Of a DNA stretch of 64,000 nucleotides, positions 1-64,000 are shown piece by piece. A program made the translations under genes and the position numbers. The DNA lies in the NCBI RefSeq assembly GCF_017569205.1, contig NZ_CP071870.1, positions 2,294,001 to 2,358,000 on the forward strand, written 5' to 3'. Below the pieces are notes generated by a model, which was given only the letters and a program-made list of their open reading frames with translations, searched no databases and was not told the DNA's origin. How positions within the stretch are numbered: position 1 is the stretch's first letter; each line of letters starts with the position of its first letter. The DNA is from Propioniciclava sp. MC1595. Its GTDB lineage: Bacteria; Actinomycetota; Actinomycetes; Propionibacteriales; Propionibacteriaceae.

Positions 1-31
1 CGCCGGTGCCGGCGAGCACGAGAACCCTCAT
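1..31 (-). CDS. Start of a cobK-like gene (precorrin-6A reductase), cut by the window edge
   Basis: Only ten codons are inside the window. Read leftwards from an ATG at 31 they give MRVLVLAGTG, the glycine-rich nucleotide-binding start seen in precorrin-6A reductase CobK/CbiJ, which reduces a corrin intermediate with NADPH. The gene points away from cobD with 33 bases between the two starts, so both may share a promoter region. Position next to corrin genes supports the call. Ten residues cannot exclude another Rossmann-type protein. Confidence 0.45.
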   Translation of the reverse strand, partial: MRVLVLAGTG

Positions 32-64
32 GGTCCCCGACCCTAACCGCCCGCGCGGTGCCCG

Positions 65-1009
65 ATGAGCCGCGCCCTCGGCCTGGTGCTCGGCGTCGCC
101 GCCGACGCGGTCCTCGGCGACCCACGGCGCGGCCATCCCGTCGCCGCCTTCGGGTCGTGGGCAGCGACGGTTGAGCGGGAACTGTACGCCGACTCACGCT
201 CACGCGGCGCCGCCTTCACCGCGGTCGCGGTCGCACCCGTCCTGGCGTGCGGTGTCGCCGCCGAACGGCTGACCCGCCGCCACCCGGTCGCGCACACCCT
301 GGCCACCGCCGTTGTCACCTGGGCGTGCCTCGGGGCCCGGTCGCTCGCCCGCGAGGGTCACGCCATGGCAGACCGGCTCGCCACCGGCGACCTGGGCGCT
401 GCCCGCGCCCAACTCCCGAACCTGTGCGGGCGCTCCCCCGACGGCCTGTCCACCGATGACCTGGGCCGGGCCACCGTCGAGTCCCTGGCCGAGAACACCA
501 ACGACGCCGTCGTCGCCACCCTGTGCTGGGCGGCGGTGGCGGGCATGCCAGGCATGGCCGCCCATCGGGCCGTCAACACCCTGGATGCCATGGTCGGCCA
601 CCGCAACGACCGCTACGCCCACTTCGGCACCGCCTCGGCTCACCTGGACGACCTGCTCGGCTGGGCGTCCGCCCGGCTCACCGGCGCGCTCGCCTGCGCC
701 GTCGCCCCGCTGGCCGGCGGCATCCCCCTCCGGGCCGCCACCACCATGCTGCGCGACGCCGCCGACCACCCCAGCCCCAACGGTGGCTGGTGCGAGGCGG
801 CGTGGGCCGGGGCGTTGGGCGTCCGGCTCGGCGGCGCCAACACCTATGGTGACCGCGTCGAGGTCCGCGGTACGTTGGGCAACCCCGACTGGCCCCACCC
901 GAGCGCCGGGGACGTCCGTCAGGCGGCCCGCCTGGTCACCGCCGTCACGGCTGCGGCCACGGCCCTGGCGGCCACCACCGCCGCCCTCGTCACCAGGAGG
1001 ACCCGATGA
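65..1009 (+). CDS. cobD: Adenosylcobinamide-phosphate synthase CobD/CbiB
   Basis: CobD/CbiB is the membrane enzyme that joins (R)-1-amino-2-propanol or its phosphate to adenosylcobyric acid, giving adenosylcobinamide (phosphate). The 314-residue product has the family length and opening, with GDPRRGHPVAAFG near residues 18-30, the conserved ESLAENTNDAVV segment around 138-149, and NTLDAMVGHRNDRY around 170-183. Hydrophobic stretches near both ends fit a membrane protein. ATG at 65 starts just before the conserved N-terminus; no strong ribosome site is visible. The stop overlaps the cobQ start in an ATGA, so the two genes are translationally coupled and form the head of the cob operon. Confidence 0.95.
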   Translation: MSRALGLVLGVAADAVLGDPRRGHPVAAFGSWAATVERELYADSRSRGAAFTAVAVAPVLACGVAAERLTRRHPVAHTLATAVVTWACLGARSLAREGHAMADRLATGDLGAARAQLPNLCGRSPDGLSTDDLGRATVESLAENTNDAVVATLCWAAVAGMPGMAAHRAVNTLDAMVGHRNDRYAHFGTASAHLDDLLGWASARLTGALACAVAPLAGGIPLRAATTMLRDAADHPSPNGGWCEAAWAGALGVRLGGANTYGDRVEVRGTLGNPDWPHPSAGDVRQAARLVTAVTAAATALAATTAALVTRRTR

Positions 1010-2442
1010 CCGGCCTGCTCATCGCCGGCACCAGCTCGGACGCCGGCAAGTCGCTCGTCGTCACCGGCCTGTGCCGTGCCTTCGCCCGCCGCGGCCTGAC
1101 GGTCACGCCGTTCAAGGCGCAGAACATGTCGAACAACTCCGCGATCTGCGCCGACGGCGGCGAGATCGGCCGCGCCCAGTGCCTGCAGGCGCAGGCGGCG
1201 GGCGTCGAGCCGTCCACCCTGCTCAACCCGGTGTTGCTCAAGCCCGGCAGCGACCGGCGCGCCCACGTCGTGCTGCGGGGCCGGGACGCCGGCGTCCTCG
1301 AGGCCGGTGAGTACGCCACCGGCCGGGCCCACCTGGCCGAGTCCGCCTACGCCGCCTACGCCGAGCTCGCCGGCAAACACGACCTGGTCGTGGTCGAGGG
1401 GGCCGGGTCGCCAGCCGAGATCAACCTGCGCGAACGCGACTACGTCAACATGGGGTTGGCCAGGCGTTTCGACCTCCCGGTGGTCATCGTTGGCGACATC
1501 GACCGCGGTGGCGTCCTCGCCAGCCTGTACGGCACCTGGGCGCTGCTCGAGCCCGCCGACCAGCGCCTGTTGTCCGGATACGTGATCAACAAGTTCCGTG
1601 GCGACCAGACGGTGCTGGACCCCGGCCTGGCCGAGATCACCCGCCGCACCGGCCTGCCGTGTTTCGGTGTGCTGCCCTGGCTCGACGGCGTCTGGCTCGA
1701 CGGCGAGGACGCCCTCGACATCGCCCGCTGGTCCGCAGGGGCCCGGCACCGCGAGGGCCACGAGCTGCGGGTGGCGGTGCTCCGCCTGCCCCGGATCTCC
1801 AACTCCACCGACGTCGAGGCGCTGGCCGCGACGCCGGGGGTGCGCGTCGACGTGACCACCGACCCGGCCGTGGCGGCAGCGTCCGACCTGCTGGTCGTGC
1901 CGGGCACGCGCGCGACGCTGAACGACCTCGCCTGGCTGCGCGACCGTGGCCTCGACCAAGTGGTGAAGAAGCGGCATGCGTCCGGACGCCCCACGCTCGG
2001 CATCTGCGGCGGCTTCGAGATGCTCGCCAGGACGATCACCGACGACATCGAGTCCGGTGCAGGCCACGTCGCCGGGCTGGGCGTGCTGCCGGTCGAGTTC
2101 GTCTTCGGTGAGCGCACCACGCGGCGGTCCTCCTACAGGTGGCGGAACCTCGAGGTGTCCGGCTACGAGATCCACCACGGCCAGGTGACGGCGCGGAGCG
2201 GGGAACCATTCCTGGACGGCGTCCGCGACGACGCGACGTTCGGCACCATGCTGCACGGGGCATTCGAGGACGACGCATTCCGTGTGGCCTTCCTGACCCA
2301 CGTCACCGAACTGGCCGGCAGCGACTGGCGACCGACCCCCGGGCCGGGGTACGCGGCAGCCCGTGAAACCATGATCGACACGCTGGCGGATGCCGTCGAG
2401 ACCCACCTCGACCTCGACGCCCTGCTGGCGTTGAGGAGTTGA
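1006..2442 (+). CDS. cobQ: Cobyric acid synthase CobQ/CbiP
   Basis: CobQ is the glutamine-dependent amidotransferase that amidates the b, d, e and g carboxyls of adenosylcobyrinic acid a,c-diamide to give adenosylcobyric acid. The 478-residue protein has the N-terminal dethiobiotin-synthetase-like ATPase fold (IAGTSSDAGKS at residues 6-16, then KAQNMSNNS). A class I glutamine amidotransferase domain follows, with the catalytic cysteine in LGICGGFEM near residue 329 and a C-terminal histidine in LHGAFEDD. Length is normal. It overlaps cobD by four bases and is followed by the short cobO remnant rather than directly by cobB. Confidence 0.96.
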   Translation: MTGLLIAGTSSDAGKSLVVTGLCRAFARRGLTVTPFKAQNMSNNSAICADGGEIGRAQCLQAQAAGVEPSTLLNPVLLKPGSDRRAHVVLRGRDAGVLEAGEYATGRAHLAESAYAAYAELAGKHDLVVVEGAGSPAEINLRERDYVNMGLARRFDLPVVIVGDIDRGGVLASLYGTWALLEPADQRLLSGYVINKFRGDQTVLDPGLAEITRRTGLPCFGVLPWLDGVWLDGEDALDIARWSAGARHREGHELRVAVLRLPRISNSTDVEALAATPGVRVDVTTDPAVAAASDLLVVPGTRATLNDLAWLRDRGLDQVVKKRHASGRPTLGICGGFEMLARTITDDIESGAGHVAGLGVLPVEFVFGERTTRRSSYRWRNLEVSGYEIHHGQVTARSGEPFLDGVRDDATFGTMLHGAFEDDAFRVAFLTHVTELAGSDWRPTPGPGYAAARETMIDTLADAVETHLDLDALLALRS

Positions 2443-2443
2443 G

Positions 2444-2548
2444 ATGGCACCGTCCCACGGCGAAACCACGCGCGCACGGCGCACCAAGCCCCCGCTGATC
2501 GTCCACGCCGGCTGCGGCGCGCGGGGGCAGGCGGGCATCGCATGGTGA
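2444..2548 (+). pseudogene. cobO: In-frame deletion scar of cobO (34 codons left)
   Basis: Between cobQ and cobB lies an intact 34-codon reading frame from ATG 2444 to TGA 2548. Its first part (TTRARRTKPPLIVHAG) matches the usual CobO N-terminus just before the P-loop. Its last part (GARGQAGIAW) matches a CobO C-terminus and lines up residue for residue with GVRARRGIDY, the end of the full cobO at 58175-58741. The P-loop and the whole catalytic body are missing, so roughly 150-160 codons were lost in frame while the stop and the overlap with cobB survived. In several actinobacteria cobO sits directly upstream of cobB, as this scar implies. The product cannot be an active adenosyltransferase. 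Confidence 0.6.
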
Positions 2549-3894
2549 CCGCACTGCCTCGGTTCGCCCTGGCCGCGCCCACCTCGGGGGCCGGCAAGAC
2601 GACCGTGGCGTTCGGGCTGATGGCCGCACTGCGGGCCCGCGGGCTCGACGTCGCCCCGTTCAAGGTGGGCCCCGACTACATCGACCCCGGCTACCACGCG
2701 CTGGCCACCGGACGCCCCGGCCGCAACCTCGACCCCTGGCTCTGCGGGGCCGACCTGATCTCCCCCCTCCTGCTGCACGGCTCAGCCGGAGCCCACGTGG
2801 CCGTGATCGAGGGCGTGATGGGGCTCTACGACGGCAAGCTCGGCGAGGTCGACGGACGCCGGGGCTTCGGCTCCACCGCCCACGTCGCCCAGCTCACCGA
2901 CACGCCGGTCGTGCTCGTCGTGGACGCCGCCCACTCCTCCCGCACCGCCGCCGCCGTCGCACACGGACTGGCCGTGCACCCCGACGCGCCGCGCGTCGCC
3001 GGCGTGATCCTGAACCGGGTGGGCTCGCCGCGCGCGCTGGCCGAGGTCGCCGACGCGTTGGGGCAGGTGAGCCTGCCGCTCCTGGGCTCAATACCGCGCA
3101 GCACCGCTCTCGTCGTGCCCTCGAGGCACCTGGGATTGGTACCCGCCGCCGAGCGGGCCGCCGCACAGGCGGTGGTCGATTCGGCGGCCGCGCTCGTGGC
3201 CGACCACGTCGACCTCGACGCGTTGCTGGACCTGGCCCGCACGGTTGCACCCCTCGACACCGAGCCCTGGTCGCCGGTCAGGGCACTGGCCGTGGACGCC
3301 CCCACCAGGTCGCAGCAGCGCCCACGGATCGCCATCGCGGCTGGACGGGCGTTCACGTTCCGCTACGCCGAGACCACCGAGCTGCTGGAGGCAGCCGGAT
3401 GCGACGTGGTCGAGTTCGACCCCCTCACCGACCCCAACCTGCCCGACCGAACTGCCGGGCTGTACCTGGGTGGCGGCTTCCCCGAAGTGTTCGCCAGCGA
3501 ACTCGCCGCCAACACCACGCTCCTCACCCACGTGAGAGCGGCCGTGGAGGCGGGGCTTCCCACCTACGCCGAGTGCGCCGGGCTGCTCTACCTGTGTCGG
3601 AGCCTCGACGGCGCCCCGATGGCCGGCGTCCTGCCGCTCACCGCTCGCATGTCGGAGCGGCTCACGCTGGGGTACCAGCAGTCCACTGTCCCCCACGACG
3701 GACTGACCGTGCGGACCGGCGAGACGTATCGCTTCCACGAGTTCCACCGCACCACGGTCGAACCGACCGACAGACACCCCCACCTCAGCAGGGGCGTCCA
3801 GGCCAGCTACCACCACGTCCACTGGGCCGGGCACCCCGAGCAGGCCCGGCGCTTCGCCGAAGCCGCCACGCACTTCCACCGGGCGCACCCATGA
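2542..3894 (+). CDS. cobB: Cobyrinic (hydrogenobyrinic) acid a,c-diamide synthase CobB/CbiA
   Basis: CobB/CbiA amidates the a and c side chains of the corrin ring using ATP and glutamine. The 450-residue protein has the N-terminal ATPase domain (APTSGAGKTTV at residues 11-21, then FKVGPDYIDPGYH near 47-59). The C-terminal amidotransferase domain has the conserved GGGFPE segment near 313 and the nucleophile cysteine in YAECAGLLYL near 343. ATG 2542 lies inside the end of the cobO scar, in another frame, which preserves an operon-style overlap. The TGA overlaps the cobC start (ATGA). Whether the substrate is cobyrinic or hydrogenobyrinic acid cannot be read from the sequence. Confidence 0.95.
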   Translation: MVTALPRFALAAPTSGAGKTTVAFGLMAALRARGLDVAPFKVGPDYIDPGYHALATGRPGRNLDPWLCGADLISPLLLHGSAGAHVAVIEGVMGLYDGKLGEVDGRRGFGSTAHVAQLTDTPVVLVVDAAHSSRTAAAVAHGLAVHPDAPRVAGVILNRVGSPRALAEVADALGQVSLPLLGSIPRSTALVVPSRHLGLVPAAERAAAQAVVDSAAALVADHVDLDALLDLARTVAPLDTEPWSPVRALAVDAPTRSQQRPRIAIAAGRAFTFRYAETTELLEAAGCDVVEFDPLTDPNLPDRTAGLYLGGGFPEVFASELAANTTLLTHVRAAVEAGLPTYAECAGLLYLCRSLDGAPMAGVLPLTARMSERLTLGYQQSTVPHDGLTVRTGETYRFHEFHRTTVEPTDRHPHLSRGVQASYHHVHWAGHPEQARRFAEAATHFHRAHP

Positions 3895-4934
3895 ACCTCC
3901 GCCACCACGGGGACTCCGACACCGCCCCCGGCCTCATCGACCTGGCCGTCAACGTCCGAAGCCCGGCCCCCGCCTGGCTGCTGCACGCACTGACCCACGA
4001 CCCCGCCCGCTGGGCCAGCTACCCCGACCCCCGAGACGCCATGGCGGCACTCGCGAACCGCCACGGCGTCCCACCCCATTACGTCCTACCCGTCGCCGGC
4101 GCGGCGGCGGCGTTCACCCTGGTCGCCGAATCCCTCCGACCGACGCAACCCGTCGTGGTCCACCCCCAGTTCACCGAACCCGAGTCTGCGCTGACCGACG
4201 CCGGCCTCCCTGTGACCAGGCACGTGCTGTCCGCACCCGAGTTCCTGCTCGACCCCGACAAGGTCCCCCACGGCGACCTCGTCGTGATCGGCAATCCCAC
4301 CAACCCCACAGGCACCCTCCACCCCGCCGCGGGCATCCGGTCCCTCCGCCGACCGGACCGGATCGTGGTCGTCGACGAGGCCTTCATGGACTTCGTCCCC
4401 GGAGAGCAAGAGTCGGTTCTCAACGGCGACGACCTGACCGGGATGCTGGTCGTTCGGTCCCTCACCAAGATGTGGGGAATCCCCGGAATCAGGGCCGGAT
4501 ACGTGGTGGGAGACCCCCGCCTCGTCGAAGTGCTGGCGCACCGCCAGCGCCCTTGGGCCACTTCCACCCCAGCCCTCGACGCCCTCGTGGTCTGCAACAC
4601 GCCCGAAGCCCTCGCTGAGGCCGGGGCTGCGGCCCGTCAGACCGACAACGACCGCGCTTTGCTGTGCTCAGCACTGGCCAACGTGGGGTTCCCTGTCGCC
4701 GGCACCCCCCGGACGCCGTTCGTCCTCGTCCCCAGCACCAGACTGGGGCGGGAATCCATCCGACCACGGCTCGCCAGGCACGGGTTCGCTGTCCGTCGCG
4801 GGGAGACGTTCCCCGGACTCGGCCCCGACTGGTTCAGGGCCGCCGTCCGCGACGAGGCCACGTCAACAGCCTTGGCCGAAGCCCTCGCAGCCATCGCACA
4901 GGCCGCCGGCAGCCACCCGTCCACGTCTGGCTGA
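3891..4934 (+). CDS. cobC: CobC-type aminotransferase-fold enzyme (threonine-phosphate decarboxylase family)
   Basis: This is a 347-residue PLP enzyme of the histidinol-phosphate aminotransferase group. Relatives in cobalamin operons (CobC, or CobD in Salmonella) make the aminopropanol linker from L-threonine phosphate. Visible landmarks are the GNPTNPTG motif near residue 132, VVDEAFMDF near 160-168, and the PLP-lysine region RSLTKMWGIPGIRAGY around 190-205. ATG 3891 overlaps the cobB stop, so it is the last gene of the operon before the island. Sequence alone does not separate it from a true histidinol-phosphate aminotransferase; the context decides. Confidence 0.88.
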   Translation: MNLRHHGDSDTAPGLIDLAVNVRSPAPAWLLHALTHDPARWASYPDPRDAMAALANRHGVPPHYVLPVAGAAAAFTLVAESLRPTQPVVVHPQFTEPESALTDAGLPVTRHVLSAPEFLLDPDKVPHGDLVVIGNPTNPTGTLHPAAGIRSLRRPDRIVVVDEAFMDFVPGEQESVLNGDDLTGMLVVRSLTKMWGIPGIRAGYVVGDPRLVEVLAHRQRPWATSTPALDALVVCNTPEALAEAGAAARQTDNDRALLCSALANVGFPVAGTPRTPFVLVPSTRLGRESIRPRLARHGFAVRRGETFPGLGPDWFRAAVRDEATSTALAEALAAIAQAAGSHPSTSG

Positions 4935-4988
4935 GGTGCCGTCACGATGACACTGATTGGCGCCAATCAAGGCGCTGACCACGTATGA

Positions 4989-5032
4989 CAGCGCCCCCGG
5001 CCCGACTCGAACGGGCAACCATCGGACTAGAA
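4989..5032. repeat. Left attachment-site repeat (orphan 3' half of tRNA-Arg)
   Basis: This 44-base segment matches 54544-54587 with a single difference (C at 5027, T at 54582). It corresponds to the T arm, acceptor 3' strand and 3' flank of the tRNA-Arg on the minus strand. No 5' half follows it; IS21 debris begins about 60 bases to the right. It marks the left boundary between the cob operon and the island. Confidence 0.85.
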
Positions 5033-5091
5033 CAGACCCTTGTCTCAAGCTACCCCGCGAACCCTTGAAACCCCTTGTCGCCACGCTCAAG

Positions 5092-5312
5092 AGTGCGGAT
5101 GCGCGCGGTGTACCGGCTCCTCGGGCTGGTCCGCCGCTACGGCAACGCGCCGGTCGACACGGCGTGCTCCCGCGCGCTGGACCTCGACGTGGTGTCGGTC
5201 ACCAAGATCGCCTCCATGCTCGAGCGGGCCACCGAGGACACCTTGCCGCTGCTGCCGACCGGCACCATCCCGGGTGGCCGGTTCGCCGGCCAACCCGCCG
5301 AGTTCCTTGATG
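5092..5312 (+). pseudogene. IS21-family istA fragment (C-terminal end)
   Basis: The frame reads VYRLLGLVRRYG, then CSRALDL and SMLERATED, and ends near GRFAGQPAEF. This is the C-terminal region of IS21-type (IstA) transposases. No catalytic domain is present upstream, because the island boundary lies only about 60 bases away. The match stops near 5310, where an oppositely oriented DUF5655 gene begins. It is not the tail of the istA at 50717-52276, so it came from a different IS21 element. Confidence 0.6.
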
Positions 5313-5551
5313 CGATCGGACCTGAGCTCACGGGGCAACGCGATGGAGAGCACCGCTGGGACATCGCTGTTGATGTACTGCCCGGGGCGCCACAGGTAGG
5401 CAAAGCCGCGGCGCCGGAAGGCGACCTGGCTCTTGGTGGCTTTCATTGTCGTTTCGCTGAGTGTGCTCACTGCCTCTTGAACTGCGTGAAGGATCGCAGC
5501 ACCCTCGGGGAAACCTTGAAACAGTTCCGCGGCGGCGGCGTAGTCGTCCAT
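5310..5551 (-). pseudogene. DUF5655-type protein, 3' part missing
   Basis: Reading leftwards from ATG 5551, about 80 codons give a DUF5655-like sequence with the diagnostic run KATKSQVAFRRRGFAYLW and VLSIALPREL. The function of this domain is unknown. The frame then runs into antisense IS21 sequence near 5310, so the C-terminal half has been replaced and the gene is probably dead. Base composition resembles the neighbouring arsA gene. Confidence 0.55.
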
Positions 5552-5640
5552 CGGCCGAGGGTAGATCCACCAGATCCGAGAGGGCCAGTCAGACCCCTGA
5601 TGTGTGGGGACGACGGGGACGCCAGAGGGGCGGCTGAACG

Positions 5641-7416
5641 CTACCGGGCGGCCAGGACCTCCTGCGGCCGGGCCAGGTCCTCGAGGGCCGGGACGCCGAT
5701 GGGCTCCCGCGTCTGGAGGGGCACGACCGCGACCCTGGGGGCGATGGCGCGCACTCGGTTGAGGTGTTCGGCCTCGTTGTTGGCTCGACGGACGAGCAAC
5801 GGCGAGGTGGGAGCGGCGGCGCTGAGCGAGTTGTTGACGACCCATGCCCAGGGGTGGATGTGGGCGCGCTCGAGGTCCTCGACGAGTTCTTCGGCCTCCA
5901 GGATGGGGGTGGTCTCGGGCAGGGTGACGATGATGATCCTGGTGTGCCCGGGATCCTGGAGGCGCATCAGGGGCGTGGTGTTCCGCGCCCGTTGGCTCTC
6001 GTCGAGGTGGCGCATGATGTCGCGGTGGTAGGAGCCGGTGGCGTCCATGAGGAGCAGCGTGTGGCCGGTGGGTGCGGTGTCCATGACGACGAACTGCGTC
6101 CGGGCCTGGTTCACGGCCCGGCTGAACTGCTGGAAGACGGCGACCTCCTCGGTGCAGGGGCTCATCAGGTCCTCCAGCAGGGCGGCTCGGCCGGCGTCGT
6201 CGAGGTTCTTGCCCTTGGTGGCCATCACGCGGTCCCGGTAGGCCTGCGTGGCCTGTTCTGGGTCGATGGCGTCGACGGTGAGGTTGGCCACGCCGGCCTC
6301 GAGGGTGGCGCTCAGGTGGGCGGCGGGGTCGGTGGTCGTGAGGTGGACGCGGTGGCCCCGTTCGGCGAGTGCCACCGCGATGGCGGCCGCGATGGTGGTC
6401 TTGCCGACGCCGCCCTTTCCCATCGTCATCACCAGCCCGTGGCCTTGGGCCTCGAGGTCGTCGATCAGCGAGGACAGCCCTGCCGGAGCGTCCCCACCGA
6501 CCAACGCTGCCTCCGGCGCCTCGCCGGGGGGGAGGTCGTCCGAGAACAGGTGCTCGAGGGCGGGCAGGCCGACCATGTTGGTCGGTTTGAGGGCGATCTC
6601 ATCCGTGGCCATCCCGGTCAGGGTGGCGGGCAGGTTCGCGAGAACCTGTTGCTCGCGGTCGCGGATCGCTTGGTGGAGGGAGTCTCCCGCGCGGCTGGGG
6701 GGCAGGACGCCGTTGAGGACGAGGTGGGTCGGGCGGATGCCGAGCGCGGAGAGCTCGTCGTGGGTGCGGGCGACCTCGCTGAGGGTGCTGGTCTGGGCGC
6801 GGGCGACCAGCACCAACCGGGTCGTGCCTGGATCGGTCAGGGCCTGCACGGCCGCGCGATACGTGGCACGGTTCTTCTCCAGCCCGCTCATCGGGCCCAG
6901 GCACGAGGCGTCGCCCTTGCCCTGGTCGAGGAAGCTCGTCCAGCTGCCGGGCAGTTGCAGCAGCCGGATGGTGTGCCCCGTGGGGGCCGTGTCGAAGATG
7001 ACGTGGTCGAAGCCCGCGGTCTCGGTGGGGTCGGCGAGCAGCATGGTGAACTCGTTGAACGAGGCGATCTCGGTGGTGCAGGAGCCGGACAGCTGTTCGG
7101 TGATGGCCGCGATCTCGCCGGGGGGCAGCAGCGCACGCACGGGCGCCAGGATCTTCTCCCGGTAGTCGGCGGCTGCCTGGGCGGGGTCGATCTCGATGGC
7201 GGACAGGCCGGGGACCTGCGTGATGGCGGTGACCCGGTTGCCGATCGCTGTGCCGAAGACCTGCCCCACGTTGCTCGCGGGGTCGGTGCTGACCAGCAGC
7301 ACGCGCTTCCCGCGCCGGGCCAGCACCACCGCGGTGGCGCACGCGATGCTGGTCTTGCCCACGCCCCCCTTGCCGGTGAAGAACAGGTGGCGGGGCGGGT
7401 TGTCGAGGAAGCGCAT
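5641..7416 (-). CDS. arsA: Arsenite-transporting ATPase ArsA
   Basis: ArsA hydrolyses ATP to energise arsenite extrusion when paired with a membrane pump. The 591-residue protein has the expected two halves, each with a deviant Walker A of the ArsA/ParA type: FFTGKGGVGKTS at residues 12-23 and MTMGKGGVGKTT in the second half near 330. Each half also carries the switch motif DTAPTGHT. Cysteines in SGSCTTEI and SPCTEE fit the metalloid site. ATG 7416 is preceded by a good GGAG site. It lies just downstream of arsD in an arsR-arsD-arsA set. Canonical ArsA works with ArsB, but here the only carrier is the divergent Acr3. Confidence 0.95.
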   Translation of the reverse strand: MRFLDNPPRHLFFTGKGGVGKTSIACATAVVLARRGKRVLLVSTDPASNVGQVFGTAIGNRVTAITQVPGLSAIEIDPAQAAADYREKILAPVRALLPPGEIAAITEQLSGSCTTEIASFNEFTMLLADPTETAGFDHVIFDTAPTGHTIRLLQLPGSWTSFLDQGKGDASCLGPMSGLEKNRATYRAAVQALTDPGTTRLVLVARAQTSTLSEVARTHDELSALGIRPTHLVLNGVLPPSRAGDSLHQAIRDREQQVLANLPATLTGMATDEIALKPTNMVGLPALEHLFSDDLPPGEAPEAALVGGDAPAGLSSLIDDLEAQGHGLVMTMGKGGVGKTTIAAAIAVALAERGHRVHLTTTDPAAHLSATLEAGVANLTVDAIDPEQATQAYRDRVMATKGKNLDDAGRAALLEDLMSPCTEEVAVFQQFSRAVNQARTQFVVMDTAPTGHTLLLMDATGSYHRDIMRHLDESQRARNTTPLMRLQDPGHTRIIIVTLPETTPILEAEELVEDLERAHIHPWAWVVNNSLSAAAPTSPLLVRRANNEAEHLNRVRAIAPRVAVVPLQTREPIGVPALEDLARPQEVLAAR

Positions 7417-7446
7417 GGCCGGGTCTCCTTCTGGCTCGGTGGGGAA

Positions 7447-7818
7447 TCAGCAGCAGCCGGTGGAGCCGCCACAACCACCGGCGGTGGCCAGGGGCAATTC
7501 GATGCGCAGCGCCGGTGTGACGCCCGCCCACTGCTGCAGCTCCTCGCGCGTGGGGTAGCGGCCGGTGAGCACCGTGACGTCGTCCACCACGGTCAGGGGC
7601 AGGCCGGCGGAGCCGACGGTCTGGACGAAGGCCACCGCGATGGGGTTCGCCGCGAAGGCGCCAGGATCGGTGGCCAGGTTGGCCCGGGCGACGTCGACGC
7701 CCTCGCCCTTCACGGCGTTCAGGTCCGCGGTGAACCGGACCAGGCTCTCGTCGACGTCGGTGCCACACACACCGGTGTTGCAGCACAGTGCGGGTTCGAA
7801 GACGCGGATGACGGCCAT
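7447..7818 (-). CDS. arsD: Arsenic metallochaperone ArsD
   Basis: ArsD binds As(III) and hands it to ArsA; it is also a weak repressor. The 123-residue protein begins IRVFEPALCCNTGVCG, giving the Cys12-Cys13-Cys18 type site, and ends with a vicinal pair in GGSTGCC. The middle part has the thioredoxin-like fold signature (GLPLTVVDD). ATG 7818 follows a GGAGGGG ribosome site. It is 30 bases upstream of arsA and downstream of arsR in the same orientation. Confidence 0.95.
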   Translation of the reverse strand: MAVIRVFEPALCCNTGVCGTDVDESLVRFTADLNAVKGEGVDVARANLATDPGAFAANPIAVAFVQTVGSAGLPLTVVDDVTVLTGRYPTREELQQWAGVTPALRIELPLATAGGCGGSTGCC

Positions 7819-7847
7819 GGCCCCTCCCAGTGACTAATTGACGCTCA

Positions 7848-7877
7848 TCGATATAGCCCTAGGGTAGCCCATATCGA
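7848..7877. promoter_or_regulatory. Candidate ArsR operator before arsD
   Basis: In the 95-base gap between arsR and arsD, TCGATAT (7848-7854) faces its inverted copy ATATCGA (7871-7877) across 16 bases. The same heptamer recurs at 8358-8364 in front of acr3, so it is a plausible ArsR recognition half-site for a promoter internal to the cluster. This is inferred from symmetry and position only. Confidence 0.5.
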
Positions 7878-7913
7878 CGTGCGCCAATGCGATCCCGGAG
7901 AAGTCGGCGTCGG

Positions 7914-8291
7914 TCAGCAGCAGCGAGGGCCCTCGGTGGATTCGCCGAGGAAGTCCCGCGCGACATCGAGGACGTTCCTCACCACGGTGTAGTGGGCCCA
8001 GCGCCCACGCTGCTCGCGCGTGACCAGCCCGGCCTCGGCCAGCTTCTTCAAGTGGTGGGAGAGGGTGGGCTGGCTGATGCCCAGGGCGTCCGGGAGGTGG
8101 CAGGCGCAGGCCGTGCCGTCCGGAGAGGCGGCCAGGTGTGCCAAGAGCCGCACCCGGGTCGGGTCGGCCAGCGCCTTGAACGTGTCGGCGAGGCAGCCGG
8201 CGCGCTCGGCGGGCATCACGTCGGGGGCCGCCGTGGCACACGTCTCGGCCTCGATGACGAGATTGCTGAGGTCCAGTGCCGCGCGTGCCAT
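7914..8291 (-). CDS. arsR: ArsR/SmtB-family arsenic-responsive repressor
   Basis: This is a 125-residue winged-helix repressor. ADPTRVRLLAHL and the recognition helix region ISQPTLSHHLKKLAEAGLV are typical of ArsR. Metalloid-binding cysteines are likely those in CACHLPD, with others at CAT near residue 18, CLAD and the C-terminal RCC. It is transcribed away from acr3, and candidate operators lie on both sides. It probably controls both the acr3 side and the arsDA side and releases DNA on As(III) binding. Confidence 0.93.
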   Translation of the reverse strand: MARAALDLSNLVIEAETCATAAPDVMPAERAGCLADTFKALADPTRVRLLAHLAASPDGTACACHLPDALGISQPTLSHHLKKLAEAGLVTREQRGRWAHYTVVRNVLDVARDFLGESTEGPRCC

Positions 8292-8308
8292 CCGGCCAGT
8301 GTAGCCGC

Positions 8309-8364
8309 CATATTGACAGGTGTCGATGCTATCAGGAAGGATGCGGATCGAACGTCGTCGATAT
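8309..8364. promoter_or_regulatory. Divergent arsR/acr3 control region
   Basis: The 86 bases between the arsR start (8291) and the acr3 start (8378) hold an imperfect dyad around ATATTGAC-aggt-GTCGAT (8310-8328) and a TCGATAT heptamer at 8358-8364 that is shared with the arsD operator. The arrangement fits ArsR autorepression together with repression of the efflux gene. No clean -35/-10 pair was identified. Confidence 0.4.
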
Positions 8365-8377
8365 GAGAGGTGCGATT

Positions 8378-9499
8378 GTGGCGCCCACCCAAACCCACTC
8401 GGCAGCCCACGCGCCCGTGGCCGCGAAGATGAGCGTCCTGGACCGGTTCCTCCCGGTGTGGATCATCGCCGCGATGGCGGTCGGGCTGCTGCTCGGACGC
8501 GTCGTGCCGGGCCTGGCCCCGGCCCTTGACGCGGTGAAGATCGGGTCGGTGTCGCTGCCCATCGCCTTGGGCCTGCTCGTGATGATGTACCCGGTGCTGG
8601 CCAAGGTCCGGTACGACGAGACCCACCGCGTCACGGCCAACAAGCGGCTGATGGCCCTGTCCCTGGTGCTCAACTGGGTGCTCGGCCCTGCGCTCATGTT
8701 CGCGCTGGCGTGGCTGTTGCTGCCCGACCTTCCCGAGTACCGGACGGGCCTGATCATCGTCGGGTTGGCCCGCTGCATCGCGATGGTGCTGATCTGGAAC
8801 GACCTCGCCTGCGGCGACCGCGAGGCCGCCGCGGTCCTGGTCGCGGTCAACTCGGTGTTCCAAGTGATCGCCTTCTCCGCGCTGGGCTGGTTCTACCTGC
8901 AGGTCCTGCCGAGCTGGCTGGGCCTGCCGACCACCTCGGCGGAGTTCTCCGTGTGGGCGATCTTCGTGAGCGTGCTGGTGTTCCTCGGCATCCCGCTGGC
9001 CGCCGGGTTCCTCACCCGGTACGTCGGTGAGCGCGCCAAGGGACGCACCTGGTACGAGCAGCGGTTCCTGCCGAAGCTCGGGCCGTGGGCGCTGTACGGG
9101 CTGCTCTTCACCATCGTGCTGCTGTTCGCCCTGCAGGGCGACGAGATCACCTCCCGTCCGCTCGACGTGGCCCGGATCGCGCTACCCCTGCTGGCGTACT
9201 TCGCGCTGATGTGGCTCGGCTCGCTGTTGGCCTCGCGCGCGGTTGGCCTGGACTACGCGCACTCGGCCACCGTCGCGTTCACTGCGGCCGGCAACAACTT
9301 CGAGCTGGCCATCGCGGTCGCGATCGGCACCTTCGGCATCACCTCCGGCCAGGCGCTGGCCGGCGTGGTCGGCCCACTGATCGAGGTGCCCATCCTCGTC
9401 GGCCTCGTCTACGTCAGCCTGTGGCTGGCGCCGCGCCTGTTCCCCGGCGACCCCAGCCTCCCGTCCCGCTCGACCGCACCGACCCCTTCGTCCCGCTGA
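8378..9499 (+). CDS. acr3: Acr3-family arsenite efflux permease
   Basis: Acr3 is a ten-helix carrier that exports As(III) as an arsenite/proton antiporter. The protein has the family's typical opening (RFLPVWIIAAMAVGLLLGR), the conserved segment with the arsenite-binding cysteine (LARCIAMVLIWNDLACGD) and AAGNNFELAIAVAIG in the last third. GTG 8378 is preferred because GAGAGG lies seven bases upstream; an ATG at 8363 in the same frame is the alternative. At about 373 residues it is of normal size. It starts the rightward half of the arsenic cluster, followed nine bases later by the arsC fusion. Confidence 0.94.
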   Translation: MAPTQTHSAAHAPVAAKMSVLDRFLPVWIIAAMAVGLLLGRVVPGLAPALDAVKIGSVSLPIALGLLVMMYPVLAKVRYDETHRVTANKRLMALSLVLNWVLGPALMFALAWLLLPDLPEYRTGLIIVGLARCIAMVLIWNDLACGDREAAAVLVAVNSVFQVIAFSALGWFYLQVLPSWLGLPTTSAEFSVWAIFVSVLVFLGIPLAAGFLTRYVGERAKGRTWYEQRFLPKLGPWALYGLLFTIVLLFALQGDEITSRPLDVARIALPLLAYFALMWLGSLLASRAVGLDYAHSATVAFTAAGNNFELAIAVAIGTFGITSGQALAGVVGPLIEVPILVGLVYVSLWLAPRLFPGDPSLPSRSTAPTPSSR

Positions 9500-9507
9500 G
9501 GAGACCC

Positions 9508-10362
9508 ATGACCACCGATCGCCGTCCCACCGTCCTGTTCGTCTGCGTGTCGAACGCCGGCAAGTCCCAGATGGCCGAGGCGCTGCTGCGCCGACGGGTC
9601 GGGGACGCCGTTGCCATCCACTCCGCCGGTACCAGGCCCAAGCCGGTCGAGGCCGGCGTGAACGCCGAGTCCGCGGCGTCCGTGGCCGAGGTCGGCGCCA
9701 GCATGGCCGACGCCACCCCCAAGGGCATCGATCCCGAACTCCTCCGCACCGCCGACCGAGTCGTCATCCTCGGTGCGGACGCCCAGGTCGAGCCGGTCGA
9801 GGGCATGAAGGCCACCATCGAACGCTGGGAGACCGATGAGCCCAGCCTCCGCGGCATCGAGGGCACGGCCCGGATGAACATCATCCGCGACGACATCGAC
9901 GCCCGCGTCGGGGCGCTGGCGTCCGAACTCGGTGTCGAGCAGCGCCCCTCGGTCATGTTCGTGTGCGTGCACAACGCCGGGCGGTCCCAGATGGCGGCTG
10001 CCTATGCCCACCACCTCTCCGGCGGTGTGGTCGAGGTGCGCTCGGCCGGCTCGGCCCCGGCCGAGACCATCAATCCCGCGGTGCGGGAGGCGCTGCTGGA
10101 GGAGGGCATCGACATCTCGGCCGAGAAGCCGAAGGTGCTGACCGACCAGGCCGTGCGGGCGTCCGACGTCGTCATCACCATGGGCTGCGGCGACACCTGC
10201 CCGTTCTATCCGGGCAAGCGCTACGAGGACTGGGTGCTGGAGGACCCGGCCGGCCAGGGCGTGGACGCCGTGCGCCCCATCCGCGACGACATCAAGCGCC
10301 GCGTGACCGAGCTGCTCGCGTCGCTCGACGTACCCGTCCAGCCGCTGCCCGGCGACCGGTGA
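9508..10362 (+). CDS. arsC: Tandem two-domain arsenate reductase (LMW phosphatase fold)
   Basis: The 284-residue product holds two complete low-molecular-weight-phosphatase-like arsenate reductase domains in one chain. Domain 1 (about 1-140) has the loop CVSNAGKSQ, with lysine where most family members have arginine. This resembles one of the actinobacterial (Corynebacterium ArsC1'-like) forms. Domain 2 (about 145-280) has the standard CVHNAGRSQ loop and the later MGCGDTCPFYPGK cysteines, typical of mycothiol-linked enzymes. Both would reduce arsenate to arsenite for export by Acr3. ATG 9508 follows GAGGAG. Fusions of this kind may combine two electron-donor pathways; that is inference. Confidence 0.88.
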   Translation: MTTDRRPTVLFVCVSNAGKSQMAEALLRRRVGDAVAIHSAGTRPKPVEAGVNAESAASVAEVGASMADATPKGIDPELLRTADRVVILGADAQVEPVEGMKATIERWETDEPSLRGIEGTARMNIIRDDIDARVGALASELGVEQRPSVMFVCVHNAGRSQMAAAYAHHLSGGVVEVRSAGSAPAETINPAVREALLEEGIDISAEKPKVLTDQAVRASDVVITMGCGDTCPFYPGKRYEDWVLEDPAGQGVDAVRPIRDDIKRRVTELLASLDVPVQPLPGDR

Positions 10363-10372
10363 GGGGCCTGCC

Positions 10373-10751
10373 GTGATCCCGGACGCCTACGAGACCCTGA
10401 AGGCCGACCTCGAGTACAGCTACCGGGGCGTGTTCACCCCCGATGACGTCGCCGAGGCGGTCGACGCCGCGCGCGCCCTGCTGGAACCCCGCGCGCACGT
10501 GGAGACCTTTCTGCCCGTCCTCGTGGCGCGGCAGGCCCGCGAGCAACTGATGGCCAAGGCTCAGGCCGAGGGGCGGGTCGCGAAGAAGGTCCCCGAGGTC
10601 CTGTTCATCTGTGTCCACAACGCCGGACCGTCCCAGATGGCCGCCGCCCTCACCGAGCACCTGTCCGCGCGCCGGGTCCACGTCCGCTCGGCCGGCTCCC
10701 AGCCCACCGGGGACATCAACCCCCTCGTGGTCGAGGCGCTGGCCGAGCTGC
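10373..10751 (+). pseudogene. Third arsC, inactivated and truncated
   Basis: From GTG 10373 the frame encodes the N-terminal three-helix extension found in actinobacterial arsenate reductases, then the catalytic loop. The loop reads CVHNAGPSQ: the essential arginine is proline. After SAGSQPTGDINP and VVEALAEL the arsC match stops abruptly near 10750, and a helicase tail continues in another frame. Both the loop change and the truncation argue that it is dead. It follows the arsC fusion by ten bases, so it was once part of the operon. Confidence 0.75.
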
Positions 10752-10866
10752 CGAGCGGCTCTACGTCGGGCTGTCCCGCGCCACCGACAAGCTCATCGTG
10801 GTCGGCGATCCGGACGTGATCGCCACCATGGGCAGCGAGGACGTGTGCCGGCGCATGGGGCTCTGA
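10752..10866 (+). pseudogene. C-terminal tail of a UvrD/superfamily-I-type helicase
   Basis: In the frame ending at TGA 10866 the sequence reads RLYVGLSRATDKLIVVGDPD and then SEDVCRRMG. YVGLSRATDKL is the motif VI region near the end of superfamily I helicases, and the following GDP segment is typical of some actinobacterial ones. Nothing upstream belongs to a helicase; it is spliced onto the broken arsC. It marks a recombination junction at about 10750. Confidence 0.6.
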
Positions 10867-10930
10867 ATCCCGGCCAACCAAGGCCCGACAAGGGGTTTAC
10901 CACCCCGCCCCGGAGGCCTACGATGCGCGG

Positions 10931-11188
10931 ATGAGCACCCCTGCGGATTCGTTCAACCGCTCGGACTTCGGCCGCTGGATCAACAGCCCCGCCGGTCGTG
11001 TGTTCCGCCTGACGGGTGGCACGCTCTTCCTGGCCGCCGGGGTCGCCGCTCGCCGCTCCGCCGGCGGGAAGGCCTCCCTGGCCTGGGGCGTGTTCCCGTT
11101 CACCGCCGGCCTGTTCGACATCTGCTACATCAGCGCCGCGCTGGGTGGGCCCATTCGAGGCAGTGCCTGCCGGGACGCCTCCCGCTGA
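10931..11188 (+). CDS. DUF2892 (YgaP-type) small membrane protein
   Basis: This 85-residue protein has two hydrophobic segments: around residues 24-40 (RVFRLTGGTLFLAAGVAA) and around 48-68 (ASLAWGVFPFTAGLFDICYI). The pattern is that of DUF2892 inner-membrane domains, which often accompany rhodanese or metalloid genes. ATG 10931 lies after GGAGG. Its function is unknown; placement at the end of the arsenic cluster suggests a linked role. Confidence 0.65.
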   Translation: MSTPADSFNRSDFGRWINSPAGRVFRLTGGTLFLAAGVAARRSAGGKASLAWGVFPFTAGLFDICYISAALGGPIRGSACRDASR

Positions 11189-11295
11189 CACACCCGCCTC
11201 GCCCAGATCGAGCCTGGGATAGCATCGTCGCGTTCGATCCCCAGGCTGTTGCCTGACCCACCCAGTTGTAGAACCCCCCACAAGGAAGCTTCATC

Positions 11296-12057
11296 ATGAC
11301 CACACCCACCCTTGCCCATCGTCTCTGAGCCGAGTTCCTCGGCACCTTCTGGCTCACCTTCGGCGGCTGCGGTTCGGCCGTGCTCGCCGCCACCTTCGTC
11401 ACGAAGGGCGACTTCCCGGCCGGCATCGGCTTCCTCGGCGTGGCGCTGGCGTTCGGCCTCACGGTCACCACGGGCGCCTACGCGCTCGGCCACATCTCCG
11501 GTGGCCACTTCAACCCGGCCGTCACGGCTGGGCTCTGGGTCGCCAAGCGCGTCCAGTCCGCGATCGTCCTGCCCTACATGGCCGCGCAGGTGATCGGCGC
11601 GTCGGTCGCCGGCGGCATCCTGTTCATCATCGCGTCCGGCCAGCCCGGCTTCGACGCCGTCGCGTCCGGCTTCGCCACGAACGGCTACGGCGAGCTGTCC
11701 CCCGGGGGCTATTCGCTCGTCGCCGCCCTCACCATCGAGGTCGTCCTGACCGCCATCTTTGTCTGGGTCATCCTCGGCGTCACCAGCAACCAGGCCCCCA
11801 AGGGCTTCGCGCCGCTGGCCATCGGCCTGACGCTCACCCTGATCCACCTGATCTCGATCCCCGTCACGAACACCTCGGTCAACCCGGCCCGTTCGTTGGG
11901 TGTCGCCTGGTTCGCCGGTGCCGGCCCGCTCTCGCAGGTGTGGCTGTTCATCGTCGCCCCGATCGTCGGAGCGCTCATCGCCGGAGCGACCTACGGCAAG
12001 CTCACCGTCGACACGCCGGTCACCGAATCGGTGCAGCGCGCCTCCACCGAGGCCTGA
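11296..12057 (+). pseudogene. Aquaporin (AqpZ/GlpF family) with an early in-frame stop
   Basis: A ribosome site (AAGGAAG) and ATG 11296 start MTTPTLAHRL, then a TGA at 11326-11328 interrupts the frame. The same frame continues at once with [17 protein letters not shown] and an otherwise intact six-helix channel carrying both NPA boxes (HFNPAVTAG and SVNPARSLG). A single base change from CGA or GGA would create this stop. Translation could restart at ATG 11380, but that would remove the first helix. Aquaglyceroporins in arsenic operons can pass arsenite; pore selectivity here cannot be read with certainty. It is either a recent nonsense mutation or a sequence error. Confidence 0.8.
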
Positions 12058-12078
12058 CCTCAACCGACCTCGGCCGGC

Positions 12079-12160
12079 CTCAGCGCTTCCGTCAGGCCCA
12101 GAGCAGGCCGGTGGCGAGGCCGGCCGGGAACACCGCCAGCCCCGTCACCCCCTGGGGCGT
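12079..12160 (-). pseudogene. Scrap of a LapA-like gene, duplicate of 23613-23694
   Basis: The stretch is a close but imperfect copy of the 3' end of the LapA/DUF1049 gene at 23613-23843, including the shared run GAGCAGGCCGGTGGCGAGGC. No start or first half is present. It shows that a segment of the distal stress-gene cluster was duplicated or left behind next to the arsenic module. Confidence 0.6.
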
Positions 12161-12192
12161 CAGGGTCGCCCCTGCCACGGGTGAGGTGAACC

Positions 12193-13020
12193 TCAGCCCC
12201 GCGTCAACGTCGCCGCCATCACGCCGTCCGCGCGGCGGAACTCGAGGTGGTCACCCTCGATGGAGTAGGTCGCGGCCGACTCCAGGGCGACAACGAGGGC
12301 GGACTCCTGCTCCATGACGCCCGCGGGCTCCTCGCACGACATCATCGTCGAGGCCAGCGGGCCGATCTTGATCGCGTTGCCGTCCACCTCGAAGCTGCCC
12401 GCCAGCTGGTTGCAGCCGCCCGTGCCGCTCACGGTGCCGTCCTCGGCGAACTCCACCGTGGGCGTCGAGCCCTGCACCGTGCTCACGACCGCAGAATCGC
12501 CGTCGTGGTAGCCGGTCACCACCCACGTGCCGGCCACCTCCTGGGGCTGCACGTCGAAGACCACCAGCGCCGCCCCGGCTCCGTCGGAGAGAGTCAGTTC
12601 CTCTGCGGTGACGGCGAACGAGCGTGCGTCGGCCAGCACCGTGAAGAAGGCCGCCTCCTGGGCCATCACCGCCTGGTCACAGGCCATCATGGTCGACGCG
12701 ACGGCCCCCTCGATCGCGATCGTCGTGTCCGCGGTCGTGTAGGTGGTCCGGTAGCGGTTGCAGCCGCCCGATCCGGCCAGTGATCCGTCCGCACCGAACG
12801 CCGCGGTCACGGTGCTCCCCTCCAGCACGGGCGAGCCACCGAGTTGCGACGCCTCCCAGCGCGTGTCATCCAGCGAACCCGTCGCAGCGGTCGGCGCGGC
12901 CGTCTGTACGTCCGGTGTGGGGGCCGGCGTCGCTGGCCCGCCCTGGGAGCAGCCCGCCACGAGCAGCCCCACCAGCACAGCCAGGACGCTCCCGGCACGG
13001 AGGTTTCCTCGAAGGGTCAC
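12193..13020 (-). CDS. Lipoprotein with two META (HslJ-like) domains
   Basis: The N-terminus is a lipoprotein signal (hydrophobic run, then LLVAGCSQG), followed by a proline/threonine-rich linker. Two META domains follow, each with the hallmark GG-CN pattern: GSGGCNRYRTTY near residue 90 and GTGGCNQLAGSF near 210, with STMMAC and STMMSC downstream. GTG 13020 is preferred because AAAGGA sits at a good distance; ATG 13026 is too close. META proteins such as HslJ are linked to envelope or heat stress and novobiocin tolerance, but biochemical roles are unclear. It lies beside an HtrA protease on the same strand. Confidence 0.85.
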   Translation of the reverse strand: MTLRGNLRAGSVLAVLVGLLVAGCSQGGPATPAPTPDVQTAAPTAATGSLDDTRWEASQLGGSPVLEGSTVTAAFGADGSLAGSGGCNRYRTTYTTADTTIAIEGAVASTMMACDQAVMAQEAAFFTVLADARSFAVTAEELTLSDGAGAALVVFDVQPQEVAGTWVVTGYHDGDSAVVSTVQGSTPTVEFAEDGTVSGTGGCNQLAGSFEVDGNAIKIGPLASTMMSCEEPAGVMEQESALVVALESAATYSIEGDHLEFRRADGVMAATLTRG

Positions 13021-13057
13021 GATCATTCCTTTCTTGGTCCCGCCACCGCGGGATCCG

Positions 13058-14155
13058 TCATGGTGCTTCGGCCAGGGTCACGGTCACCTGCTGCGGCTGG
13101 CCCTCGCGGAGCAGGTCAAGGACCACCTCGTCGCCCACGGCCGCGGTGGCCAGCAGTCGGCCGATCGTGAACGAGTCAGCGGGCCCGCCGGCGATGCCGG
13201 CGATCAGGTCACCACCCCGGACGCCGGCCCGTGCGGCCGGCCCCCCCGCCGCCACCGACGAGACGAACAACGCCGAGGACACACCCCGGGCCTGCGCCGC
13301 GCCTGGCGGCACCACTGCGTAGGACAGCCCGAACCACGGGTGGGTGGCCCTCCCGTCGGCCACGATCTGGTCGGTGATCCGCCGCACGGTGCTGGCGGGC
13401 ACCGCGAACCCGAGCCCGACGCTGCCGCCCCCTCCCTCGCCCGAGGCGCTGGGCACCGTGGAGATCACCGTGTTGATGCCGATCAGGTCCCCCGAGCAAT
13501 CCACCAGGGGCCCGCCGGAGTTCCCCGGATTGATCGACGCGTCGGTCTGAACCATGCCGGCCAGCACCGTGGTGCCACCACCGCCGACCGGAGCGACCAC
13601 GTCACGGTGGGGCGTGCTCACGATCCCGGCTGTGACGGTCTCGGACAGCCCGAGAGGCGCACCCAACGCGACGACCTGCTGGCCGACCCGCGGAGCAGTG
13701 CGGTCGCCGATGGCCAACGTGGGCAGCCCGGTGGCCTCGATCTGCAGGACCGCGAGGTCGGTCTTGGCGTCCGTCCCGACCAGGGTCGCGTCGAGGCGCT
13801 CGCCGGTGGCCAGCAGGACGGCGAGCCGGCTGGCCCCGGCGATCACGTGGTCGTTGGTGACGATGCGTCCGTCGGGGGTCAGGATCGCCCCGCTACCCGA
13901 GCCGCCGAACGCCAGGCCGTCGGGTCCGGTGCGTCCTTCGGCGAAAACCGTGACCACGGCCGGCGCCGCCGACTCAGCGAGGACAACCGTGCTGCACGAG
14001 CCCGCGAAGGGCGTGGTGCGCGCCACCGCGAACCCGGACACACCACCAGCCACCAGTCCCGTGGCCACGCCGACGGCGACGAGGCCGGCCACGGGCAGGC
14101 GGGGACTGCGACGCGGACGCGCAACGTCCGACGATGCGGGGCTGGGTCGCTTCAT
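13058..14155 (-). CDS. Membrane-anchored HtrA/DegP-type serine protease
   Basis: This is a trypsin-like periplasmic protease with a C-terminal PDZ domain that handles damaged envelope proteins. Residues 18-45 form a signal anchor. The triad is visible as His in VTNDHVIAG, Asp in KTDLAVL and Ser in NPGNSGGPL. The PDZ region spans the last 90 or so residues (GVRGGDLIAGI). ATG 14155 is chosen over an upstream in-frame start because GAGGAG lies seven bases before it. The 365 residues are complete. It stands next to the META lipoprotein, suggesting a joint envelope-stress role. Confidence 0.92.
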   Translation of the reverse strand: MKRPSPASSDVARPRRSPRLPVAGLVAVGVATGLVAGGVSGFAVARTTPFAGSCSTVVLAESAAPAVVTVFAEGRTGPDGLAFGGSGSGAILTPDGRIVTNDHVIAGASRLAVLLATGERLDATLVGTDAKTDLAVLQIEATGLPTLAIGDRTAPRVGQQVVALGAPLGLSETVTAGIVSTPHRDVVAPVGGGGTTVLAGMVQTDASINPGNSGGPLVDCSGDLIGINTVISTVPSASGEGGGGSVGLGFAVPASTVRRITDQIVADGRATHPWFGLSYAVVPPGAAQARGVSSALFVSSVAAGGPAARAGVRGGDLIAGIAGGPADSFTIGRLLATAAVGDEVVLDLLREGQPQQVTVTLAEAP

Positions 14156-14172
14156 GGGGATGCTCCTCGATC

Positions 14173-14331
14173 TCACAAGAGGTTGGACAACAGGCGGGCC
14201 GCCGAGTTGCGATACCGGCGTGCCCAGCCCCACGATCGCACCTCGTCCAGCGTGACCTCGCGGCAGTCGCGCAGGTCGTCGTGGAACAGTTGCTCGTGCC
14301 GGGCCGTCACCTCACGGTCGTGGACCCAGAC
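14173..14331 (-). pseudogene. C-terminal scrap of a cardiolipin synthase (phospholipase D family)
   Basis: In the frame ending at the TGA 14173-14175 the sequence reads VHDREVTARHEQLFHDDL, then REVTLDEVR and ARLLSNLL. This matches the tail of bacterial cardiolipin synthases, after the second HKD motif. Neither HKD motif is present. Just upstream, near 14331, the reading passes into an aminopeptidase fragment in a different frame, so two unrelated gene ends were joined by a deletion. Confidence 0.5.
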
Positions 14332-14689
14332 CATCAGGCACGGGCGTCTCGGGCACGAGCAGCGCCAACTCGGTCTGGCTCTCGATCGCCCGCGCGAACT
14401 GGGCGGCAGCGTCCCGCAGTGCGGCCGAGTCGACGGCCGCACGGTCACCGCCGCCGACGAGCACGAACACCGGGCCTTCGGCGGTGGGCAGGACCAGAGT
14501 GGAGCCCGCCTTCCCCTCGAAGCCCAACGCGGCCGCTCGCGTTGAACTCAGGGACGAGGCAGCGGGCGGTGCCTCCCCCACGAAAACGAGGTGGCCGACG
14601 GCGCCCGCGGCAGGGACGGACTCGGTGACGGCCACGGACAGGTGGCGCTGGGGAAGGGTGAAGGACGGATAGGGCGCCAGGTGGGTCAT
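14332..14689 (-). pseudogene. N-terminal fragment of a leucyl aminopeptidase (M17)
   Basis: From ATG 14689 about 119 codons encode the N-terminal, non-catalytic domain of a cytosolic leucyl aminopeptidase (GHLVFVGEAP, LGFEGKAGSTLVLP, VFVLVGGGD). The C-terminal metallopeptidase domain is absent: the frame stops shortly after joining the cardiolipin synthase scrap. The gene start looks intact, so a truncated product could still be made, but it would have no catalytic site. Confidence 0.6.
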
Positions 14690-14815
14690 GGTCGGATGCT
14701 AGGAACTCCGACTGCGGTGCGGCATCACCCGCCGCGGGTGATGCCGCGCGCCGCACGCGGCGTAGGCTCAGACGGCACTCCGCAGCACGCGGTGCCCATT
14801 CTTGAAGGGGTCACG

Positions 14816-16381
14816 TTGAGCCCTGCCGTCATCACGCTCATCATCCTGGCGGTCACGGTCGCCATCTTCATCTGGGACCGCCTGCCCGTCATGGCCGTGG
14901 CCCTCGCCGTCCCCATCGCCCTGTGGGCCACCGGGGTGCTCGACATCACCGAGGCCTTCGGCGGCTTCGGCGACCCGACGATCATCTTCATCGCCTCCCT
15001 GTTCGTCGTCAGCGAGGCGCTGGACGCCGCCGGCGTCACGACCTGGGTCGGCGGGGCAGCCCTTCGCCTGGCCGGTGAGAGCCGGACGCGGCTGGTCGTC
15101 GTCATCCTCGCGCTGGTCGCCGTCGTCACGGCCGTCATCACCCCCAACGGCTCCGTCGCCGCCCTGACCCCGGTCGTGGTGGTGATGGCGATCCGCGCCC
15201 GCCGCTCGCCATCGGAGCTCCTGCTGCCCCTCGCCTTCGGCGCCCACGCAGGGTCGCTGCTGATGCTGACCGGATCGCCGGTGAACCTTGTCCTGTCCGA
15301 CTATGCCGAGGCGGCCGGCGTCGGCCCCTTCGGGCTGTTCGCGTTCGCGGTCGCCGGCGTCCCGCTGGTGTTGGCCACAATCGTGACCGTCCTCCTGCTC
15401 GGCCCCCGTCTGATCCCACGGCGCACTCCGAGCCGGTCGCTGCGTGACTTGGGTGCGCAGACGTCCGTGCTCACCGAGCACTACGAGCTGGAAGCCGAGG
15501 CGCCCGTCCAGCTGAATCGCGAGATCGGACTGCTGGAGGCGGTGATCCCGCCGCGGTCGGAGTTCATCGGCGACCTCGCCTACGCCGGTCTGGTCACCGA
15601 GAGCGGACGCCTCGTGGTACGGGCCGTGCGCCACAAGGGCGAGGGTGTCGCGACGGAACCCCACCCACTGCATGTCGGTGACGCGATCCTGTTCGAGGGT
15701 GCCTGGCAGCACCTCACGGAGGCGGCACAGGACCCCAACATCCTCGTCGTGGACGACCCCGAGGACGTGCGGCGGCAGACGGTGCCGCTGGGCGTGGGCG
15801 CGCGCCGGACGCTGGTCATCCTCGCCGCGATGATCCTCCTGCTCGCCACGAATGTCGTGCCGGCGGCGATCGCCGGGCTGTTGGCCGCGCTGGCCGTCGT
15901 CCTCACCCGCGTGCTGACCGTGCCCCAGGTGTACAAGGGCGTCGGCTGGACAACCGTGATCCTCGTCGGGGGCCTGATGTCGCTCTCGGTGGCCATGGTG
16001 AAGAGCGGGGCGGCGGGGCAGTTGGCCGACGCCCTGGTCACGCTGGTCGGGGACGCCGGCCCGTACGCCCTGATGCTCGGTCTCTTCGTGGTCACCGCAT
16101 CGCTCGGCCAGCTGATCAGCAACATGGCGACGGCCTTCATCGTCGCGCCGGTCGGGTTGGCCGCGGCCGCCGAGATGGGCGTGTCTCCGGCGCCCGTGCT
16201 GATGGGTATCGCCGTGTTCGCGGCCGGGGCGTTGCTCACCCCCGTGGCGACGCCGGCCAACCTGGTGGTCATGGAAGCCGCCGGCTATCGCTTCGGCGAC
16301 TACTGGAAGCTGGGCGGGGTGCTGCTGGCGCTCTACGGGCTGGCCGGCATCCTCCTGGTCCCGCTGGTCTGGCCGTTCTGA
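14816..16381 (+). CDS. SLC13-family (DASS) anion permease with an RCK_C domain
   Basis: The 521-residue membrane protein has about five N-terminal helices, a soluble insert of around 90 residues (about 215-320) resembling a TrkA-C/RCK_C ligand domain (LEAVIPPRSEFIG, LHVGDAILFEG), and a second membrane half. SLC13/CitT-type carriers move dicarboxylates, sulfate or similar anions with Na+ or H+. The conserved SPVN and TPANLVVM segments are present. TTG 14816 is chosen because GAAGGGG lies five bases upstream. It converges on the LuxR gene, overlapping its 3' end by 49 bases. The substrate is not determinable. Confidence 0.85.
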   Translation: MSPAVITLIILAVTVAIFIWDRLPVMAVALAVPIALWATGVLDITEAFGGFGDPTIIFIASLFVVSEALDAAGVTTWVGGAALRLAGESRTRLVVVILALVAVVTAVITPNGSVAALTPVVVVMAIRARRSPSELLLPLAFGAHAGSLLMLTGSPVNLVLSDYAEAAGVGPFGLFAFAVAGVPLVLATIVTVLLLGPRLIPRRTPSRSLRDLGAQTSVLTEHYELEAEAPVQLNREIGLLEAVIPPRSEFIGDLAYAGLVTESGRLVVRAVRHKGEGVATEPHPLHVGDAILFEGAWQHLTEAAQDPNILVVDDPEDVRRQTVPLGVGARRTLVILAAMILLLATNVVPAAIAGLLAALAVVLTRVLTVPQVYKGVGWTTVILVGGLMSLSVAMVKSGAAGQLADALVTLVGDAGPYALMLGLFVVTASLGQLISNMATAFIVAPVGLAAAAEMGVSPAPVLMGIAVFAAGALLTPVATPANLVVMEAAGYRFGDYWKLGGVLLALYGLAGILLVPLVWPF

Positions 16382-19117
16382 CTCCCCAGACCGTCGTCGA
16401 TGCCCTCAGGAAGCAGGTTCATTTCCCGGGCGATGCGCACGGCCTCCCGGCGGCTGGACACTCCCAGCTTGCGGTGCACCGACTTGAGGTGCTGTTTCAC
16501 CGTGTTCACCGAGATGCCCAGGGCCTCGGCGATTTCGGCGTTGGAGCGCATGGTCGGCAAGTAGACCAGCACCGCTTCCTCCCGCTCTGTCAGTGGCTCG
16601 GTCAACGAGGTCGTGACGGCGCAGGCGACCGGTCCGTCGAGCACCAGAAGGATCTCGTCGACGAACGCACGGTGCCTGCTGATCACCTCGCGGTGTCGGC
16701 GCAGGATCTCGACGAGCCGGTGGTTGTTGGCGCTCCTGAACGGCATCAACAGGTGTTCGCCCGCCGAGGCATCGAGGGCGCGCCCGATCGCTGCCGTGGC
16801 CCGGGCATCGCGGCGCAGGCGGTCCTCGGCCAGCGCGATGGTCACCCACGCGCACGTGCCGATCGCGCCGGGGCGCTCGGTGGCATCCTCGAGCGCCTCG
16901 CGAACGGCCTGCGGCTGCCCGGAGGCCAACAGGAGCCGGGCACGCATGATCGTGAGGGGGTCCGCCTCCATGGCGTCCTCGGGGCTCGCAAGGTTGCTCC
17001 GTGCCGAGGAGGCCCGCGCCTGGGCCAGACGGGTCTGCTCGCAGAGGTCGTCGTCGGCGAGTATCTTGGCGGCCGTTTCGACCGAGCGGTAGATGGTCAG
17101 TTCACCCCACACGGCCAGGGCGGTACAGGCGCGCCTGGCGTAGCGGAGTCCGGGGTACTCCGCTAGAACGCCGCGCGCCTGAGCCACCTGGCGTGCCCCG
17201 CCGGCGACCTCGCCGAGCAACCACAGGTGGCGCGCCCGGATGACGTGGAGGAAGACGTCCACGAAGGGATCGATCGCGTGGGCCGCCGCCTCTTCTGCGG
17301 ACGTCAGGACCCGTTCGAGTTCGGCGCGCTGGTCCTCCTGCTGGAGGATGAGTGCCAGCGCCAGCCAGGCTTGCGCCGTCTCGGGAGCCACGGCGCTGCC
17401 CCGGCCGGAGGCGGCGCTGATGACCCCCTCTGCCATCGGACGAGCCCGCGCGGTGTCACCGCCGACGACCAGAGCGAGCGCCGTGTGCGCGGCGTGGGTG
17501 AGCTCGGCATACTCCTTGAACGCACCACCGGCGTTGGCCAGGCGCGCCTCGGACAGGGACGCGGCCGCCGCGGCCGGTCGGCCCGACCACAGGTATCCGA
17601 CCCCAACCAAGGCGGAAGGCACGCCGCGGAAGTTCGACCAACCGGGAGCATCCTCGGCCTCCAGCCCGGCCAACAGCGACGCCCCGGCGAGACCCGCACC
17701 CAGCAGCCGGTCTCCGTCCCCCGGCACGCGCGCGAGCGCGGCCTCGATGATCCGCACGTTCAACATCGCGATCGAGCGCCGAGGTTCGGGAAGGTCGCCC
17801 AGCAGGAGCGCAGCGCGGGCCAGTAGGTCCGTCGCCGTCTGGTACTCCCGCCGACACTTGGCGCCCATCGCGCGCAGCACCAGCAGCTCAGCCTGGTCGG
17901 CCGGGCCGCTGGCCTGGATCCTGTCGATGGCGGCCGCGAGGGGTTCCCGCCCACCGGCATGGAATTCGGCCGTCGCCGAGCGAAGCCCGACCCGGATCGC
18001 GAGCGCGGTGTCTCCGCTCTCGATGGCATGGTCCAGGGCGGTGAGCCACTCCCCCTTGCTCTCGAACCAGGCACTCGCCCGGGCGTGCAGGCCGGCGATC
18101 TGTTCGGGGTGTTCCTCGCGCAGCCTGGAACGGAGAAGCTGCAGTAGAAGGGGGTGGTGACGGAACCACCCCGTGTCTGACAGCGCCACCATCAGCGGGA
18201 CATTCCCCCACGTGGCCCGCAGCGAGTGCGGCAGGGCTTCGGCGCCCACGAGGGCCCGGGCCAGGGGGGGCGCAGATGCGGTCGGTGACGCTGGTCAGGG
18301 TCAGAACGTCGATGACCTCGGCGCTGACGCTGCGCGTCAGTTCCTCGGCGAGGTAGCCCGCGATCAGGGGTTGCTCGCCACTGAACGCGGCCAGCGTCCG
18401 CTTGGGGTCCTCTGCAGCGACCAACAGCAGCATCGCCAGCCGCACGGCGGCCACCCACCCGTCGGTCGCGCGGTGCAGGTGGTCGACGTCGCCTTCGTCG
18501 AGGGCCACACCGGCGTCGGTGGCCAGGAGGCGGATCTCCTCCCGCGTGAAGGCGAGCTCGACGCTGCGTACCTCGGTGAGCCGACCGGCGAGCCTGTGGC
18601 GGTGCAGCGACAGTACCGGGACGTGTCGTGAGATGAGGACCGTGTGGAGTCCCGCCGGAGGGTTCCGCAGCAGCTGGTCAAGGCCGCCCAGCACCTCGGT
18701 GGGCAGCTCGTGGGTGTCGTCGAGCACCAGCACGACCTCATGGCCCCAGAGACGGGTTGACAGGGCCTCGATGAACTCCTCGTCGACGTCGCGCGGCGGC
18801 CGCAACGACCCCAACGCCTCCACGCCGAGCGCGGACTCCAGCGCTGCGGCGATGGCTGCCCAGACCCGATGCGGGGTGGACAGGAAACGGTCGAGCGAGA
18901 CCCACGCCACCGGCCCCGGGAAGACACCATCACGCGTCCACTCGGCGACGGCCGTGGTCTTGCCTGTGCCCGGACCGCCGGTGACGATGGTGAGGGGACG
19001 CCGCGTCGCCTCATCGAGTAGCCGGGTCAGGTGCGGTCGGATCAGCATCGACGACGGAGGCTGAGGGACGGAAATTCGTGCGGCCGCCAGACCGGTCACA
19101 CCATCTGGGGAGCCCAT
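16333..19117 (-). pseudogene. MalT-type LuxR regulator, split by a one-base insertion
   Basis: Two frames together form one large ATP-dependent LuxR (LAL/MalT-like) regulator of 927 residues. The N-terminal ATPase has GGPGTGKTTA near residue 42 and VVLVLDDTHE, the middle is TPR-like helical sensor sequence, and the C-terminal LuxR helix-turn-helix is NAEIAEALGISVNTVKQHLK. The frames meet at a run of seven G (18264-18270); six would restore one frame, since the 2,785-base span is one base over a multiple of three. Start ATG 19117 follows AGGGGG. It may be a true frameshift, a phase-variable tract or a sequencing error. Neighbouring SLC13 and membrane genes are plausible targets. Confidence 0.82.
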
Positions 19118-19167
19118 GACCACACCCCCTGAATGACTCGTCGGTACGGTGAAATCAAAGCTACCCC

Positions 19168-19605
19168 TCAGGTGGCGTGGGGCACGACCTCCAGTCGACA
19201 GTGGACCTCCAGCACCTGCAGGGCGAGGGCTTCGAGGCGGGACATCACCGCGAAGAACGCCGTCTGGTCGGGCACCCTGACCTCGATCGTGGTTCTCGTC
19301 GACTCGGTGCACACCGCGGTGGCGAATTCCTCCGACAGGTAGTCAGCCACAGAGCCGCCGACCTGGATTCGTGCCACCGCCTGCCCTGCCTCCAGCTCCA
19401 CATGGTGGAGGTGCTCCACGTCCTCCACGACCAGGCCTGCCAAATGCAGCCGCTGCAGCACTCCCAGCAGGGCCGCGTGGTCGGGCACCGTCCCGCACAG
19501 GAGTTGGCCGCCCGGCAGGGGACGATCGACGAAGCCCTCGAGTTCTTCGCGAACGGCGTCATCCAGCTCGCCTCGCAGGCTGATCCTTACGTGGAGGGGA
19601 ACCAT
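19168..19605 (-). CDS. Conserved-looking protein of unknown function
   Basis: This 145-residue soluble protein is not recognised. It has a repeated layout: two halves each contain a hydrophobic strand-helix pattern (LLGVLQRLHLAGLVVEDVEH and FFAVMSRLEALALQVLEVHC) followed by short acidic strands, which suggests a duplicated ferredoxin- or ACT-like fold. GC usage is like its neighbours. It lies 51 bases upstream of the LuxR gene on the same strand and could share its promoter. Confidence 0.55.
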   Translation of the reverse strand: MVPLHVRISLRGELDDAVREELEGFVDRPLPGGQLLCGTVPDHAALLGVLQRLHLAGLVVEDVEHLHHVELEAGQAVARIQVGGSVADYLSEEFATAVCTESTRTTIEVRVPDQTAFFAVMSRLEALALQVLEVHCRLEVVPHAT

Positions 19606-19653
19606 CCGGCCATCACATCGATCAAGGCGCCCGGCCGCATCCCCCGCGAAGGG

Positions 19654-19805
19654 TCAGGCCGCGCCGACGTGGCCGGGGCCGATGGTGTCGATCACGGTCC
19701 GCGCCATGACGAAGCGTCGCTGTTGATGCCGTGCAGCAGCACGATGACCGGCCCATCGCGCTCGTCGAAGCGGCCGTGGAGCCTGAGCCCCTCCACCTCC
19801 GTCAT
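19654..19805 (-). pseudogene. N-terminal scrap of an alpha/beta hydrolase
   Basis: Starting at ATG 19805, which overlaps the stop of the upstream membrane gene, the frame reads GPVIVLLHGINSDASSW, the first strand and oxyanion region of alpha/beta hydrolases. It then stops; a shifted frame continues with TVIDTIGPGH before another stop. The nucleophile elbow and the rest are missing. The start overlap shows it was once the second gene of an operon with 19802-20419. Confidence 0.55.
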
Positions 19806-20419
19806 GGATAACTCGCGCGGAGGTTGGCGGTGGAGCGGCGACGCAACTGCGTGACAATGCCGGCGATGACCAGGACGAGATGGGCCACCGCCAACCAGGT
19901 GTGGTCCTCGATGAGCGGGGCAACGACGTCGGGGTCGAGGTTCCCTGCGGGCACCAGGCCCACCAGGAAGGCGACGCCGGTCACGATCGCTGAGGCGCCC
20001 CCGATCGCAGCGACGACGATGAGCAGCACCGCCGGCAGGTTGGTGACCAGGGCGATGACGACCAGCAGCAACGCTGCGGCCACCCCGGCCGGAAGGTACA
20101 TCCAGGCGGGCAGCCCGAGCAGGCCGGCGACCGTGGTGCCCAGCGCGTAGCCTACCGAACCCATCGTGATGATGACCGCCGCGGCGTAGAACGCGTACGC
20201 CAGCCAGGCCAGGAGCAGGGCGCCCGCGATCGCCGCGACCCACGACAAGGGGCCCGTCAACAGGCCCTGCTGGGTGATCGAGGCGAACAGGGTGGCGCCG
20301 ACCCCGAAGCCGACGAACCCGGCCCAGAGCCCGATCACCGTTCGCATGGCGAGGTAGCCGCGGAAGCAGAAGATCAGCCCCGCGATGATGGCGAGGATCC
20401 CCACGGTGATGTTGAACAC
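19802..20419 (-). CDS. DUF4203-like multi-helix membrane protein
   Basis: The 205-residue protein has about seven closely spaced hydrophobic segments rich in Gly, Ala and Val (ITVGILAIIAGLIFCFRGY, then VIGLWAGFVGFGVGATL, through AVLLIVVAAIGGASAIV). This resembles the DUF4203/TM7S3 group of unknown function. It ends in a short basic tail. GTG 20419 follows a strong GGAGG at five bases. No enzyme motif is visible. It is divergent from 20522-21160, with about 100 bases between the starts. Confidence 0.65.
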   Translation of the reverse strand: MFNITVGILAIIAGLIFCFRGYLAMRTVIGLWAGFVGFGVGATLFASITQQGLLTGPLSWVAAIAGALLLAWLAYAFYAAAVIITMGSVGYALGTTVAGLLGLPAWMYLPAGVAAALLLVVIALVTNLPAVLLIVVAAIGGASAIVTGVAFLVGLVPAGNLDPDVVAPLIEDHTWLAVAHLVLVIAGIVTQLRRRSTANLRASYP

Positions 20420-20521
20420 GGTCGCCTCCTTGTGCGCGCTCCTAGAGCGTACGCGGGGCGCAACTGGCCCGGGTCCGCCATGATGCGGAGTGTCGACACA
20501 CCACTGCGGAGGGGATACGCC

Positions 20522-21160
20522 ATGAGCGAGCAGACGGACGGTGCGGGACAGCACGTCCTCCACCGGTGGATGTTCACGGCGGCGATCATCCTGTCCCTGA
20601 CCACGCTGTTGTCCGCCTGGACCGGTTATGAGGCGACCCGGTGGGGCACGGTGTACTCCTCGGCGACCCGGGCCTCGACGGTCGCGCGCGTCGACTCGGT
20701 GACGGCATCCGACGTGGCGAACCGGCAGCTGACCACCGACATCCTGCTGTTCTCGGACTGGTTCCAGGCCGAGGTGGAGGGCAACACTCGGGTGGCCGAC
20801 GAGATCCGGGCGCACTTCCGTCAGGAGTTTGTGCCGGTGTTCGAGGCGTGGCTGGGCACAGCGGCTGAGGGGGGACTCCCCGCCGGGACGCCCTTCGACT
20901 CCGACTACGAACTGGCCGCCGACGTGGAGGCGGATCGGTTCCGGGAGGTCGCGACCGAGGCGTCCCTCGAGGCCGACCGGGCCGGCCAGACCCAGGACAA
21001 CTACGTCCTGGCCGCGCTGCTCCACGCGTCGGTGCTGTTCCTCGCCGGCATCTCGTCGAAGATCTCCGGCCGAAGGGCCCAGCGCCTGACCGTCGTGCTG
21101 AGTGGCGTCGCCTTCGTCGTGGCGGCGTTCTTCACGTTCAGCCTTCCTGTCCTCCTGTGA
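20522..21160 (+). CDS. Three-helix membrane protein of unknown function
   Basis: The 212-residue protein has one hydrophobic helix near residues 17-37 (WMFTAAIILSLTTLLSAWTG) and two near the C-terminus (about 160-178 and 190-210). An acidic soluble domain of roughly 110 residues sits between them (DWFQAEVEGNTRVADEIRAH and on). The layout is like DUF4337-type proteins, but identity is uncertain. ATG 20522 is preceded by GGAGGGG. It is followed 47 bases later by a four-helix holin-like gene. Confidence 0.6.
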   Translation: MSEQTDGAGQHVLHRWMFTAAIILSLTTLLSAWTGYEATRWGTVYSSATRASTVARVDSVTASDVANRQLTTDILLFSDWFQAEVEGNTRVADEIRAHFRQEFVPVFEAWLGTAAEGGLPAGTPFDSDYELAADVEADRFREVATEASLEADRAGQTQDNYVLAALLHASVLFLAGISSKISGRRAQRLTVVLSGVAFVVAAFFTFSLPVLL

Positions 21161-21207
21161 GATGATGCGCGCGTCGTCCACGCGGCCGTGATCCTGAGGG
21201 GAACCGC

Positions 21208-21603
21208 ATGCTTCGCTTCTTGGCTTCCACAGCCCTGCACCTCATCGGCAACGCGATCGGACTACTCGTCACCGCGCTCGTCCTGCCGGGGTTCAACGTG
21301 CAACCTTTCGGCTTCATCCTCACGGTCATCGTCTTCACGGCCGTGGAGATTCTGCTCGGACCGTTCGTGCTGAAGATGGCGATCAGCCACGCCCCCGCGC
21401 TGCGCGGCGGAATCGCACTCGTCACGAGTTTCCTCGGCCTCTTCCTCGCCCACACCTTCTCAGCAGGGCTGCGCATCGAGGGCCTCACCACGTGGGTGCT
21501 GGCTCCCCTGATCGTCTGGCTGAGCGTGCTCATCGCAGCCATCCTGTTGCCGATGGTGCTGTTCAAGAAGGTCCTCGGCGAGGTCCGCTCGTCCGGAACC
21601 TGA
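21208..21603 (+). CDS. Four-helix 'phage holin family' (mycobacterial type) membrane protein
   Basis: This 131-residue protein has four membrane spans (about 8-28, 33-55, 68-88 and 94-116) and the conserved LVTALVLPGFNV turn of the superfamily IV holin-like proteins common in actinobacterial chromosomes. These are usually not phage genes, and their role is unknown. ATG 21208 follows GAGGGGA. No phage gene is nearby. Confidence 0.75.
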   Translation: MLRFLASTALHLIGNAIGLLVTALVLPGFNVQPFGFILTVIVFTAVEILLGPFVLKMAISHAPALRGGIALVTSFLGLFLAHTFSAGLRIEGLTTWVLAPLIVWLSVLIAAILLPMVLFKKVLGEVRSSGT

Positions 21604-21867
21604 CGGACGCCGCCCGGCGCATCGCGACGAAGCGGTCTTCGGTGCCGCGCAACTCGTCGCGGCGCAGGGCTCGTGACTTCCTCCCAGCACGTCCCCCCGG
21701 AGTGCCTCGCCGAGGTCCACGGCCCCCTCCACCCGCCCAGGGTGATCTCCCGCGGGCTGGGCCGCGTTCATCATGGGGTGGTGCCCGCGCAGAACGCTGA
21801 TCCGAGCGGCCGACGTCCACGACGGCTCCTTCCCGTCGGCCGCGTCGGCCCCTCAGGCGTCGGTGAG

Positions 21868-22713
21868 GTGATCCGCCGGGCCGTCTTCCTCGACGTCGAC
21901 GGGACACTCGTCGATTACTCCGGACGCATCCCCGCCAGTGCGCGGCACGCCGTCCGTGCGTCCCGCGCGAACGGGCACCTGGTGTTCCTGTGCACCGGGC
22001 GGTCGCGCTCCGAGTTGTGGCCCGACGTCACCGACATCGGCTTCGACGGCATCGTCGGCGGGGCCGGGGCCTACGTCGAGGTGGGCGGGGTGGAACTGCT
22101 GCACCGGCGCCTGGAGGCCGGCCAGGTGCGGCAGGTCATCGACTTCTTCGGACGCCACGGGCTCGACTACTTCTTCGAGGGTGCGGGTGGGCTCTTCGGC
22201 ACCCCGGGCATCCAGGCGCGGTTGCGCGGACTGTTGCGCGGTGCCGTGCCGGACGCCGTCGCCCTGGCCCAGCTGGAGGGCGGCCTCTTCGCCTACCTCG
22301 GTGAGATTGTGGTGACCGAGCAGCCGCCGACCGTGCCGGTGAGCAAGGTGGTGTTCGTGTACGGGCCAGGGGTGACGTTCGCGCAGATCCGTGACGCCTT
22401 CGCCGCGGATTTCGACGTCATCGCGTCGTCGGTGCCGCTGTCCGGTGCGACCATCGGCGAGATCCAGCTGGCGGGCGTGCACAAGGCCTCCGGCATCGAG
22501 CAGGTCACCGAGCATCTGGGCATCGCACGCCGGGACACCCTCGCGATCGGCGACAGCGACAACGACCTGGAGATGCTGCGGCACGCCGGCGTCGGCATCG
22601 CGATGGGCAACGCCCGGCAGCACGTGCGGGAGGCAGCAGACGAGGTCACCTCCCCGCCCGAGGAAGGCGGCGTGCACGAGGCCTTCGTGCGCCACGGCCT
22701 CATCGACGCCTGA
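21868..22713 (+). CDS. Cof-type HAD hydrolase
   Basis: This is a haloacid-dehalogenase phosphatase of the Cof/IIB group, acting on sugar phosphates or similar. Motif I is VFLDVDGTLVD at residues 6-16, motif II is FLCTGRSR near 49, motif III is the HKASG lysine near 208, and motif IV is GDSDNDLEML near 229. The cap domain lies between. Most of these enzymes are broad in specificity. GTG 21868 is the start that gives the standard length (281 residues). The 264 bases upstream (21604-21867) contain no recognisable gene on either strand. Confidence 0.85.
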   Translation: MIRRAVFLDVDGTLVDYSGRIPASARHAVRASRANGHLVFLCTGRSRSELWPDVTDIGFDGIVGGAGAYVEVGGVELLHRRLEAGQVRQVIDFFGRHGLDYFFEGAGGLFGTPGIQARLRGLLRGAVPDAVALAQLEGGLFAYLGEIVVTEQPPTVPVSKVVFVYGPGVTFAQIRDAFAADFDVIASSVPLSGATIGEIQLAGVHKASGIEQVTEHLGIARRDTLAIGDSDNDLEMLRHAGVGIAMGNARQHVREAADEVTSPPEEGGVHEAFVRHGLIDA

Positions 22714-22838
22714 TTCGACATGACCGTCCGAGTCGGACTCGGCTCGCCCGACGAACGGGCCACCCCCTCCGGGTGATCCCGGAGCACCGGGGCGGCGCAA
22801 CCATGGGGCCAACATCGCTGTCGGAAAGGACCCCTCCC

Positions 22839-23276
22839 ATGCCCCTGGCACCCGTGGAGTTCGCCTTGTTCGCGTTCGATGACACCAGGATCACCGGTGA
22901 CATCGTCCCGGCGCTCACCGCTCTGGTGGAGAACGAACTCGTGCACATCATCGACCTCGTGTTCGTCCGCAAGGAGGCCGACGGCCAGGTCACCGCGTTC
23001 GAACTCGACGACCTTCCGGCGGACGCCGCCGCGGCGTTCGCCGACCTCGACCACGACATCGAAGGTTTGGTCAGCACCGAGGACCTCGACCACGAGGCCG
23101 ACCTCCTCGAACCCGGGACCTCGGCGATCATCGTCGTGTGGGAGAACCTGTGGGCGCAACGCTTCACGGACGCCGTGCGCGCGGCCGGCGGCGTCCTCGT
23201 CGACAATCAGCGCATCCCGGCCGAGGTTGTCGAGGCCGCACTGGCCGACGAGCTCGCCGACCGGAACCTCACCTGA
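22839..23276 (+). CDS. DUF6325-family protein
   Basis: This 145-residue acidic soluble protein has the DUF6325 hallmarks: an opening that places PVEFALFAFD at the start, LVENELVHIIDLVFVRKE in the middle, and SAIIVVWENLWAQRF near residue 95. Function is unknown. Family members are typically found beside SHOCT proteins in actinobacteria, as here (41 bases upstream of the SHOCT gene). ATG 22839 follows GGAAAGGA. Confidence 0.8.
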   Translation: MPLAPVEFALFAFDDTRITGDIVPALTALVENELVHIIDLVFVRKEADGQVTAFELDDLPADAAAAFADLDHDIEGLVSTEDLDHEADLLEPGTSAIIVVWENLWAQRFTDAVRAAGGVLVDNQRIPAEVVEAALADELADRNLT

Positions 23277-23316
23277 CCACGAACCGCTCGACCAACCGTC
23301 TACCTGAGGAGCAACT

Positions 23317-23610
23317 GTGATCCGTCCACGTCGTGGAGGCCCCGGCCTCATCGGGACCGCCGCCCGCACAGCCGTCATCGCCGGCACGGCGACCCGCGTG
23401 TCGGGCAATGTGGCCGCCAGTCAACAGGCCAAGGCCCAGCAGCGGGTGCCGGTCCAGCAACCTCCCCAGCCGACCGTCGTGGTGGCGGCGCCCGCCCCCC
23501 CGGCCGAGGACACCATCGCTCAACTCGAACGCCTCGCGGCCCTGCACCAGCAGGGGGCTCTCACCGAAGCGGAGTTCACCGCCGCCAAGGCACGACTGCT
23601 CGGCTTCTGA
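23317..23610 (+). CDS. SHOCT-domain protein
   Basis: The 97-residue protein has a basic, alanine-rich N-terminal half with a proline/glutamine linker, and a C-terminal SHOCT domain (AQLERLAALHQQGALTEAEF, then AKARLLGF), a short oligomerisation or anchoring motif. GTG 23317 follows GAGGAG. It is co-directional with the DUF6325 gene and convergent with the LapA-like gene, two bases apart. Confidence 0.85.
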   Translation: MIRPRRGGPGLIGTAARTAVIAGTATRVSGNVAASQQAKAQQRVPVQQPPQPTVVVAAPAPPAEDTIAQLERLAALHQQGALTEAEFTAAKARLLGF

Positions 23611-23612
23611 CC

Positions 23613-23843
23613 TCAGCGCTTCCGTCGGCTCCAGAGCAGGCCGGTGGCGAGGCCGGCCAGGAACACCACCAGCAACGTCACCCACTGGGGTGCGCTGAAC
23701 TGGAACGTCAGCAGGTCGACCTGGACCGAGTCCCGGTTCTGCAGGATGAAGGCGATCGCCAGTACCGCGATCGCGAGTCCCAGCCAGATCCGCGGGTTCT
23801 TCGCGAGCTCCTGCCAGCGCCCCTTGCCTCCGTCAGCGCTCAT
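23613..23843 (-). CDS. LapA/DUF1049-like small membrane protein
   Basis: This 76-residue protein has two helices: IWLGLAIAVLAIAFILQNRD around residues 19-38, with the family's QNRDSV turn, and VTLLVVFLAGLATGLLW near 54-70, ending in a basic SRRKR tail. Related LapA proteins help assemble lipopolysaccharide-type envelopes in Gram-negatives; the role in actinobacteria is unknown. A partial copy of the 3' end lies at 12079-12160. Confidence 0.82.
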   Translation of the reverse strand: MSADGGKGRWQELAKNPRIWLGLAIAVLAIAFILQNRDSVQVDLLTFQFSAPQWVTLLVVFLAGLATGLLWSRRKR

Positions 23844-24016
23844 GGCGCCTCCCCTCCTACGCGGTCATGTGTCCTTGCCAAGCATCCTCAACCATCCCTT
23901 GGTCGCGCCCGCACAGGATCACCCGTGCCGGGTGATGCCCACGCGGACGCCGGCCTGAAGGATGGGGCGCACAGAGCCCCTGCGCACATCGCACCGGGCT
24001 GAGAGGAAGGCACCAC

Positions 24017-24499
24017 ATGTCAGAGCTCATCATCATCGGTTACGACGACCACGCAGTGGCGCAGCAGGCGCACGACCGCGTCGTCAAGCTGCAGCGCGAC
24101 CACATCGTCAACCTCGCCGGCCTCGCTGTCGTCCGGGTCGACGACGACGGCAAGAAGCACGTCGACACCCCGGCCAAGGGCATCGTGGGTGCGACCGCGG
24201 CGTCCGGCGCCCTCTGGGGCATGCTCATCGGGCTGCTGTTCCTGGTCCCCGGCGTCGGCCTCCTCGTCGGCGGCCTGTGGGGCGCGCTGGTCGGACGCCT
24301 CGGCAAGTCGGGCATCAACGCGGGCTTCCGGGCCCGGGTGGACGGCCTGCTGGAGCCGGGCAAGGCGGCCGTGGTCGTGCTGGCCTCGAAGCTGACCGAA
24401 GACAAGTTCGCCGCCGGCATGTCGGAGTTCGGCGGCACCGTTCTGCAGACCTCGCTGTCCGACGAGGACGAGAAGGCTCTGGCCGAAGAGCTCGCCTGA
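24017..24499 (+). CDS. DUF1269-type membrane-associated protein
   Basis: The 160-residue protein has a ferredoxin-like N-terminal part (ELIIIGYDDHAVAQQAHDRV), a glycine-rich hydrophobic hairpin around residues 58-92 (LWGMLIGLLFLVPGVGLLVG), and a C-terminal acidic region. This is the DUF1269 layout. Function is unknown; such genes recur in stress islands. ATG 24017 follows GAGAGGAAGG. The stop is four bases before the glutaminase start. Confidence 0.75.
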   Translation: MSELIIIGYDDHAVAQQAHDRVVKLQRDHIVNLAGLAVVRVDDDGKKHVDTPAKGIVGATAASGALWGMLIGLLFLVPGVGLLVGGLWGALVGRLGKSGINAGFRARVDGLLEPGKAAVVVLASKLTEDKFAAGMSEFGGTVLQTSLSDEDEKALAEELA

Positions 24500-24503
24500 C
24501 CCC

Positions 24504-25481
24504 ATGCCGTCCTCTGGTTTCGTCTCGACCGGGCACCTGCCCGCCGCCCCCGATGTGGGGGCGGCGGTGCAGGAGGCTTTCGCGCGGTTCAGCGACGCTC
24601 GCGACGGCGAACCCTCCACCGTCTACCCGGCCCTCGAGCGTGTTGATCCCGACGCCTTCGGCGTGAGCCTGATCGACGTGCACGGCACGGCGTGGGAGGC
24701 CGGGGACGTGACCACCCCGTTCACGATCATGAGCGTCGCCAAACCCTTCGTGTTCGCGCTCGCCGCCCGCGCCCTCGGGGCGGATCGGCTCGACGAACTC
24801 GTCGGCGTCGACGCCACCGGCCTCCCCTTCAATTCGCTCGAAGCGGTCGAGGCCGGCCCCGATGGCCGCACCAACCCGATGGTGAACGCCGGCGCGATCG
24901 CGACGACGGCGCTGGTTCCCGGCGCCACCACCGACGAGCGCTGGGCCGCCATTCGCGACGGGCTGTCGGCGTTCGCGGGGCGCCCGCTGACCGTGGACGA
25001 CGAGGTCTACGCCTCGGCGTCCGCCACCAACGACCGCAACCGCGCCATCGCCTGGCTGCTGAACAGCCGTGGGCGGTTGGCCGGGGAGCCCGACGACGCG
25101 CTCGACCTGTACACCCGGCAGAGCGCGCTGTCGGTGACCGCGCACGACCTCGCCGTCATGGGGGCGACCCTCGCCGACGGTGGGGTGAACCCCCTCACCG
25201 GCGAACGCGTCATGCCGGCCGAGCTGTGCCACCACGTCCTGGCGGTGATGCTGGTCGCGGGCCTGTACGAGACCTCGGGCGCGTGGTTGTACCGGGTCGG
25301 CCTCCCCGCCAAGAGCGGCATCGGCGGTGGGATCGTCACCGTCTCCCCCGGCAAGGGCGGCTTGGGCACGTACGCGCCGCGGCTGGACGCCCAGGGCAAC
25401 AGCGTCCGCGGGCAGAAGGCTGCGCGGTTCCTGTCGTTCCGGTTGGGTCTCGATCTGCTCGCGTCCCGTCCGGCCCCGTGA
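24504..25481 (+). CDS. glsA: Glutaminase A
   Basis: The enzyme hydrolyses glutamine to glutamate and ammonia and belongs to the serine-dependent beta-lactamase-like glutaminase family. The catalytic SxxK is in IMSVAKPFVF near residue 76, followed by GRTNPMVNAGAIA near 122, a conserved substrate-binding stretch. The later AKSGIGGGI matches the family's conserved KSGVGGGI motif. At 325 residues it is slightly longer than the usual 310. Ammonia release can support acid tolerance, which fits its stress-gene neighbours. The next gene starts five bases after the stop. Confidence 0.93.
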   Translation: MPSSGFVSTGHLPAAPDVGAAVQEAFARFSDARDGEPSTVYPALERVDPDAFGVSLIDVHGTAWEAGDVTTPFTIMSVAKPFVFALAARALGADRLDELVGVDATGLPFNSLEAVEAGPDGRTNPMVNAGAIATTALVPGATTDERWAAIRDGLSAFAGRPLTVDDEVYASASATNDRNRAIAWLLNSRGRLAGEPDDALDLYTRQSALSVTAHDLAVMGATLADGGVNPLTGERVMPAELCHHVLAVMLVAGLYETSGAWLYRVGLPAKSGIGGGIVTVSPGKGGLGTYAPRLDAQGNSVRGQKAARFLSFRLGLDLLASRPAP

Positions 25482-25485
25482 CCCC

Positions 25486-27867
25486 GTGGCCGAATCAGCG
25501 ACCGGCCTGACCGAGGCCCAGGCCCAGGCCCGGCTGGAGGCCGGCCAGGAGAACACCACCAACCTCAAGCCGTTGCGCACCCTCCAGCAGGCTCGTCGCG
25601 AGAGCATCTTCACGGTGTTCAACCTGAACATGGTCGGCCTGGCAGTGATCCTGCTGCTCCTCTCCGAGTGGATCGGGGCCGGCGTGACGTTGCTGCTGCT
25701 CGGGTTCTCCACGACGATCCGCAACGTCCACGAGTCCCTCGCCGCCAAGCGGCTCGACGCCGTGCGCCAGGCCGGCCGGACCAGGTCGACGGTGATCCGG
25801 GACGGGCGTCCCCGCGCCATCGACAGCGACCGCATCGTGCCCGGAGACCTGATCGTGATCTACCCCGGCGACCAGTTCCAGGTCGATGGAATCGTCACCG
25901 GGGCCGGCGCCATGCTGGTCGACACGGCCCAGGTCACCGGCCAGCGCGGCTGGGAGCGCGTCCAGGCCGGGGACGAGGTGCTGGCCGGCAGCGTCTGCCT
26001 CTCGGGGCGCGGGCGCTACATCGCCCAGCGCGTCGGCGCCGACCGCCTGATCCAGGCTCAACTCAGCCAGCGCACGGCTCTGGCGTCCCGCCCCACCCCG
26101 CTGGAGCGGCTGGTCGCGCGCATCCTCAGCGGCCTGCTCGTCGTTGTGTCGGTGTACGCACTGATCCTGCTGGCGAAGTACTTCCGCCTCGACGTGGGCG
26201 AGCCTGGGGACGCGTTCGTGGACGCTGCCCCGGTCATCTTCTCCCTGCTGCCCACCGGCCTGTACTTGATGATCGTGGTGGCCTACGCCACCGGAACGGC
26301 AGACCTGGCCCGGCTCGGTGCCGTGGTCCACAGCGCCCGCTCGGTGGAACTGCTGGCCGAATCGACGGTGATCTGCTTCACCGAGGTGGACCTGCTCTCG
26401 GGCACCGACCTGAGGGTCGAGCCCCTCCCCCCGGCTGAACCGGAGCGGCACGACGGTGCGGCCGACGATCCGGACGCCTGGCCGAGCATCGCGGAACTGA
26501 GGCGAACCCTTGGCGACATCGCCCTCAGCGCCACGGAGCGTGGCCCGCTGGTCGACCTGTACGCCCGCTCCTGCGAAGGTGAGGAGCGCGCCATCCTCGT
26601 CCAGGCGTCCCACCTCGCCACACTGGGCTGGTTCGCCGTGGCCTTCGACGACCCCGACGACCCGTTCCTGTACGTGCTGGCCGAGCCCACCCTGCTCGGA
26701 CGATCGGGGGCGTCCGACGAGGCGCTGGTCCTGGCCCGCGGCCCGATCGACACCACGCTGGTGGACGCACACGGCCACCCCCGCCTCCCCGAAGGGCTCG
26801 TCCCCCTGTGCGTGATCGAACCCCGACGCCACCTCCACCCCGACGCGATGGGTGTGGTCCGCGCCTTCCAGGCCTCCGGCGTCCACCTCAAGGTTTTCGC
26901 CAGGGACGCACCCGTCGAGGTGCTCGCGGCGCTGCGCGCGGCAGGACTGTCCGAGGAGGACGAGCGTGCCCTGCTGCCCAACGGTGGCCTGTCGGGCGCC
27001 GAACTCGAGGCGCTGCCACGCGACCAGTGGGCGACAGCGGTGCGCGAGTACCGCCTGTTCGGGGGCCTGACACCGGCACAGATGGGCGACGTGGTCGGAG
27101 AGCTCCGCGACGGCGGCGAGCGGGTGACGGTCGTCGGCGACGGGCTCACCGACCTGCCCGCGATGCAGCAGGCACAGCTCTCGGTGGCACCGCCGGCGAG
27201 CGCGCAGGCCGCGCTCGGCGTGGCCGACATCGTCCTGACCGACAGTTCTCCGGGGCTGCTGCTGGTCGTGCTGCACCGCGGCCAGTCGATCGTGCGCGGC
27301 CTGCTGGACGTGATGAAGCTCAACCTGTCACTGGTCGTCTGCACCGCCCTGCTCATCGGCATGGTCCGCCTGTTCGGGGTGGGCTTCCCGTATGTGGCGG
27401 GGCAGGGCTCGCTGATCTCGATCCTGCCGATCACCGTCCCGTCACTCCTGCTGCCGCTGTGGGCGCGGCCGGCCCCGGTGTCGAGCCGGAGTTACCTGAG
27501 CATCCTGGCCGGGTTCGTCGTGCCGGCCGGCGTCCTGCTGAGCGTGGCCGCGTTCGGGGTCTACCTGGCCCTGGTGTCCCGGACCGATGATGTCCGCGTG
27601 GCCCAGTTCGGCGTCACGTACACCCTGCTGTACGCCGGGCTGACCCTGTCGGTGCTGATCCAGCCACGCCTCCGCACCGCCTTGTTGGCGATCTCGTTGG
27701 CGCTCCTCGGTTCCCTGGCACCGGTGATCCCCCTTGCGCGGTGGCAGTTCCGCCTCGACCTGCTCCCCGAGCCGACCGACTACCTCATCGTCCTGCTCGC
27801 GGTGGCCGCCTGGACCGTGGCAGTCCACCTCGTCCGGCGCGCCGTCCGTCACTCCGAGGTGGCGTGA
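25486..27867 (+). CDS. P-type ATPase homologue lacking the catalytic residues (CtpE-like pseudoenzyme)
   Basis: The 793-residue frame is intact and aligns along its length with CtpE-type P-type ATPases, including the membrane helices. The key motifs are changed. Where DKTGTLT should lie the sequence is FTEVDLLSG, so the phosphorylated Asp, Lys and Gly are gone. TGE is TGQ, the PEGL of helix 4 is PTGL, TGDN is ARDA, and the hinge GDGVND is GDGLTD. Loss of so many sites in a long open frame suggests a non-transporting, perhaps regulatory or scaffold protein, not random decay. GTG 25486 is the first start after glsA and is likely coupled to it. Confidence 0.8.
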   Translation: MAESATGLTEAQAQARLEAGQENTTNLKPLRTLQQARRESIFTVFNLNMVGLAVILLLLSEWIGAGVTLLLLGFSTTIRNVHESLAAKRLDAVRQAGRTRSTVIRDGRPRAIDSDRIVPGDLIVIYPGDQFQVDGIVTGAGAMLVDTAQVTGQRGWERVQAGDEVLAGSVCLSGRGRYIAQRVGADRLIQAQLSQRTALASRPTPLERLVARILSGLLVVVSVYALILLAKYFRLDVGEPGDAFVDAAPVIFSLLPTGLYLMIVVAYATGTADLARLGAVVHSARSVELLAESTVICFTEVDLLSGTDLRVEPLPPAEPERHDGAADDPDAWPSIAELRRTLGDIALSATERGPLVDLYARSCEGEERAILVQASHLATLGWFAVAFDDPDDPFLYVLAEPTLLGRSGASDEALVLARGPIDTTLVDAHGHPRLPEGLVPLCVIEPRRHLHPDAMGVVRAFQASGVHLKVFARDAPVEVLAALRAAGLSEEDERALLPNGGLSGAELEALPRDQWATAVREYRLFGGLTPAQMGDVVGELRDGGERVTVVGDGLTDLPAMQQAQLSVAPPASAQAALGVADIVLTDSSPGLLLVVLHRGQSIVRGLLDVMKLNLSLVVCTALLIGMVRLFGVGFPYVAGQGSLISILPITVPSLLLPLWARPAPVSSRSYLSILAGFVVPAGVLLSVAAFGVYLALVSRTDDVRVAQFGVTYTLLYAGLTLSVLIQPRLRTALLAISLALLGSLAPVIPLARWQFRLDLLPEPTDYLIVLLAVAAWTVAVHLVRRAVRHSEVA

Positions 27868-27936
27868 GGGTCGACCCTGCGACGGGTCAGGTTGAACCGT
27901 GGTTCGCGCGGACGTTCGCGGAGCGGCGGCGCGGCT

Positions 27937-28347
27937 TCAGTCGATCGGTGGAGCGGCCGAGTAGTCCGCGTTGGTGACCGGCTCAAGCCACTGGACGGCT
28001 GGGTTCTGCTCGTCGGACTCGTTGATGGCCAGGTGGACCATGAGGCGGTTCGGGGCAGCGCCGTGCCAATGCTCCTCGTTGGCCTCGAACAGCACGCGGT
28101 CGCCGGCCCTGATCACCTCGACCGGGCCCCCGCGTCGCTGGCACAGCCCGACACCCTCGGTGACGTAGACGGTCTGGCTCAGCGCGTGCAGGTGCCAGTT
28201 GGTGCGCGCGCCCGGCATGAAGTGGACCAGGTTGGCGGTGAGGCGGGACGGCGGCGGCGCAGCGGCGACCGGATCCAGGTAGACATCCCCGGTGAACCAG
28301 TCGGCGGATCCCCTGGTCGTGTCGAGAGAAGTGCGGGTGATCTCCAT
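27937..28347 (-). CDS. Cupin-domain protein
   Basis: This is a single-domain beta-barrel of 136 residues. Metal-binding motif 1 is visible as RTNWHLHALSQTVYVTEG near residues 48-65, with histidines in HLH, and motif 2 as EHWHGA near 93-98. It resembles small cupins of the carboxymuconolactone decarboxylase-associated or quercetinase-like type. The ligand is unknown. It is on the minus strand next to the truncated catalase, and both may be redox-stress cargo. Confidence 0.82.
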   Translation of the reverse strand: MEITRTSLDTTRGSADWFTGDVYLDPVAAAPPPSRLTANLVHFMPGARTNWHLHALSQTVYVTEGVGLCQRRGGPVEVIRAGDRVLFEANEEHWHGAAPNRLMVHLAINESDEQNPAVQWLEPVTNADYSAAPPID

Positions 28348-28422
28348 GACTCACAGTAGGCCTGCGCGCTTCCCCGCGCCACGGTGATGACGCCGATGCC
28401 CCGCGCACAGGTCGCCGATGGC

Positions 28423-29461
28423 TCACGTCCCGGCAGGTTCCTCCTCGGGCACCGCTGCGAACCGATCCCAGACACGGTGTTCGGTCAGGAGCCGTGCAAG
28501 CTGTTCCACGGACTCGCCCGGTTGGCCCACCACAACGCCGGCGGCATCGGCGGGAACACCCGCAGCCGCAAGGACAGGTTGGGCGTCCGGCGAGCAACCG
28601 ATCGCCTTGGAATGCCGGAACATCTCGGCGACCACCTTCACGACCCGTGGATCCACCGGTTTCCCGTCGGTCGATTGGCCCGCCTTGGCGTCGAAGGTCG
28701 GGTCGGCGTCCGGTGCCGGGACGGGGGCCGCCAACAGCAGGGCGGCGTCGAACTCGATCGACGCAGCCGTGAGGAAGGTCCGGTCGACGACCACGTCGCC
28801 GAGATGCCCGCCGGCCGGCGCAACGACGAACGGCAGCATGCCCGCTGCCGTGACGGCCTCCTTCGCCTCGCTGATGAGGGCGGGCGCGGTGTCGGCGTCC
28901 GCGACCAGGGCGATCTTGCGTCCGGTCACCGGCCACGTGCCCCCGACCTGCGACAGCGCCGGGCTGGGACGGACGTCCGTGGCCGGCTCGATGGTCGGCT
29001 CCGGCGCGGTCAGGCCCAGGCCCTTGGCGACCTGGGCACACAGATCGGCGTCCACGTTGGCCAGGCACTGCAGCTGGCGGACGCGGATCGCCTCCTGGTA
29101 GCACTTGCCGAGCTCGAAGGTGTAGGCGCGCGCCAGGTGCTGACGCTCGACACCGCTCAGCGATCGAACGAACAGTGTCACCTGGCTGAAGTGGTCGTCG
29201 AAGCTGGCCGCGAGCCTGCGGACCTTCTCGCCGGCCACGGGTAGCGGGACGTCGATGAAGGCGCCGTCCGCTTCGCCGGCCTCGGCAGAGTTGCCGCCAT
29301 CCAGGGAGTTGGGACGATAGGGGGCGATCCCACCGTGGACCGCGTGTTGGTGGAACCCGTCGCGGAACATGTCGTTGACCGGGCAGTGGGCGCGGTTGAT
29401 GGGGATCTGGCTGAAGTTCGGGCCGCCCAGACGGGTGCTCTGCGTGTCGATGTAGGAGAAC
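28423..29461 (-). pseudogene. Large-subunit (KatE-type) catalase, N-terminal half missing
   Basis: The frame begins at FSYIDTQSTRLGGPNFSQIP, the distal heme region of clade 2 catalases with the heme-ligand tyrosine nearby, then continues through HGGIAPYRPNSLDG and the wrapping helices. It finishes with the flavodoxin/GATase-like C-terminal domain unique to large catalases (TGRKIALVADAD). The first roughly 350-400 residues, with the catalytic His and Asn, are absent. The upstream end abuts the cation exporter near 29461. The open frame runs on through antisense exporter DNA, so a start exists, but the product cannot be an active catalase. Confidence 0.85.
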
Positions 29462-29463
29462 CA

Positions 29464-30364
29464 CCACCACGCCACGCCCAACACCCACCGGACGAAGCTC
29501 GCGATCGCCTTCGCGATCACCGCCACGATCCTGGTCGCCGAGGTGATCGGCGCCCTGTGGACCAACAGCCTTGCCCTGATCATCGACGCAGGCCACATGC
29601 TCGTCGACGCGTCGGGCCTGCTGATCGCCCTGCTCGCGGCCTCACTCGCGCTGCGCCCACCCAGCCCCGAACGGACCTGGGGGTACCGCCGCGCCGAGGT
29701 GCTCGCCGCCGGCGCGCAGGCCGCCGTCCTGCTGGCCGTGGGGAGCTACGCGTTCATCGAAGGCGTCAGGCGACTGCTCGAACCTCCCGACGTCACCGCC
29801 ACCGGCCTGCTCGTCTTCGGCGTCATCGGACTGCTCGGCAACCTCATCTCGATGATGGTCCTCAGTTCGGGACGTGGCGCCAACCTCAACATGCGCGCCG
29901 CCTTTCTGGAGGTTGTCAACGACGCCCTCGGGTCGGTGGCCGTCATCATCAGCGCCATCGTGATCGCCCTCACCGGTTGGACCCGCATCGACGCCCTCGC
30001 CGGCATGCTCATCGCCGCCCTCATCGTCCCCCGCGCCGTCACCATCCTCCGCGAGGCGAGCAGCATCCTGCTCGAATCAACACCCCCCGGGCTGGACCTC
30101 GAGGACGTCCGGAAGCACCTGCTCGCCGTCCCCCACGTCCAGGGCGTCCACGACCTGCACGCCTCCACCATCGCCACCGGCCTGCCCGTGCTCACCGCCC
30201 ACGTCGTCCTCGACGACAGCTGCTTCCACGACGGCCACTCCGCCTGCATGCTCGGCGACCTCCAGGAGTGCGTCGCCGCGCACTTCGACGTCAGCGTCGA
30301 GCACTCCACTTTCCAGCTTGAGCCCTTCGACCACGCCGAGCGCGAACACGCCACCCACACCTAG
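29464..30364 (+). pseudogene. CDF-family cation efflux transporter, 5' end lost
   Basis: This is a CzcD/ZitB-like cation diffusion facilitator with about five to six helices and a C-terminal cytoplasmic domain. The metal site is seen as HMLVDASG (the usual HxxxD) in helix 2 and VVNDALGSVAV in helix 5. The recognisable part starts in the His-rich leader (ENHHHATPNTHR), directly after an in-frame TAG, at the junction with the catalase. No normal start remains upstream; GTG 29543 could start a protein lacking part of helix 1. It probably exported Zn2+ or a similar ion. Confidence 0.75.
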
Positions 30365-30539
30365 CCAGCTCGGCCGGAGCGTCGGGTTGAGCGTCGGGGT
30401 GAGCCGCCGTGCACCGGTGCCCAGAGCCTGCCCCACTGAGCAAACTGTGACGTGAACCCCGTACTGAGCAGGTTTCATGACCGCCTTCGGGCAGAAGCCG
30501 ATGGCCCCGGCAGTGGCAGGCCGTATGCAACGGTGACGT

Positions 30540-30993
30540 GCGGTTCTTCGAAGCGGCCCGCGTCGCCCGAGCGTGCGTCTTGGCGGGCCTGGACGCCGCA
30601 GCGTGCGCCTTCGTCGACCGGCAGTGCACCATCGCGCTCACCATGCAACCCTGGTCGAGGGTCCGTGGCCGGGTCGACGGTTGGATCCTCCTGGCCGATC
30701 CCGCCCTGGCCGCCGAGCGTGAACGCGAAGCAGCCGGGGCCCGCACCATGATCGTGGCCGGGTTCAAAGACGGCCACTGCGACATTTGGGGCCGTGTAGG
30801 AGCCGCGGACGGGCTCGACCTCGACCAAGCGCTGGGCGCCATCGCGAAGACATTACCCACCGACACGCCGCTGCAACACCGGCGTGCCGCAGCGGTGGGC
30901 GTGCTCGCCCGGCAGGCCCTGGGTCACACTGAACTGCCCCGGACCGCACAGATCATCGTCGTCTCGGCCATACCACCAGCGTGGGCAATGTAG
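30540..30993 (+). pseudogene. DUF222 (13E12-repeat) remnant of an HNH endonuclease gene
   Basis: The frame contains a DUF222-type middle section (RGRVDGWILLADPALAAERE, then DIWGRVGAADGLDLDQAL and RRAAAVGVLARQAL). The C-terminal HNH nuclease that normally follows is missing because of a TAG at 30991, and the N-terminal part is incomplete. DUF222-HNH genes are repetitive and abundant in actinobacteria and often break by recombination. About 175 bases upstream (30365-30539) hold no recognisable gene. Confidence 0.5.
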
Positions 30994-31238
30994 ACAAATT
31001 CGTCTACCTCTGACGAGCGGCCTGGCAGGGTATTGCGAGAGTGGAGGGGATGAGCCAGTCCATTGTTGGCCGTGGGGTCAGCCTGGCCCTCGCCCTCGCC
31101 CTCGCGGGCGCCGTGTCGATGGCGTCCGCCGGGACGCCGCCGGCCGCAGCGGCGGGATGTCAGGATCGCCCGGATGCCACTCAACTGGCCGTTCGGCCCC
31201 ACACGAGCTGGCCGCCGCCGCGATGCTACGGTGAAACC

Positions 31239-31577
31239 GTGGAAGAGTACCTGTGGGTCCTGAAACGCTCTGAGCTAGACCTCATTCGTGAGATCGAACC
31301 AGAACGAATGTCCGAGCTCAGCGAAGACGAGCTGCTGGTGCTGCACAAGCGCGTGCGCAAAGCGCGGAACAAGCACGTCGGCAACTACCGTCGCAAAGGC
31401 GCCAAGCGAGTTTCCGAGGTGGGTGGCCGCGGCGCCGCGCGCCCCGGAAACAAGAAGTCACTTCTGCGCGCCGAAGCGTTCGAAGAGGCGCTGGCTCGCG
31501 TGTCCGATCGTTTGGCCGAAGTGGCTCACGAGGAAGCAGAGTCGCTAAAGGCAGAGCGCCTCGCCCACGCTCAGTAG
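31239..31577 (+). CDS. Small highly charged protein of unknown function
   Basis: This 112-residue protein is mostly helical and rich in Glu, Arg and Lys (LWVLKRSELDLIREIEPERM, VLHKRVRKARNKHVGNYRRK), probably a coiled coil. Similar hypothetical proteins are known from actinobacteria, but no function is assigned. GTG 31239 gives the conserved-looking N-terminus VEEYLWVLK. The same frame is open back to 31041 and would add a signal-like stretch that looks unrelated, so the longer form is less likely. Confidence 0.55.
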   Translation: MEEYLWVLKRSELDLIREIEPERMSELSEDELLVLHKRVRKARNKHVGNYRRKGAKRVSEVGGRGAARPGNKKSLLRAEAFEEALARVSDRLAEVAHEEAESLKAERLAHAQ

Positions 31578-31633
31578 GGCACGTGGTCTCACCTTGCTCG
31601 ACAAGGAACTCGTACCCTCCCTTTGGCAGGGCG

Positions 31634-32218
31634 TCAGGGTGTGAGGGCGAGGCCGCGGAGCAGCGCCGTGACAGAGCGTCGCACTGACGCCTCGTAGGTG
31701 GACTGGGACAGCGTGGCGCTGAGGCCGGAGACCCGGTCGCGAATCAACCCATCCAGCATGGCGGCAACGGGCCACGCGGCGTCCTCAGCGTCGGGGATAC
31801 CGGCCCCGTCGAGCAGGCGGGCCAGAGCGGTGCGGAGGCGGAGGGCCTGCTGGTCCATGAGCGCACGGAGTTCGGGTTGGCGCGTGGCCTCGAGCGCCAA
31901 CTCGTATCGCGCGATTGGCCTCTCTGGACGGTCACGCGCGATGCGAACGACCCCGGCCACCAGTACGTCCAGCACCGACACGTCCGGGCTCGCCGGGAGG
32001 ATCGCACTCTCGTCCAGGGCCAGCAACCGGTCCAGGCAGGCGGCGAGCAGGGCCTGGCGGGTGCGCAGGTAGTACGAGGTCGAGCCGGGCGGCAGCCCGA
32101 CCTCGGCGTCCACCGCGCGATGGGTCAACCCACGCAGCCCGCGGTTGGCCACGAGGTGGATGGCGGCGTCCGCGATCGCGTCCCGCCGCTCCTCACCGAG
32201 CACGACAGCCTTCTTCAC
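31634..32218 (-). CDS. TetR-family regulator
   Basis: The 194-residue repressor has an N-terminal helix-turn-helix (LRGLTHRAVDAEVGLPPGST followed by YYLRTRQALL) and an all-helical ligand domain. It is divergent from the FAD monooxygenase gene with 45 bases between the starts, and a perfect dyad sits in that gap. The likely role is ligand-inducible repression of itself and the monooxygenase. The 56 bases downstream, between its stop and the preceding gene, hold nothing recognisable. Confidence 0.9.
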   Translation of the reverse strand: MKKAVVLGEERRDAIADAAIHLVANRGLRGLTHRAVDAEVGLPPGSTSYYLRTRQALLAACLDRLLALDESAILPASPDVSVLDVLVAGVVRIARDRPERPIARYELALEATRQPELRALMDQQALRLRTALARLLDGAGIPDAEDAAWPVAAMLDGLIRDRVSGLSATLSQSTYEASVRRSVTALLRGLALTP

Positions 32219-32239
32219 GTGACCCTTCTTCCCACTCGC

Positions 32240-32257
32240 ACTCTACAAGCATAGAGT
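32240..32257. promoter_or_regulatory. Likely TetR operator (perfect dyad)
   Basis: ACTCTA-caagca-TAGAGT is a perfect 6-6-6 inverted repeat centred between the divergent tetR and monooxygenase starts, 7 bases upstream of the monooxygenase ATG. Dyads of this size and place are typical TetR binding sites. Its position would block both genes when occupied. Confidence 0.7.
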
Positions 32258-32263
32258 AGCGGA

Positions 32264-33378
32264 ATGCGGACAGCGGTCGTGGTGGGCGCCGGGATCGGCG
32301 GGGCTGCGGCGGCGGTCGCCCTGCAGCAGGTGGGGTGGCGCGTCATCATTCTGGAGCGGGCCCAGACGACCGGCGAGGTCGGTGCCGGACTGTCGATCTG
32401 GCCCTCGGCGGTCGCCGTGCTGGGTCGACTGGGCGTGGTGTTGAGGCGGACGCCGCGCCCGGGGCCTTGGGGATGCGGTTGGCGAGCGGCCGCTGGGTCG
32501 TCCGGGGCACGGACCTCGGCGCCAGGTCGCCTGTCATGATCCACCGTGCGCAGTTGTACGACCGGATCACCGACCAGTTCGGTCCACACATCACGGTCAG
32601 GACGCGGTTCGCCGTCACTGGGGTGGACCCTGACGCTACCGGAGTGACTGTCCGGGGCGCTGCCGAGGAACTGCGCGCCGACCTCGTCGTGGCGGCAGAC
32701 GGTATCCACAGCACGGTCCGGGGCGCGCTACACCCGCGCTACAGGGGAGCCTTGTACGCGGGGTACACGTCCTACCGGGGTCTGGCGGAAGTGGAAACCC
32801 ACGAGGCCGGCGGGGAGACCTGGGGGCGGGGACGCAGGTTCGGGTTCGCTCGACTGGTCGACGGCCGCATCTACTGGTACGCCACTGCCAACCAGCCCGC
32901 ACGTCACAGGGACGACCTGGCCTCCGTCCGTGCCGCCTTCGGCGACTGGCACACTCCGATCCCGGCCATCCTGGCGGCGACGACGGACCTCTTGCAGCAC
33001 GACACCCACGATCTCGCCCTACCACTGGCACCCTTCGCCTTCGGACACGTCGGGCTGCTCGGCGACGCCGCCCACGCAATGACGCCCAACCTCGGGCGGG
33101 GTGCCTGCTCCGCGATCGAGGACGCCGGGGCGCTGGCCCAGCATCTGAACGCGGCGGACTCAGTGACAACGGCGCTGGCGGCCTACGATGCAGAGCGGCG
33201 ACCGGCCACGACGCGACTGGTGAGCGCCTCTCGCCGCGTCGGGCGACTTGGCCAGGTGCAGAGCCCGGTGGCGGGCGCCTTGCGTGACGGAGCGCTCGCG
33301 GCCGTCGGCACGATCTCCTCCCTCCGCCGCCCCCGGGGCGTTGACACGACCAACTCCGGTCCGAACCCCGTGGGGTGA
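32264..33378 (+). pseudogene. FAD-dependent monooxygenase with a one-base frameshift
   Basis: This is a PHBH-fold aromatic or drug hydroxylase of about 371 residues. The N-terminal dinucleotide site is VVVGAGIGGAAAAVAL, the DG motif is VVAADGIHSTVR, and the GD motif is GLLGDAAHAMTPNLGRGAC. The first 60 codons and the rest lie in different frames that meet near 32440, where GTGGTGTTGAG probably lacks one G. The 1,115-base span plus one is a multiple of three. Such enzymes modify phenolics or antibiotics. It is controlled by the adjacent TetR. A sequencing error is possible. Confidence 0.78.
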
Positions 33379-33455
33379 CACCCCTTCGGAGACGGCCTCA
33401 CCTTCTGCCACAAGGTCGGCCACGGTGTCCGAGACCAGGTCAACCAGCCCCAGGG

Positions 33456-33476
33456 GCGGCAATTGCGGATGTTCGG
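33456..33476. repeat. 21-base direct repeat, left of the toxin-antitoxin pair
   Basis: The 21 bases beginning GCGGCAATTGCGGATG are repeated exactly at 34041-34061. The two copies bracket the two-gene toxin-antitoxin-like cassette, 565 bases apart. They could be the footprint of cassette insertion or duplicated IS-end sequence. Confidence 0.65.
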
Positions 33477-33520
33477 GCTCGGGCGTTGACCACGCCACCT
33501 CGGCAAGTTATTTTGGAGTC

Positions 33521-33751
33521 GTGACGGAGGATCCCATCCTCGCCCCGTCCGCGCTCAAGCACGGACTCGACGAGACCGAGATCCTCCACGCATACCGGAA
33601 CCCGGTCCGCATCTGGGACCTCGGCGACGGATTCACCATGATCGTGGGCCCCAACCAGGCCGCGATCTTCCTGGAAGTCGGATACGTCGATGGCGACCAA
33701 GCACACGTCATCGTCCACGCCATGCAAGCTCGCGATAAGTTCCTGAGGTGA
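33521..33751 (+). CDS. Small BrnT-like protein, candidate toxin
   Basis: The 76-residue protein from GTG 33521 reads KHGLDETEILHAYRNPVR in its first half and ends VIVHAMQARDKFLR. The pattern of short helix, strands and a final basic AR-K motif recalls RelE-fold BrnT toxins, though identity is weak. Its stop overlaps the start of the next gene, which is a small helix-turn-helix-like protein. That is the classic layout of a type II toxin-antitoxin pair. GGAG lies just upstream of the start. Confidence 0.55.
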   Translation: MTEDPILAPSALKHGLDETEILHAYRNPVRIWDLGDGFTMIVGPNQAAIFLEVGYVDGDQAHVIVHAMQARDKFLR

Positions 33752-34026
33752 TGACCATGCCGCGCACTGTTGAAGAGATCCTGCAGCACGCCGACGAACT
33801 CGCGGCGCGCTTCGAATCCTACGAACCCAACCCGGCCGACGAACTCGACACCGGGGCTGTTGCCCTGCTTCGCGCAGCGGTCGCGGAACGTTCCCAAGCC
33901 GAACGCCACCTGATCGACGCCATCCGCAAGGCACGCGAAGCCGGCATGCCCTGGTCCGCGATCGGCACCTTCGTGGGCACCAGCGGCGAGGCTGCCCGTC
34001 AGCGGTACGCGAACAAGGTCGCCTGA
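33751..34026 (+). CDS. Small DNA-binding-like protein, candidate antitoxin
   Basis: The 91-residue protein is helical and acidic at the N-terminus. It ends with a helix-turn-helix-like segment (AGMPWSAIGTFVGTSGEAAR, then QRYANK) typical of small actinobacterial regulators. ATG 33751 overlaps the TGA of the candidate toxin, so translation is coupled; GTG 33748 and ATG 33757 are alternatives. As the second gene it reverses the usual antitoxin-first order but matches BrnTA-type operons. Confidence 0.6.
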   Translation: MTMPRTVEEILQHADELAARFESYEPNPADELDTGAVALLRAAVAERSQAERHLIDAIRKAREAGMPWSAIGTFVGTSGEAARQRYANKVA

Positions 34027-34040
34027 CCCACGCACCAGGC

Positions 34041-34061
34041 GCGGCAATTGCGGATGTTCGG
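34041..34061. repeat. 21-base direct repeat, right of the toxin-antitoxin pair
   Basis: This is an exact copy of 33456-33476, 15 bases after the candidate antitoxin stop. Just beyond it (34112-34154) a 21-base unit containing GGATTCCTTGAG is present twice in tandem with one base changed, next to the IS3 left end. Confidence 0.65.
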
Positions 34062-34250
34062 CCGTGGGTAGCTGGTGCTTCCCGGCGGTCATTGATGTTC
34101 TTGCCTTGACGGCCGGCCGCAGGATTCCTTGAGCCGGCCGCGGGATTCCTTGAGGGTCAGGTGCAAGTGGGCTGACCCCGTTTCGTAGGTCCAGTCGTTA
34201 TGAGAGTCGTCCTTTTGCCCGCGGTCGCGGGCAGGGAGACTGGTCAGATC

Positions 34251-34535
34251 ATGACGAACAGCAGGAAGCGTCACACCCCGGAGCAGGTCGTCGGTAAGCT
34301 CGGGCAGGCCGACAGGATGCTCACCGATGGTCAGGACGTCGCGGCGGTGTGCCGGGAGCTGGGGGTGTCCGAGCAGACGTACTACCGGTGGCGGAACCAG
34401 TACGGCGGCCTCAAGGCCGACGACGCAAAGCGCCTGAAGGAGTTGGAGAAGCAGAACGCGACCCTGAAGCGTCTGCTCGCGGAAGCGGAGCTGGAGAAGG
34501 CCGCGCTCAAGGAGCTGGCTGAGGGAAACTTCTAG
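34251..34535 (+). CDS. IS3-family OrfA (partner OrfB absent)
   Basis: The 94-residue protein is a typical IS3 OrfA: a helix-turn-helix (VAAVCRELGVSEQTYYRWRN) followed by a leucine-zipper-like coiled coil ending KELAEGNF. IS3 transposition needs OrfB, or the frameshifted OrfAB fusion, with the DDE domain. Here the ISL3 element starts at the base after the OrfA stop, and no OrfB remains. The element is therefore a dead left-hand fragment. Confidence 0.85.
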   Translation: MTNSRKRHTPEQVVGKLGQADRMLTDGQDVAAVCRELGVSEQTYYRWRNQYGGLKADDAKRLKELEKQNATLKRLLAEAELEKAALKELAEGNF

Positions 34536-35973
34536 GGGCTACTCGTAGTTGAGCGTGGTGGGTCGTTGATGCAAGGGCTCGTGGCCTTGCGCTGGGATGG
34601 GTGTTGCGAAGCATCCTCCCGGACAAGGACCACGAGCTGTGATCGAGCCTACGTGCTCGCGGCGTGACGCTGCGAGCGTGATCTTCAACCTGCCCGACTA
34701 CCACGTGATCGACGCGGTCGACCTGCCCTTGGGCGGTCGACGCGTGATCGTGCAGGCCGACACTGTGGCCGATGGCTGCCCTGACTGCGGGGTGGTGTCG
34801 GCCCGGGTCCATGCCTGGTGTCGGCAACGCGTGAAGGACATCCCGCACGCTGGCAGCGTCGAGGTCATCGTCGTGAAGCCGCGGCTGGTGTGTGCGGAGG
34901 GGGCGTGCTCGCGGCGGACGTTCACCCAAGCCACAGCAGAGTTGCCGGTGCGGGCTCGGTGCACGAGTCGGCTACGGCGGGGCCTGTTGGAGGCCGTGAT
35001 CGATCACGGCCGGCCCGTCGCCGCTGTGGCCGCCAGCTTCGGGGTCGCCTGGTGGACTGCCCAGAAGACGGTGAACAGCGCGATCGACACGCTGCCCGAT
35101 ACCAATGCTCTGCACGTCACCCAGCTCGGCGTCGATGAGCATCGCTACCGGAAGGTGCGCTGGTACCGGGACCCCGACACTGGCGGCTGGTCCCGGGTCG
35201 AGCCATGGATGACCACGATTGTGAACACCCGCTGCGGCCAGGTCCTCGGCGTCGTCGATGGCCGTGACAGCGCCGCTGTCGAAGGCTGGTTGACCGCCCG
35301 TAGCCAGGCCTGGCGGGACCGTGTCACAGTGGTAGCGATCGACCCCTCGGCCGCGTTCAAGAAGGCCGTCACCGGCTGCCTACCGAACGCGAAGATCGCG
35401 GTCGACCCGTTCCACCTAGTCCAGCTGGGAAACCAGTGCGTGACCCGGGTTCGGCAACGCCTCGCCCACGAGGTGCACCAGCGGCGTGGCCGGAAGGTCG
35501 ACCCGGCCTGGGCGCACCGGATGCTGCTGCTACGCGGCTACGACACGCTCAGCCCACGCGGACGGGCACGCCTGGAACAGGTGCTCGCCGCCGACGACCC
35601 GACCGGCGAACTGGGCGCTGCCTGGGGCGTCAAGGAAGCCCTCAGGCTGATCCTGGCCAGCCACACCATCGAGGAAGCCCGCGCCGCGAAGACCCGCTTC
35701 GACGCCTGGGTGGTCGCCGCCGACACCGACGAGACCGACCGGTTCGCCGCGACCATCACCGCCTGGTGGCCCGCCATCGAAGTGACCATCGCCACCGGCG
35801 TGACGAACGCCCGCACCGAAGCAGCGAATACCGCAATCAAGCACATCAAGCGGACCGGGCGCGGCTACCGCAACAGCGACCACTACCAAGCCCGTATCCT
35901 GCTCCGCAGCGCCCACCGGGCGCGGCAACACCGCTTGACCAGCCAAGGCACCACAGCCAACTGCGAATAGCCC
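34536..35973 (+). mobile_element. ISL3-family insertion sequence
   Basis: This is a 1,438-base element with imperfect terminal inverted repeats: GGGCTACTCGTAGTTG at the left and the complement of GGGCTATTCGCAGTTG at the right (14 of 16 identical). It carries one full transposase. The eight bases flanking each end differ (ACTTCTAG and TCATACCT), so there is no target duplication. The left flank is IS3 and the right flank is an IS21 istA gene, meaning adjacent DNA was deleted or two ISL3 copies recombined. Confidence 0.82.
34639..35970 (+). CDS. ISL3-family transposase
   Basis: This full-length DDE transposase of about 443 residues has an N-terminal zinc-finger-like part (CPDCGVVSARVHAW and CAEGACSRRTF) and a helix-turn-helix (AAVAASFGVAWWTAQKTV). 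The catalytic aspartates lie in LGVDEHRYRKVRW and VVAIDPSAAFKKA, followed by the family's VDPFHLVQLGN. GTG 34639 gives the conserved start IEPTCSRRDAA; an ATG at 34597 in the same frame is the alternative. The gene looks intact. Confidence 0.92.
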   Translation: MIEPTCSRRDAASVIFNLPDYHVIDAVDLPLGGRRVIVQADTVADGCPDCGVVSARVHAWCRQRVKDIPHAGSVEVIVVKPRLVCAEGACSRRTFTQATAELPVRARCTSRLRRGLLEAVIDHGRPVAAVAASFGVAWWTAQKTVNSAIDTLPDTNALHVTQLGVDEHRYRKVRWYRDPDTGGWSRVEPWMTTIVNTRCGQVLGVVDGRDSAAVEGWLTARSQAWRDRVTVVAIDPSAAFKKAVTGCLPNAKIAVDPFHLVQLGNQCVTRVRQRLAHEVHQRRGRKVDPAWAHRMLLLRGYDTLSPRGRARLEQVLAADDPTGELGAAWGVKEALRLILASHTIEEARAAKTRFDAWVVAADTDETDRFAATITAWWPAIEVTIATGVTNARTEAANTAIKHIKRTGRGYRNSDHYQARILLRSAHRARQHRLTSQGTTANCE

Positions 35974-36116
35974 TCATACCTCGGCGGCCCGTCGGAGGCG
36001 ATCGCCGACCTCCCCGTGTTCCGTGACACATTCAACCGGCGGGCGATCGCCTTGATCGCCATCCCCTCCGCCCGATGCAACCGGCGGATCTCAGCCCAGT
36101 CCTCCACGCCCAACAC
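35974..36116 (-). pseudogene. N-terminal fragment of an IS21-family istA
   Basis: From ATG 36116 leftwards the frame reads MLGVEDWAEIRRLHRAEGM, then IKAIARRLNVSRNT and ASDGPPRYEG, the helix-turn-helix start of a classic IstA. It stops matching at 35974, exactly where the ISL3 right end begins, so ISL3 interrupts it. The rest of this istA is not found on the other side. Confidence 0.75.
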
Positions 36117-36160
36117 CCTCCACGACCCCCCCCGACTCGAATGAGCCGAGAGTCAGCCAT

Positions 36161-36207
36161 GGGGGTCAGAATTCGACCGGCGACACGGGGTCAGTCTTCA
36201 ACCGGCG
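36161..36207. repeat. IS21 terminal repeats
   Basis: Two related 21-base units, GGGGTCAGAATTCGACCGGC and GGGGTCAGTCTTCAACCGGC plus a final G, lie head to tail about 45 bases upstream of the istA fragment. IS21 elements carry such multiple repeats at their ends. They mark the original outer end of the broken IS21. About 170 bases to the right (36208-36378) hold no recognisable gene. Confidence 0.6.
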
Positions 36208-36378
36208 TCGACAGCCGCGAGCTCGGTCGCGCTCTGCCTTGAGGCGCAACGCCTTCGCTTCTCCCCCCGCGGCCGTAACACGGTAGTGCGCGGTGCGGAG
36301 GGTCGCCTGCCGTTCTACTGCGTCAAGCGGCCCCGTTTTCCCTTGAACCTGCGATCCTCTGGATTACCCGGGTTGACG

Positions 36379-37083
36379 CTAATTGGAAGGGTTGTCCCCA
36401 AAGCGGGTGATGAGGCTTTGTACTCCTCCTCCACCGAGGGGCGTCACCTCCACGGAGTACTCGGTCGAGTCCAGGCTCCGGAGACCGATTACCCACCCAC
36501 CCTCCACCAACTCCCGCTCCCGGGTCACGATCAGCGAGCCTCGGTCTACCCCGTAGGCCAAAGCAACTCGCCACGTCGCCGTGTTGATCGCTCCGTCGCG
36601 AGGGATCGGAAGATGGCTCGCTTCTCCCATCCGCTCGGAGACCTTCTCAAAGAACCTTCGGACTACCTCGCCCAAGACGGCTCCCGCCGCTAGATCGCTA
36701 GCGCGCCCCAAGACATGCAGGACTGCCTCGAGCACCGCCGCGTCCGCTCCCCAGGAGGTGTGACGCTCTTGAATATCGAACAAGATGCCGTCAGTGATTC
36801 CGGCACGCGGTGGAATATCTCGGAGTTCGGACTTCATGGCGCTGTCCCAAGCACCTTGGACGTCCAACGCGAGTACTTGGTAAGGGGGCAGCTCGCGGTC
36901 TCCAACAACGCCGACCATAAGCGATACTTCATTGAACATGTCGTGCGTCACGACCACCATTATGCGCGAGCGGTGGTGTTTTTCAAGGAGCACAAGTCGC
37001 ACACGGTGGGGCTGCCCGAACTCTCCGAGGATCACCCTCGTGTCGTTCAAGCTGCCATCTGTCAAGATGCGTAGAGAACTCAA
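36379..37083 (-). CDS. Unrecognised 234-residue protein
   Basis: No family was recognised. The sequence mixes beta-rich stretches (HRVRLVLLEKHHRSRIMVVV, LIVTRERELVEGGWVIGLRS) with a central helical region (ADAAVLEAVLHVLGRASDLA). It has no signal peptide or membrane segment. Codon use is less GC-biased than in the neighbouring arsenic and stress genes, suggesting a separate origin. It lies downstream, on the same strand, of the small reading frame broken by IS1182, and might once have been its operon partner. Confidence 0.5.
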   Translation of the reverse strand: MSSLRILTDGSLNDTRVILGEFGQPHRVRLVLLEKHHRSRIMVVVTHDMFNEVSLMVGVVGDRELPPYQVLALDVQGAWDSAMKSELRDIPPRAGITDGILFDIQERHTSWGADAAVLEAVLHVLGRASDLAAGAVLGEVVRRFFEKVSERMGEASHLPIPRDGAINTATWRVALAYGVDRGSLIVTRERELVEGGWVIGLRSLDSTEYSVEVTPLGGGGVQSLITRFGDNPSN

Positions 37084-37216
37084 TTGCCGCGGAGCCCACG
37101 GCCGGAGACAATCGTTGGACTTCGAGTATCGGGACGAGGCGGGGAAATGGCATCACGGCAACCGGGTCAGCCAGAGCGACAGCGCAACCCAATCGGGTCG
37201 GCTGCTACACGTCTAG

Positions 37217-39052
37217 GAGCCTGCTGAACAATCTGTCCGCGTGCCCACGGGACTGACCGGCAGCTGGCTGGAATTGTTGGGTTGTGCAGGGTGAGTCGAG
37301 TCCGCAGCGGGATGTGTTGGACGTGGAGTCGCTGGCGGGGCATTTGTTGCCGGCTGGCAGCGTGTTCCGGTTCTTGGCCGAGCACCGGCACCGCCTGTTC
37401 CCGGACGCGTTGTTCGCCGACCTGTTCCCGTCGGGGCGGGGCCGGCCATCGATCCCGGGCGAGGTGATCGCCTCGGTGATCGTGCTGCAGGCGTTGAACG
37501 GTTTGTCCGATCGGGAAGCCGTCGAAGCGCTCACGTTCGACCTGCGGTGGAAAGCGGCGTGTGGCTACCCGGTCGACAAGAAGGCGTTTGATGCGTCGTC
37601 GTTGACGGTGTGGCGGGCTCGGCTGGCAGCGTCGGAGCGGCCGCAGCGGATCTTCGAGGTGGTCCGGGACGTGATTGACGCCACGGGTGCGGTGAAGGGC
37701 CGGACGCGGCGTGCCCTGGACTCGACGATCCTGGATGACGCGGTGGCAAGGCAGGACACGGTCACCCAGCTGATCGCGCAGGTGCGCCGGGTGGGCCGGG
37801 AGGTGCCCGGCGCCCAGCAGGTAATCGAGCAGCGCTGCACCCGGCTGGCCGCGCTGACCGGCCAGGGGTACGACAGCACCGGCAAGCCGCGGATCGCGTG
37901 GGACGACCGCCAGGCCCGCGACGAACTGGTCACGGCGCTGGTCAACGACGCGCTCGCCCTGCTCGCCGGCCTGGACGCCGAAGCGATCACGGCTGCTGGC
38001 GGCAAGCCGGCCGAGGCGGTCGCGTTGCTCGCCTTGGTGGCCGGTCAGGATGTTGAACCAGCCGAGGGTTCCGTCGGCACGGATGGCCGGTGGCGGATCG
38101 CCCGCCGGGTCGCCCCGGACCGGGTCATCTCAACGGTCGACCCTGATGCGCGGCATGCGCACAAGACCGTGGAGCGCCGCCAGGACGGGTTCAAGGCCCA
38201 CGTGGTGATCGAGCCCGACACCGGCCTCGCGACCATGGTCGAGTTGACCAAGGCCGCCGGGCCGGACAACAGCGACGCCACCGTCGGTGCCAGGCTGGTG
38301 GTGGCTGATCCGACCATCGACAGCCCGGTCGAGGTGCTGGGCGATTCGGCCTACGCCACCGGCGACATGCTCGCCGTCCTTGAGGCCAAGAGGTGGGTGC
38401 CGCTGGTCAAACCCTGGCCGATCCGGCCGGCCGTCGAGGACGGGTTCACCATCGACGACTTCACCCACGACCCTGCCGCCGGCACCCTGACCTGCCCAGC
38501 AGGAGTAACGAAGACCATCACCAAGACCCGCAAGGCGGTGTTCGGCATCGCCTGCCGGGCCTGCCCGTTCAGGCAGCGATGCACGACCGCCGCGAAAGGC
38601 CGCACCATCCAGCTGCACCCCCACGACCTGCTGCAACGCGCACACCGCCAACGGGCCGCCGGCGAGGGCTTCCAAGCCACCTACCGCCGGTACCGGCCCA
38701 TGGTCGAACGCACGATCGCGTGGCTGGCCCGAGGCAACCGAAAAGTGCCCTACCGAGGCGTCACGAAGAACGACAACTGGCTCCACCAACGAGTCGCGGC
38801 GATCAACCTCCGCCGCCTCCTGAACCTCGGCCTCAGCTTCGGCAACACCGGCTGGGCGATCGCCTGACCAGCCCCGGAACGAGCTTGAACACCAAACCAC
38901 ACGGGTCCACCACGACCCTCAGACAAGCGCGACGACCCCGCTGTCGCACTCAACTGCGCTGACTCACACTCGCGGCTCGACAGCCGCGGCGGCGTCCCAC
39001 CCGCCACCCACGTCCAACCCGCCGTCAGATAGACGCCTTGTTCAGCAGGCTC
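37217..39052 (+). mobile_element. IS1182-family insertion sequence with CTAG target duplication
   Basis: The ends are perfect inverted repeats: GAGCCTGCTGAACAA at 37217 and its complement ending at 39052. Each is flanked by CTAG (37213-37216 and 39053-39056). The 4-base palindromic duplication fits IS1182-type insertion. The 1,836-base element has one intact transposase and appears recent. Confidence 0.9.
37284..38867 (+). CDS. IS1182-family transposase
   Basis: This is a full-length 527-residue transposase. The N-terminal DUF772-type region (FLAEHRHRLFPDALFADLFP) is followed by the DDE core: Asp in RRALDSTILDDAV, Asp in VEVLGDSAYATG and Glu in RYRPMVERTIAWL. A cysteine cluster (IACRACPFRQRCTT) lies before the last acidic residue, as in the family. 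No frameshift was seen, so it may be active. Confidence 0.93.
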   Translation: MQGESSPQRDVLDVESLAGHLLPAGSVFRFLAEHRHRLFPDALFADLFPSGRGRPSIPGEVIASVIVLQALNGLSDREAVEALTFDLRWKAACGYPVDKKAFDASSLTVWRARLAASERPQRIFEVVRDVIDATGAVKGRTRRALDSTILDDAVARQDTVTQLIAQVRRVGREVPGAQQVIEQRCTRLAALTGQGYDSTGKPRIAWDDRQARDELVTALVNDALALLAGLDAEAITAAGGKPAEAVALLALVAGQDVEPAEGSVGTDGRWRIARRVAPDRVISTVDPDARHAHKTVERRQDGFKAHVVIEPDTGLATMVELTKAAGPDNSDATVGARLVVADPTIDSPVEVLGDSAYATGDMLAVLEAKRWVPLVKPWPIRPAVEDGFTIDDFTHDPAAGTLTCPAGVTKTITKTRKAVFGIACRACPFRQRCTTAAKGRTIQLHPHDLLQRAHRQRAAGEGFQATYRRYRPMVERTIAWLARGNRKVPYRGVTKNDNWLHQRVAAINLRRLLNLGLSFGNTGWAIA

Positions 39053-39408
39053 CTAGGCAGGTGCGACGGCGTCGACCAGGCCGGGACGATTCGTGTAAGG
39101 CGCCGGCGACTGAAGTCGCGACCCTCGCCGAGTTCGGCCTCCACCGCGACTCTGCGATACTGCAGACACTCGACTCTGGACCATGTCAGCAGAGATGTGA
39201 CAATGATCGTCAAGATGGACCGCACTTCCGGCGGTATGAGCGGATCACTGCTCGTCACCTGGGCGTTCTTGAGCTCCATCCGGGCAGGAGCGGCTTTGCA
39301 CCAATCGCAGCCGAAGCGTTGGGGACCGGCCGGAACTCCCCAAGTCCCCCTGAGGATTCACTCGTCGCCGGTCACTCAAAGGAGTCGCAACTGCGGGAAT
39401 GGTGCTCC

Positions 39409-41766
39409 ATGATGTTCCCCATGGGTGGGTGGCAGCATGACCTTCGAACTGCAGCAACGGCTGGCAGGCCACTCCACGCGCCAACGAGCGGAGCAGCAGA
39501 TCCAAGCCACCCAGATCCCTCGGATCCCAAGGCCACGCCGCTGCGCGCAGAGGAACTTCGTGTGCTCCTACTGGACCCGACCTTGGCGCCCGACCCGCGA
39601 GGGCTGCGACTCGTCGGCGCCCGCATAGCGGGCACCCTTGATCTACAAGGTGTATCCCTCGACTACCCCGTGGAACTCGAGCAGTGCTTCTTCACCCATC
39701 AGCCTGACCTAAGACGAGCGACGATGCCTGCTTTGAGCTTCGCGGGCAGCTACCTTCCTGGGCTAGACGTGCAGGGACTGCGTATCACCCACGGTTCGCT
39801 GAATCTGTCTGACATCAAAGCCTCTGGAGGGGTGGATGCCAGCGGTGCGAATATCAACGGACAACTCGAAATGACAGGCGCCCGCGTCGAAAGCGCGACC
39901 GGCGTCGCGCTAAGCATGGACGGCACGCGCATCTTGGGCGGGCTCTCACTGGGACGGCTACGCACTTCGGGCCAACTTCGCGCCCCGGGCGCGGTTATCG
40001 GTCTACAACTCCTCATGAGCGGCGCGAACCTCTCAAGTGACGACGGATTCGCGATGATATTAGATGGCGCCCGAATCGACGGCAACGTGGTCCTGGATGA
40101 GGGCTTCAGAGCCACCGGAGAGCTACGAGCAATTGGTGCAACTATTAGCGGAACAGTCGAAATGTCAGGAGCATGCCTCAGGAATGACTCCGGTGTTGCG
40201 CTGAACTTGGAAGGGGCCCGCATTTCTGGTTCCGCCTTCCTCAAGGATGGCTTTACCGCCTCGGGCGCTCTCCGGCTCATTGGGGCAGTCATAGATGGCC
40301 CGCTAGTCATGGCTGGCGCGACACTCAAGGACGAGGGCGGCCAAGCCCTCCATTTGGACAGGGTGCGCATCGGCGGCGGCCTCTTCTTGAACGACGGGTT
40401 CACTGCAACGGGTGAGGTTCGCGCACTAGGTGCCCACATCGGCGGCCAGGTGCTGATGGCTGGTGCTTGTCTTGATAATGGATCAAATCCTGCACTCAGT
40501 GTGGATGGAGCGCGAATCGCGGAGAGTGTTTTACTGAATGACGGATTCACCTACTCGGGTGAAGTGCGAGCTGCTGGCGCTGAAATTGGCGGATCTTTGG
40601 TAATGACTGGCGCCCGGTCGATGGATAACGCGCAGGGGATCCTCAACCTCGAGGCAGTCAGAATCGGCCGTGAATTGACCTTGATGAGAGTGGAACTAAG
40701 TGCAGTGTATGCTCCTCACGCATCTATCGGTGGGAGCGTTCGACTCGATTCAGCAACACTTGATCGCAAACAAATGAGGATGATTTTGAACGGGGTCGGC
40801 ATGGATTGGGCTTCCAAGCCCGTGCTCGAAATTTCAAACGCTCGCATTGGCGGAAACCTGATGCTGGATGGATTGGAAACAAATGGGCCGATTTCCGCCT
40901 TAGGCATTAAGATCGATGGCCAACTCTCGGCGCGCGGCGCAACCTTCGACTACCTTGGAGAGGAGACTCTCGCGCTCGATCGTGCGGTCATCGGAGGAAG
41001 CTGTTTCCTAGATGCTGGATTCTCCTGCGCCAGTCAGGTTCGCGCCCCAGGGGCCGAGATCAAGGGGAGGATATATTTGCGAGGCGGCAGTCTTGGGGGG
41101 AATGGGGATTGGCCCCTCAACCTTGAAGGGGCGAACATTGGAGGGTTAGTGCTTGATAGTGCCTCTTTATCGGGTGGAATGAACGTGACGCAGGCCCAAG
41201 TGGGCGTCTTGGAGTCTCACGGCAGCCCGCCTATGGAACTTACAGCTGCGGGATGGCGCATAAATGAATTGGGCGGCAGCTTGACCTCGGTCGCCGTCAT
41301 GAAGACGTGGCTGTCCTCGGTGAATAGCACTGAATTTTCCATCCAGCCTTGGCACGAGATCGCATCAGTGTTTGAGCGCCACGGTCGCCCATCGGACGCT
41401 AAGAGACTGCGGTTTCACGCGGCCACCATTACGACCAATAAATCTCCCTTGTGGGCGAGAATGGCTCGCAGGACCTATGGGATGTTCGCCGGATATGGGT
41501 ACTATCCCTTGCTCGCTGGCGTCTGGCTCATTGGTGCCGCAATCGTCGCGAGTGCCCTAACCTACTGTTTCGGACCAAGTACTCTGAATCCTTGGCTGTA
41601 CGGGACGGCAGTGGTAATTCCCTCGGCGGCCGCAGTCATCCCATCGACTTGGACCGTCGTCGAACCACTGTGGCTGGCATGGTGCTTGATTGTGCTGAAG
41701 GGGTTCGGTTGGCTACAGACGGGCATCTTGCTTGCAGGATTGACAGGCCTGCTCAAGAAGCAGTGA
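39409..41766 (+). CDS. Long beta-helix repeat protein with C-terminal membrane helices
   Basis: The 785-residue protein is built from imperfect repeats of short strands with Gly-Ala turns (GARI-G-L-GF-A-GEVRA-GA-IGG). Four consecutive units of exactly 49 residues (147 bases) start at 40066, 40213, 40360 and 40507, and weaker ones lie on both sides. The pattern predicts a right-handed beta-helix like bactofilin or pentapeptide proteins. The C-terminus has two or three membrane helices (YYPLLAGVWLIGAAIVASAL, then WLAWCLIVLKGFG). Related Streptomyces proteins are annotated as membrane-associated oxidoreductases with little support. ATG 39409 is tentative. GC content is lower than in flanking genes. 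Confidence 0.75.
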   Translation: MMFPMGGWQHDLRTAATAGRPLHAPTSGAADPSHPDPSDPKATPLRAEELRVLLLDPTLAPDPRGLRLVGARIAGTLDLQGVSLDYPVELEQCFFTHQPDLRRATMPALSFAGSYLPGLDVQGLRITHGSLNLSDIKASGGVDASGANINGQLEMTGARVESATGVALSMDGTRILGGLSLGRLRTSGQLRAPGAVIGLQLLMSGANLSSDDGFAMILDGARIDGNVVLDEGFRATGELRAIGATISGTVEMSGACLRNDSGVALNLEGARISGSAFLKDGFTASGALRLIGAVIDGPLVMAGATLKDEGGQALHLDRVRIGGGLFLNDGFTATGEVRALGAHIGGQVLMAGACLDNGSNPALSVDGARIAESVLLNDGFTYSGEVRAAGAEIGGSLVMTGARSMDNAQGILNLEAVRIGRELTLMRVELSAVYAPHASIGGSVRLDSATLDRKQMRMILNGVGMDWASKPVLEISNARIGGNLMLDGLETNGPISALGIKIDGQLSARGATFDYLGEETLALDRAVIGGSCFLDAGFSCASQVRAPGAEIKGRIYLRGGSLGGNGDWPLNLEGANIGGLVLDSASLSGGMNVTQAQVGVLESHGSPPMELTAAGWRINELGGSLTSVAVMKTWLSSVNSTEFSIQPWHEIASVFERHGRPSDAKRLRFHAATITTNKSPLWARMARRTYGMFAGYGYYPLLAGVWLIGAAIVASALTYCFGPSTLNPWLYGTAVVIPSAAAVIPSTWTVVEPLWLAWCLIVLKGFGWLQTGILLAGLTGLLKKQ

Positions 41767-41892
41767 CGCGGCGGCCGGACCTAGGAGCATACGCAGTCAC
41801 ATCCCACGAACATCTGCGGACGCACGCCCATGGGCAGTTGAGTAACCACACGCCCGTCGGCAGAGTCGAGCACACCCGATGGGCGCCCAAGG

Positions 41893-42049
41893 GGCCGCGC
41901 CACTCGGCCGGGGTCTGCAGGTAGAAGGACTGCCCGCGCCCGCGCCCGAGCCAGCCGCGCATCGGCGGGCGCCGCGGCCGCACCGGCGCTGGCTTGCCGG
42001 CTCGTGTTCCCCGGCCGGTCCGCTGCTGGGTCTGGTCTGTCGTGGTCAC
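41893..42049 (-). pseudogene. N-terminal scrap of a VirB4/TraC-like conjugation ATPase
   Basis: From GTG 42049, after a charged leader, the frame reads RGWLGRGRGQSFYLQTPAEW and then diverges. This resembles the start of the type IV secretion ATPase of actinobacterial integrative conjugative elements. Only about 50 codons remain. The start overlaps the stop of the upstream fragment, as expected for adjacent transfer genes. Confidence 0.45.
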
Positions 42050-42255
42050 AGCTTCTCCCTCAGCTCGGCCGGGATCTTGATGTGCTTGGGCAGCACCAGG
42101 CCCAGCGGCAGGGCGGCCGCGAAGGCGGAGTCCTGCGAGCCGTACACCGGGCGCAGCCGCAGCCGGGCGGTCGCGGCCAGGTTGTCCACCGCGGCGCGCG
42201 CGTCGGCCTCCCGTGCCAGGTCATCGACGGTGGCGGTGACGAGCATGCCCTCACC
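42046..42255 (-). pseudogene. C-terminal fragment of an SCO6880/PrgI-type conjugation protein
   Basis: The last 69 codons read LVTATVDDLAREADARAAVD, then RLRLRPVYGSQDSAFAAALP and LPKHIKIPAELREKL. This resembles the end of the large transfer protein that precedes the VirB4-like ATPase in actinomycete ICEs. Sequence upstream of 42255 is unrelated. Together with the ATPase scrap it shows that a conjugation module once lay here. Confidence 0.45.
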
Positions 42256-42269
42256 CGAACGGCCACAGG

Positions 42270-42302
42270 TGTGCTCCGTCGGTCGTGGACCGACGGAGCA
42301 CA
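42270..42302. terminator. Strong hairpin after the sugar transporter
   Basis: A perfect 15-base inverted repeat (TGTGCTCCGTCGGTC and its complement) surrounds a GTG loop, 28 bases past the stop of the MFS gene. The stem is long and GC-rich. There is no U-run, as is common in actinobacterial terminators. It probably ends the sugar operon transcript. Confidence 0.7.
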
Positions 42303-42329
42303 CCGATCGGTGCGGTGGGGTTCGCCCGG

Positions 42330-43769
42330 CTACCGATTGCCGTGATCCGGGGCAGGCGTGTGTCGGAGCTGACTGTCCATGTCCTCGAGCTCGATGCCCG
42401 CCGTCTCCTTGACGAGGTGCTTCACGAGGAAGAACGACGCGAGGGCGCTGAGTGCGTAGAAACTGTACGAGCCGGTCAACGAGATCGCCGCCATCACGGG
42501 GAAGGTGGTCGAGATGGCGAAGTTCGACAGCCAGTTCACGGCGGTCGAGACGGCCATCGCCCCGGCACGGATTCGGTTGGGGAACATCTCGCCGAGCAGC
42601 ACCCACATGACCGAGCCCCAGGTCACGCCGAAGAAGGCGACGAACAGGTTGGCGCTGACGAGGGCGACCACACCCCAGACGCCCGGCAGCAGGACCTCAC
42701 CAGCGACGGTGGTGATCGCCTGCGAGAACGCGAGTGCCATGAGCCCGAGGGTCACCGCCATGCCGAGTGACCCGGAGAGCATGAGCAGGCGCCTGCCAAC
42801 CTTGTCGATGAGCAGGAGCGAGAGCACCGTCGCGCTAATGTTGATGAGGGAGGTGATCGCGGTGATGAGCAGTGCGTTCGACTCACCGAATCCGACCGAG
42901 CGCCAGAGGGTGGTCGAGTAGTAGAAGATGACGTTGATACCGACGAACTGCTGGGCGGCCGCGACGAGGATGCCTACCCACACGATCGGCTTGAGCCCGA
43001 ACGCCCGACCCGCGAGATCGCGTAGCGATGCGCGGCGGTCCGTCTGCAGCGAGCCACGGATCTCCTCGATCTTCGCGCGTGGGTCGGCCAGGCCCGTGCA
43101 GGTCCTCAGCACGTGCTCGGCGTCCGCGTCGCGCCCGAGGCCGACGAGGTATCGCGGTGACTCCGGCACCCTCAGTGCGGCGACGCCGTAGGCGATGGCC
43201 GGAACCGCCTCGAGGATGAACATCCACCGCCACGCGGGCAGGTCGAACCAGAGGGGGTTCGCGGCACCGCCGGCCTGCCACGCCAGGCCGGCATCGACGA
43301 AGAGCGAGACCGCGATGCCGGTGACACCCGCGAGGCCCTGCACCGAGACGAGGCGCCCGCGCATGTGTGCTGGAGAGATCTCGGCGATGTAGGTGGGGGC
43401 GATGACGGAGGCGGCGCCGACTCCGAGACCGCCGACGACCCGCCACACGATGAGATCGGTGATGCCGAACGCGAGGCCAGTACCTATCGCCGACACGAGG
43501 AAGAGGACGGACGAGGTGAGCATGACTGGCACCCGGCCGACGCGGTTCGACAGCGGGCCGGCGAACCACGCGCCGATGACGCAACCGAGCAGGGCAGAGG
43601 AGACCGCGAAGCCCTTGAGGCCACTGCCGAGGCCGTAGTGGTCGGCGAGCGCGTCGATAGCCCCGTTGATGACGGCCGTGTCGTAGCCGAAGAGGAAGAA
43701 GCCCAGCGCTGCGGTCACCGTGACCAGGACGAGCCTCTTGCTCACCGATGCCGAGGGGGTCGATGCCAT
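42330..43769 (-). CDS. Sugar-porter family MFS transporter
   Basis: This 12-helix sugar/proton symporter of about 479 residues has the GFFLFGYDTAVINGAI opening, the GRR/GRVP loops (DKVGRRLLML), PESPRYLVGLGR after helix 6, and QQFVGINVIFYYST in helix 7, all hallmarks of the family. ATG 43769 overlaps the stop of the glycosidase gene (TGATGG), so the two are co-translated; GTG 43772 is the alternative. The probable substrate is the sugar released by the GH13 enzyme or its disaccharide precursor. Confidence 0.93.
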   Translation of the reverse strand: MASTPSASVSKRLVLVTVTAALGFFLFGYDTAVINGAIDALADHYGLGSGLKGFAVSSALLGCVIGAWFAGPLSNRVGRVPVMLTSSVLFLVSAIGTGLAFGITDLIVWRVVGGLGVGAASVIAPTYIAEISPAHMRGRLVSVQGLAGVTGIAVSLFVDAGLAWQAGGAANPLWFDLPAWRWMFILEAVPAIAYGVAALRVPESPRYLVGLGRDADAEHVLRTCTGLADPRAKIEEIRGSLQTDRRASLRDLAGRAFGLKPIVWVGILVAAAQQFVGINVIFYYSTTLWRSVGFGESNALLITAITSLINISATVLSLLLIDKVGRRLLMLSGSLGMAVTLGLMALAFSQAITTVAGEVLLPGVWGVVALVSANLFVAFFGVTWGSVMWVLLGEMFPNRIRAGAMAVSTAVNWLSNFAISTTFPVMAAISLTGSYSFYALSALASFFLVKHLVKETAGIELEDMDSQLRHTPAPDHGNR

Positions 43770-45505
43770 CACTGCTCACTCCCCTTGAGCACACGGCAGA
43801 TCTGGGCCTCCCAGGGGCGCAGCCGCTGCAGGACCGCACCCTCGGGCGGCTCGTGGTGAGTCCCGAGTATCAGCTCGGCGGCACCGACGGCGCCGCCGAG
43901 AGCCGCAGCGACATCGAGCTCCTCGTCGGAGAAGTTCGCGACCACGATCCATCGCTCGTCGCCGAGCGTCCGCTCGAAGGCGTACAGGTACTCGTGGTCG
44001 CGGGCGAGGAGGCGGTAGTCACCGAAGACCACGATGTCATTGCTGTGACGCAGCTCGATGAGGCGTCGGTAGTGGGCGAGGACCGAGTCCGCGTCGTCGA
44101 TCTGAGCCTCGACGTTGACCTCGGAGGTGTTCGGGTTGAGCGGCAGCCACGGAGTACCGGTGGTGAATCCCCCGTGCTCCGACGCGTCCCACTGCATGGG
44201 CGTGCGAGCGTTGTCGCGGCCGTTCTGGCGCAGGCCCGCAAGGAGCCGTTCCGGCGGGACACCCAGTGCCCGGCCGTACGCCCACGAGTTGTGCGCATCG
44301 ATGTCGGCGAACTGCTCGATGCTCGCGAACGGGTAGTTGCGCATGCCGATCTCGTCGCCCTGGTAGATGTAAGGCGTTCCACGGTGCAGGTGGAGAACCG
44401 TGGCGAGCATCTTCGCCGAGGCGACCGCGTGCGCCGGCGACCGGGAACCGAAGCGGGAGGCGACGCGGGCCTGGTCGTGGTTGCCGAAGTAGAGACTGTT
44501 CCACCCGGAACGGCCCAGTCCTTCCTGCCAGCGTGCCATGGTCGATTTCAGCGCGAGCAGGTCGAACGGCCTCGGCTCGTACCGTCCGCCCCAGCCGGGC
44601 GCGTGATCGACGTCCATGTGCTCGAACGTGAAGATCATGCTGAGGCGGGGGCGCTCACCGCCGGTGACGGCGAGCCCGTCCTCGACGGTCGCCCCCGGCA
44701 TCTCGCCCACCGTGAGCAGGGTCTTCTCGGCGGTGTCGAACACCTGGTCCCGCAGCTCGTCGAGGAACTCGAGCATCCGTGGCCCGCAGGTGTACTGCGA
44801 GGAGGCATCACCGTAGTGGCTCGAGTGCGGCGTCGGCACGTCCTGCAGCGGATACCTCTTGGAGATGAGGTTGATGACATCGAGGCGGAACCCGTCGACG
44901 CCGCGGGCGAGCCAGCGGCGCAGCATCGCGTAGAGCGCTTGGCGAACCTCCTGGTTCTCCCAGTTGAGGTCGGGCTGCTCCGGGGCGAAGAGGTGAAGGT
45001 AGTACTCACCGCTCTCCTCGTCGTACGTCCACGTCGGCTGGGCGAAGAAGCCGAGCCAGTTCGTCGGCTCCGCGCCGGGCGTGCCTGGTTCCACCCCGTC
45101 CCTCGGGGGCCGCCAGATGTACCAGTCGCGTCGAGACGACGAGCGCGTGCTGCGCGACTCCACGAACCATGGATGGTCGATCGACGTGTGGTTGAGGACC
45201 ACATCGATGATCACCCTCATACCACGGCGGTGGATGTCGGCGATGAGATCGTCGAGGTCCCCCTCGGAACCGAAGCGCGGGTCCACCGCCTCGTAGTCAC
45301 TGACGTCGTACCCGTTGTCCGCCATGGGCGAGGGGTAGAAGGGCGTGAGCCAGATGACGTCGACCCCGAGGCTCTCGAGATGGTCGAGGCGCGAGCGGAC
45401 ACCCGCGAGGTCCCCGAGACCGTCGCCGTCGGCGTCGGCGAAGGAACGCACGTAGATCTGGTAGACAACCGCCTCGTGCCACCAGGCACGGCTGTTCGTG
45501 GGCAT
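43769..45505 (-). CDS. GH13 alpha-glucosidase (oligo-1,6-glucosidase type)
   Basis: This is a 578-residue cytoplasmic alpha-glucosidase. Conserved GH13 regions are DVVLNHTS, GFRLDVIN (nucleophile Asp), LTVGEMPG (acid/base Glu) and FGNHDQAR (transition-state Asp). There is no signal peptide. ATG 45505 follows GGAGGAG. The subfamily covers isomaltose, sucrose, trehalose or maltose cleavage and cannot be fixed by eye. It is the first gene of the operon with the transporter, and it is divergent from a LacI regulator. Confidence 0.93.
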   Translation of the reverse strand: MPTNSRAWWHEAVVYQIYVRSFADADGDGLGDLAGVRSRLDHLESLGVDVIWLTPFYPSPMADNGYDVSDYEAVDPRFGSEGDLDDLIADIHRRGMRVIIDVVLNHTSIDHPWFVESRSTRSSSRRDWYIWRPPRDGVEPGTPGAEPTNWLGFFAQPTWTYDEESGEYYLHLFAPEQPDLNWENQEVRQALYAMLRRWLARGVDGFRLDVINLISKRYPLQDVPTPHSSHYGDASSQYTCGPRMLEFLDELRDQVFDTAEKTLLTVGEMPGATVEDGLAVTGGERPRLSMIFTFEHMDVDHAPGWGGRYEPRPFDLLALKSTMARWQEGLGRSGWNSLYFGNHDQARVASRFGSRSPAHAVASAKMLATVLHLHRGTPYIYQGDEIGMRNYPFASIEQFADIDAHNSWAYGRALGVPPERLLAGLRQNGRDNARTPMQWDASEHGGFTTGTPWLPLNPNTSEVNVEAQIDDADSVLAHYRRLIELRHSNDIVVFGDYRLLARDHEYLYAFERTLGDERWIVVANFSDEELDVAAALGGAVGAAELILGTHHEPPEGAVLQRLRPWEAQICRVLKGSEQ

Positions 45506-45540
45506 GCCAATCTCCTCCATTGGAAACTTAAGCGCTGCAC

Positions 45541-45552
45541 TTATGCGCATAA
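45541..45552. promoter_or_regulatory. Candidate LacI-type operator
   Basis: TTATGCGCATAA is a perfect 12-base palindrome located 36 bases upstream of the glycosidase start, in the divergent gap with the lacI-type gene. A related AGCGCT core lies beside it at 45530-45535. LacI-family repressors bind such CG-centred palindromes. The assignment is by symmetry and position. Confidence 0.55.
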
Positions 45553-45631
45553 CTAATATAGGGTGGAGTCGCGGGCCCGTCAAGGGTCGGCAGTTCATCC
45601 GGTTCGTGATCCTCGTCACGGAGGTGAGGCA

Positions 45632-46642
45632 GTGGTGCGACGCCCGACGTTGGCGGACGTCGCCTCCGCAACCGGCGTGTCCACGGCAACCGTGAGCTAC
45701 GTCCTCAACGACAAGCCCGGTCAGAGCATCCCGGAACACACGCGCGAACGCGTGCGTGCCGCCGCCGCCGAGCTCGGCTACGTCCGATCGGGTGCCGCCC
45801 GCGCGCTCGCCCGGGGACGCAGCGACCTCGTGCTGCTCGTCGTCCCCGACGTCCCGGTGGGCCCCGTCCTCGTCGGGCTGCTCGAGCGACTGACCACGGC
45901 CTGCTCACGCGCCGGCCTGCACCTGCTCGCCAAGCTCTCGTTCGCAGGTGACGACCTCGGTGCTCTCTGCCGGGAGCTGCTGCCGGCAGCCGTCATCGTC
46001 CTCGTCGACCTCGACCCCGAGCGCATCGACCCGATCCGTGAGCTACGGATCCCCGTGGCGCGGTGGACGGTCTCGCACTCATCGGCACGGGACGCCGACG
46101 GAGTCCACGACGTGCCCGTTCCGACTGCGGCGGTCGGACGCGCCCAGGCCGAGGCGATGGTGGCCGCCGGACGTCAGCGGCTCGCGTACGCGCTCCCGGC
46201 GGACCCTCGCCTCACCGGCCTGGCCGAGGGGCGCCTCTCCGGGGTGACGGCCGTCTGCCGCGAGCTGGCGCTGCCCGATCCCCTGATCCTGGGGTCCCCG
46301 AGTGGCGCGGTATCGACGGCGGAGCTCCGCTCGTGCGTCGAGGCCGGTGTCACCGGGGTGTGCGCCTACAACGACGACGTCGCTCTGGCCGTGCTCACTG
46401 CTGCCCGGGCCGCCGGCATCGAGGTGCCCGCACGGCTCGCGGTCATCGGCGTCGACGACATCCCCGCCGGGCGACTCGCACAACCGGAGCTCGCGACGAT
46501 CTCCTTCGACCTCGACGTGATCTGCGCCCGCCTCATGCTCGCCGTCACGAAGAGCCTCGGCAGCACCCTCGCCGGAGCACCCGGACCTGCGTCAGAGCTG
46601 AGACTGCACCCGCGGGCAAGTCTGGGTGACGGCGGCGGCTGA
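45632..46642 (+). CDS. LacI-family repressor of the sugar module
   Basis: The 336-residue protein has a classic LacI headpiece (LADVASATGVSTATVSYVLN), hinge (RSGAARALARGRSDLVLL) and periplasmic-binding-like sensor domain (CAYNDDVALAVL, IGVDDIPAGRLAQPELATI). GTG 45632 is chosen for the GGAGG eight bases upstream. It is divergent from the glycosidase-transporter operon, with a palindrome between them, so it very likely represses that operon in the absence of the sugar. Confidence 0.92.
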   Translation: MVRRPTLADVASATGVSTATVSYVLNDKPGQSIPEHTRERVRAAAAELGYVRSGAARALARGRSDLVLLVVPDVPVGPVLVGLLERLTTACSRAGLHLLAKLSFAGDDLGALCRELLPAAVIVLVDLDPERIDPIRELRIPVARWTVSHSSARDADGVHDVPVPTAAVGRAQAEAMVAAGRQRLAYALPADPRLTGLAEGRLSGVTAVCRELALPDPLILGSPSGAVSTAELRSCVEAGVTGVCAYNDDVALAVLTAARAAGIEVPARLAVIGVDDIPAGRLAQPELATISFDLDVICARLMLAVTKSLGSTLAGAPGPASELRLHPRASLGDGGG

Positions 46643-46735
46643 TCCACGCCGACGGCCCCGACGCCTGCGACCGGTGAACTCTGTCCGTGGATGGGCCAGG
46701 TTCACCGGTCGCAGGTGGCGAGGCGGGCCAGTGCC

Positions 46736-47560
46736 CTACTGACCCGGCCGCTCCTCGTCGCCTTCCGGCCGGGCGGGCGGAGGCGCGTCGGGCGCCGGCG
46801 GAGTGTCGGGCGCCGGCGGCACCGCGGTGCTCGGCGGACCCGCGGTCGGGCCGGGCTGGTTCGCGCTCGGCGGCGGGGGCGGGAACTCCTGCCCCGGCAC
46901 GGTCCCGGCCGGCGGCGCGAACCGCGACTCGTCGCGCGGCCGGGTCCGTCCGGCGTCGCGCCGCTCGCTCTCGGCGGGCCGCTGCCCGCGCTCGGCCGAG
47001 CGGGAGAACGGGCTGCCGGAGCGCTCACCGGCCGCGGTCGCCTCGGAGGTCGCCTGCTGCGCCTCGCTGCGGGCCTGGGCAAGCGCCTCGTCGGGGTCCT
47101 GCAGACTGGTCTCGGCCAGCCCGGAGGCCATCATCGGGCCACCCGGGCCGAAGTCGACCTCGGGCGTGGGTCCGGAGTCGTCGTCGTCGGACGGGCCGCT
47201 ACCGCCGGGCGAGCCGCCGAAGCCGCGGGCGATGGTGCCCAGCGCCGCGGTGAACTCGGTGGGGATGACCCACAGCTTGTCCGAGGTGCCGTTGGTCAGC
47301 TCGGGCAGCATCTGCAGGTACTGGTAGGCGAGCAGCTTGGAGTCGGGCTTGCCGCGGTGGATCGCGTCGAAGACCTGGAGGATGGCGCGCGACTCACCCT
47401 GGGCCTGGAGGATCGCGGACTGCGCCTGCCCCTCGGCGCGCAGGATCGCGGCCTGCTTCTCACCCTCGGCGGTGAGGATCTGGGACTGCTTGACACCCTC
47501 GGCCGTGAGGATCGCCGCACGGCGGTCACGCTCGGCGCGCATCTGCTGCTCCATCGAGCC
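46736..47560 (-). pseudogene. Band 7/SPFH (stomatin-like) protein, N-terminal part missing
   Basis: The visible part begins at GSMEQQMRAERDRRA, just after the SPFH core, and continues through the alanine/glutamate-rich coiled coil (repeats of ILTAEGEKQAAILRAEG) and a long proline-rich tail. The membrane anchor and most of the Band 7 domain are absent. Upstream sequence passes within a few bases to an IS110 end and the IS256 nest. The gene was therefore truncated before IS256 inserted. Confidence 0.78.
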
Positions 47561-47639
47561 CTGGTCGGTGTCGAACGGGGTGTGCCATCGAGGTGCTGTC
47601 AGATGGTTTGTGTAAGCGGTCCTTCTACCGGAAGGAACC

Positions 47640-47855
47640 ATGATGAGTGTTGTGACCGATACGACGAATCATTCGAACAGGCTGTCTGCTGCCGAGCGAC
47701 GTGCTTTGCGGGCTGAGGCTCCGGGATCGAAGGCTGCCGCTGACCTGGTGGCTTCGGGCGCTCTGGACGGTTTGTTCGCCCGCATCGATGCCGGCGAGAT
47801 CGATCTGGCCGGGGATGGCGGGTTCATCCCGGGTTTGATCAAGGCCGCCCTCGAG
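47640..47855 (+). pseudogene. IS256-A transposase, part 1 of 3
   Basis: This N-terminal segment reads NRLSAAERRALRAEAPGSKA, then AGDGGFIPGLIKAALE, and is cut at CCCTCGAG by IS256-B. It continues at 49347 after the second copy of CCCTCGAG. The three parts total 1,395 bases, an exact multiple of three, so the gene was intact when the inner elements arrived. Confidence 0.9.
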
Positions 47856-49338
47856 GGGGGTGTCAGATGGTCTGTGTGGGAGGGGTCCCTGACTCAAGGG
47901 AGTAGAGACTGTGACGATGACGACGAACGACGAGACTGTGTCGGGGCCGTTCGGGCCGCTGGAGGGTGCTCGCCCGTCGGCGCGGGAGGCGATCCAGGAC
48001 ATGTTGGACGCCGGCCTGCTGGACGACTTGATGGGCCGGATCGACGACGGCGACCTGCAGCTGACCGGGGATGGCGGTTTCATCCCGGAAATGATCAAGG
48101 CCGTTCTCGAGCGTGGGTTGGGCGCCGAGTTGACCTCGCATCTGGGTTACCGGAAAGGCGACCCGGCGGGTCGGGTGTTGCCGAATTCCCGGAATGGGAC
48201 GACCCCGAAGACGGTGCATTCCGAGGTCGGGTCGATACCGTTGGACATTCCGCGGGACCGGCACTCGACCTTCGAGCCCCGGCTGGTGCCCAAGGGCGAA
48301 CGGCAGGTCGGCGGGCTGGCTGACATGATCATCAGCCTGTACGCGGGCGGGATGACGATCCGTGACATCCAGGCCCACCTCGCGCGCACGATCGGCACCG
48401 AGCTGTCGCACGAGACGATCAGCAAGATCACCGACGCGGTCCTCGACGAGGTCAAGGCGTGGCAGTCCCGGCCGTTGGACCCGGTCTATCCGGTCATCTA
48501 CCTCGACGCGCTGGTGGTCAAGGTCCGCGACAGCCACCAGGTCCGCAACAAGGCCGCCCACATCGCGGTCGGTATCGACCTGGACGGAGTGAAACACGTA
48601 CTCGGGATCTGGGTTCAGACCAGCGAGGGCGCGAAGTTCTGGGCCGGCGTGCTGGCCGAGCTCCGTAACCGCGGCATCACCGACACCCTGATCGTGTGTT
48701 GCGATGGGCTGACCGGGTTCCCCGAGGCCATCGAAGCCACCTGGCCGCGCGCGATCGTGCAGACGTGCACGGTGCACCTGATCCGCGCGTCGATGCGGTT
48801 CGTGTCCTACACCGACCGCAGGCGGGTCGCCGCGGCGCTGCGGCCGGTCTACACCGCACCGACCGTGGAGGCCGCCGAGACCGCCCTGCTCGAGTTCGCT
48901 GCCAGTGATTTGGGCAAGAAGTATCCCGCGACCGTCGCGACATGGGAGAACGCGTGGGAACGCTTCATCCCGTTCCTGGAATTCCCACCCGAAGTGAGAC
49001 GGATCATCTACACGACGAATGCGATCGAGTCGCTGAATTACCAGCTACGCAAGATCATCAAGAACCGCGGCCATTTCCCCAACGACGACTCCGTGGTCAA
49101 GCTGTTGTGGCTGGCGATCCGCGACATCGAGGACAAGCGGGCCCGCGCCCGAGCCAAGGAGGCCGGCAAACCCAAGGGAGAGCCCCGCACCGCACCGGGC
49201 TACCTCGTAGAAGGCGCCACCACCCAAGGCTGGAAGGCTGCCCTCGGCGCCCTCCTCATCGCCTTCCCCGACCGACTCGACAACCACATCAACTGAAAGT
49301 GAACCGACCCACTCACACACAGACAACTTGACAGGCTC
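47856..49338 (+). mobile_element. IS256-family element B, inserted in element A
   Basis: This 1,483-base element is flanked by the 8-base duplication CCCTCGAG (47848-47855 and 49339-49346). The ends are related over 23 positions and share TGTCA and GTCTGTGTG. It holds one complete transposase. It differs clearly from element A in sequence, so it is a different IS256 member, not a copy. Confidence 0.92.
47911..49296 (+). CDS. IS256-family transposase (element B)
   Basis: This is a full 461-residue mutator-type transposase. The core includes the first aspartate region (VIYLDALVVKVRD), the second (LIVCCDGLTGFPEAI), the WENAWERFIPFLEF block and the C-terminal TNAIESLNYQLRKI signature. GTG 47911 is followed in frame by ATG 47917, either of which could serve. 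There are no disruptions, so this is the only intact IS256 gene in the nest. Confidence 0.93.
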   Translation: MTMTTNDETVSGPFGPLEGARPSAREAIQDMLDAGLLDDLMGRIDDGDLQLTGDGGFIPEMIKAVLERGLGAELTSHLGYRKGDPAGRVLPNSRNGTTPKTVHSEVGSIPLDIPRDRHSTFEPRLVPKGERQVGGLADMIISLYAGGMTIRDIQAHLARTIGTELSHETISKITDAVLDEVKAWQSRPLDPVYPVIYLDALVVKVRDSHQVRNKAAHIAVGIDLDGVKHVLGIWVQTSEGAKFWAGVLAELRNRGITDTLIVCCDGLTGFPEAIEATWPRAIVQTCTVHLIRASMRFVSYTDRRRVAAALRPVYTAPTVEAAETALLEFAASDLGKKYPATVATWENAWERFIPFLEFPPEVRRIIYTTNAIESLNYQLRKIIKNRGHFPNDDSVVKLLWLAIRDIEDKRARARAKEAGKPKGEPRTAPGYLVEGATTQGWKAALGALLIAFPDRLDNHIN

Positions 49339-49848
49339 CCCTCGAGCGCGGCACGCAGGTCGAACTCACCGACCACCTCGGCTACGAGAAGGGTGACCCG
49401 CACGCCTCGGCGTTCCCGAACTCGCGTAACGGGACGACTCCGAAGACGGTCGCGACCCAGGTCGGGGACGTCGACTTGGACCTCCCGCGGGACCGGCTGG
49501 GCACGTTCGAGCCACGCCTGGTACCGAAAGGGACGCGCCGGTTGAACGAGCTCGATGAGATGATCATCGCCTTGTACGCCGGCGGGATGACGGTGCGTGA
49601 CATCGAGTACTTCCTGCGGTCCACGCTGGGTACGGAGTTGTCACACGAGACGATCAGCAAGATCACCGACACCGTCGCCGATGAGGTCCTCGCGTGGCAG
49701 CAACGCGCTCTGGACGCCTTGTACCCGGTCATCTACTTGGACGCGATCATGGTCAAGGTCCGTGACGGCGCGCACGTGACGAACAAGGCCGCCCACCTGG
49801 CCGTCGGGGTGGACATGGACGGCATCAAGCACGTGCTCGGCATCTGGC
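49339..49848 (+). pseudogene. IS256-A transposase, part 2 of 3
   Basis: The frame resumes at LERGTQVELTDHLGYEKGDP and runs to KHVLGIWL, containing the first catalytic Asp (VIYLDAIMVKVRD). It is cut in the codons for IWL by the IS21 element. Its 502 bases after the CCCTCGAG copy add to parts 1 and 3 without a frame error. Confidence 0.9.
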
Positions 49849-49856
49849 TGAGTATT

Positions 49857-49945
49857 CGGACCGTTGAGCACCACTGAATATTGCGATTGAGCACCACCGG
49901 ATATTGCGGTTCGGCACCAGCCGATATTGCCGGTGAGCACCGCCC
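49857..49945. repeat. Multiple terminal repeats of the IS21 element
   Basis: Units of about 23 bases containing GAGCACCAC and GATATTGC or GAATATTGC follow one another at the left end (four starts). Related GGTGGTGCTC units lie at the right end (about 52330-52437). They are the probable transposase-binding sites of the element, not a CRISPR array. Confidence 0.7.
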
Positions 49946-49973
49946 CTCGCGGAGCAGCGCCCACCGGCCCGGT

Positions 49974-50720
49974 TCAGCTGTTCGTGGCGGTGTGTTCGCG
50001 CATGTTGACGTCGCCGGTTTCGATCCAGACGGTGTTGTGGACGATGCGGTCCATGATCGCGTCGGCGTGGACGCCGGAGCCGAGGCGTTGGTGCCAGTCC
50101 TTCTTCGCGTACTGGGTGCAGAACACCGTCGAGGTGGCGTCGTAGCGCCGTTCGAGGAGCTCGAGCAGCATGGACCGGACGTCGTCGGTGGGTGGGTCGA
50201 GGAGCCATTCGTCGATCACGAGGAGCGTGAACGCGGCGTACTTTCGCAGCCACTTCTCTCTCCCCGCTGGCCGGTCCCGTGCAGCGGCCCAGGATTCTTC
50301 GAGGTCGGGCATCCGGATGTAGTGCGCCCGGTAGCGGTGCTGACACGCCTGCTTCGCCAACGCGGACCCGAGGTAGGACTTCCCGGACCCGGTGAACCCT
50401 TGGAAAACGACGTTCTGCTGCCTGCCGATGAACTGGCAGGTCCCGAGCTGAGCGATCACGCCCCTGTCGAGCCCGCGTTGCTCGAGCATGTCAACGCGTC
50501 GCAGGTCCGCGTTCGGGTAGCGCAGCCCGGCCCGGCGGATCAGGCCCTCGACCTTGGAGTGGGTGAACGCCGCGTGGGCGTCGTCGACAGCGATCTTGAT
50601 CCGCTCCTCAAACACCACCCCGATCGTGAGGGCATCGTCCTGGGCCTCGAACGCGTCGACCAGCGACGCGACGCCCATCTCCCGCAGCTTCCGCTTCGTC
50701 TCCGAGTCGAGCCGGCTCAT
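49974..50720 (-). CDS. IstB, IS21 ATPase helper
   Basis: The 248-residue AAA+ protein helps IstA in target capture. Walker A is VVFQGFTGSGKSYLG and Walker B is TLLVIDEWLL; a sensor region follows (STVFCTQYAKKDW). ATG 50720 overlaps the istA stop by four bases, so the two are coupled. Length and motifs are complete. Confidence 0.92.
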   Translation of the reverse strand: MSRLDSETKRKLREMGVASLVDAFEAQDDALTIGVVFEERIKIAVDDAHAAFTHSKVEGLIRRAGLRYPNADLRRVDMLEQRGLDRGVIAQLGTCQFIGRQQNVVFQGFTGSGKSYLGSALAKQACQHRYRAHYIRMPDLEESWAAARDRPAGREKWLRKYAAFTLLVIDEWLLDPPTDDVRSMLLELLERRYDATSTVFCTQYAKKDWHQRLGSGVHADAIMDRIVHNTVWIETGDVNMREHTATNS

Positions 50721-52276
50721 CGGGCGTCTCCGGCGTAGTAGTCGGCGCCGCGGACATACCCGGCCGGCTCCGCCGCGGGTGTCGACCATGCCTCACGGCC
50801 TGCGGGGTCGTCTTGCCTGGTCTCGAGGATGGGCCGCAGGTGCGCGTAGCGCGGCGACCTCACCCTCGACGCGAGAGCGACGCCGGCGGCAGCTTCGACG
50901 CGGTCGGCGGAGTACCGGCGTGTCATGCGGAGCACGGCCAGTGCGGCGCTGATGCCCTGCTCGTCGACGGGCACCGACTCGAAGATCCGGTTCACGACGA
51001 TCGTGGTGTTCTCCCCGATCCTCGCCGCCCATTCCCGGATCCGTGGGGCGTCCCACTGCCGATACTGCGGACCGTCGGGCAGATCGCTGTCGTGGGTGCG
51101 GTACTCGTTCACCGTCCCGACCGGGGCAAGCAGATGACTGGTCAGTCTGTCCTGCCCGGCGAACACCTCGAGCATCCTGTCGGTGACTCGCAGATCGACC
51201 GCGCGGCCGATGTTCACGTAGGGGACGGAGTAGAAGTTCTTCTCGAACACGACATGCCCGTTCTTCTGAACCTTGCGGCCGTAGACCCACTGGGAGATCT
51301 CGAACGCAACGGTCGGGAGCGGCCGCAGCAGCGGCTTCTCCTCACCCTCGAACACGCCCAAGCGGGAGCCGGCGCGCTTCTGGAACGGTTCCGCGTTGAA
51401 CGCCGTCATCCGCTCGTAGACCGCAGCCCGCAACTCCGGCAACGTCGCGAACGTCTGGTTCCGCAGCGCCGCGATCACCCAGGTGGCGATGTTGCCGACG
51501 GTGTTCTCGACGCTCGCCTTGTCCTTCGGCTTCTTGATCCGTCCCGGCAGCACCGCCGCCGAGTAGTGCGCCGCGAGCTCCCGATACGCGTCGTTGAGGA
51601 CCACCTCACCCTCCGCCGGGTGGGAGATCACCCCGGTCTTCAGGTTGTCCGGGATGATCCGCGGGACGGAGCCGCCGAACCAGTCGAACATCGCGACGTG
51701 GGCGCGCAGCCAGGTGTCCTGCTTCATGTCCAGCGTCGGCTCGACGAACGCGAACCGTGAGAACGGCAACGTCGCGACGAACAAGCAGACCCGCGTCTGC
51801 TGCCCGGTGACAGGGTCGGTCAGCTGCATCGTCTTGCCCGACCAGTCGACCTCAACCGACTGCCCGGCCTTGTGCCCGACCCGCGACGCCGCCCCGATCA
51901 CGAGGACGTGCTGCTGGTAGGTCTTACAGAACCTGTCGTAGCCCATCGCCGGCGACCCGTCCGCCCGGCAGGCGTCGACGTACTCGCCATGCAGCAGCTT
52001 CAGCGTCACCCCGACCTTCGCGAGCTCCTTGTGGACCCGGTCCCAGTCCGGCTGCGCGCGAACACTCTCGTGCTCACCCCGCCCCGGAAACAATCGCGCA
52101 TACACCTCCGCGTCGTCGACATCGGCGACCTCGCGATAGTCGATACCCTCACGGTCGGCGGCGTCGAACACCGCGATGACCGAGTGCCGCGACATCCCCT
52201 GCGCCTCGATCTGCCGCGCCGAGAACCCCTCCGCGCGAAGCCTCAACACCAGCTTCGCCTTGATCCTGCGTACCAT
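50717..52276 (-). CDS. IstA, IS21 transposase
   Basis: The 519-residue DDE transposase has an N-terminal helix-turn-helix region (EGFSARQIEAQGMSRHSV), a catalytic core with Asp in SVEVDWSGK, Asp in RIIPDNLKTGV and Glu in DKASVENTVGN, and a C-terminal DNA-binding part. ATG 52276 follows AAGGAG. It is co-directional with istB and intact. Confidence 0.93.
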   Translation of the reverse strand: MVRRIKAKLVLRLRAEGFSARQIEAQGMSRHSVIAVFDAADREGIDYREVADVDDAEVYARLFPGRGEHESVRAQPDWDRVHKELAKVGVTLKLLHGEYVDACRADGSPAMGYDRFCKTYQQHVLVIGAASRVGHKAGQSVEVDWSGKTMQLTDPVTGQQTRVCLFVATLPFSRFAFVEPTLDMKQDTWLRAHVAMFDWFGGSVPRIIPDNLKTGVISHPAEGEVVLNDAYRELAAHYSAAVLPGRIKKPKDKASVENTVGNIATWVIAALRNQTFATLPELRAAVYERMTAFNAEPFQKRAGSRLGVFEGEEKPLLRPLPTVAFEISQWVYGRKVQKNGHVVFEKNFYSVPYVNIGRAVDLRVTDRMLEVFAGQDRLTSHLLAPVGTVNEYRTHDSDLPDGPQYRQWDAPRIREWAARIGENTTIVVNRIFESVPVDEQGISAALAVLRMTRRYSADRVEAAAGVALASRVRSPRYAHLRPILETRQDDPAGREAWSTPAAEPAGYVRGADYYAGDAR

Positions 52277-52437
52277 CCGAACTACTCCTTCTGCCGCGTG
52301 ATTGGCCACGCGGCAGAAGGAGCCTAAGAAGGTGGTGCTGAAGCCGAATACTCGGTGGCGCTCAACGACGAGAACACGCGCACGAACAAGTGGTGCTCAA
52401 CGGCAATACCGGTGGTGCTCCGAGACACCAATACTCA

Positions 52438-53120
52438 TCTGGCTGCAAACCACCGAAGGAGCGAAGTTCTGGGCCGGCGTGTGCGCCGACCTGGCCAACC
52501 GCGGCATCCGCGATGTCCTCATCGTGTGCTGCGACGGCCTGGTCGGGCTGCCGGAGGCGATCGAGGCGACCTGGAACGAAGCGACCGTGCAAACCTGTGT
52601 CGTCCATTTGATCCGGGCTGCGATGCGGTTCGTCGGCTACCAGGACCGCAAGGCCGTGGCGGCGGCGTTGAAGCCGATCTACACCGCCTCAGACGCGAAG
52701 GCCGCGCGCAGCGAGCTGGACGCGTTCGCTGACGGCCAGTGGGGCAAGAAGTACCCCCACGCGGTCAAGACGTGGGAGAACGCGTGGGAACGCTTCATCC
52801 CGTTCCTGGCCTTTCCGCCGGCCCTGCGGAAGGTGATCTACACCACCAACAGCATCGAGAGCCTGAACTACCAACTACGGAAGGTGTCGAAGAACCGCGG
52901 GCACTTCCCCAACGACACTGCGGTGGTCAAACTCTTGTGGCTAGCGATCTGCACCATCGAGGACAAACGCGCTCGTGACCGCGCCAAGGAAGCCGGCCAA
53001 CCCGCCGGCAAACGCAAGGCCCCCGGCCGGCTCGTCGAGGGACAGATCGTGACGAACTGGAAACAAGCTCTGGCCCAACTCGCCCTCGTCTACCCCGAAC
53101 GCATCAACCGCTACCTCTAG
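52438..53120 (+). pseudogene. IS256-A transposase, part 3 of 3
   Basis: The last segment resumes at TTEGAKFWAGVCADLANRG and carries the second Asp (LIVCCDGLVGLPEAI), the WENAWERFIPFLAF block, TNSIESLNYQLRKV and a normal C-terminus ending at TAG 53120. It joins part 2 in frame through the codons for IWL once the IS21 and one TCTGGC copy are removed. Confidence 0.9.
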
Positions 53121-53169
53121 ATTCGAACAACAACAAGAGGATCCCTTACACAGAAATCTTGACAAGCTC

Positions 53170-53334
53170 GCCATCGACGTCATCGTCCGCACACGCATGA
53201 GCTTCGACCCAGGCACACGCGCCTACGTCGAACGACGCCGCACTGAAGGGCTCACGCCCCGCGAAATCCGCCGCTGCCTCAAACGCTACGTCGCCCGCGC
53301 CCTCTTCCGCGAACTCCAAACCCGCATGACTTGA
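53170..53334 (+). pseudogene. C-terminal end of an IS110-type transposase
   Basis: Directly after the right target copy the frame reads FDPGTRAYVERRRTEGLTP, then EIRRCLKRYVARALFREL, and stops at 53334. This is the final helical part of IS110-family (transposase_20) proteins. The upstream side in the pre-insertion sequence is the Band 7 gene, so only this tail remains. Confidence 0.55.
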
Positions 53335-53351
53335 CATCAGGCATAGAAGCG

Positions 53352-53639
53352 TCATTTTCCCGGCAAGTTGGCCTGCGACAAATACGCCGCTGCCCGACGC
53401 AGGATCTCGTTCTCCTGCTCCAGCAGCCGGTTACGGCGCTTCAACTCCCGCAGCTCGGCCGACTCCGCGCTGGTCACACCGGGCCGGTGGCCGTCCTCGA
53501 CATCAGCGCGCTGCAGCCAGTTCCGCAGACACGACTCACTGATCCCGAAGTCCTTGGCGATCTGGGCAATCGGAGCCTCGCCACGACGGACCACCGCGAC
53601 CACGTCGTCACGGAACTCCTTCGGATGGGGTCTGGGCAT
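53352..53639 (-). CDS. IS3-family OrfA, partner OrfB absent
   Basis: The 95-residue protein has an N-terminal helix-turn-helix (IAQIAKDFGISESCLRNWLQ) and a coiled coil (ELKRRNRLLEQENEILRRAA), as in IS3 OrfA of another subgroup than the copy at 34251. Downstream on its strand there is no OrfB; the IS110 tail follows at once. It is a fragment left between the IS nest and the recombinase gene. Confidence 0.8.
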   Translation of the reverse strand: MPRPHPKEFRDDVVAVVRRGEAPIAQIAKDFGISESCLRNWLQRADVEDGHRPGVTSAESAELRELKRRNRLLEQENEILRRAAAYLSQANLPGK

Positions 53640-53695
53640 GGTCAACATCCTTCCAGCAGGACCTCTCGGCCCCACAGATCGAATGTCACCTCCTC

Positions 53696-54442
53696 GTGCA
53701 GCAGTCCCCCCCGCCGAGTACGAGGCAGCCCACTACGCGACCCTCACCCGAGAGCCGCAACCCGTATAAGAGCGGCACGAAACCTAGGGCGCTTCAGTCG
53801 GTGAGGAACAGGAAACGCGCCTTCACCAGGGCCGAACGCGCCAAGGTGCTCGAGCATGCCGACTCCTTGGCGCGAACCGCGACCAATCCCCGCACCCAAC
53901 GCAAGTGGGCTGCCACAGCAGACCTGATGGCCTTCATGGCGGGAACCGGTGCGCGGATCAACGAAGCGCGCCTGCTCTTGTGGGAGGACGCCGATCTGGA
54001 GACCGGGCGGGTCCGCATCCGGGGGACGAAGTCGACCAGCTCCGACCGCATCAACAACCTTCCGCAGTGGTTGCTCGGGCGGCTGCGCCACCGACGGCAG
54101 GTCATGCTCGGGTGGGAACACCCAGATCCCTACGTGTTCTCCCTCGGCTTCCCTCAGGAGCACGTGCTGCCGAACGGCCTGCGCAAGTATGGGCCGAACA
54201 ACGTCCCGCCCGGTGACAGCAACCTCGGCAAGTGGACGCGTGATGTCCTGGACGGCGCGGGCTTCACCTGGGCGATCCCCCACACCTTCCGCAGAACCGT
54301 TGCCACCCTGTTGTCCGAGGCCGGCGTGCCGGTGGCCGTAATCGCCGACCAGCTCGGGCACTCAGATGCATCCATGACCATGAGTGTCTATTTGGGGCGC
54401 GACCCCCTCGGCGACAAGAGCGAAATCGGGCCGCTCCTCTAG
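53696..54442 (+). pseudogene. Tyrosine recombinase (integrase), N-terminal domains missing
   Basis: Recognisable sequence begins near 53794 (RKRAFTRAERAKVLEHADSL) and includes the full catalytic domain: Arg in GTGARINEARLLLW, the Lys region GTKSTSSDRINNLP, His-x-x-Arg in PHTFRRTVATLL, the second His in DQLGHSDAS and the nucleophile Tyr in MSVYLGRDPLG. The arm-binding and core-binding domains, about 130-150 residues, are absent; the preceding 33 codons look unrelated and IS3 sequence lies upstream. The gene ends about 100 bases from the tRNA-Arg att site, the normal place for the island's own integrase. It is probably inactive. Confidence 0.82.
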
Positions 54443-54466
54443 GCGTTTCGATGTCGCCCAAGACTC

Positions 54467-54490
54467 AAAGTTGGTACCAAAGTTGGTACC
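54467..54490. repeat. Tandem 12-base repeat beside the attachment site
   Basis: AAAGTTGGTACC occurs twice with no gap, 54 bases from the att repeat and just after the recombinase stop. Integrase arm-binding sites are often direct repeats in this position. A short GC hairpin (54491-54507) follows and may terminate the recombinase transcript. Confidence 0.55.
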
Positions 54491-54543
54491 AGGGCCCTTT
54501 TCGGGCCTCCTCGCCGAAACCGATATGCCTCTGACTAGGGGAT

Positions 54544-54587
54544 CAGCGCCCCCGGCCCGACTCGAACGGGCAACCATCGGATTAGAA
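54544..54587. repeat. Right attachment-site repeat (within tRNA-Arg)
   Basis: This is the copy of 4989-5032 that forms the 3' half and 3' flank of the intact tRNA-Arg. Recombination between the two copies would remove 49,555 bases and leave one tRNA. Confidence 0.85.
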
Positions 54588-54619
54588 GGCCGGTGCTCTA
54601 TCCATTGAGCTACGGGGGC
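54547..54619 (-). tRNA. tRNA-Arg (anticodon TCT), island integration site
   Basis: On the minus strand the 73-base sequence starts GCCCCCGTAGCTCAATGG. It pairs fully in the acceptor stem (GCCCCCG with CGGGGGC), has a normal D arm and the T arm GCCCG-TTCGAGT-CGGGC, and has no encoded CCA. The loop CTTCTAA gives anticodon TCT. The anticodon stem is weak: positions 27-43 (C/A) and 31-39 (C/T) do not pair, so only three of five pairs form. The mismatches lie where the host 5' half meets the repeat-borne 3' half. Confidence 0.88.
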
Positions 54620-54632
54620 TCGACGGACAAGT

Positions 54633-55235
54633 CTAGGGCGTCCGGGCGTCCAGGAACTTCTGCAGGGTCTCCAGCTCGGTCGCCTGCGCCTGCAGCATCG
54701 ACTGGGCGAGCTCACGCACGGCCGGGAGCGAGGCGTGGTCGACGGCGTGCTGGGCCATCTCGACGCCGCCCTGGTGGTGCGGGATCATCAGCTCGAGGTA
54801 GGTCCGCTCGGCGTCGACGCCGGACGCCCCCTCCAGCGAGTTCAGCTGCTCCTGCGTCGCAATCCCGGTCATGGGCGCATCAGCCGCGTGGTGGGCGTGC
54901 GACCCACCCATCCAGCGCATCGGCGGCTCGTCGGTGGCGAACGGCTCGCCCCACAGGGCCAGCCAGCCCTGCATCTGGCCGACCTGGTTGGTCTGGGTCA
55001 GCACCATGTCGACGGCGATGGCCTTCAGTTCGGCGTCGCTCCCCCGCTCGCGCAGCAGTTCCGACATCAGCACGGCCTGCTGGTGGTGGACGGCCATGTC
55101 GCGGGCGAACCCCACGTCCACGGCGGTGGGCCGGGTGGCGGACTCGCCGACGCTGAGGCGTCCGAACAGGAAGGATGCGGCAGCGAGCGCGACCGCAGCC
55201 ACCACGGCCGCGATGAGGACGTAGCGGCGGGTCAT
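54633..55235 (-). CDS. DUF305 exported protein
   Basis: The 200-residue protein has an N-terminal signal or anchor (YVLIAAVVAAVALAAASFLF) and two DUF305 histidine motifs: DMAVHHQQAVLMSELLRER near residue 46 and ELMIPHHQGGVEMAQHAVD near 151. A histidine-rich GGSHAHHAAD lies between them. DUF305 proteins are ferritin-like helical bundles often found with copper genes; the metal is unproven. ATG 55235 overlaps the end of the DUF3105 gene by four bases, so the pair forms an operon. Confidence 0.9.
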   Translation of the reverse strand: MTRRYVLIAAVVAAVALAAASFLFGRLSVGESATRPTAVDVGFARDMAVHHQQAVLMSELLRERGSDAELKAIAVDMVLTQTNQVGQMQGWLALWGEPFATDEPPMRWMGGSHAHHAADAPMTGIATQEQLNSLEGASGVDAERTYLELMIPHHQGGVEMAQHAVDHASLPAVRELAQSMLQAQATELETLQKFLDARTP

Positions 55236-55873
55236 CGGCTCGGCGTCCCGACGCCACCGAAGCAGGACGCCCCGCGCTCGGGCGTCTGCGGGCCCTGCAT
55301 GTACGTGGCCAGGAAGCTCGGCAGGCGCTCGTCGGAGGCCGACTCGGCCGTGATCTGCAGGCCCCACGCGCTGGCGACGATCGGTGCGGGCAGGCCCTCC
55401 ATGGGGCTCAGCATCGCGTAGGGCTTGTTGCGCGCCAGCGCGCGCAGTGTTCCGACCTCATCCGAGGACAGGGAGGGGTCGTAGGTGATCCACACCGCAC
55501 CGTGCTCCAGCGAGTGCACCGCCGGCTCGATGGGGTCGATCGGCTCGTCGTAGATGCCGCAGTTCTGCCAGTAGCCGGTGTGGTCGCCGCCGACGGGCGG
55601 GTGCTGCGCGTACTGGACGGCGGTCGAGACGTGGTTCGCGGTCAGCCCGCTGAACGTCTGGACGCCCTCGATCGGGCCCGACGCCACCGGCGTCTCGTTC
55701 GAGCGCATCCCCATCGCCAGGGGCAGGACGAGGGCGACGACGAGCGCCACCACGGGGATGGCGGCGGCGGCCGCGATCCCGATCCGCCACCGGCGCTCCT
55801 TGCGCGCCTGCTCGGCCCGCATCGCGGCCACGCGCGCGGCGCGATCGCTCGACGCCACCTTCTTCTTGCCCAT
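55232..55873 (-). CDS. DUF3105 membrane-anchored protein
   Basis: The 213-residue protein has a basic cytoplasmic start, one membrane helix (AAAAAIPVVALVVALVLPLA) and the DUF3105 domain, with HPPVGGDHTGYWQNCGIYDE and VHSLEHGAVWITYDP as its conserved metal-like motifs. In actinobacteria this family usually precedes DUF305, as here, and the two probably act together outside the cell. ATG 55873 follows GGGGGAGC. Confidence 0.9.
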   Translation of the reverse strand: MGKKKVASSDRAARVAAMRAEQARKERRWRIGIAAAAAIPVVALVVALVLPLAMGMRSNETPVASGPIEGVQTFSGLTANHVSTAVQYAQHPPVGGDHTGYWQNCGIYDEPIDPIEPAVHSLEHGAVWITYDPSLSSDEVGTLRALARNKPYAMLSPMEGLPAPIVASAWGLQITAESASDERLPSFLATYMQGPQTPERGASCFGGVGTPSR

Positions 55874-55962
55874 CACCAGCTCCCCCACTAGTTGCTCTTT
55901 CAACCATGAGCGTAGCGGTCACCCCCTCCCCTCCCAAGGGCCCGGGTGTAGGTTCTGGCGAC

Positions 55963-57150
55963 GTGACCGACGAATCGCTCTCCGGCAAGCAGTGGCGCCG
56001 GCTCGCGATCTCGGTCTACCTGCCCACGACCCTGTCGTTCATCGGGTTCGGGGCGGTCACGCCCCTCATCGCGCTCACCGCGCACGACCTCGGCGCCACC
56101 ACCGCCCAGGCGGCGTTCGTCGTGGCCCTGCTCGGCATCGGCGGCCTGCTCGGCGCACTGCCGGCGGGCGCGCTCACCCAGCGGGTGGGCGAGCGGCGCG
56201 CCATCGTCGGCTCGCTCATCCTGGACGCCGCGTGCATGGCCGTCGCCGGCTTCGCGACGCACCTGTGGGTGCTCGCCGCCGCGGTGCTCGTCATGGGCCT
56301 GTCGGGCGCGGTCCTCATCATCGGACGCCAGTCCTTCCTGACCGAGTTCATCCCCTTCCGGTTCCGGGCCCGCGCCCTGTCGACCCTCGGCGGCGTCTTC
56401 CGCGTGGGCGCGTTGCTCGGCCCCCTGGCCGGCGCCGCCGTCGTCACCGTGTTCGACCTGCGGGCCGCCTACTGGCTGGCGATCATCACCTCGCTGGCGG
56501 CCGCCGCCACGAGCGCGCTGCTCCCCGACCTCCCCGAGCCCGAACACCACGACAGCGGCGAACCGACCAGGATGGCGTCCGTGCTGCGCGCGCACACCCG
56601 CACCCTGCTGACGGTCGGGATCGGCGCCGCCGCCCTCATGCTCGTGCGCGCCACGCGGGACGCCCTGCTCCCCCTCTGGGCCGCCGAGATCGGCCTCGGG
56701 CCGGCCGAGACGAGCCTGATCTTCGCGGCGTCCTCGGCGATCGACCTGACCCTGTTCTACCTCGGCGGCTCGATGATGGACCGGCTCGGCCGCCGGGCCG
56801 TGGCCGTCCCCGCGATGGTGATCATGGGCGCCGCCTTCGGCCTGCTGCCCCTCACCGCGACGGCAGCCGGCCTGACCGCGATCGCGCTGGGCCTGGGCGT
56901 CGGCAACGGCATCAGCTCGGGCATCGTCCTCACCCTGGGCTCGGACGCCTCCCCCGCGGTCGGCCGCCACCAGTTCCTCGCCGGGTGGCGACTCGTCACC
57001 GGGCTGGGTCAGGCCGCGGGGCCGCTGCTCGTCAGCGGGCTGGCCGCGGTGGCGTCCCTGTCGGCCGCCGCCCTCACCGTGGGCGCGATCGGCCTGCTCG
57101 GCGGGGCGTGGCTCTGGTACTGGGTGGGTCCGCCCCCGCGCCGGGAGTGA
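55963..57150 (+). CDS. MFS transporter
   Basis: This is a 12-helix major facilitator of about 395 residues. The loop 2-3 motif is GALTQRVGERRAIVGS, and helix 5 has the G-rich LGGVFRVGALLGPLAGAA pattern of drug/H+ antiporter-like members. The substrate is unknown. GTG 55963 is preferred because a TAGGTT -10-like box lies nine bases upstream, suggesting a leaderless mRNA; the frame is open to ATG 55906, which would add a proline-rich 19-residue leader. It is divergent from the DUF3105 gene. Confidence 0.85.
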   Translation: MTDESLSGKQWRRLAISVYLPTTLSFIGFGAVTPLIALTAHDLGATTAQAAFVVALLGIGGLLGALPAGALTQRVGERRAIVGSLILDAACMAVAGFATHLWVLAAAVLVMGLSGAVLIIGRQSFLTEFIPFRFRARALSTLGGVFRVGALLGPLAGAAVVTVFDLRAAYWLAIITSLAAAATSALLPDLPEPEHHDSGEPTRMASVLRAHTRTLLTVGIGAAALMLVRATRDALLPLWAAEIGLGPAETSLIFAASSAIDLTLFYLGGSMMDRLGRRAVAVPAMVIMGAAFGLLPLTATAAGLTAIALGLGVGNGISSGIVLTLGSDASPAVGRHQFLAGWRLVTGLGQAAGPLLVSGLAAVASLSAAALTVGAIGLLGGAWLWYWVGPPPRRE

Positions 57151-57159
57151 CGGAGGTGA

Positions 57160-58095
57160 TCAGTCGCCGACCGTGTCGCGGCCGCGGCCCACGATGTTGG
57201 GGTCGGGTTCATACACGACCGAGTCGTCGCGCCCGTCGTAGTCGAACTTGCTCAGGAACGCGCGCATCGCGTTGAGGCGCGCGCGCTTCTTGTCGTTCGA
57301 GCGGATCGTGATCCACGGGGCGTGGTCGGTGTCGGTGCGCTCGAACATCGCCTCCTTGGCGGAGGTGTAGTCCTCCCACCGGTCCAGCGACTCGAGGTCC
57401 ATCGGCGACAGCTTCCAGCGGCGCACGGGGTCGATCTGGCGGATCGCGAACCGGGTGCGCTGCTCGCGCTGGGTCACCGAGAACCAGAACTTGGTCAGCT
57501 GGATGCCCTCGTCGATGATCATCTGCTCGAACGCGGGCGCCTGCCGCATGAAGGTCTCGTACTGCTCGTCGCTGCAGAAGCCCATCACGCGCTCGACGCC
57601 GGCCCGGTTGTACCAGGACCGGTCGAACATCACGATCTCGCCCGACGTCGGGAAGTGGTTGATGTAGCGCTGGAAGTACCACTGCCCCTGCTCGGTGGTG
57701 GTCGGCTTGGTCAGCGCCACCACGCGCGCGGCACGGGGGTTGAGGTGCTCGGTGAAGCGCTTGATCGTGCCACCCTTGCCCGCGGCGTCCCGGCCCTCGA
57801 ACAGCAGGATGTGGCGGACGTCGTTGTCCTGGCTCCAGTACTGCAGCTTCAGTAGCTCGACCTGGAGGAGGTACTTCTCGGCCTCGTACGCGTCGCGGGT
57901 CAGCAGCTCGTCGTAGGGGTAGTCCTCCCGCCACGTCTCGACCGCGCGGCCGCCCGGGTCGATGAGCGCCGGGTCGGGACCCTCGGCGTCCCCCACGGTG
58001 TAGCCCTGGTTGACGAGCTTGTCGATGAACTGCCGCAGGTTCTCCCGCTGGGCCGGCGCTTCCTCGAGGAACTCCTGGAGGTTGTTCGGATCCAT
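57160..58095 (-). CDS. ppk2: Polyphosphate kinase 2 (PPK2)
   Basis: PPK2 transfers phosphate between polyphosphate and nucleotides (GDP/ADP or their triphosphates). The 311-residue protein has Walker A FEGRDAAGKGGTIKR near residue 97, the lid/Walker B-like MFDRSWYNRAGVERV, and KFWFSVTQREQRTRF, the signature of single-domain PPK2. ATG 58095 is supported by GGAG seven bases upstream. It faces the MFS gene tail to tail and precedes cobO in the backbone. Confidence 0.93.
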   Translation of the reverse strand: MDPNNLQEFLEEAPAQRENLRQFIDKLVNQGYTVGDAEGPDPALIDPGGRAVETWREDYPYDELLTRDAYEAEKYLLQVELLKLQYWSQDNDVRHILLFEGRDAAGKGGTIKRFTEHLNPRAARVVALTKPTTTEQGQWYFQRYINHFPTSGEIVMFDRSWYNRAGVERVMGFCSDEQYETFMRQAPAFEQMIIDEGIQLTKFWFSVTQREQRTRFAIRQIDPVRRWKLSPMDLESLDRWEDYTSAKEAMFERTDTDHAPWITIRSNDKKRARLNAMRAFLSKFDYDGRDDSVVYEPDPNIVGRGRDTVGD

Positions 58096-58174
58096 GGGTG
58101 CACTCCTGACGAACGGGACGGTCGGGGACGCCATCAGCCTAGCCACTGACGCCCGGCCACGGGACCCTCACGGG

Positions 58175-58741
58175 TCAGTAGTCGATGCCGCGTCGCGCCC
58201 GGACGCCCGACTCGTAGGCGTGCTTGATGTTGCGCATCTCGGTGACCGTGTCGGCCAGGTCCACCAGTGCGGGCGGGGCGTTGCGCCCGGTGCAGATGAC
58301 GTTGGTGGTGGACGCCCGGCCGCGCAGGGCGTCCCACACCTCGTCGGCAGGGATCCAGCCGTAGTTGATCGCGTAGGTGATCTCGTCGAGCACGACCAGC
58401 CGGTAGCGACCGGACGCCAGCGCCTCGGCCGCCAGCGCCCAGGCCTCGCGGGCGATGCCCGCCGACCGGTCGAGGTCGTCGCTCTCCCAGGTGAAGCCGT
58501 CGCCGTGGGTGTACCACTCGGCGCCCAGCTGCCGGGCCGCGACCACCTCGCCGGCGCGCCACTTGCCCGACTTCATGAACTGGATGACGCACACGGGCCA
58601 GTCGCGGGCGACCGAGCGCATGATCATGCCGAACGCGGCGGTCGACTTGCCCTTGCCGTCGCCGGTGTTGACCAGGACGATCGAGTCGACCGTGCGGACC
58701 GGGGGCGGGGCCTGGTCGTGGCGGGGCAGTTCCTGGGTCAT
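58175..58741 (-). CDS. cobO: Cob(I)yrinic acid a,c-diamide adenosyltransferase CobO
   Basis: CobO transfers the adenosyl group of ATP to the reduced cobalt of corrinoids. The 188-residue protein has the P-loop VNTGDGKGKSTAAFG near residue 23, then VIQFMKSGKWRAGE, DEITYAINYGWIP and the C-terminal GVRARRGIDY. It is complete, unlike the scar at 2444-2548, and is probably the only working CobO-type copy in this window. ATG 58741 follows a strong AGGAGG and overlaps the btuD stop by four bases, linking it to uptake and the riboswitch. Confidence 0.95.
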   Translation of the reverse strand: MTQELPRHDQAPPPVRTVDSIVLVNTGDGKGKSTAAFGMIMRSVARDWPVCVIQFMKSGKWRAGEVVAARQLGAEWYTHGDGFTWESDDLDRSAGIAREAWALAAEALASGRYRLVVLDEITYAINYGWIPADEVWDALRGRASTTNVICTGRNAPPALVDLADTVTEMRNIKHAYESGVRARRGIDY

Positions 58742-59529
58742 GGCAACCTCCTGGCTACGGCCCCGCGGACGGGGATGACAGCCGGCCCGGCGGGCCGGGA
58801 CAGCACCTCGACCTGGGCGGCATAGGTGCGGGCGAGCATGTCGGGTTCGAGGACGTCCTCGGGGGCGCCGTCGGCCACCACGCGCCCCTGGTCGAGCAGG
58901 ACGACGCGGTCGGCGTACTGCGCGGCCAGCGTCAGGTCGTGCATCGCGGCCAGCACGGTGATGCCGCGCTGGCGGCGGTGCCGGTCGACGAGTTCCAGCA
59001 CCCCTTGCTGGTGGCCGATGTCGAGGGCGCTGGTGGGTTCGTCGAGCAGCAGCAGGCGAGGTTGCTGGCACAGGGCGCGGGCCAGCATGACGCGTTGCAA
59101 CTCGCCACCGGAGAGGCTGTCGGCGGCCCGGTCGACGAGGGACTCCAGGCCCAGGTGGGCGATCTCGGCGTCGACGGCCGCCCGGTCGGCCGGCGACTCG
59201 GTGGCGAAGCTGCCCAGGAAGGGGGTGCGGCCGAGCATGACGAGGTCGCGCACGACCATGCCGGGCGGGACCACGGGGTGCTGCGGCATGAGCGCCACCA
59301 GCCGGGCGAGTTGCTTGCGGGACAGGGTGCGGGGGTCGTGGTCCAGCACCGACAGCGATCCGCTGCTGGGCAGCAGGGCAGACACGGCGTGCAGGAAGGT
59401 CGTCTTCCCCGCCCCGTTGGGGCCGACGAGCGCGACCCACTCCCCTGCCCGCACGACCAGGGACAGGTCGTCGATGACGATGCGCTCGCCGCGCGGCACC
59501 TGCAGGTCCCGGCACTCGACGACGGTCAC
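58738..59529 (-). CDS. btuD: Cobalamin ABC transporter ATPase BtuD
   Basis: The 263-residue ATPase of the FecE/BtuD type has Walker A VGPNGAGKTTFL, Q-loop LMPQHP, signature LSGGELQR, Walker B RLLLLDEPTSALD and the H-loop AMHDL. It powers the BtuC permease. GTG 59529 overlaps the btuC stop, and its own stop overlaps cobO. Iron-siderophore systems look alike; the riboswitch and cobO decide for corrinoids. Confidence 0.92.
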   Translation of the reverse strand: MTVVECRDLQVPRGERIVIDDLSLVVRAGEWVALVGPNGAGKTTFLHAVSALLPSSGSLSVLDHDPRTLSRKQLARLVALMPQHPVVPPGMVVRDLVMLGRTPFLGSFATESPADRAAVDAEIAHLGLESLVDRAADSLSGGELQRVMLARALCQQPRLLLLDEPTSALDIGHQQGVLELVDRHRRQRGITVLAAMHDLTLAAQYADRVVLLDQGRVVADGAPEDVLEPDMLARTYAAQVEVLSRPAGPAVIPVRGAVARRLP

Positions 59530-60608
59530 GTGAGCCTCCGGTTGCGACGTAGCACGACCAGGAAGAAGGGTGCGCCCACCAGCGCGGTGACCACGCCGAT
59601 CGGCAGCTCGGCCGGGGCGACCAGCGACCGGGCCACCACGTCGGCCAGGACGAGGAACACCGCACCGAACAGCATCGCCATGGGCAGCAGGATGCGGTGC
59701 GAGCCGCCCATGATGATGCGGACCGCGTGCGGCACGATGATGCCCACGAAGCCGATCAGGCCGCTGACCGACACCACGGCCGTGGTGCCCAACGTCGCCG
59801 TGAGCACCAGCACCAGGCGGACGCGCGGCACGTTGATGCCCAGGCTGGCCGCCTCGATGTCGCCCACGGCCAGCACGTCAAAGGTGCGTCGGTGCAGGAG
59901 CAGCACCACCCAGCTGACCACGACGTAGGGCAGCACCATCAGCACATCGCTCCAGCCGTTGGTGCTCAGCCTGCCGAGCATCCACGAGTAGACGGCCAGC
60001 AGCGAGTCGTCGAACCACTGCTGCCAGGTGGTCTGGATGGCGCTGAAGAAGGCGGCCACGGCCACCCCGGCCAGGACGATGACGCTGGAGGAGCGCCCCC
60101 CACCGACGCTGGACCCCAGCGCGTAGGTGGCCCCGACGGCCAGCAGCCCGCCGATGAACGCCGACAAGGGCACCGACAGGGAGCCGGCCTGCACGGTGAG
60201 CGCGATGGTGGCGCCCAGGCCGGCGCCCGCCGACACCCCCAACAGGTAGGGGTCGGCCAGCGGGTTGCGGAACACGCCCTGGTAGGCGGCGCCCGACACG
60301 GCCAGGGTGGCGCCCACGAGCGCGCCCAGCACCACGCGCGGCAGGCGGATCTGCCACAGGATGGCCTGCTGTTGCGCCGACAGCCCCGAGTCCACGTGGA
60401 TGCCGGGCAGTGCCCCCACCAGTTCGAGCAGGACGCCGCCCGGGGTCAGCCCGGCGGGCCCGATCAGCGCGCCGGCGACCAGGGCGAGGACGAGGACCAG
60501 CCCGGCCGCCAGCCACACCCCGACGCGGCGCAGCCTGCGGTACCCCACGGCGGGGGTGTCGAGTGCGCTGAGGGGGACGCCGGCGGCGCGGGCGGTCGAG
60601 GACGTCAT
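59526..60608 (-). CDS. btuC: Cobalamin ABC transporter permease BtuC
   Basis: The FecCD/BtuC-type permease of 360 residues has about ten membrane helices. Family markers include RLPRVVLGALVGATLAVSGA, YQGVFRNPLADPYLLGVSAG and GLIGFVGIIVPHAVRIIMG, the last coupling to the ATPase. ATG 60608 overlaps the btuF stop. Length is a little above the usual 330 because of an N-terminal leader. Confidence 0.93.
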   Translation of the reverse strand: MTSSTARAAGVPLSALDTPAVGYRRLRRVGVWLAAGLVLVLALVAGALIGPAGLTPGGVLLELVGALPGIHVDSGLSAQQQAILWQIRLPRVVLGALVGATLAVSGAAYQGVFRNPLADPYLLGVSAGAGLGATIALTVQAGSLSVPLSAFIGGLLAVGATYALGSSVGGGRSSSVIVLAGVAVAAFFSAIQTTWQQWFDDSLLAVYSWMLGRLSTNGWSDVLMVLPYVVVSWVVLLLHRRTFDVLAVGDIEAASLGINVPRVRLVLVLTATLGTTAVVSVSGLIGFVGIIVPHAVRIIMGGSHRILLPMAMLFGAVFLVLADVVARSLVAPAELPIGVVTALVGAPFFLVVLRRNRRLT

Positions 60609-61600
60609 GCCTGCGCCGGCTCCAACGCCTTGACCTGCTCGGCGACCGAGGCGGCGAAGTCGGCGACGCGCGGGCCCCAGCGGCTGGCGATGTCCTCGTT
60701 GACCGAGTGCACCCGTCCGTGTTCGACGGCCGCCATGCCGGCCCAGCCCGGGCGCTGCTTGACCTGCTCGAGGGTGACCCCGCAGCACTGGGTGTCGGAC
60801 AGGAAGATCAGGTCCGGGTCCTGCTCGACCACGAACTCCTCCGACAGCTGGGGGTAGAGGTCGGCGGTGCCCGCGGCGTCCCCGATGCTGGTCAGGCCGA
60901 ACAGGCCGTAGATCTCACCGATGAAGGTGCCCCCGGTGACGGTGTACAGCGTGGGGTCGAGCTCGTGGAAGTAGGTGGTCTCGCCCTGGCGCTCGGGCAC
61001 GCTCGCGACGGCGGCGTCGATGGCCTCGTCGGTCTTCGCGACCAGTGCCTTCGCCTCGGCCAGGCGGCCGGTGGCGGCGCCGAGGCGCTCCATCTGGTCG
61101 TAGGCCTCGGTGAGGTTCGCCGCCGAGGGCAGCACCAGGGTCGGGACGCCCGCCTTGGCCAGGCTCGCCACGACGTCCTCGTCGGCCCGGGCCATGACGA
61201 CCAGGTCGGGCGCCTCGCCCAGGATCGCCTCGACGTTGGGTGTGAAGCCCGACAGCTCAGTGCGCGGGGCGTCCGCGGGGAAGTTGGACTGGTCGTCGAC
61301 GGCCTTGACCTGCTCGCCGGCGCCGATCGCGAAGAGGGTCTCGGTGGCGGTCGGGCTGAGCGAGATGATCGCGTCCGGACGCTCGGCGATGGTGATCGTC
61401 GTGGTCGAGCCGGCGCCGCCGCTGGCAACCTCGACGGGGAAGGCGGAGTCGCCGGCGGGTGCGGTGGCAGGTGCTGTGGCCGCGGACTGGGCCGGGCCGG
61501 GGGTGGACGCCGAGGGTGCGGGTGCACCGCACGCGGCGAGCACCGCCAACCCCAGGACGCCGGCGAGTGCGCGCGCGATGGCGCGATGGTGGTGGTTCAC
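60605..61600 (-). CDS. btuF: Corrinoid-binding lipoprotein BtuF
   Basis: The 331-residue solute-binding protein of the BtuF/FepB class delivers corrinoids to BtuC outside the membrane. The lipobox is GLAVLAACGAP at about residue 24, followed by an Ala/Pro linker and two lobes with conserved IISLSPTATETLFAIGAGE and EAILGEAPDLVV. GTG 61600 follows GGAGG, and that Shine-Dalgarno lies inside a hairpin of the upstream riboswitch. It is the first gene of btuF-btuC-btuD-cobO. Confidence 0.93.
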   Translation of the reverse strand: MNHHHRAIARALAGVLGLAVLAACGAPAPSASTPGPAQSAATAPATAPAGDSAFPVEVASGGAGSTTTITIAERPDAIISLSPTATETLFAIGAGEQVKAVDDQSNFPADAPRTELSGFTPNVEAILGEAPDLVVMARADEDVVASLAKAGVPTLVLPSAANLTEAYDQMERLGAATGRLAEAKALVAKTDEAIDAAVASVPERQGETTYFHELDPTLYTVTGGTFIGEIYGLFGLTSIGDAAGTADLYPQLSEEFVVEQDPDLIFLSDTQCCGVTLEQVKQRPGWAGMAAVEHGRVHSVNEDIASRWGPRVADFAASVAEQVKALEPAQA

Positions 61601-61820
61601 AGGTGATCCTCCGATCAGTACGGAGGACGAAGTAGTCGGCTGCAACGGACTGGTCCATGCCGCACGAACTGCCCTTCGTCCGAGGACAATGCGTGGTCGT
61701 GGGCAGGTGACCTGGCTCATCCGACTCCCGTCGGCTTCACAGTTGCGGCACAGCGCCGGATTCTCACCGGACTTCACTGGGATTCCACGACAACCCCACC
61801 GGCAGTGGGGCCTCGGCCAA
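61601..61820 (-). promoter_or_regulatory. Cobalamin riboswitch acting on btuF translation
   Basis: The leader on the minus strand has the cobalamin aptamer core: GAAGTCCGGTGAGAATCCGG, GCCGCAACTGTGAAGCC and the B12 box GAGCCAGGTCACCTGCC (about 61703-61719). Downstream, TCCTCCG (61621-61627) can pair with CGGAGGA (61607-61613), hiding the btuF Shine-Dalgarno. GGACGAAG (61674-61681) can instead pair with CTTCGTCC (61625-61632) and free it. Binding of adenosylcobalamin is expected to favour the closed form, lowering uptake and cobO expression. Confidence 0.9.
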
Positions 61821-61854
61821 CCTAACACATGGGGCTGCCCCTAGAGTGGTCGCC

Positions 61855-62505
61855 GTGAACGACCGACTGGTGTGGATCGACTGCGAGATGACCGGGCTCG
61901 ACCTCGGCACGGACGCCCTGATCGAGGTGGCCGCCCTCGTCACCGACGGCGAGCTCAACGTGCTCGGCGAGGGAGTCGACATCATCATCGCCCCGCCACC
62001 GGCCGCGCTCGAGGCGATGGGCGACTACGTCCGCACCATGCACACCACCTCGGGCCTGCTCGAGCAGCTCGCCACCGGCACGACGATGGCGGACGCCGAG
62101 GCCCAGGTCCTCGCCTACGTGCGGGAGTGGGTGCCGGAGGTGCGTAAGGCGCCCCTGGCCGGCAACACCGTCGGCACCGACCGGGCGTTCCTGGCCCGGG
62201 ACATGCCCGAACTCGAGGGCCACTTGCACTACCGCAACGTCGACGTGAGCACCATCAAGGAGTTGTCGCGCCGCTGGTTCAGCAAGGCGTACTTCAACTC
62301 GCCTGCCAAGTCGGGCAACCACCGGGCGCTGGCCGACATCCAGGAGTCCATCGAGGAGTTGCGCTACTACCGTGACGCCGTCTTCGTGCCCTCCCCCGGC
62401 CCGACCGCCGCCGACCTGCGCACGATCGCCCGCCGCCACCAGGGCGCCCTGACCGGCCACCGGCACCCCCAGGCGCCCGCCGTCGAGAGCCCGCCTGTCA
62501 ACTGA
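61855..62505 (+). CDS. orn: Oligoribonuclease
   Basis: This DEDDh 3'-5' exonuclease clears RNA dinucleotides and is usually essential in actinobacteria. Motif I is VWIDCEMTGLD (Asp, Glu), motif II is NTVGTDRAFLARDMPEL and motif III is SGNHRALADI (His, Asp). Like other actinobacterial forms it has a C-terminal extension with HRHPQAP. GTG 61855 gives the conserved NDRLVWIDCEM start. A TAGAGT box eight bases upstream suggests a leaderless transcript. GTG 61846 is the alternative. Confidence 0.94.
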   Translation: MNDRLVWIDCEMTGLDLGTDALIEVAALVTDGELNVLGEGVDIIIAPPPAALEAMGDYVRTMHTTSGLLEQLATGTTMADAEAQVLAYVREWVPEVRKAPLAGNTVGTDRAFLARDMPELEGHLHYRNVDVSTIKELSRRWFSKAYFNSPAKSGNHRALADIQESIEELRYYRDAVFVPSPGPTAADLRTIARRHQGALTGHRHPQAPAVESPPVN

Positions 62506-62599
62506 AGGCAGTCTGTGGTCGTGCCTCCCGCTGCGCCGCGGCGCGGATTCGCGAACCGCGCGCCGACGGGTTATGATGTCCTTCGCTGTTCGCAGCAAT

Positions 62600-62676
62600 G
62601 GTGGGTATAGCTCAGCTGGTAGAGCACCTGGTTGTGGTCCAGGATGTCGCGGGTTCAAGTCCCGTTACTCACCCCA
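62600..62676 (+). tRNA. tRNA-His (anticodon GTG)
   Basis: A full cloverleaf starts at an encoded G-1 (62600) followed by GTGGGTA. The D arm is GCTCAGCTGGTAGAGC, the anticodon arm CCTGG-TTGTGGT-CCAGG centres on GTG, and the T arm is GCGGG-TTCAAGT-CCCGT. The acceptor closes with TACTCAC, C73 and encoded CCA. G-1 opposite C73 is specific to tRNA-His. Confidence 0.96.
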
Positions 62677-62697
62677 AACGGGTCAGGTTTGAACTTT

Positions 62698-62721
62698 CGA
62701 CCAAGGTGCCGCCCTTGGTCG
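62698..62721. terminator. Hairpin downstream of tRNA-His
   Basis: CGACCAAGG and its complement CCTTGGTCG are separated by TGCCGC, giving a 9-base stem 22 bases after the tRNA. It is followed by G-rich sequence with no clear U-run. It probably terminates the tRNA transcript. The remainder up to 62852 holds no recognisable gene. Confidence 0.65.
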
Positions 62722-62852
62722 GGGGTTCAGCCTGGCCCTCTTTTCGTGCTTGGGCCGCCCAGCTCAGCGCGTCAGCGTGGCTCGGTAGACGTCGGCTGCG
62801 TTGGAGAGCAACTTCAGTGAGCCATCGAGGCTCTCTCTCGCCCCGGGTCCGG

Positions 62853-63440
62853 TCACTCGTCGAGAAGCGAGCGGGCGATCTCGGTCAGACCCGCTTCCAT
62901 CGCTTCCGGACTGGGCAGTGAGGGTCCGCTGGAGGCGACGAACGCCTCGAGAGCTACCCTCCACGCGTCCTGGCCCTCGCGCACCTGGAGCTGGGTGTCG
63001 TTCAGGATGAAGGCCTCGTCACCCAGACCCGTGACCTCCCGGTACATCTCCGCGTTGTCGCTGTGATCCCGCTTGAGTGCGTCGTGGTTCAAAGCACCCG
63101 GTTCAAACGCCGCGTGCAGGGCTCCGTACTCGGCGTTCGTCACCGGAAGCTTGCACCTGACCTGGTATGAGGACGGCTCGGGCTCGCCGAAGGTGAGTTC
63201 GGCGAAGACGGTATCCGGATCCACCGCGGTCAGCGCCTCGCACACCCGCGTCGCATCACTGGAGTCCGCGGAGTCGCCCGAGCCTTGAGTGTCGATCTGC
63301 TCGGAGGTCGATTCGGTGACAGGATCGGCGTCATTCGTGGTCTCGGCGGCACCTCCGCCGCATCCGGCGAGCAGAGCCACGGCCAGGACGGGAGCCGCTG
63401 CGGCGAGCAAAAAGCGTCGAATGCTTCGTGGAGGATACAT
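62853..63440 (-). CDS. Putative lipoprotein of unknown function
   Basis: The 195-residue protein has a lipoprotein signal (VLAVALLAGCGGG), an acidic Ser/Thr/Asp linker (about 25-62) and a globular C-terminal domain with two cysteines (TRVCEALT and YQVRCKLPV) that could form a disulfide. It resembles small DUF3558-like actinobacterial lipoproteins in layout, but no family is certain. ATG 63440 follows GAGAGG. Confidence 0.75.
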   Translation of the reverse strand: MYPPRSIRRFLLAAAAPVLAVALLAGCGGGAAETTNDADPVTESTSEQIDTQGSGDSADSSDATRVCEALTAVDPDTVFAELTFGEPEPSSYQVRCKLPVTNAEYGALHAAFEPGALNHDALKRDHSDNAEMYREVTGLGDEAFILNDTQLQVREGQDAWRVALEAFVASSGPSLPSPEAMEAGLTEIARSLLDE

Positions 63441-63474
63441 CGGCGGACCTCTCGCGGAAGGAATCTTCCCACAC

Positions 63475-63575
63475 TAATTGGATCGCATCGCGCATGCAAG
63501 CAACCGACGTGCCTCACTTTGACGACGCACCTCGTCGAGCGCGTCGGTCGCCCACTTCACGACATGGAACGGGTG
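63475..63575 (-). pseudogene. Scrap of an ISL3-family transposase
   Basis: The minus-strand frame reads HPFHVVKWATDALDEVRRQ and ends with a TAG near 63475. This is the conserved DPFH-VV-WATDALDEVR block that follows the second catalytic Asp in many ISL3 transposases. About 30 codons remain. The rest of 63441-63716 holds only a short open frame (63589-63708) of doubtful value. Confidence 0.6.
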
Positions 63576-63716
63576 CGCGCGGCGATGGTCACGCCCTGCT
63601 CGAGCAGGACCGGATGATCGACTCGACCGCGTGGGCCAGATGGTCACCGACGAGCGCGTCCACCTCGGAGGCCGTGAGAAAAGTCTGAGCCGTCTCGACC
63701 GTCATCATGTCCGGGC

Positions 63717-64000
63717 TCAGGCGTCCCGGCGGGCCAGCACGTAGAGCCGGTCGAACCGCTCCGACCCGTGCGGCGGCCGCAGTGCGCCGCGCGAGTAGGA
63801 CTCCAGCACGGTGAGCCCCGCGGCCTCGGCGGCGGTGACCACCTGCGCGCGGTCGTGCAGCACGACGTCGAGGTCGACGGCGTGGCCCAGCCACTCATCG
63901 CCGTGGACGATCCCCTGCCCCTCGTGCAGGGCGACCAGCACCCAGCCCCCCACCCGCACCGTGCGGGCCAGGGTGGCCAGCGCGCCGGGCAGCTCGGACG
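63717..64000 (-). CDS. Class I SAM-dependent methyltransferase, C-terminal part (runs off the window)
   Basis: About 94 codons are visible. The frame enters from the right edge as ELPGALATLARTVRVGGWVL, the strand 5 region of class I methyltransferases, followed by HEGQGIVHGDEWLGH and the final strands ESYSRGALRPPHGSER and DRLYVLARRDA. The SAM-binding motif I is outside the window. Substrate is unknown. Confidence 0.7.
   Translation of the reverse strand, partial: SELPGALATLARTVRVGGWVLVALHEGQGIVHGDEWLGHAVDLDVVLHDRAQVVTAAEAAGLTVLESYSRGALRPPHGSERFDRLYVLARRDA

Follow-up and report, generated by a model that had tools for sequence, protein, structure and literature searches.

Within a 64,000-nucleotide stretch of the Propioniciclava sp. 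MC1595 genome (hereafter, the window), we identified a full-length P-type ATPase homologue belonging to a clade of ten proteins that share the same catalytic losses, remain under purifying selection and are frequently encoded beside a glutaminase gene. P-type ATPases are defined by their phosphorylated Asp, which is replaced in each of the ten. That these proteins make up a conserved, apparently catalytically dead clade is, taken by itself, very probable; on balance, we also favour the fuller proposal that this pseudo-P-type ATPase clade has been kept to regulate or scaffold a glutamine/glutamate module as its non-pumping membrane partner. The gene and its upstream neighbours in the window are:

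22773..23276, + strand: DUF6325 protein
23317..23610, + strand: SHOCT-domain protein
24017..24499, + strand: DUF1269 protein, 4 bases before glsA
24504..25481, + strand: glutaminase A, glsA (PF04960, 4.9e-100; NF009020, above cut-off)
25486..27867, + strand: pseudo-pump, an apparently catalytically dead P-type ATPase homologue (793 aa)

An ORF check of the window showed that the pseudo-pump frame has a GTG start, 793 codons and one stop. Pfam searches with the encoded protein returned the actuator-domain model PF00122 (E1-E2_ATPase) at 1.6e-30, together with a weak match below the cut-off to the HAD hydrolase model, and the protein scored 86.3 bits against the NCBIfam subfamily ‘HAD-IC family P-type ATPase’, for which the cut-off is 62.3. 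Automatic annotation would thus probably call the protein a pump, a misleading name. An AlphaFold model (mean pLDDT 72, pTM 0.62) has the topology of a P-type ATPase, combining ten helices in the membrane with A, P and N domains. Structure comparison matched it over nearly its full length (residues 2-793), with Z of about 24-28 and an rmsd of 6-10 for some 600-740 residues, to SPCA1a, MgtA, LMCA1, SERCA and flippases. The P-type ATPase fold is therefore predicted to be retained, at a model confidence that is moderate because only six sequences were available to build it. The bacterial Ca2+-ATPase LMCA1 (PDB 6zhf, 9evc) was the best-scoring PDB sequence match (1e-51) and also ranked near the top in the structural comparison (Z 24-27), but differs in retaining DKTGT and the PE of TM4. 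An initial sequence-only reading of the window had described a full-length homologue with 793 open codons and preserved membrane helices, and the ORF, the PF00122 match and the ten-helix model all bear this out.

Related proteins were gathered by searching 198 genomes of the family and by scanning genome contigs; the contig scan gave no match with a single protein as query and recovered five clade members with an alignment. The ten proteins derive from nine genomes, comprising eight Propionibacteriaceae (G000, the genome of the window, with two copies; G005, of the same genus; G021, Granulicoccus phenolivorans; G068; G105; G106; G109; and G111) and one member of the Ruaniaceae, Ruaniaceae bacterium KH17. 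Identity to the window copy is 72% for the second copy in G000, 68% for the G005 homologue and 54% for that of G. phenolivorans, and the tree places the duplication behind the two G000 copies before the split from G005. The clade is rare, since samples of 392 genomes from the order, 395 from the class and 396 from the phylum, as well as 200 from the family Ruaniaceae, yielded no additional member. Spread by plasmids was rejected, the best plasmid matches reaching about 31% identity or less and two of them (H1 and H6) having DKTGTLT intact, as was spread by viruses, a viral scan giving no match. The other P-type ATPases of G000 share at most 37% identity with the window protein over short parts and less than 30% over longer ones. 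As no close PxGL relative turned up among them, we also rejected the idea that the pseudo-pump regulates a close active paralogue in its own genome.

For a comparison of motifs, the ten clade members were aligned with 35 relatives having intact catalytic motifs. The corresponding sites in the window protein are:

25936..25944, + strand: actuator motif TGE, reading TGQ (residues 151-153)
26251..26262, + strand: TM4 motif PEGL, reading PTGL (residues 256-259)
26377..26403, + strand: phosphorylation loop DKTGTLT, reading FTEVDLLSG (residues 298-306)
26899..26910, + strand: (T/S)GD(N/D), reading ARDA (residues 472-475; FARDA, 471-475)
27064..27084, + strand: P-domain FGRxxPxxK, with Arg replaced by Gly527 and Lys by Met533, both lost in all ten members
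27136..27153, + strand: GDGVND, reading GDGLTD (residues 551-556), with Asn lost and Asp 552 and Asp 556 kept

The window loop aligns to the 35 intact relatives without gaps, such that T299, E300, V301 and D302 occupy the positions of D, K, T and G, respectively. Where the relatives have CxDKTGTLT, all ten clade members have C(F/V)T(D/E)(V/L/A)(G/D)xLxG(T/A); throughout the clade, T299 stands in place of the phosphorylated Asp of working pumps, the Lys of DKTG is gone, and residue 300 is acidic (D/E), being Glu in half of the members. The window copy carries the most altered loop of the clade, and it alone has lost Gly302. Also missing from ten of ten are the N-domain Lys (Gly381 in the window protein) and the P-domain Lys corresponding to HAD motif III, while (T/S)GD, or HAD motif II, is lost as such. 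The Glu of the dephosphorylation motif TGE is retained in two members and absent from TGQ of the window protein. At the GDGxND site, Asp 556 is present in every member and Asp 552 in nine, the exception being G109, which reads GGGTHD. Judged by the known reaction mechanism of P-type ATPases, the window protein would be unable to form an aspartyl-phosphate, and for this reason an E1/E2 pumping cycle would be impossible. Further, 39 positions conserved in the active relatives stay conserved in the pseudo-clade, and another 45 are invariant in the pseudo-clade without being so in the active relatives, which indicates that new constraints have arisen. In the membrane, TM4 reads PTGL and the middle of TM4 to TM6 lacks the conserved acidic ion site of P2/P3 cation ATPases; because no charged column occurs midway along TM4, TM5 or TM6, the protein appears to lack any cation site of a known kind.

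The motifs quoted in the sequence-only reading (TGQ, PTGL, FTEVDLLSG, ARDA and GDGLTD) all occur in the protein, but its assertion that every catalytic motif is altered needs qualification: this is the case for DKTGT, TGE and TGD, whereas GDGxND is half altered, with both Asp kept, and PTGL was inherited from intact relatives. It had also overlooked the losses at residues 527, 533 and 381. Its concern that a sequence error might conceal a displaced, intact DKTG was rejected, as none exists in the window frame, no frameshift is present and the same kind of loop recurs in nine other sequences.

Phylogenetic analysis placed the ten pseudo-pumps, which are homologues of the sort that the sequence-only reading proposed to look for, in one clade (support 100/100), which grouped with PxGL ATPases having an intact DKTGT loop (100/98) in a tree that included CtpE-like and Ca2+-ATPase-like enzymes. 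These PxGL ATPases (e.g. L046, L047, L051, L076, L077 and L099) are of similar length and likewise lack the TM4 glutamate, but their DKTGTLT is intact, actinobacterial members also have TGE, SGDD and GDGVND (L076 with SGE for TGE), and glsA adjoins them in none of five neighbourhoods checked (L071-L075). L099, from plasmid pA of the cyanobacterium Kovacikia minuta, combines VPSGLYLM at TM4 with an intact DKTGTLT and falls with the sister clade; the record shows a broken frame for it. CtpE-like HAD-IC P-type ATPases of the same family share 28-31% identity with the pseudo-pump and differ in retaining all catalytic motifs and the TM4 glutamate. Because the catalytically intact sisters already have PYGL or PSGL at TM4 (VPYGL/VPSGL), loss of PEGL appears older than loss of catalysis and no part of it. 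In the simplest reading, the TM4 glutamate would have been lost first with catalysis kept, giving an ancestral pump whose TM4 motif was neutral (PxGL) and whose DKTGT loop still worked. Catalysis would have been lost later, along the long stem of the pseudo-clade, through the disappearance of the phosphorylated Asp and the DKTG Lys together with the Lys and Arg of the P domain, (T/S)GD and the Lys of the N domain; the A, P and N domains survived, as did the membrane part with its ten helices. A separate lineage of the PYGL group in the same family, comprising L048 (G137) and L049 (G143), has partly lost DKTG (CTD-TGALT and CTDTAGALT, respectively), has an altered TGE and is under purifying selection (dN/dS 0.26). 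We also noted in G005 a P-type ATPase-like region (C1:3183399-3185610) that gave two separate matches and contains an in-frame TGA; it may be a gene in decay.

Examination of the gene neighbourhoods revealed glsA within 5 kb of the pseudo-pump in seven of the ten loci. In the window, gaps of 4 bases flank glsA on both sides, separating it from the DUF1269 gene and from the pseudo-pump start codon. The order DUF1269-glsA-pseudo-pump is found in both G000 loci, G005 and G111, and DUF1269 precedes the pseudo-pump without an intervening glsA in G021, so that DUF1269, by itself or paired with glsA, immediately precedes the pseudo-pump in half of the loci; in KH17, G105 and G106, glsA lies upstream on the opposite strand. 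A gene for an AbgT transporter is nearby in five loci, about 2 kb downstream at the second G000 copy and in G005, and also in G111, G105 and KH17, the last with an M17 aminopeptidase gene as well. A CitMHS-type carrier is encoded near the pseudo-pump in KH17 and at the second G000 copy, where a META-domain lipoprotein gene follows the pseudo-pump; similar genes occur in several other loci. The three loci without a close glsA are those of G021 (glsA on another contig), G068 (glsA and AbgT together elsewhere) and G109, in whose genome no glsA was found. Across the family, seven of the eight pseudo-pump genomes possess glsA, compared with 56 of 189 others (Fisher p 0.0016, relatedness ignored). 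Linkage had been suggested for glsA, DUF1269 and SHOCT genes: for the first two it extends beyond the genus, whereas for SHOCT, and likewise DUF6325, it was seen within the genus only. As a whole, the neighbourhoods point to glutamine/glutamate handling with release of ammonia. GABA-producing acid resistance was considered and rejected, as G000 gave no PF00282 match for a glutamate decarboxylase and G005 has no decarboxylase either. Two irregular neighbours were also observed. The glsA beside the G106 pseudo-pump is split over two frames (L069, 7975-8629), representing either a sequencing error or a recent glutaminase loss, while the pseudo-pump frame is open; and the second G000 cassette has just a 21-residue DUF6325 match (L066, 7953-8015), compared with a full gene in the window cassette.

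Analysis of coding changes established that the pseudo-pump clade is under purifying selection, to a degree comparable with its active relatives and the adjacent glutaminase. The unsaturated pair G105/G106 differs by 74 synonymous and 26 non-synonymous changes (dN/dS 0.12), and ratios within the genus are 0.25, 0.32 and 0.35, all far below 1, compared with 0.20-0.23 for glsA of the same genomes and 0.21-0.43 for active P-type ATPases at similar divergence, where the maximum of 0.43 comes from comparing an active enzyme with L048, itself partly altered. These are Nei-Gojobori estimates for GC-rich genes; they probably understate dS and hence overstate the ratios. A decaying pseudogene that is open by chance might account for the lost catalytic motifs and for the continuing drift of the loop (G302 to D in the window copy), but this explanation is largely refuted and we consider it very improbable. 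Apart from the dN/dS values, all ten frames are intact, whereas only 0.3% of neutral simulations at the divergence of the two G000 copies kept the frame open, in accord with the argument of the sequence-only reading that random decay would normally bring stops or frameshifts first; moreover, two copies have persisted in one genome since a duplication that predates the split from G005. Conservation, the ten intact frames and the new invariant positions together argue that the pseudo-pump is functional.

What that function might be is less certain. Non-canonical catalysis or nucleotide binding, for example through D/E300 and the two Asp of GDGxxD, would draw on the persistence of these residues in all or nearly all members; it is nonetheless improbable, given that Glu at residue 300 in half of the clade is unlike a phospho-acceptor Asp, that the P-domain Lys with its Arg, (T/S)GD and the N-domain Lys have all gone, and that G109 dispenses with Asp 552. 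Somewhat less improbable, though still unlikely, is that the membrane part now serves the glutaminase as a passive channel or carrier (e.g. for glutamine, glutamate or ammonia), with the head domains as relics or gates. Glutaminase genes elsewhere often lie beside an amino-acid transporter gene (GadC; PMC6250119), TM3-TM4 is the region of lowest dN/dS (0.16-0.20 in the genus), and a membrane core without conserved charges is not built for cations. Against this, purifying selection also acts on the soluble domains (0.27-0.43 in the genus; 0.10-0.15 in G105/G106), which a pure channel could do without, and glsA is already paired with an AbgT carrier in five loci. Given these conserved soluble domains and the presence of AbgT in half of the loci, we prefer a regulator or scaffold over a repurposed carrier with moderate confidence.

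Under the preferred regulator or scaffold role, which we infer from the gene neighbours, glutamine or glutamyl substrates would come from the AbgT carrier and M17 aminopeptidase, and glutamate and ammonia would be set free by GlsA; through its retained head domains, the pseudo-pump would regulate these proteins or act as their scaffold at the membrane. The three loci lacking a nearby glsA, and the split glsA of G106, weigh against this role. A more specific version, in which the pseudo-P-type ATPase regulates or scaffolds a membrane glutaminase/transport complex as a subunit that works without phosphorylation, and controls nitrogen or acid metabolism, is possible but tentative. The sequence-only reading had proposed an undescribed pseudo-pump class linked to glutaminase; a clade-wide conserved, apparently dead pump linked to glsA was found, while the words ‘regulatory or structural’ remain interpretation. 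A related known system, glutaminase-dependent acid resistance (AR2_Q), which relies on YbaS/GlsA with GadC (PMC6250119), resembles the present system in pairing glutaminase A with a membrane partner and in releasing ammonia. It differs in that no glutamate decarboxylase was found in the window's genome, and in that the membrane neighbours here are the pseudo-pump, AbgT and a CitMHS-type carrier.

In the literature searched, from which subscription papers were mostly absent, we found no report of a bacterial pseudo-P-type ATPase clade. A degenerate P4-ATPase domain is known from Plasmodium guanylate cyclase beta (PMC6592433), but this is a eukaryotic cyclase fusion of the P4 lineage and not a stand-alone bacterial protein. 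For P4 ATPases, scaffolding roles that do not depend on flipping have also been discussed (PMC10654040). In the clade described here, no member has retained the phosphorylated Asp, while the remainder of the protein is selected about as strongly as in active pumps, which suggests a use of the P-type ATPase fold apart from pumping. Granulicoccus phenolivorans DSM 17626 carries a pseudo-pump, and would offer a compact, cultivable system in which to study such non-pumping use.
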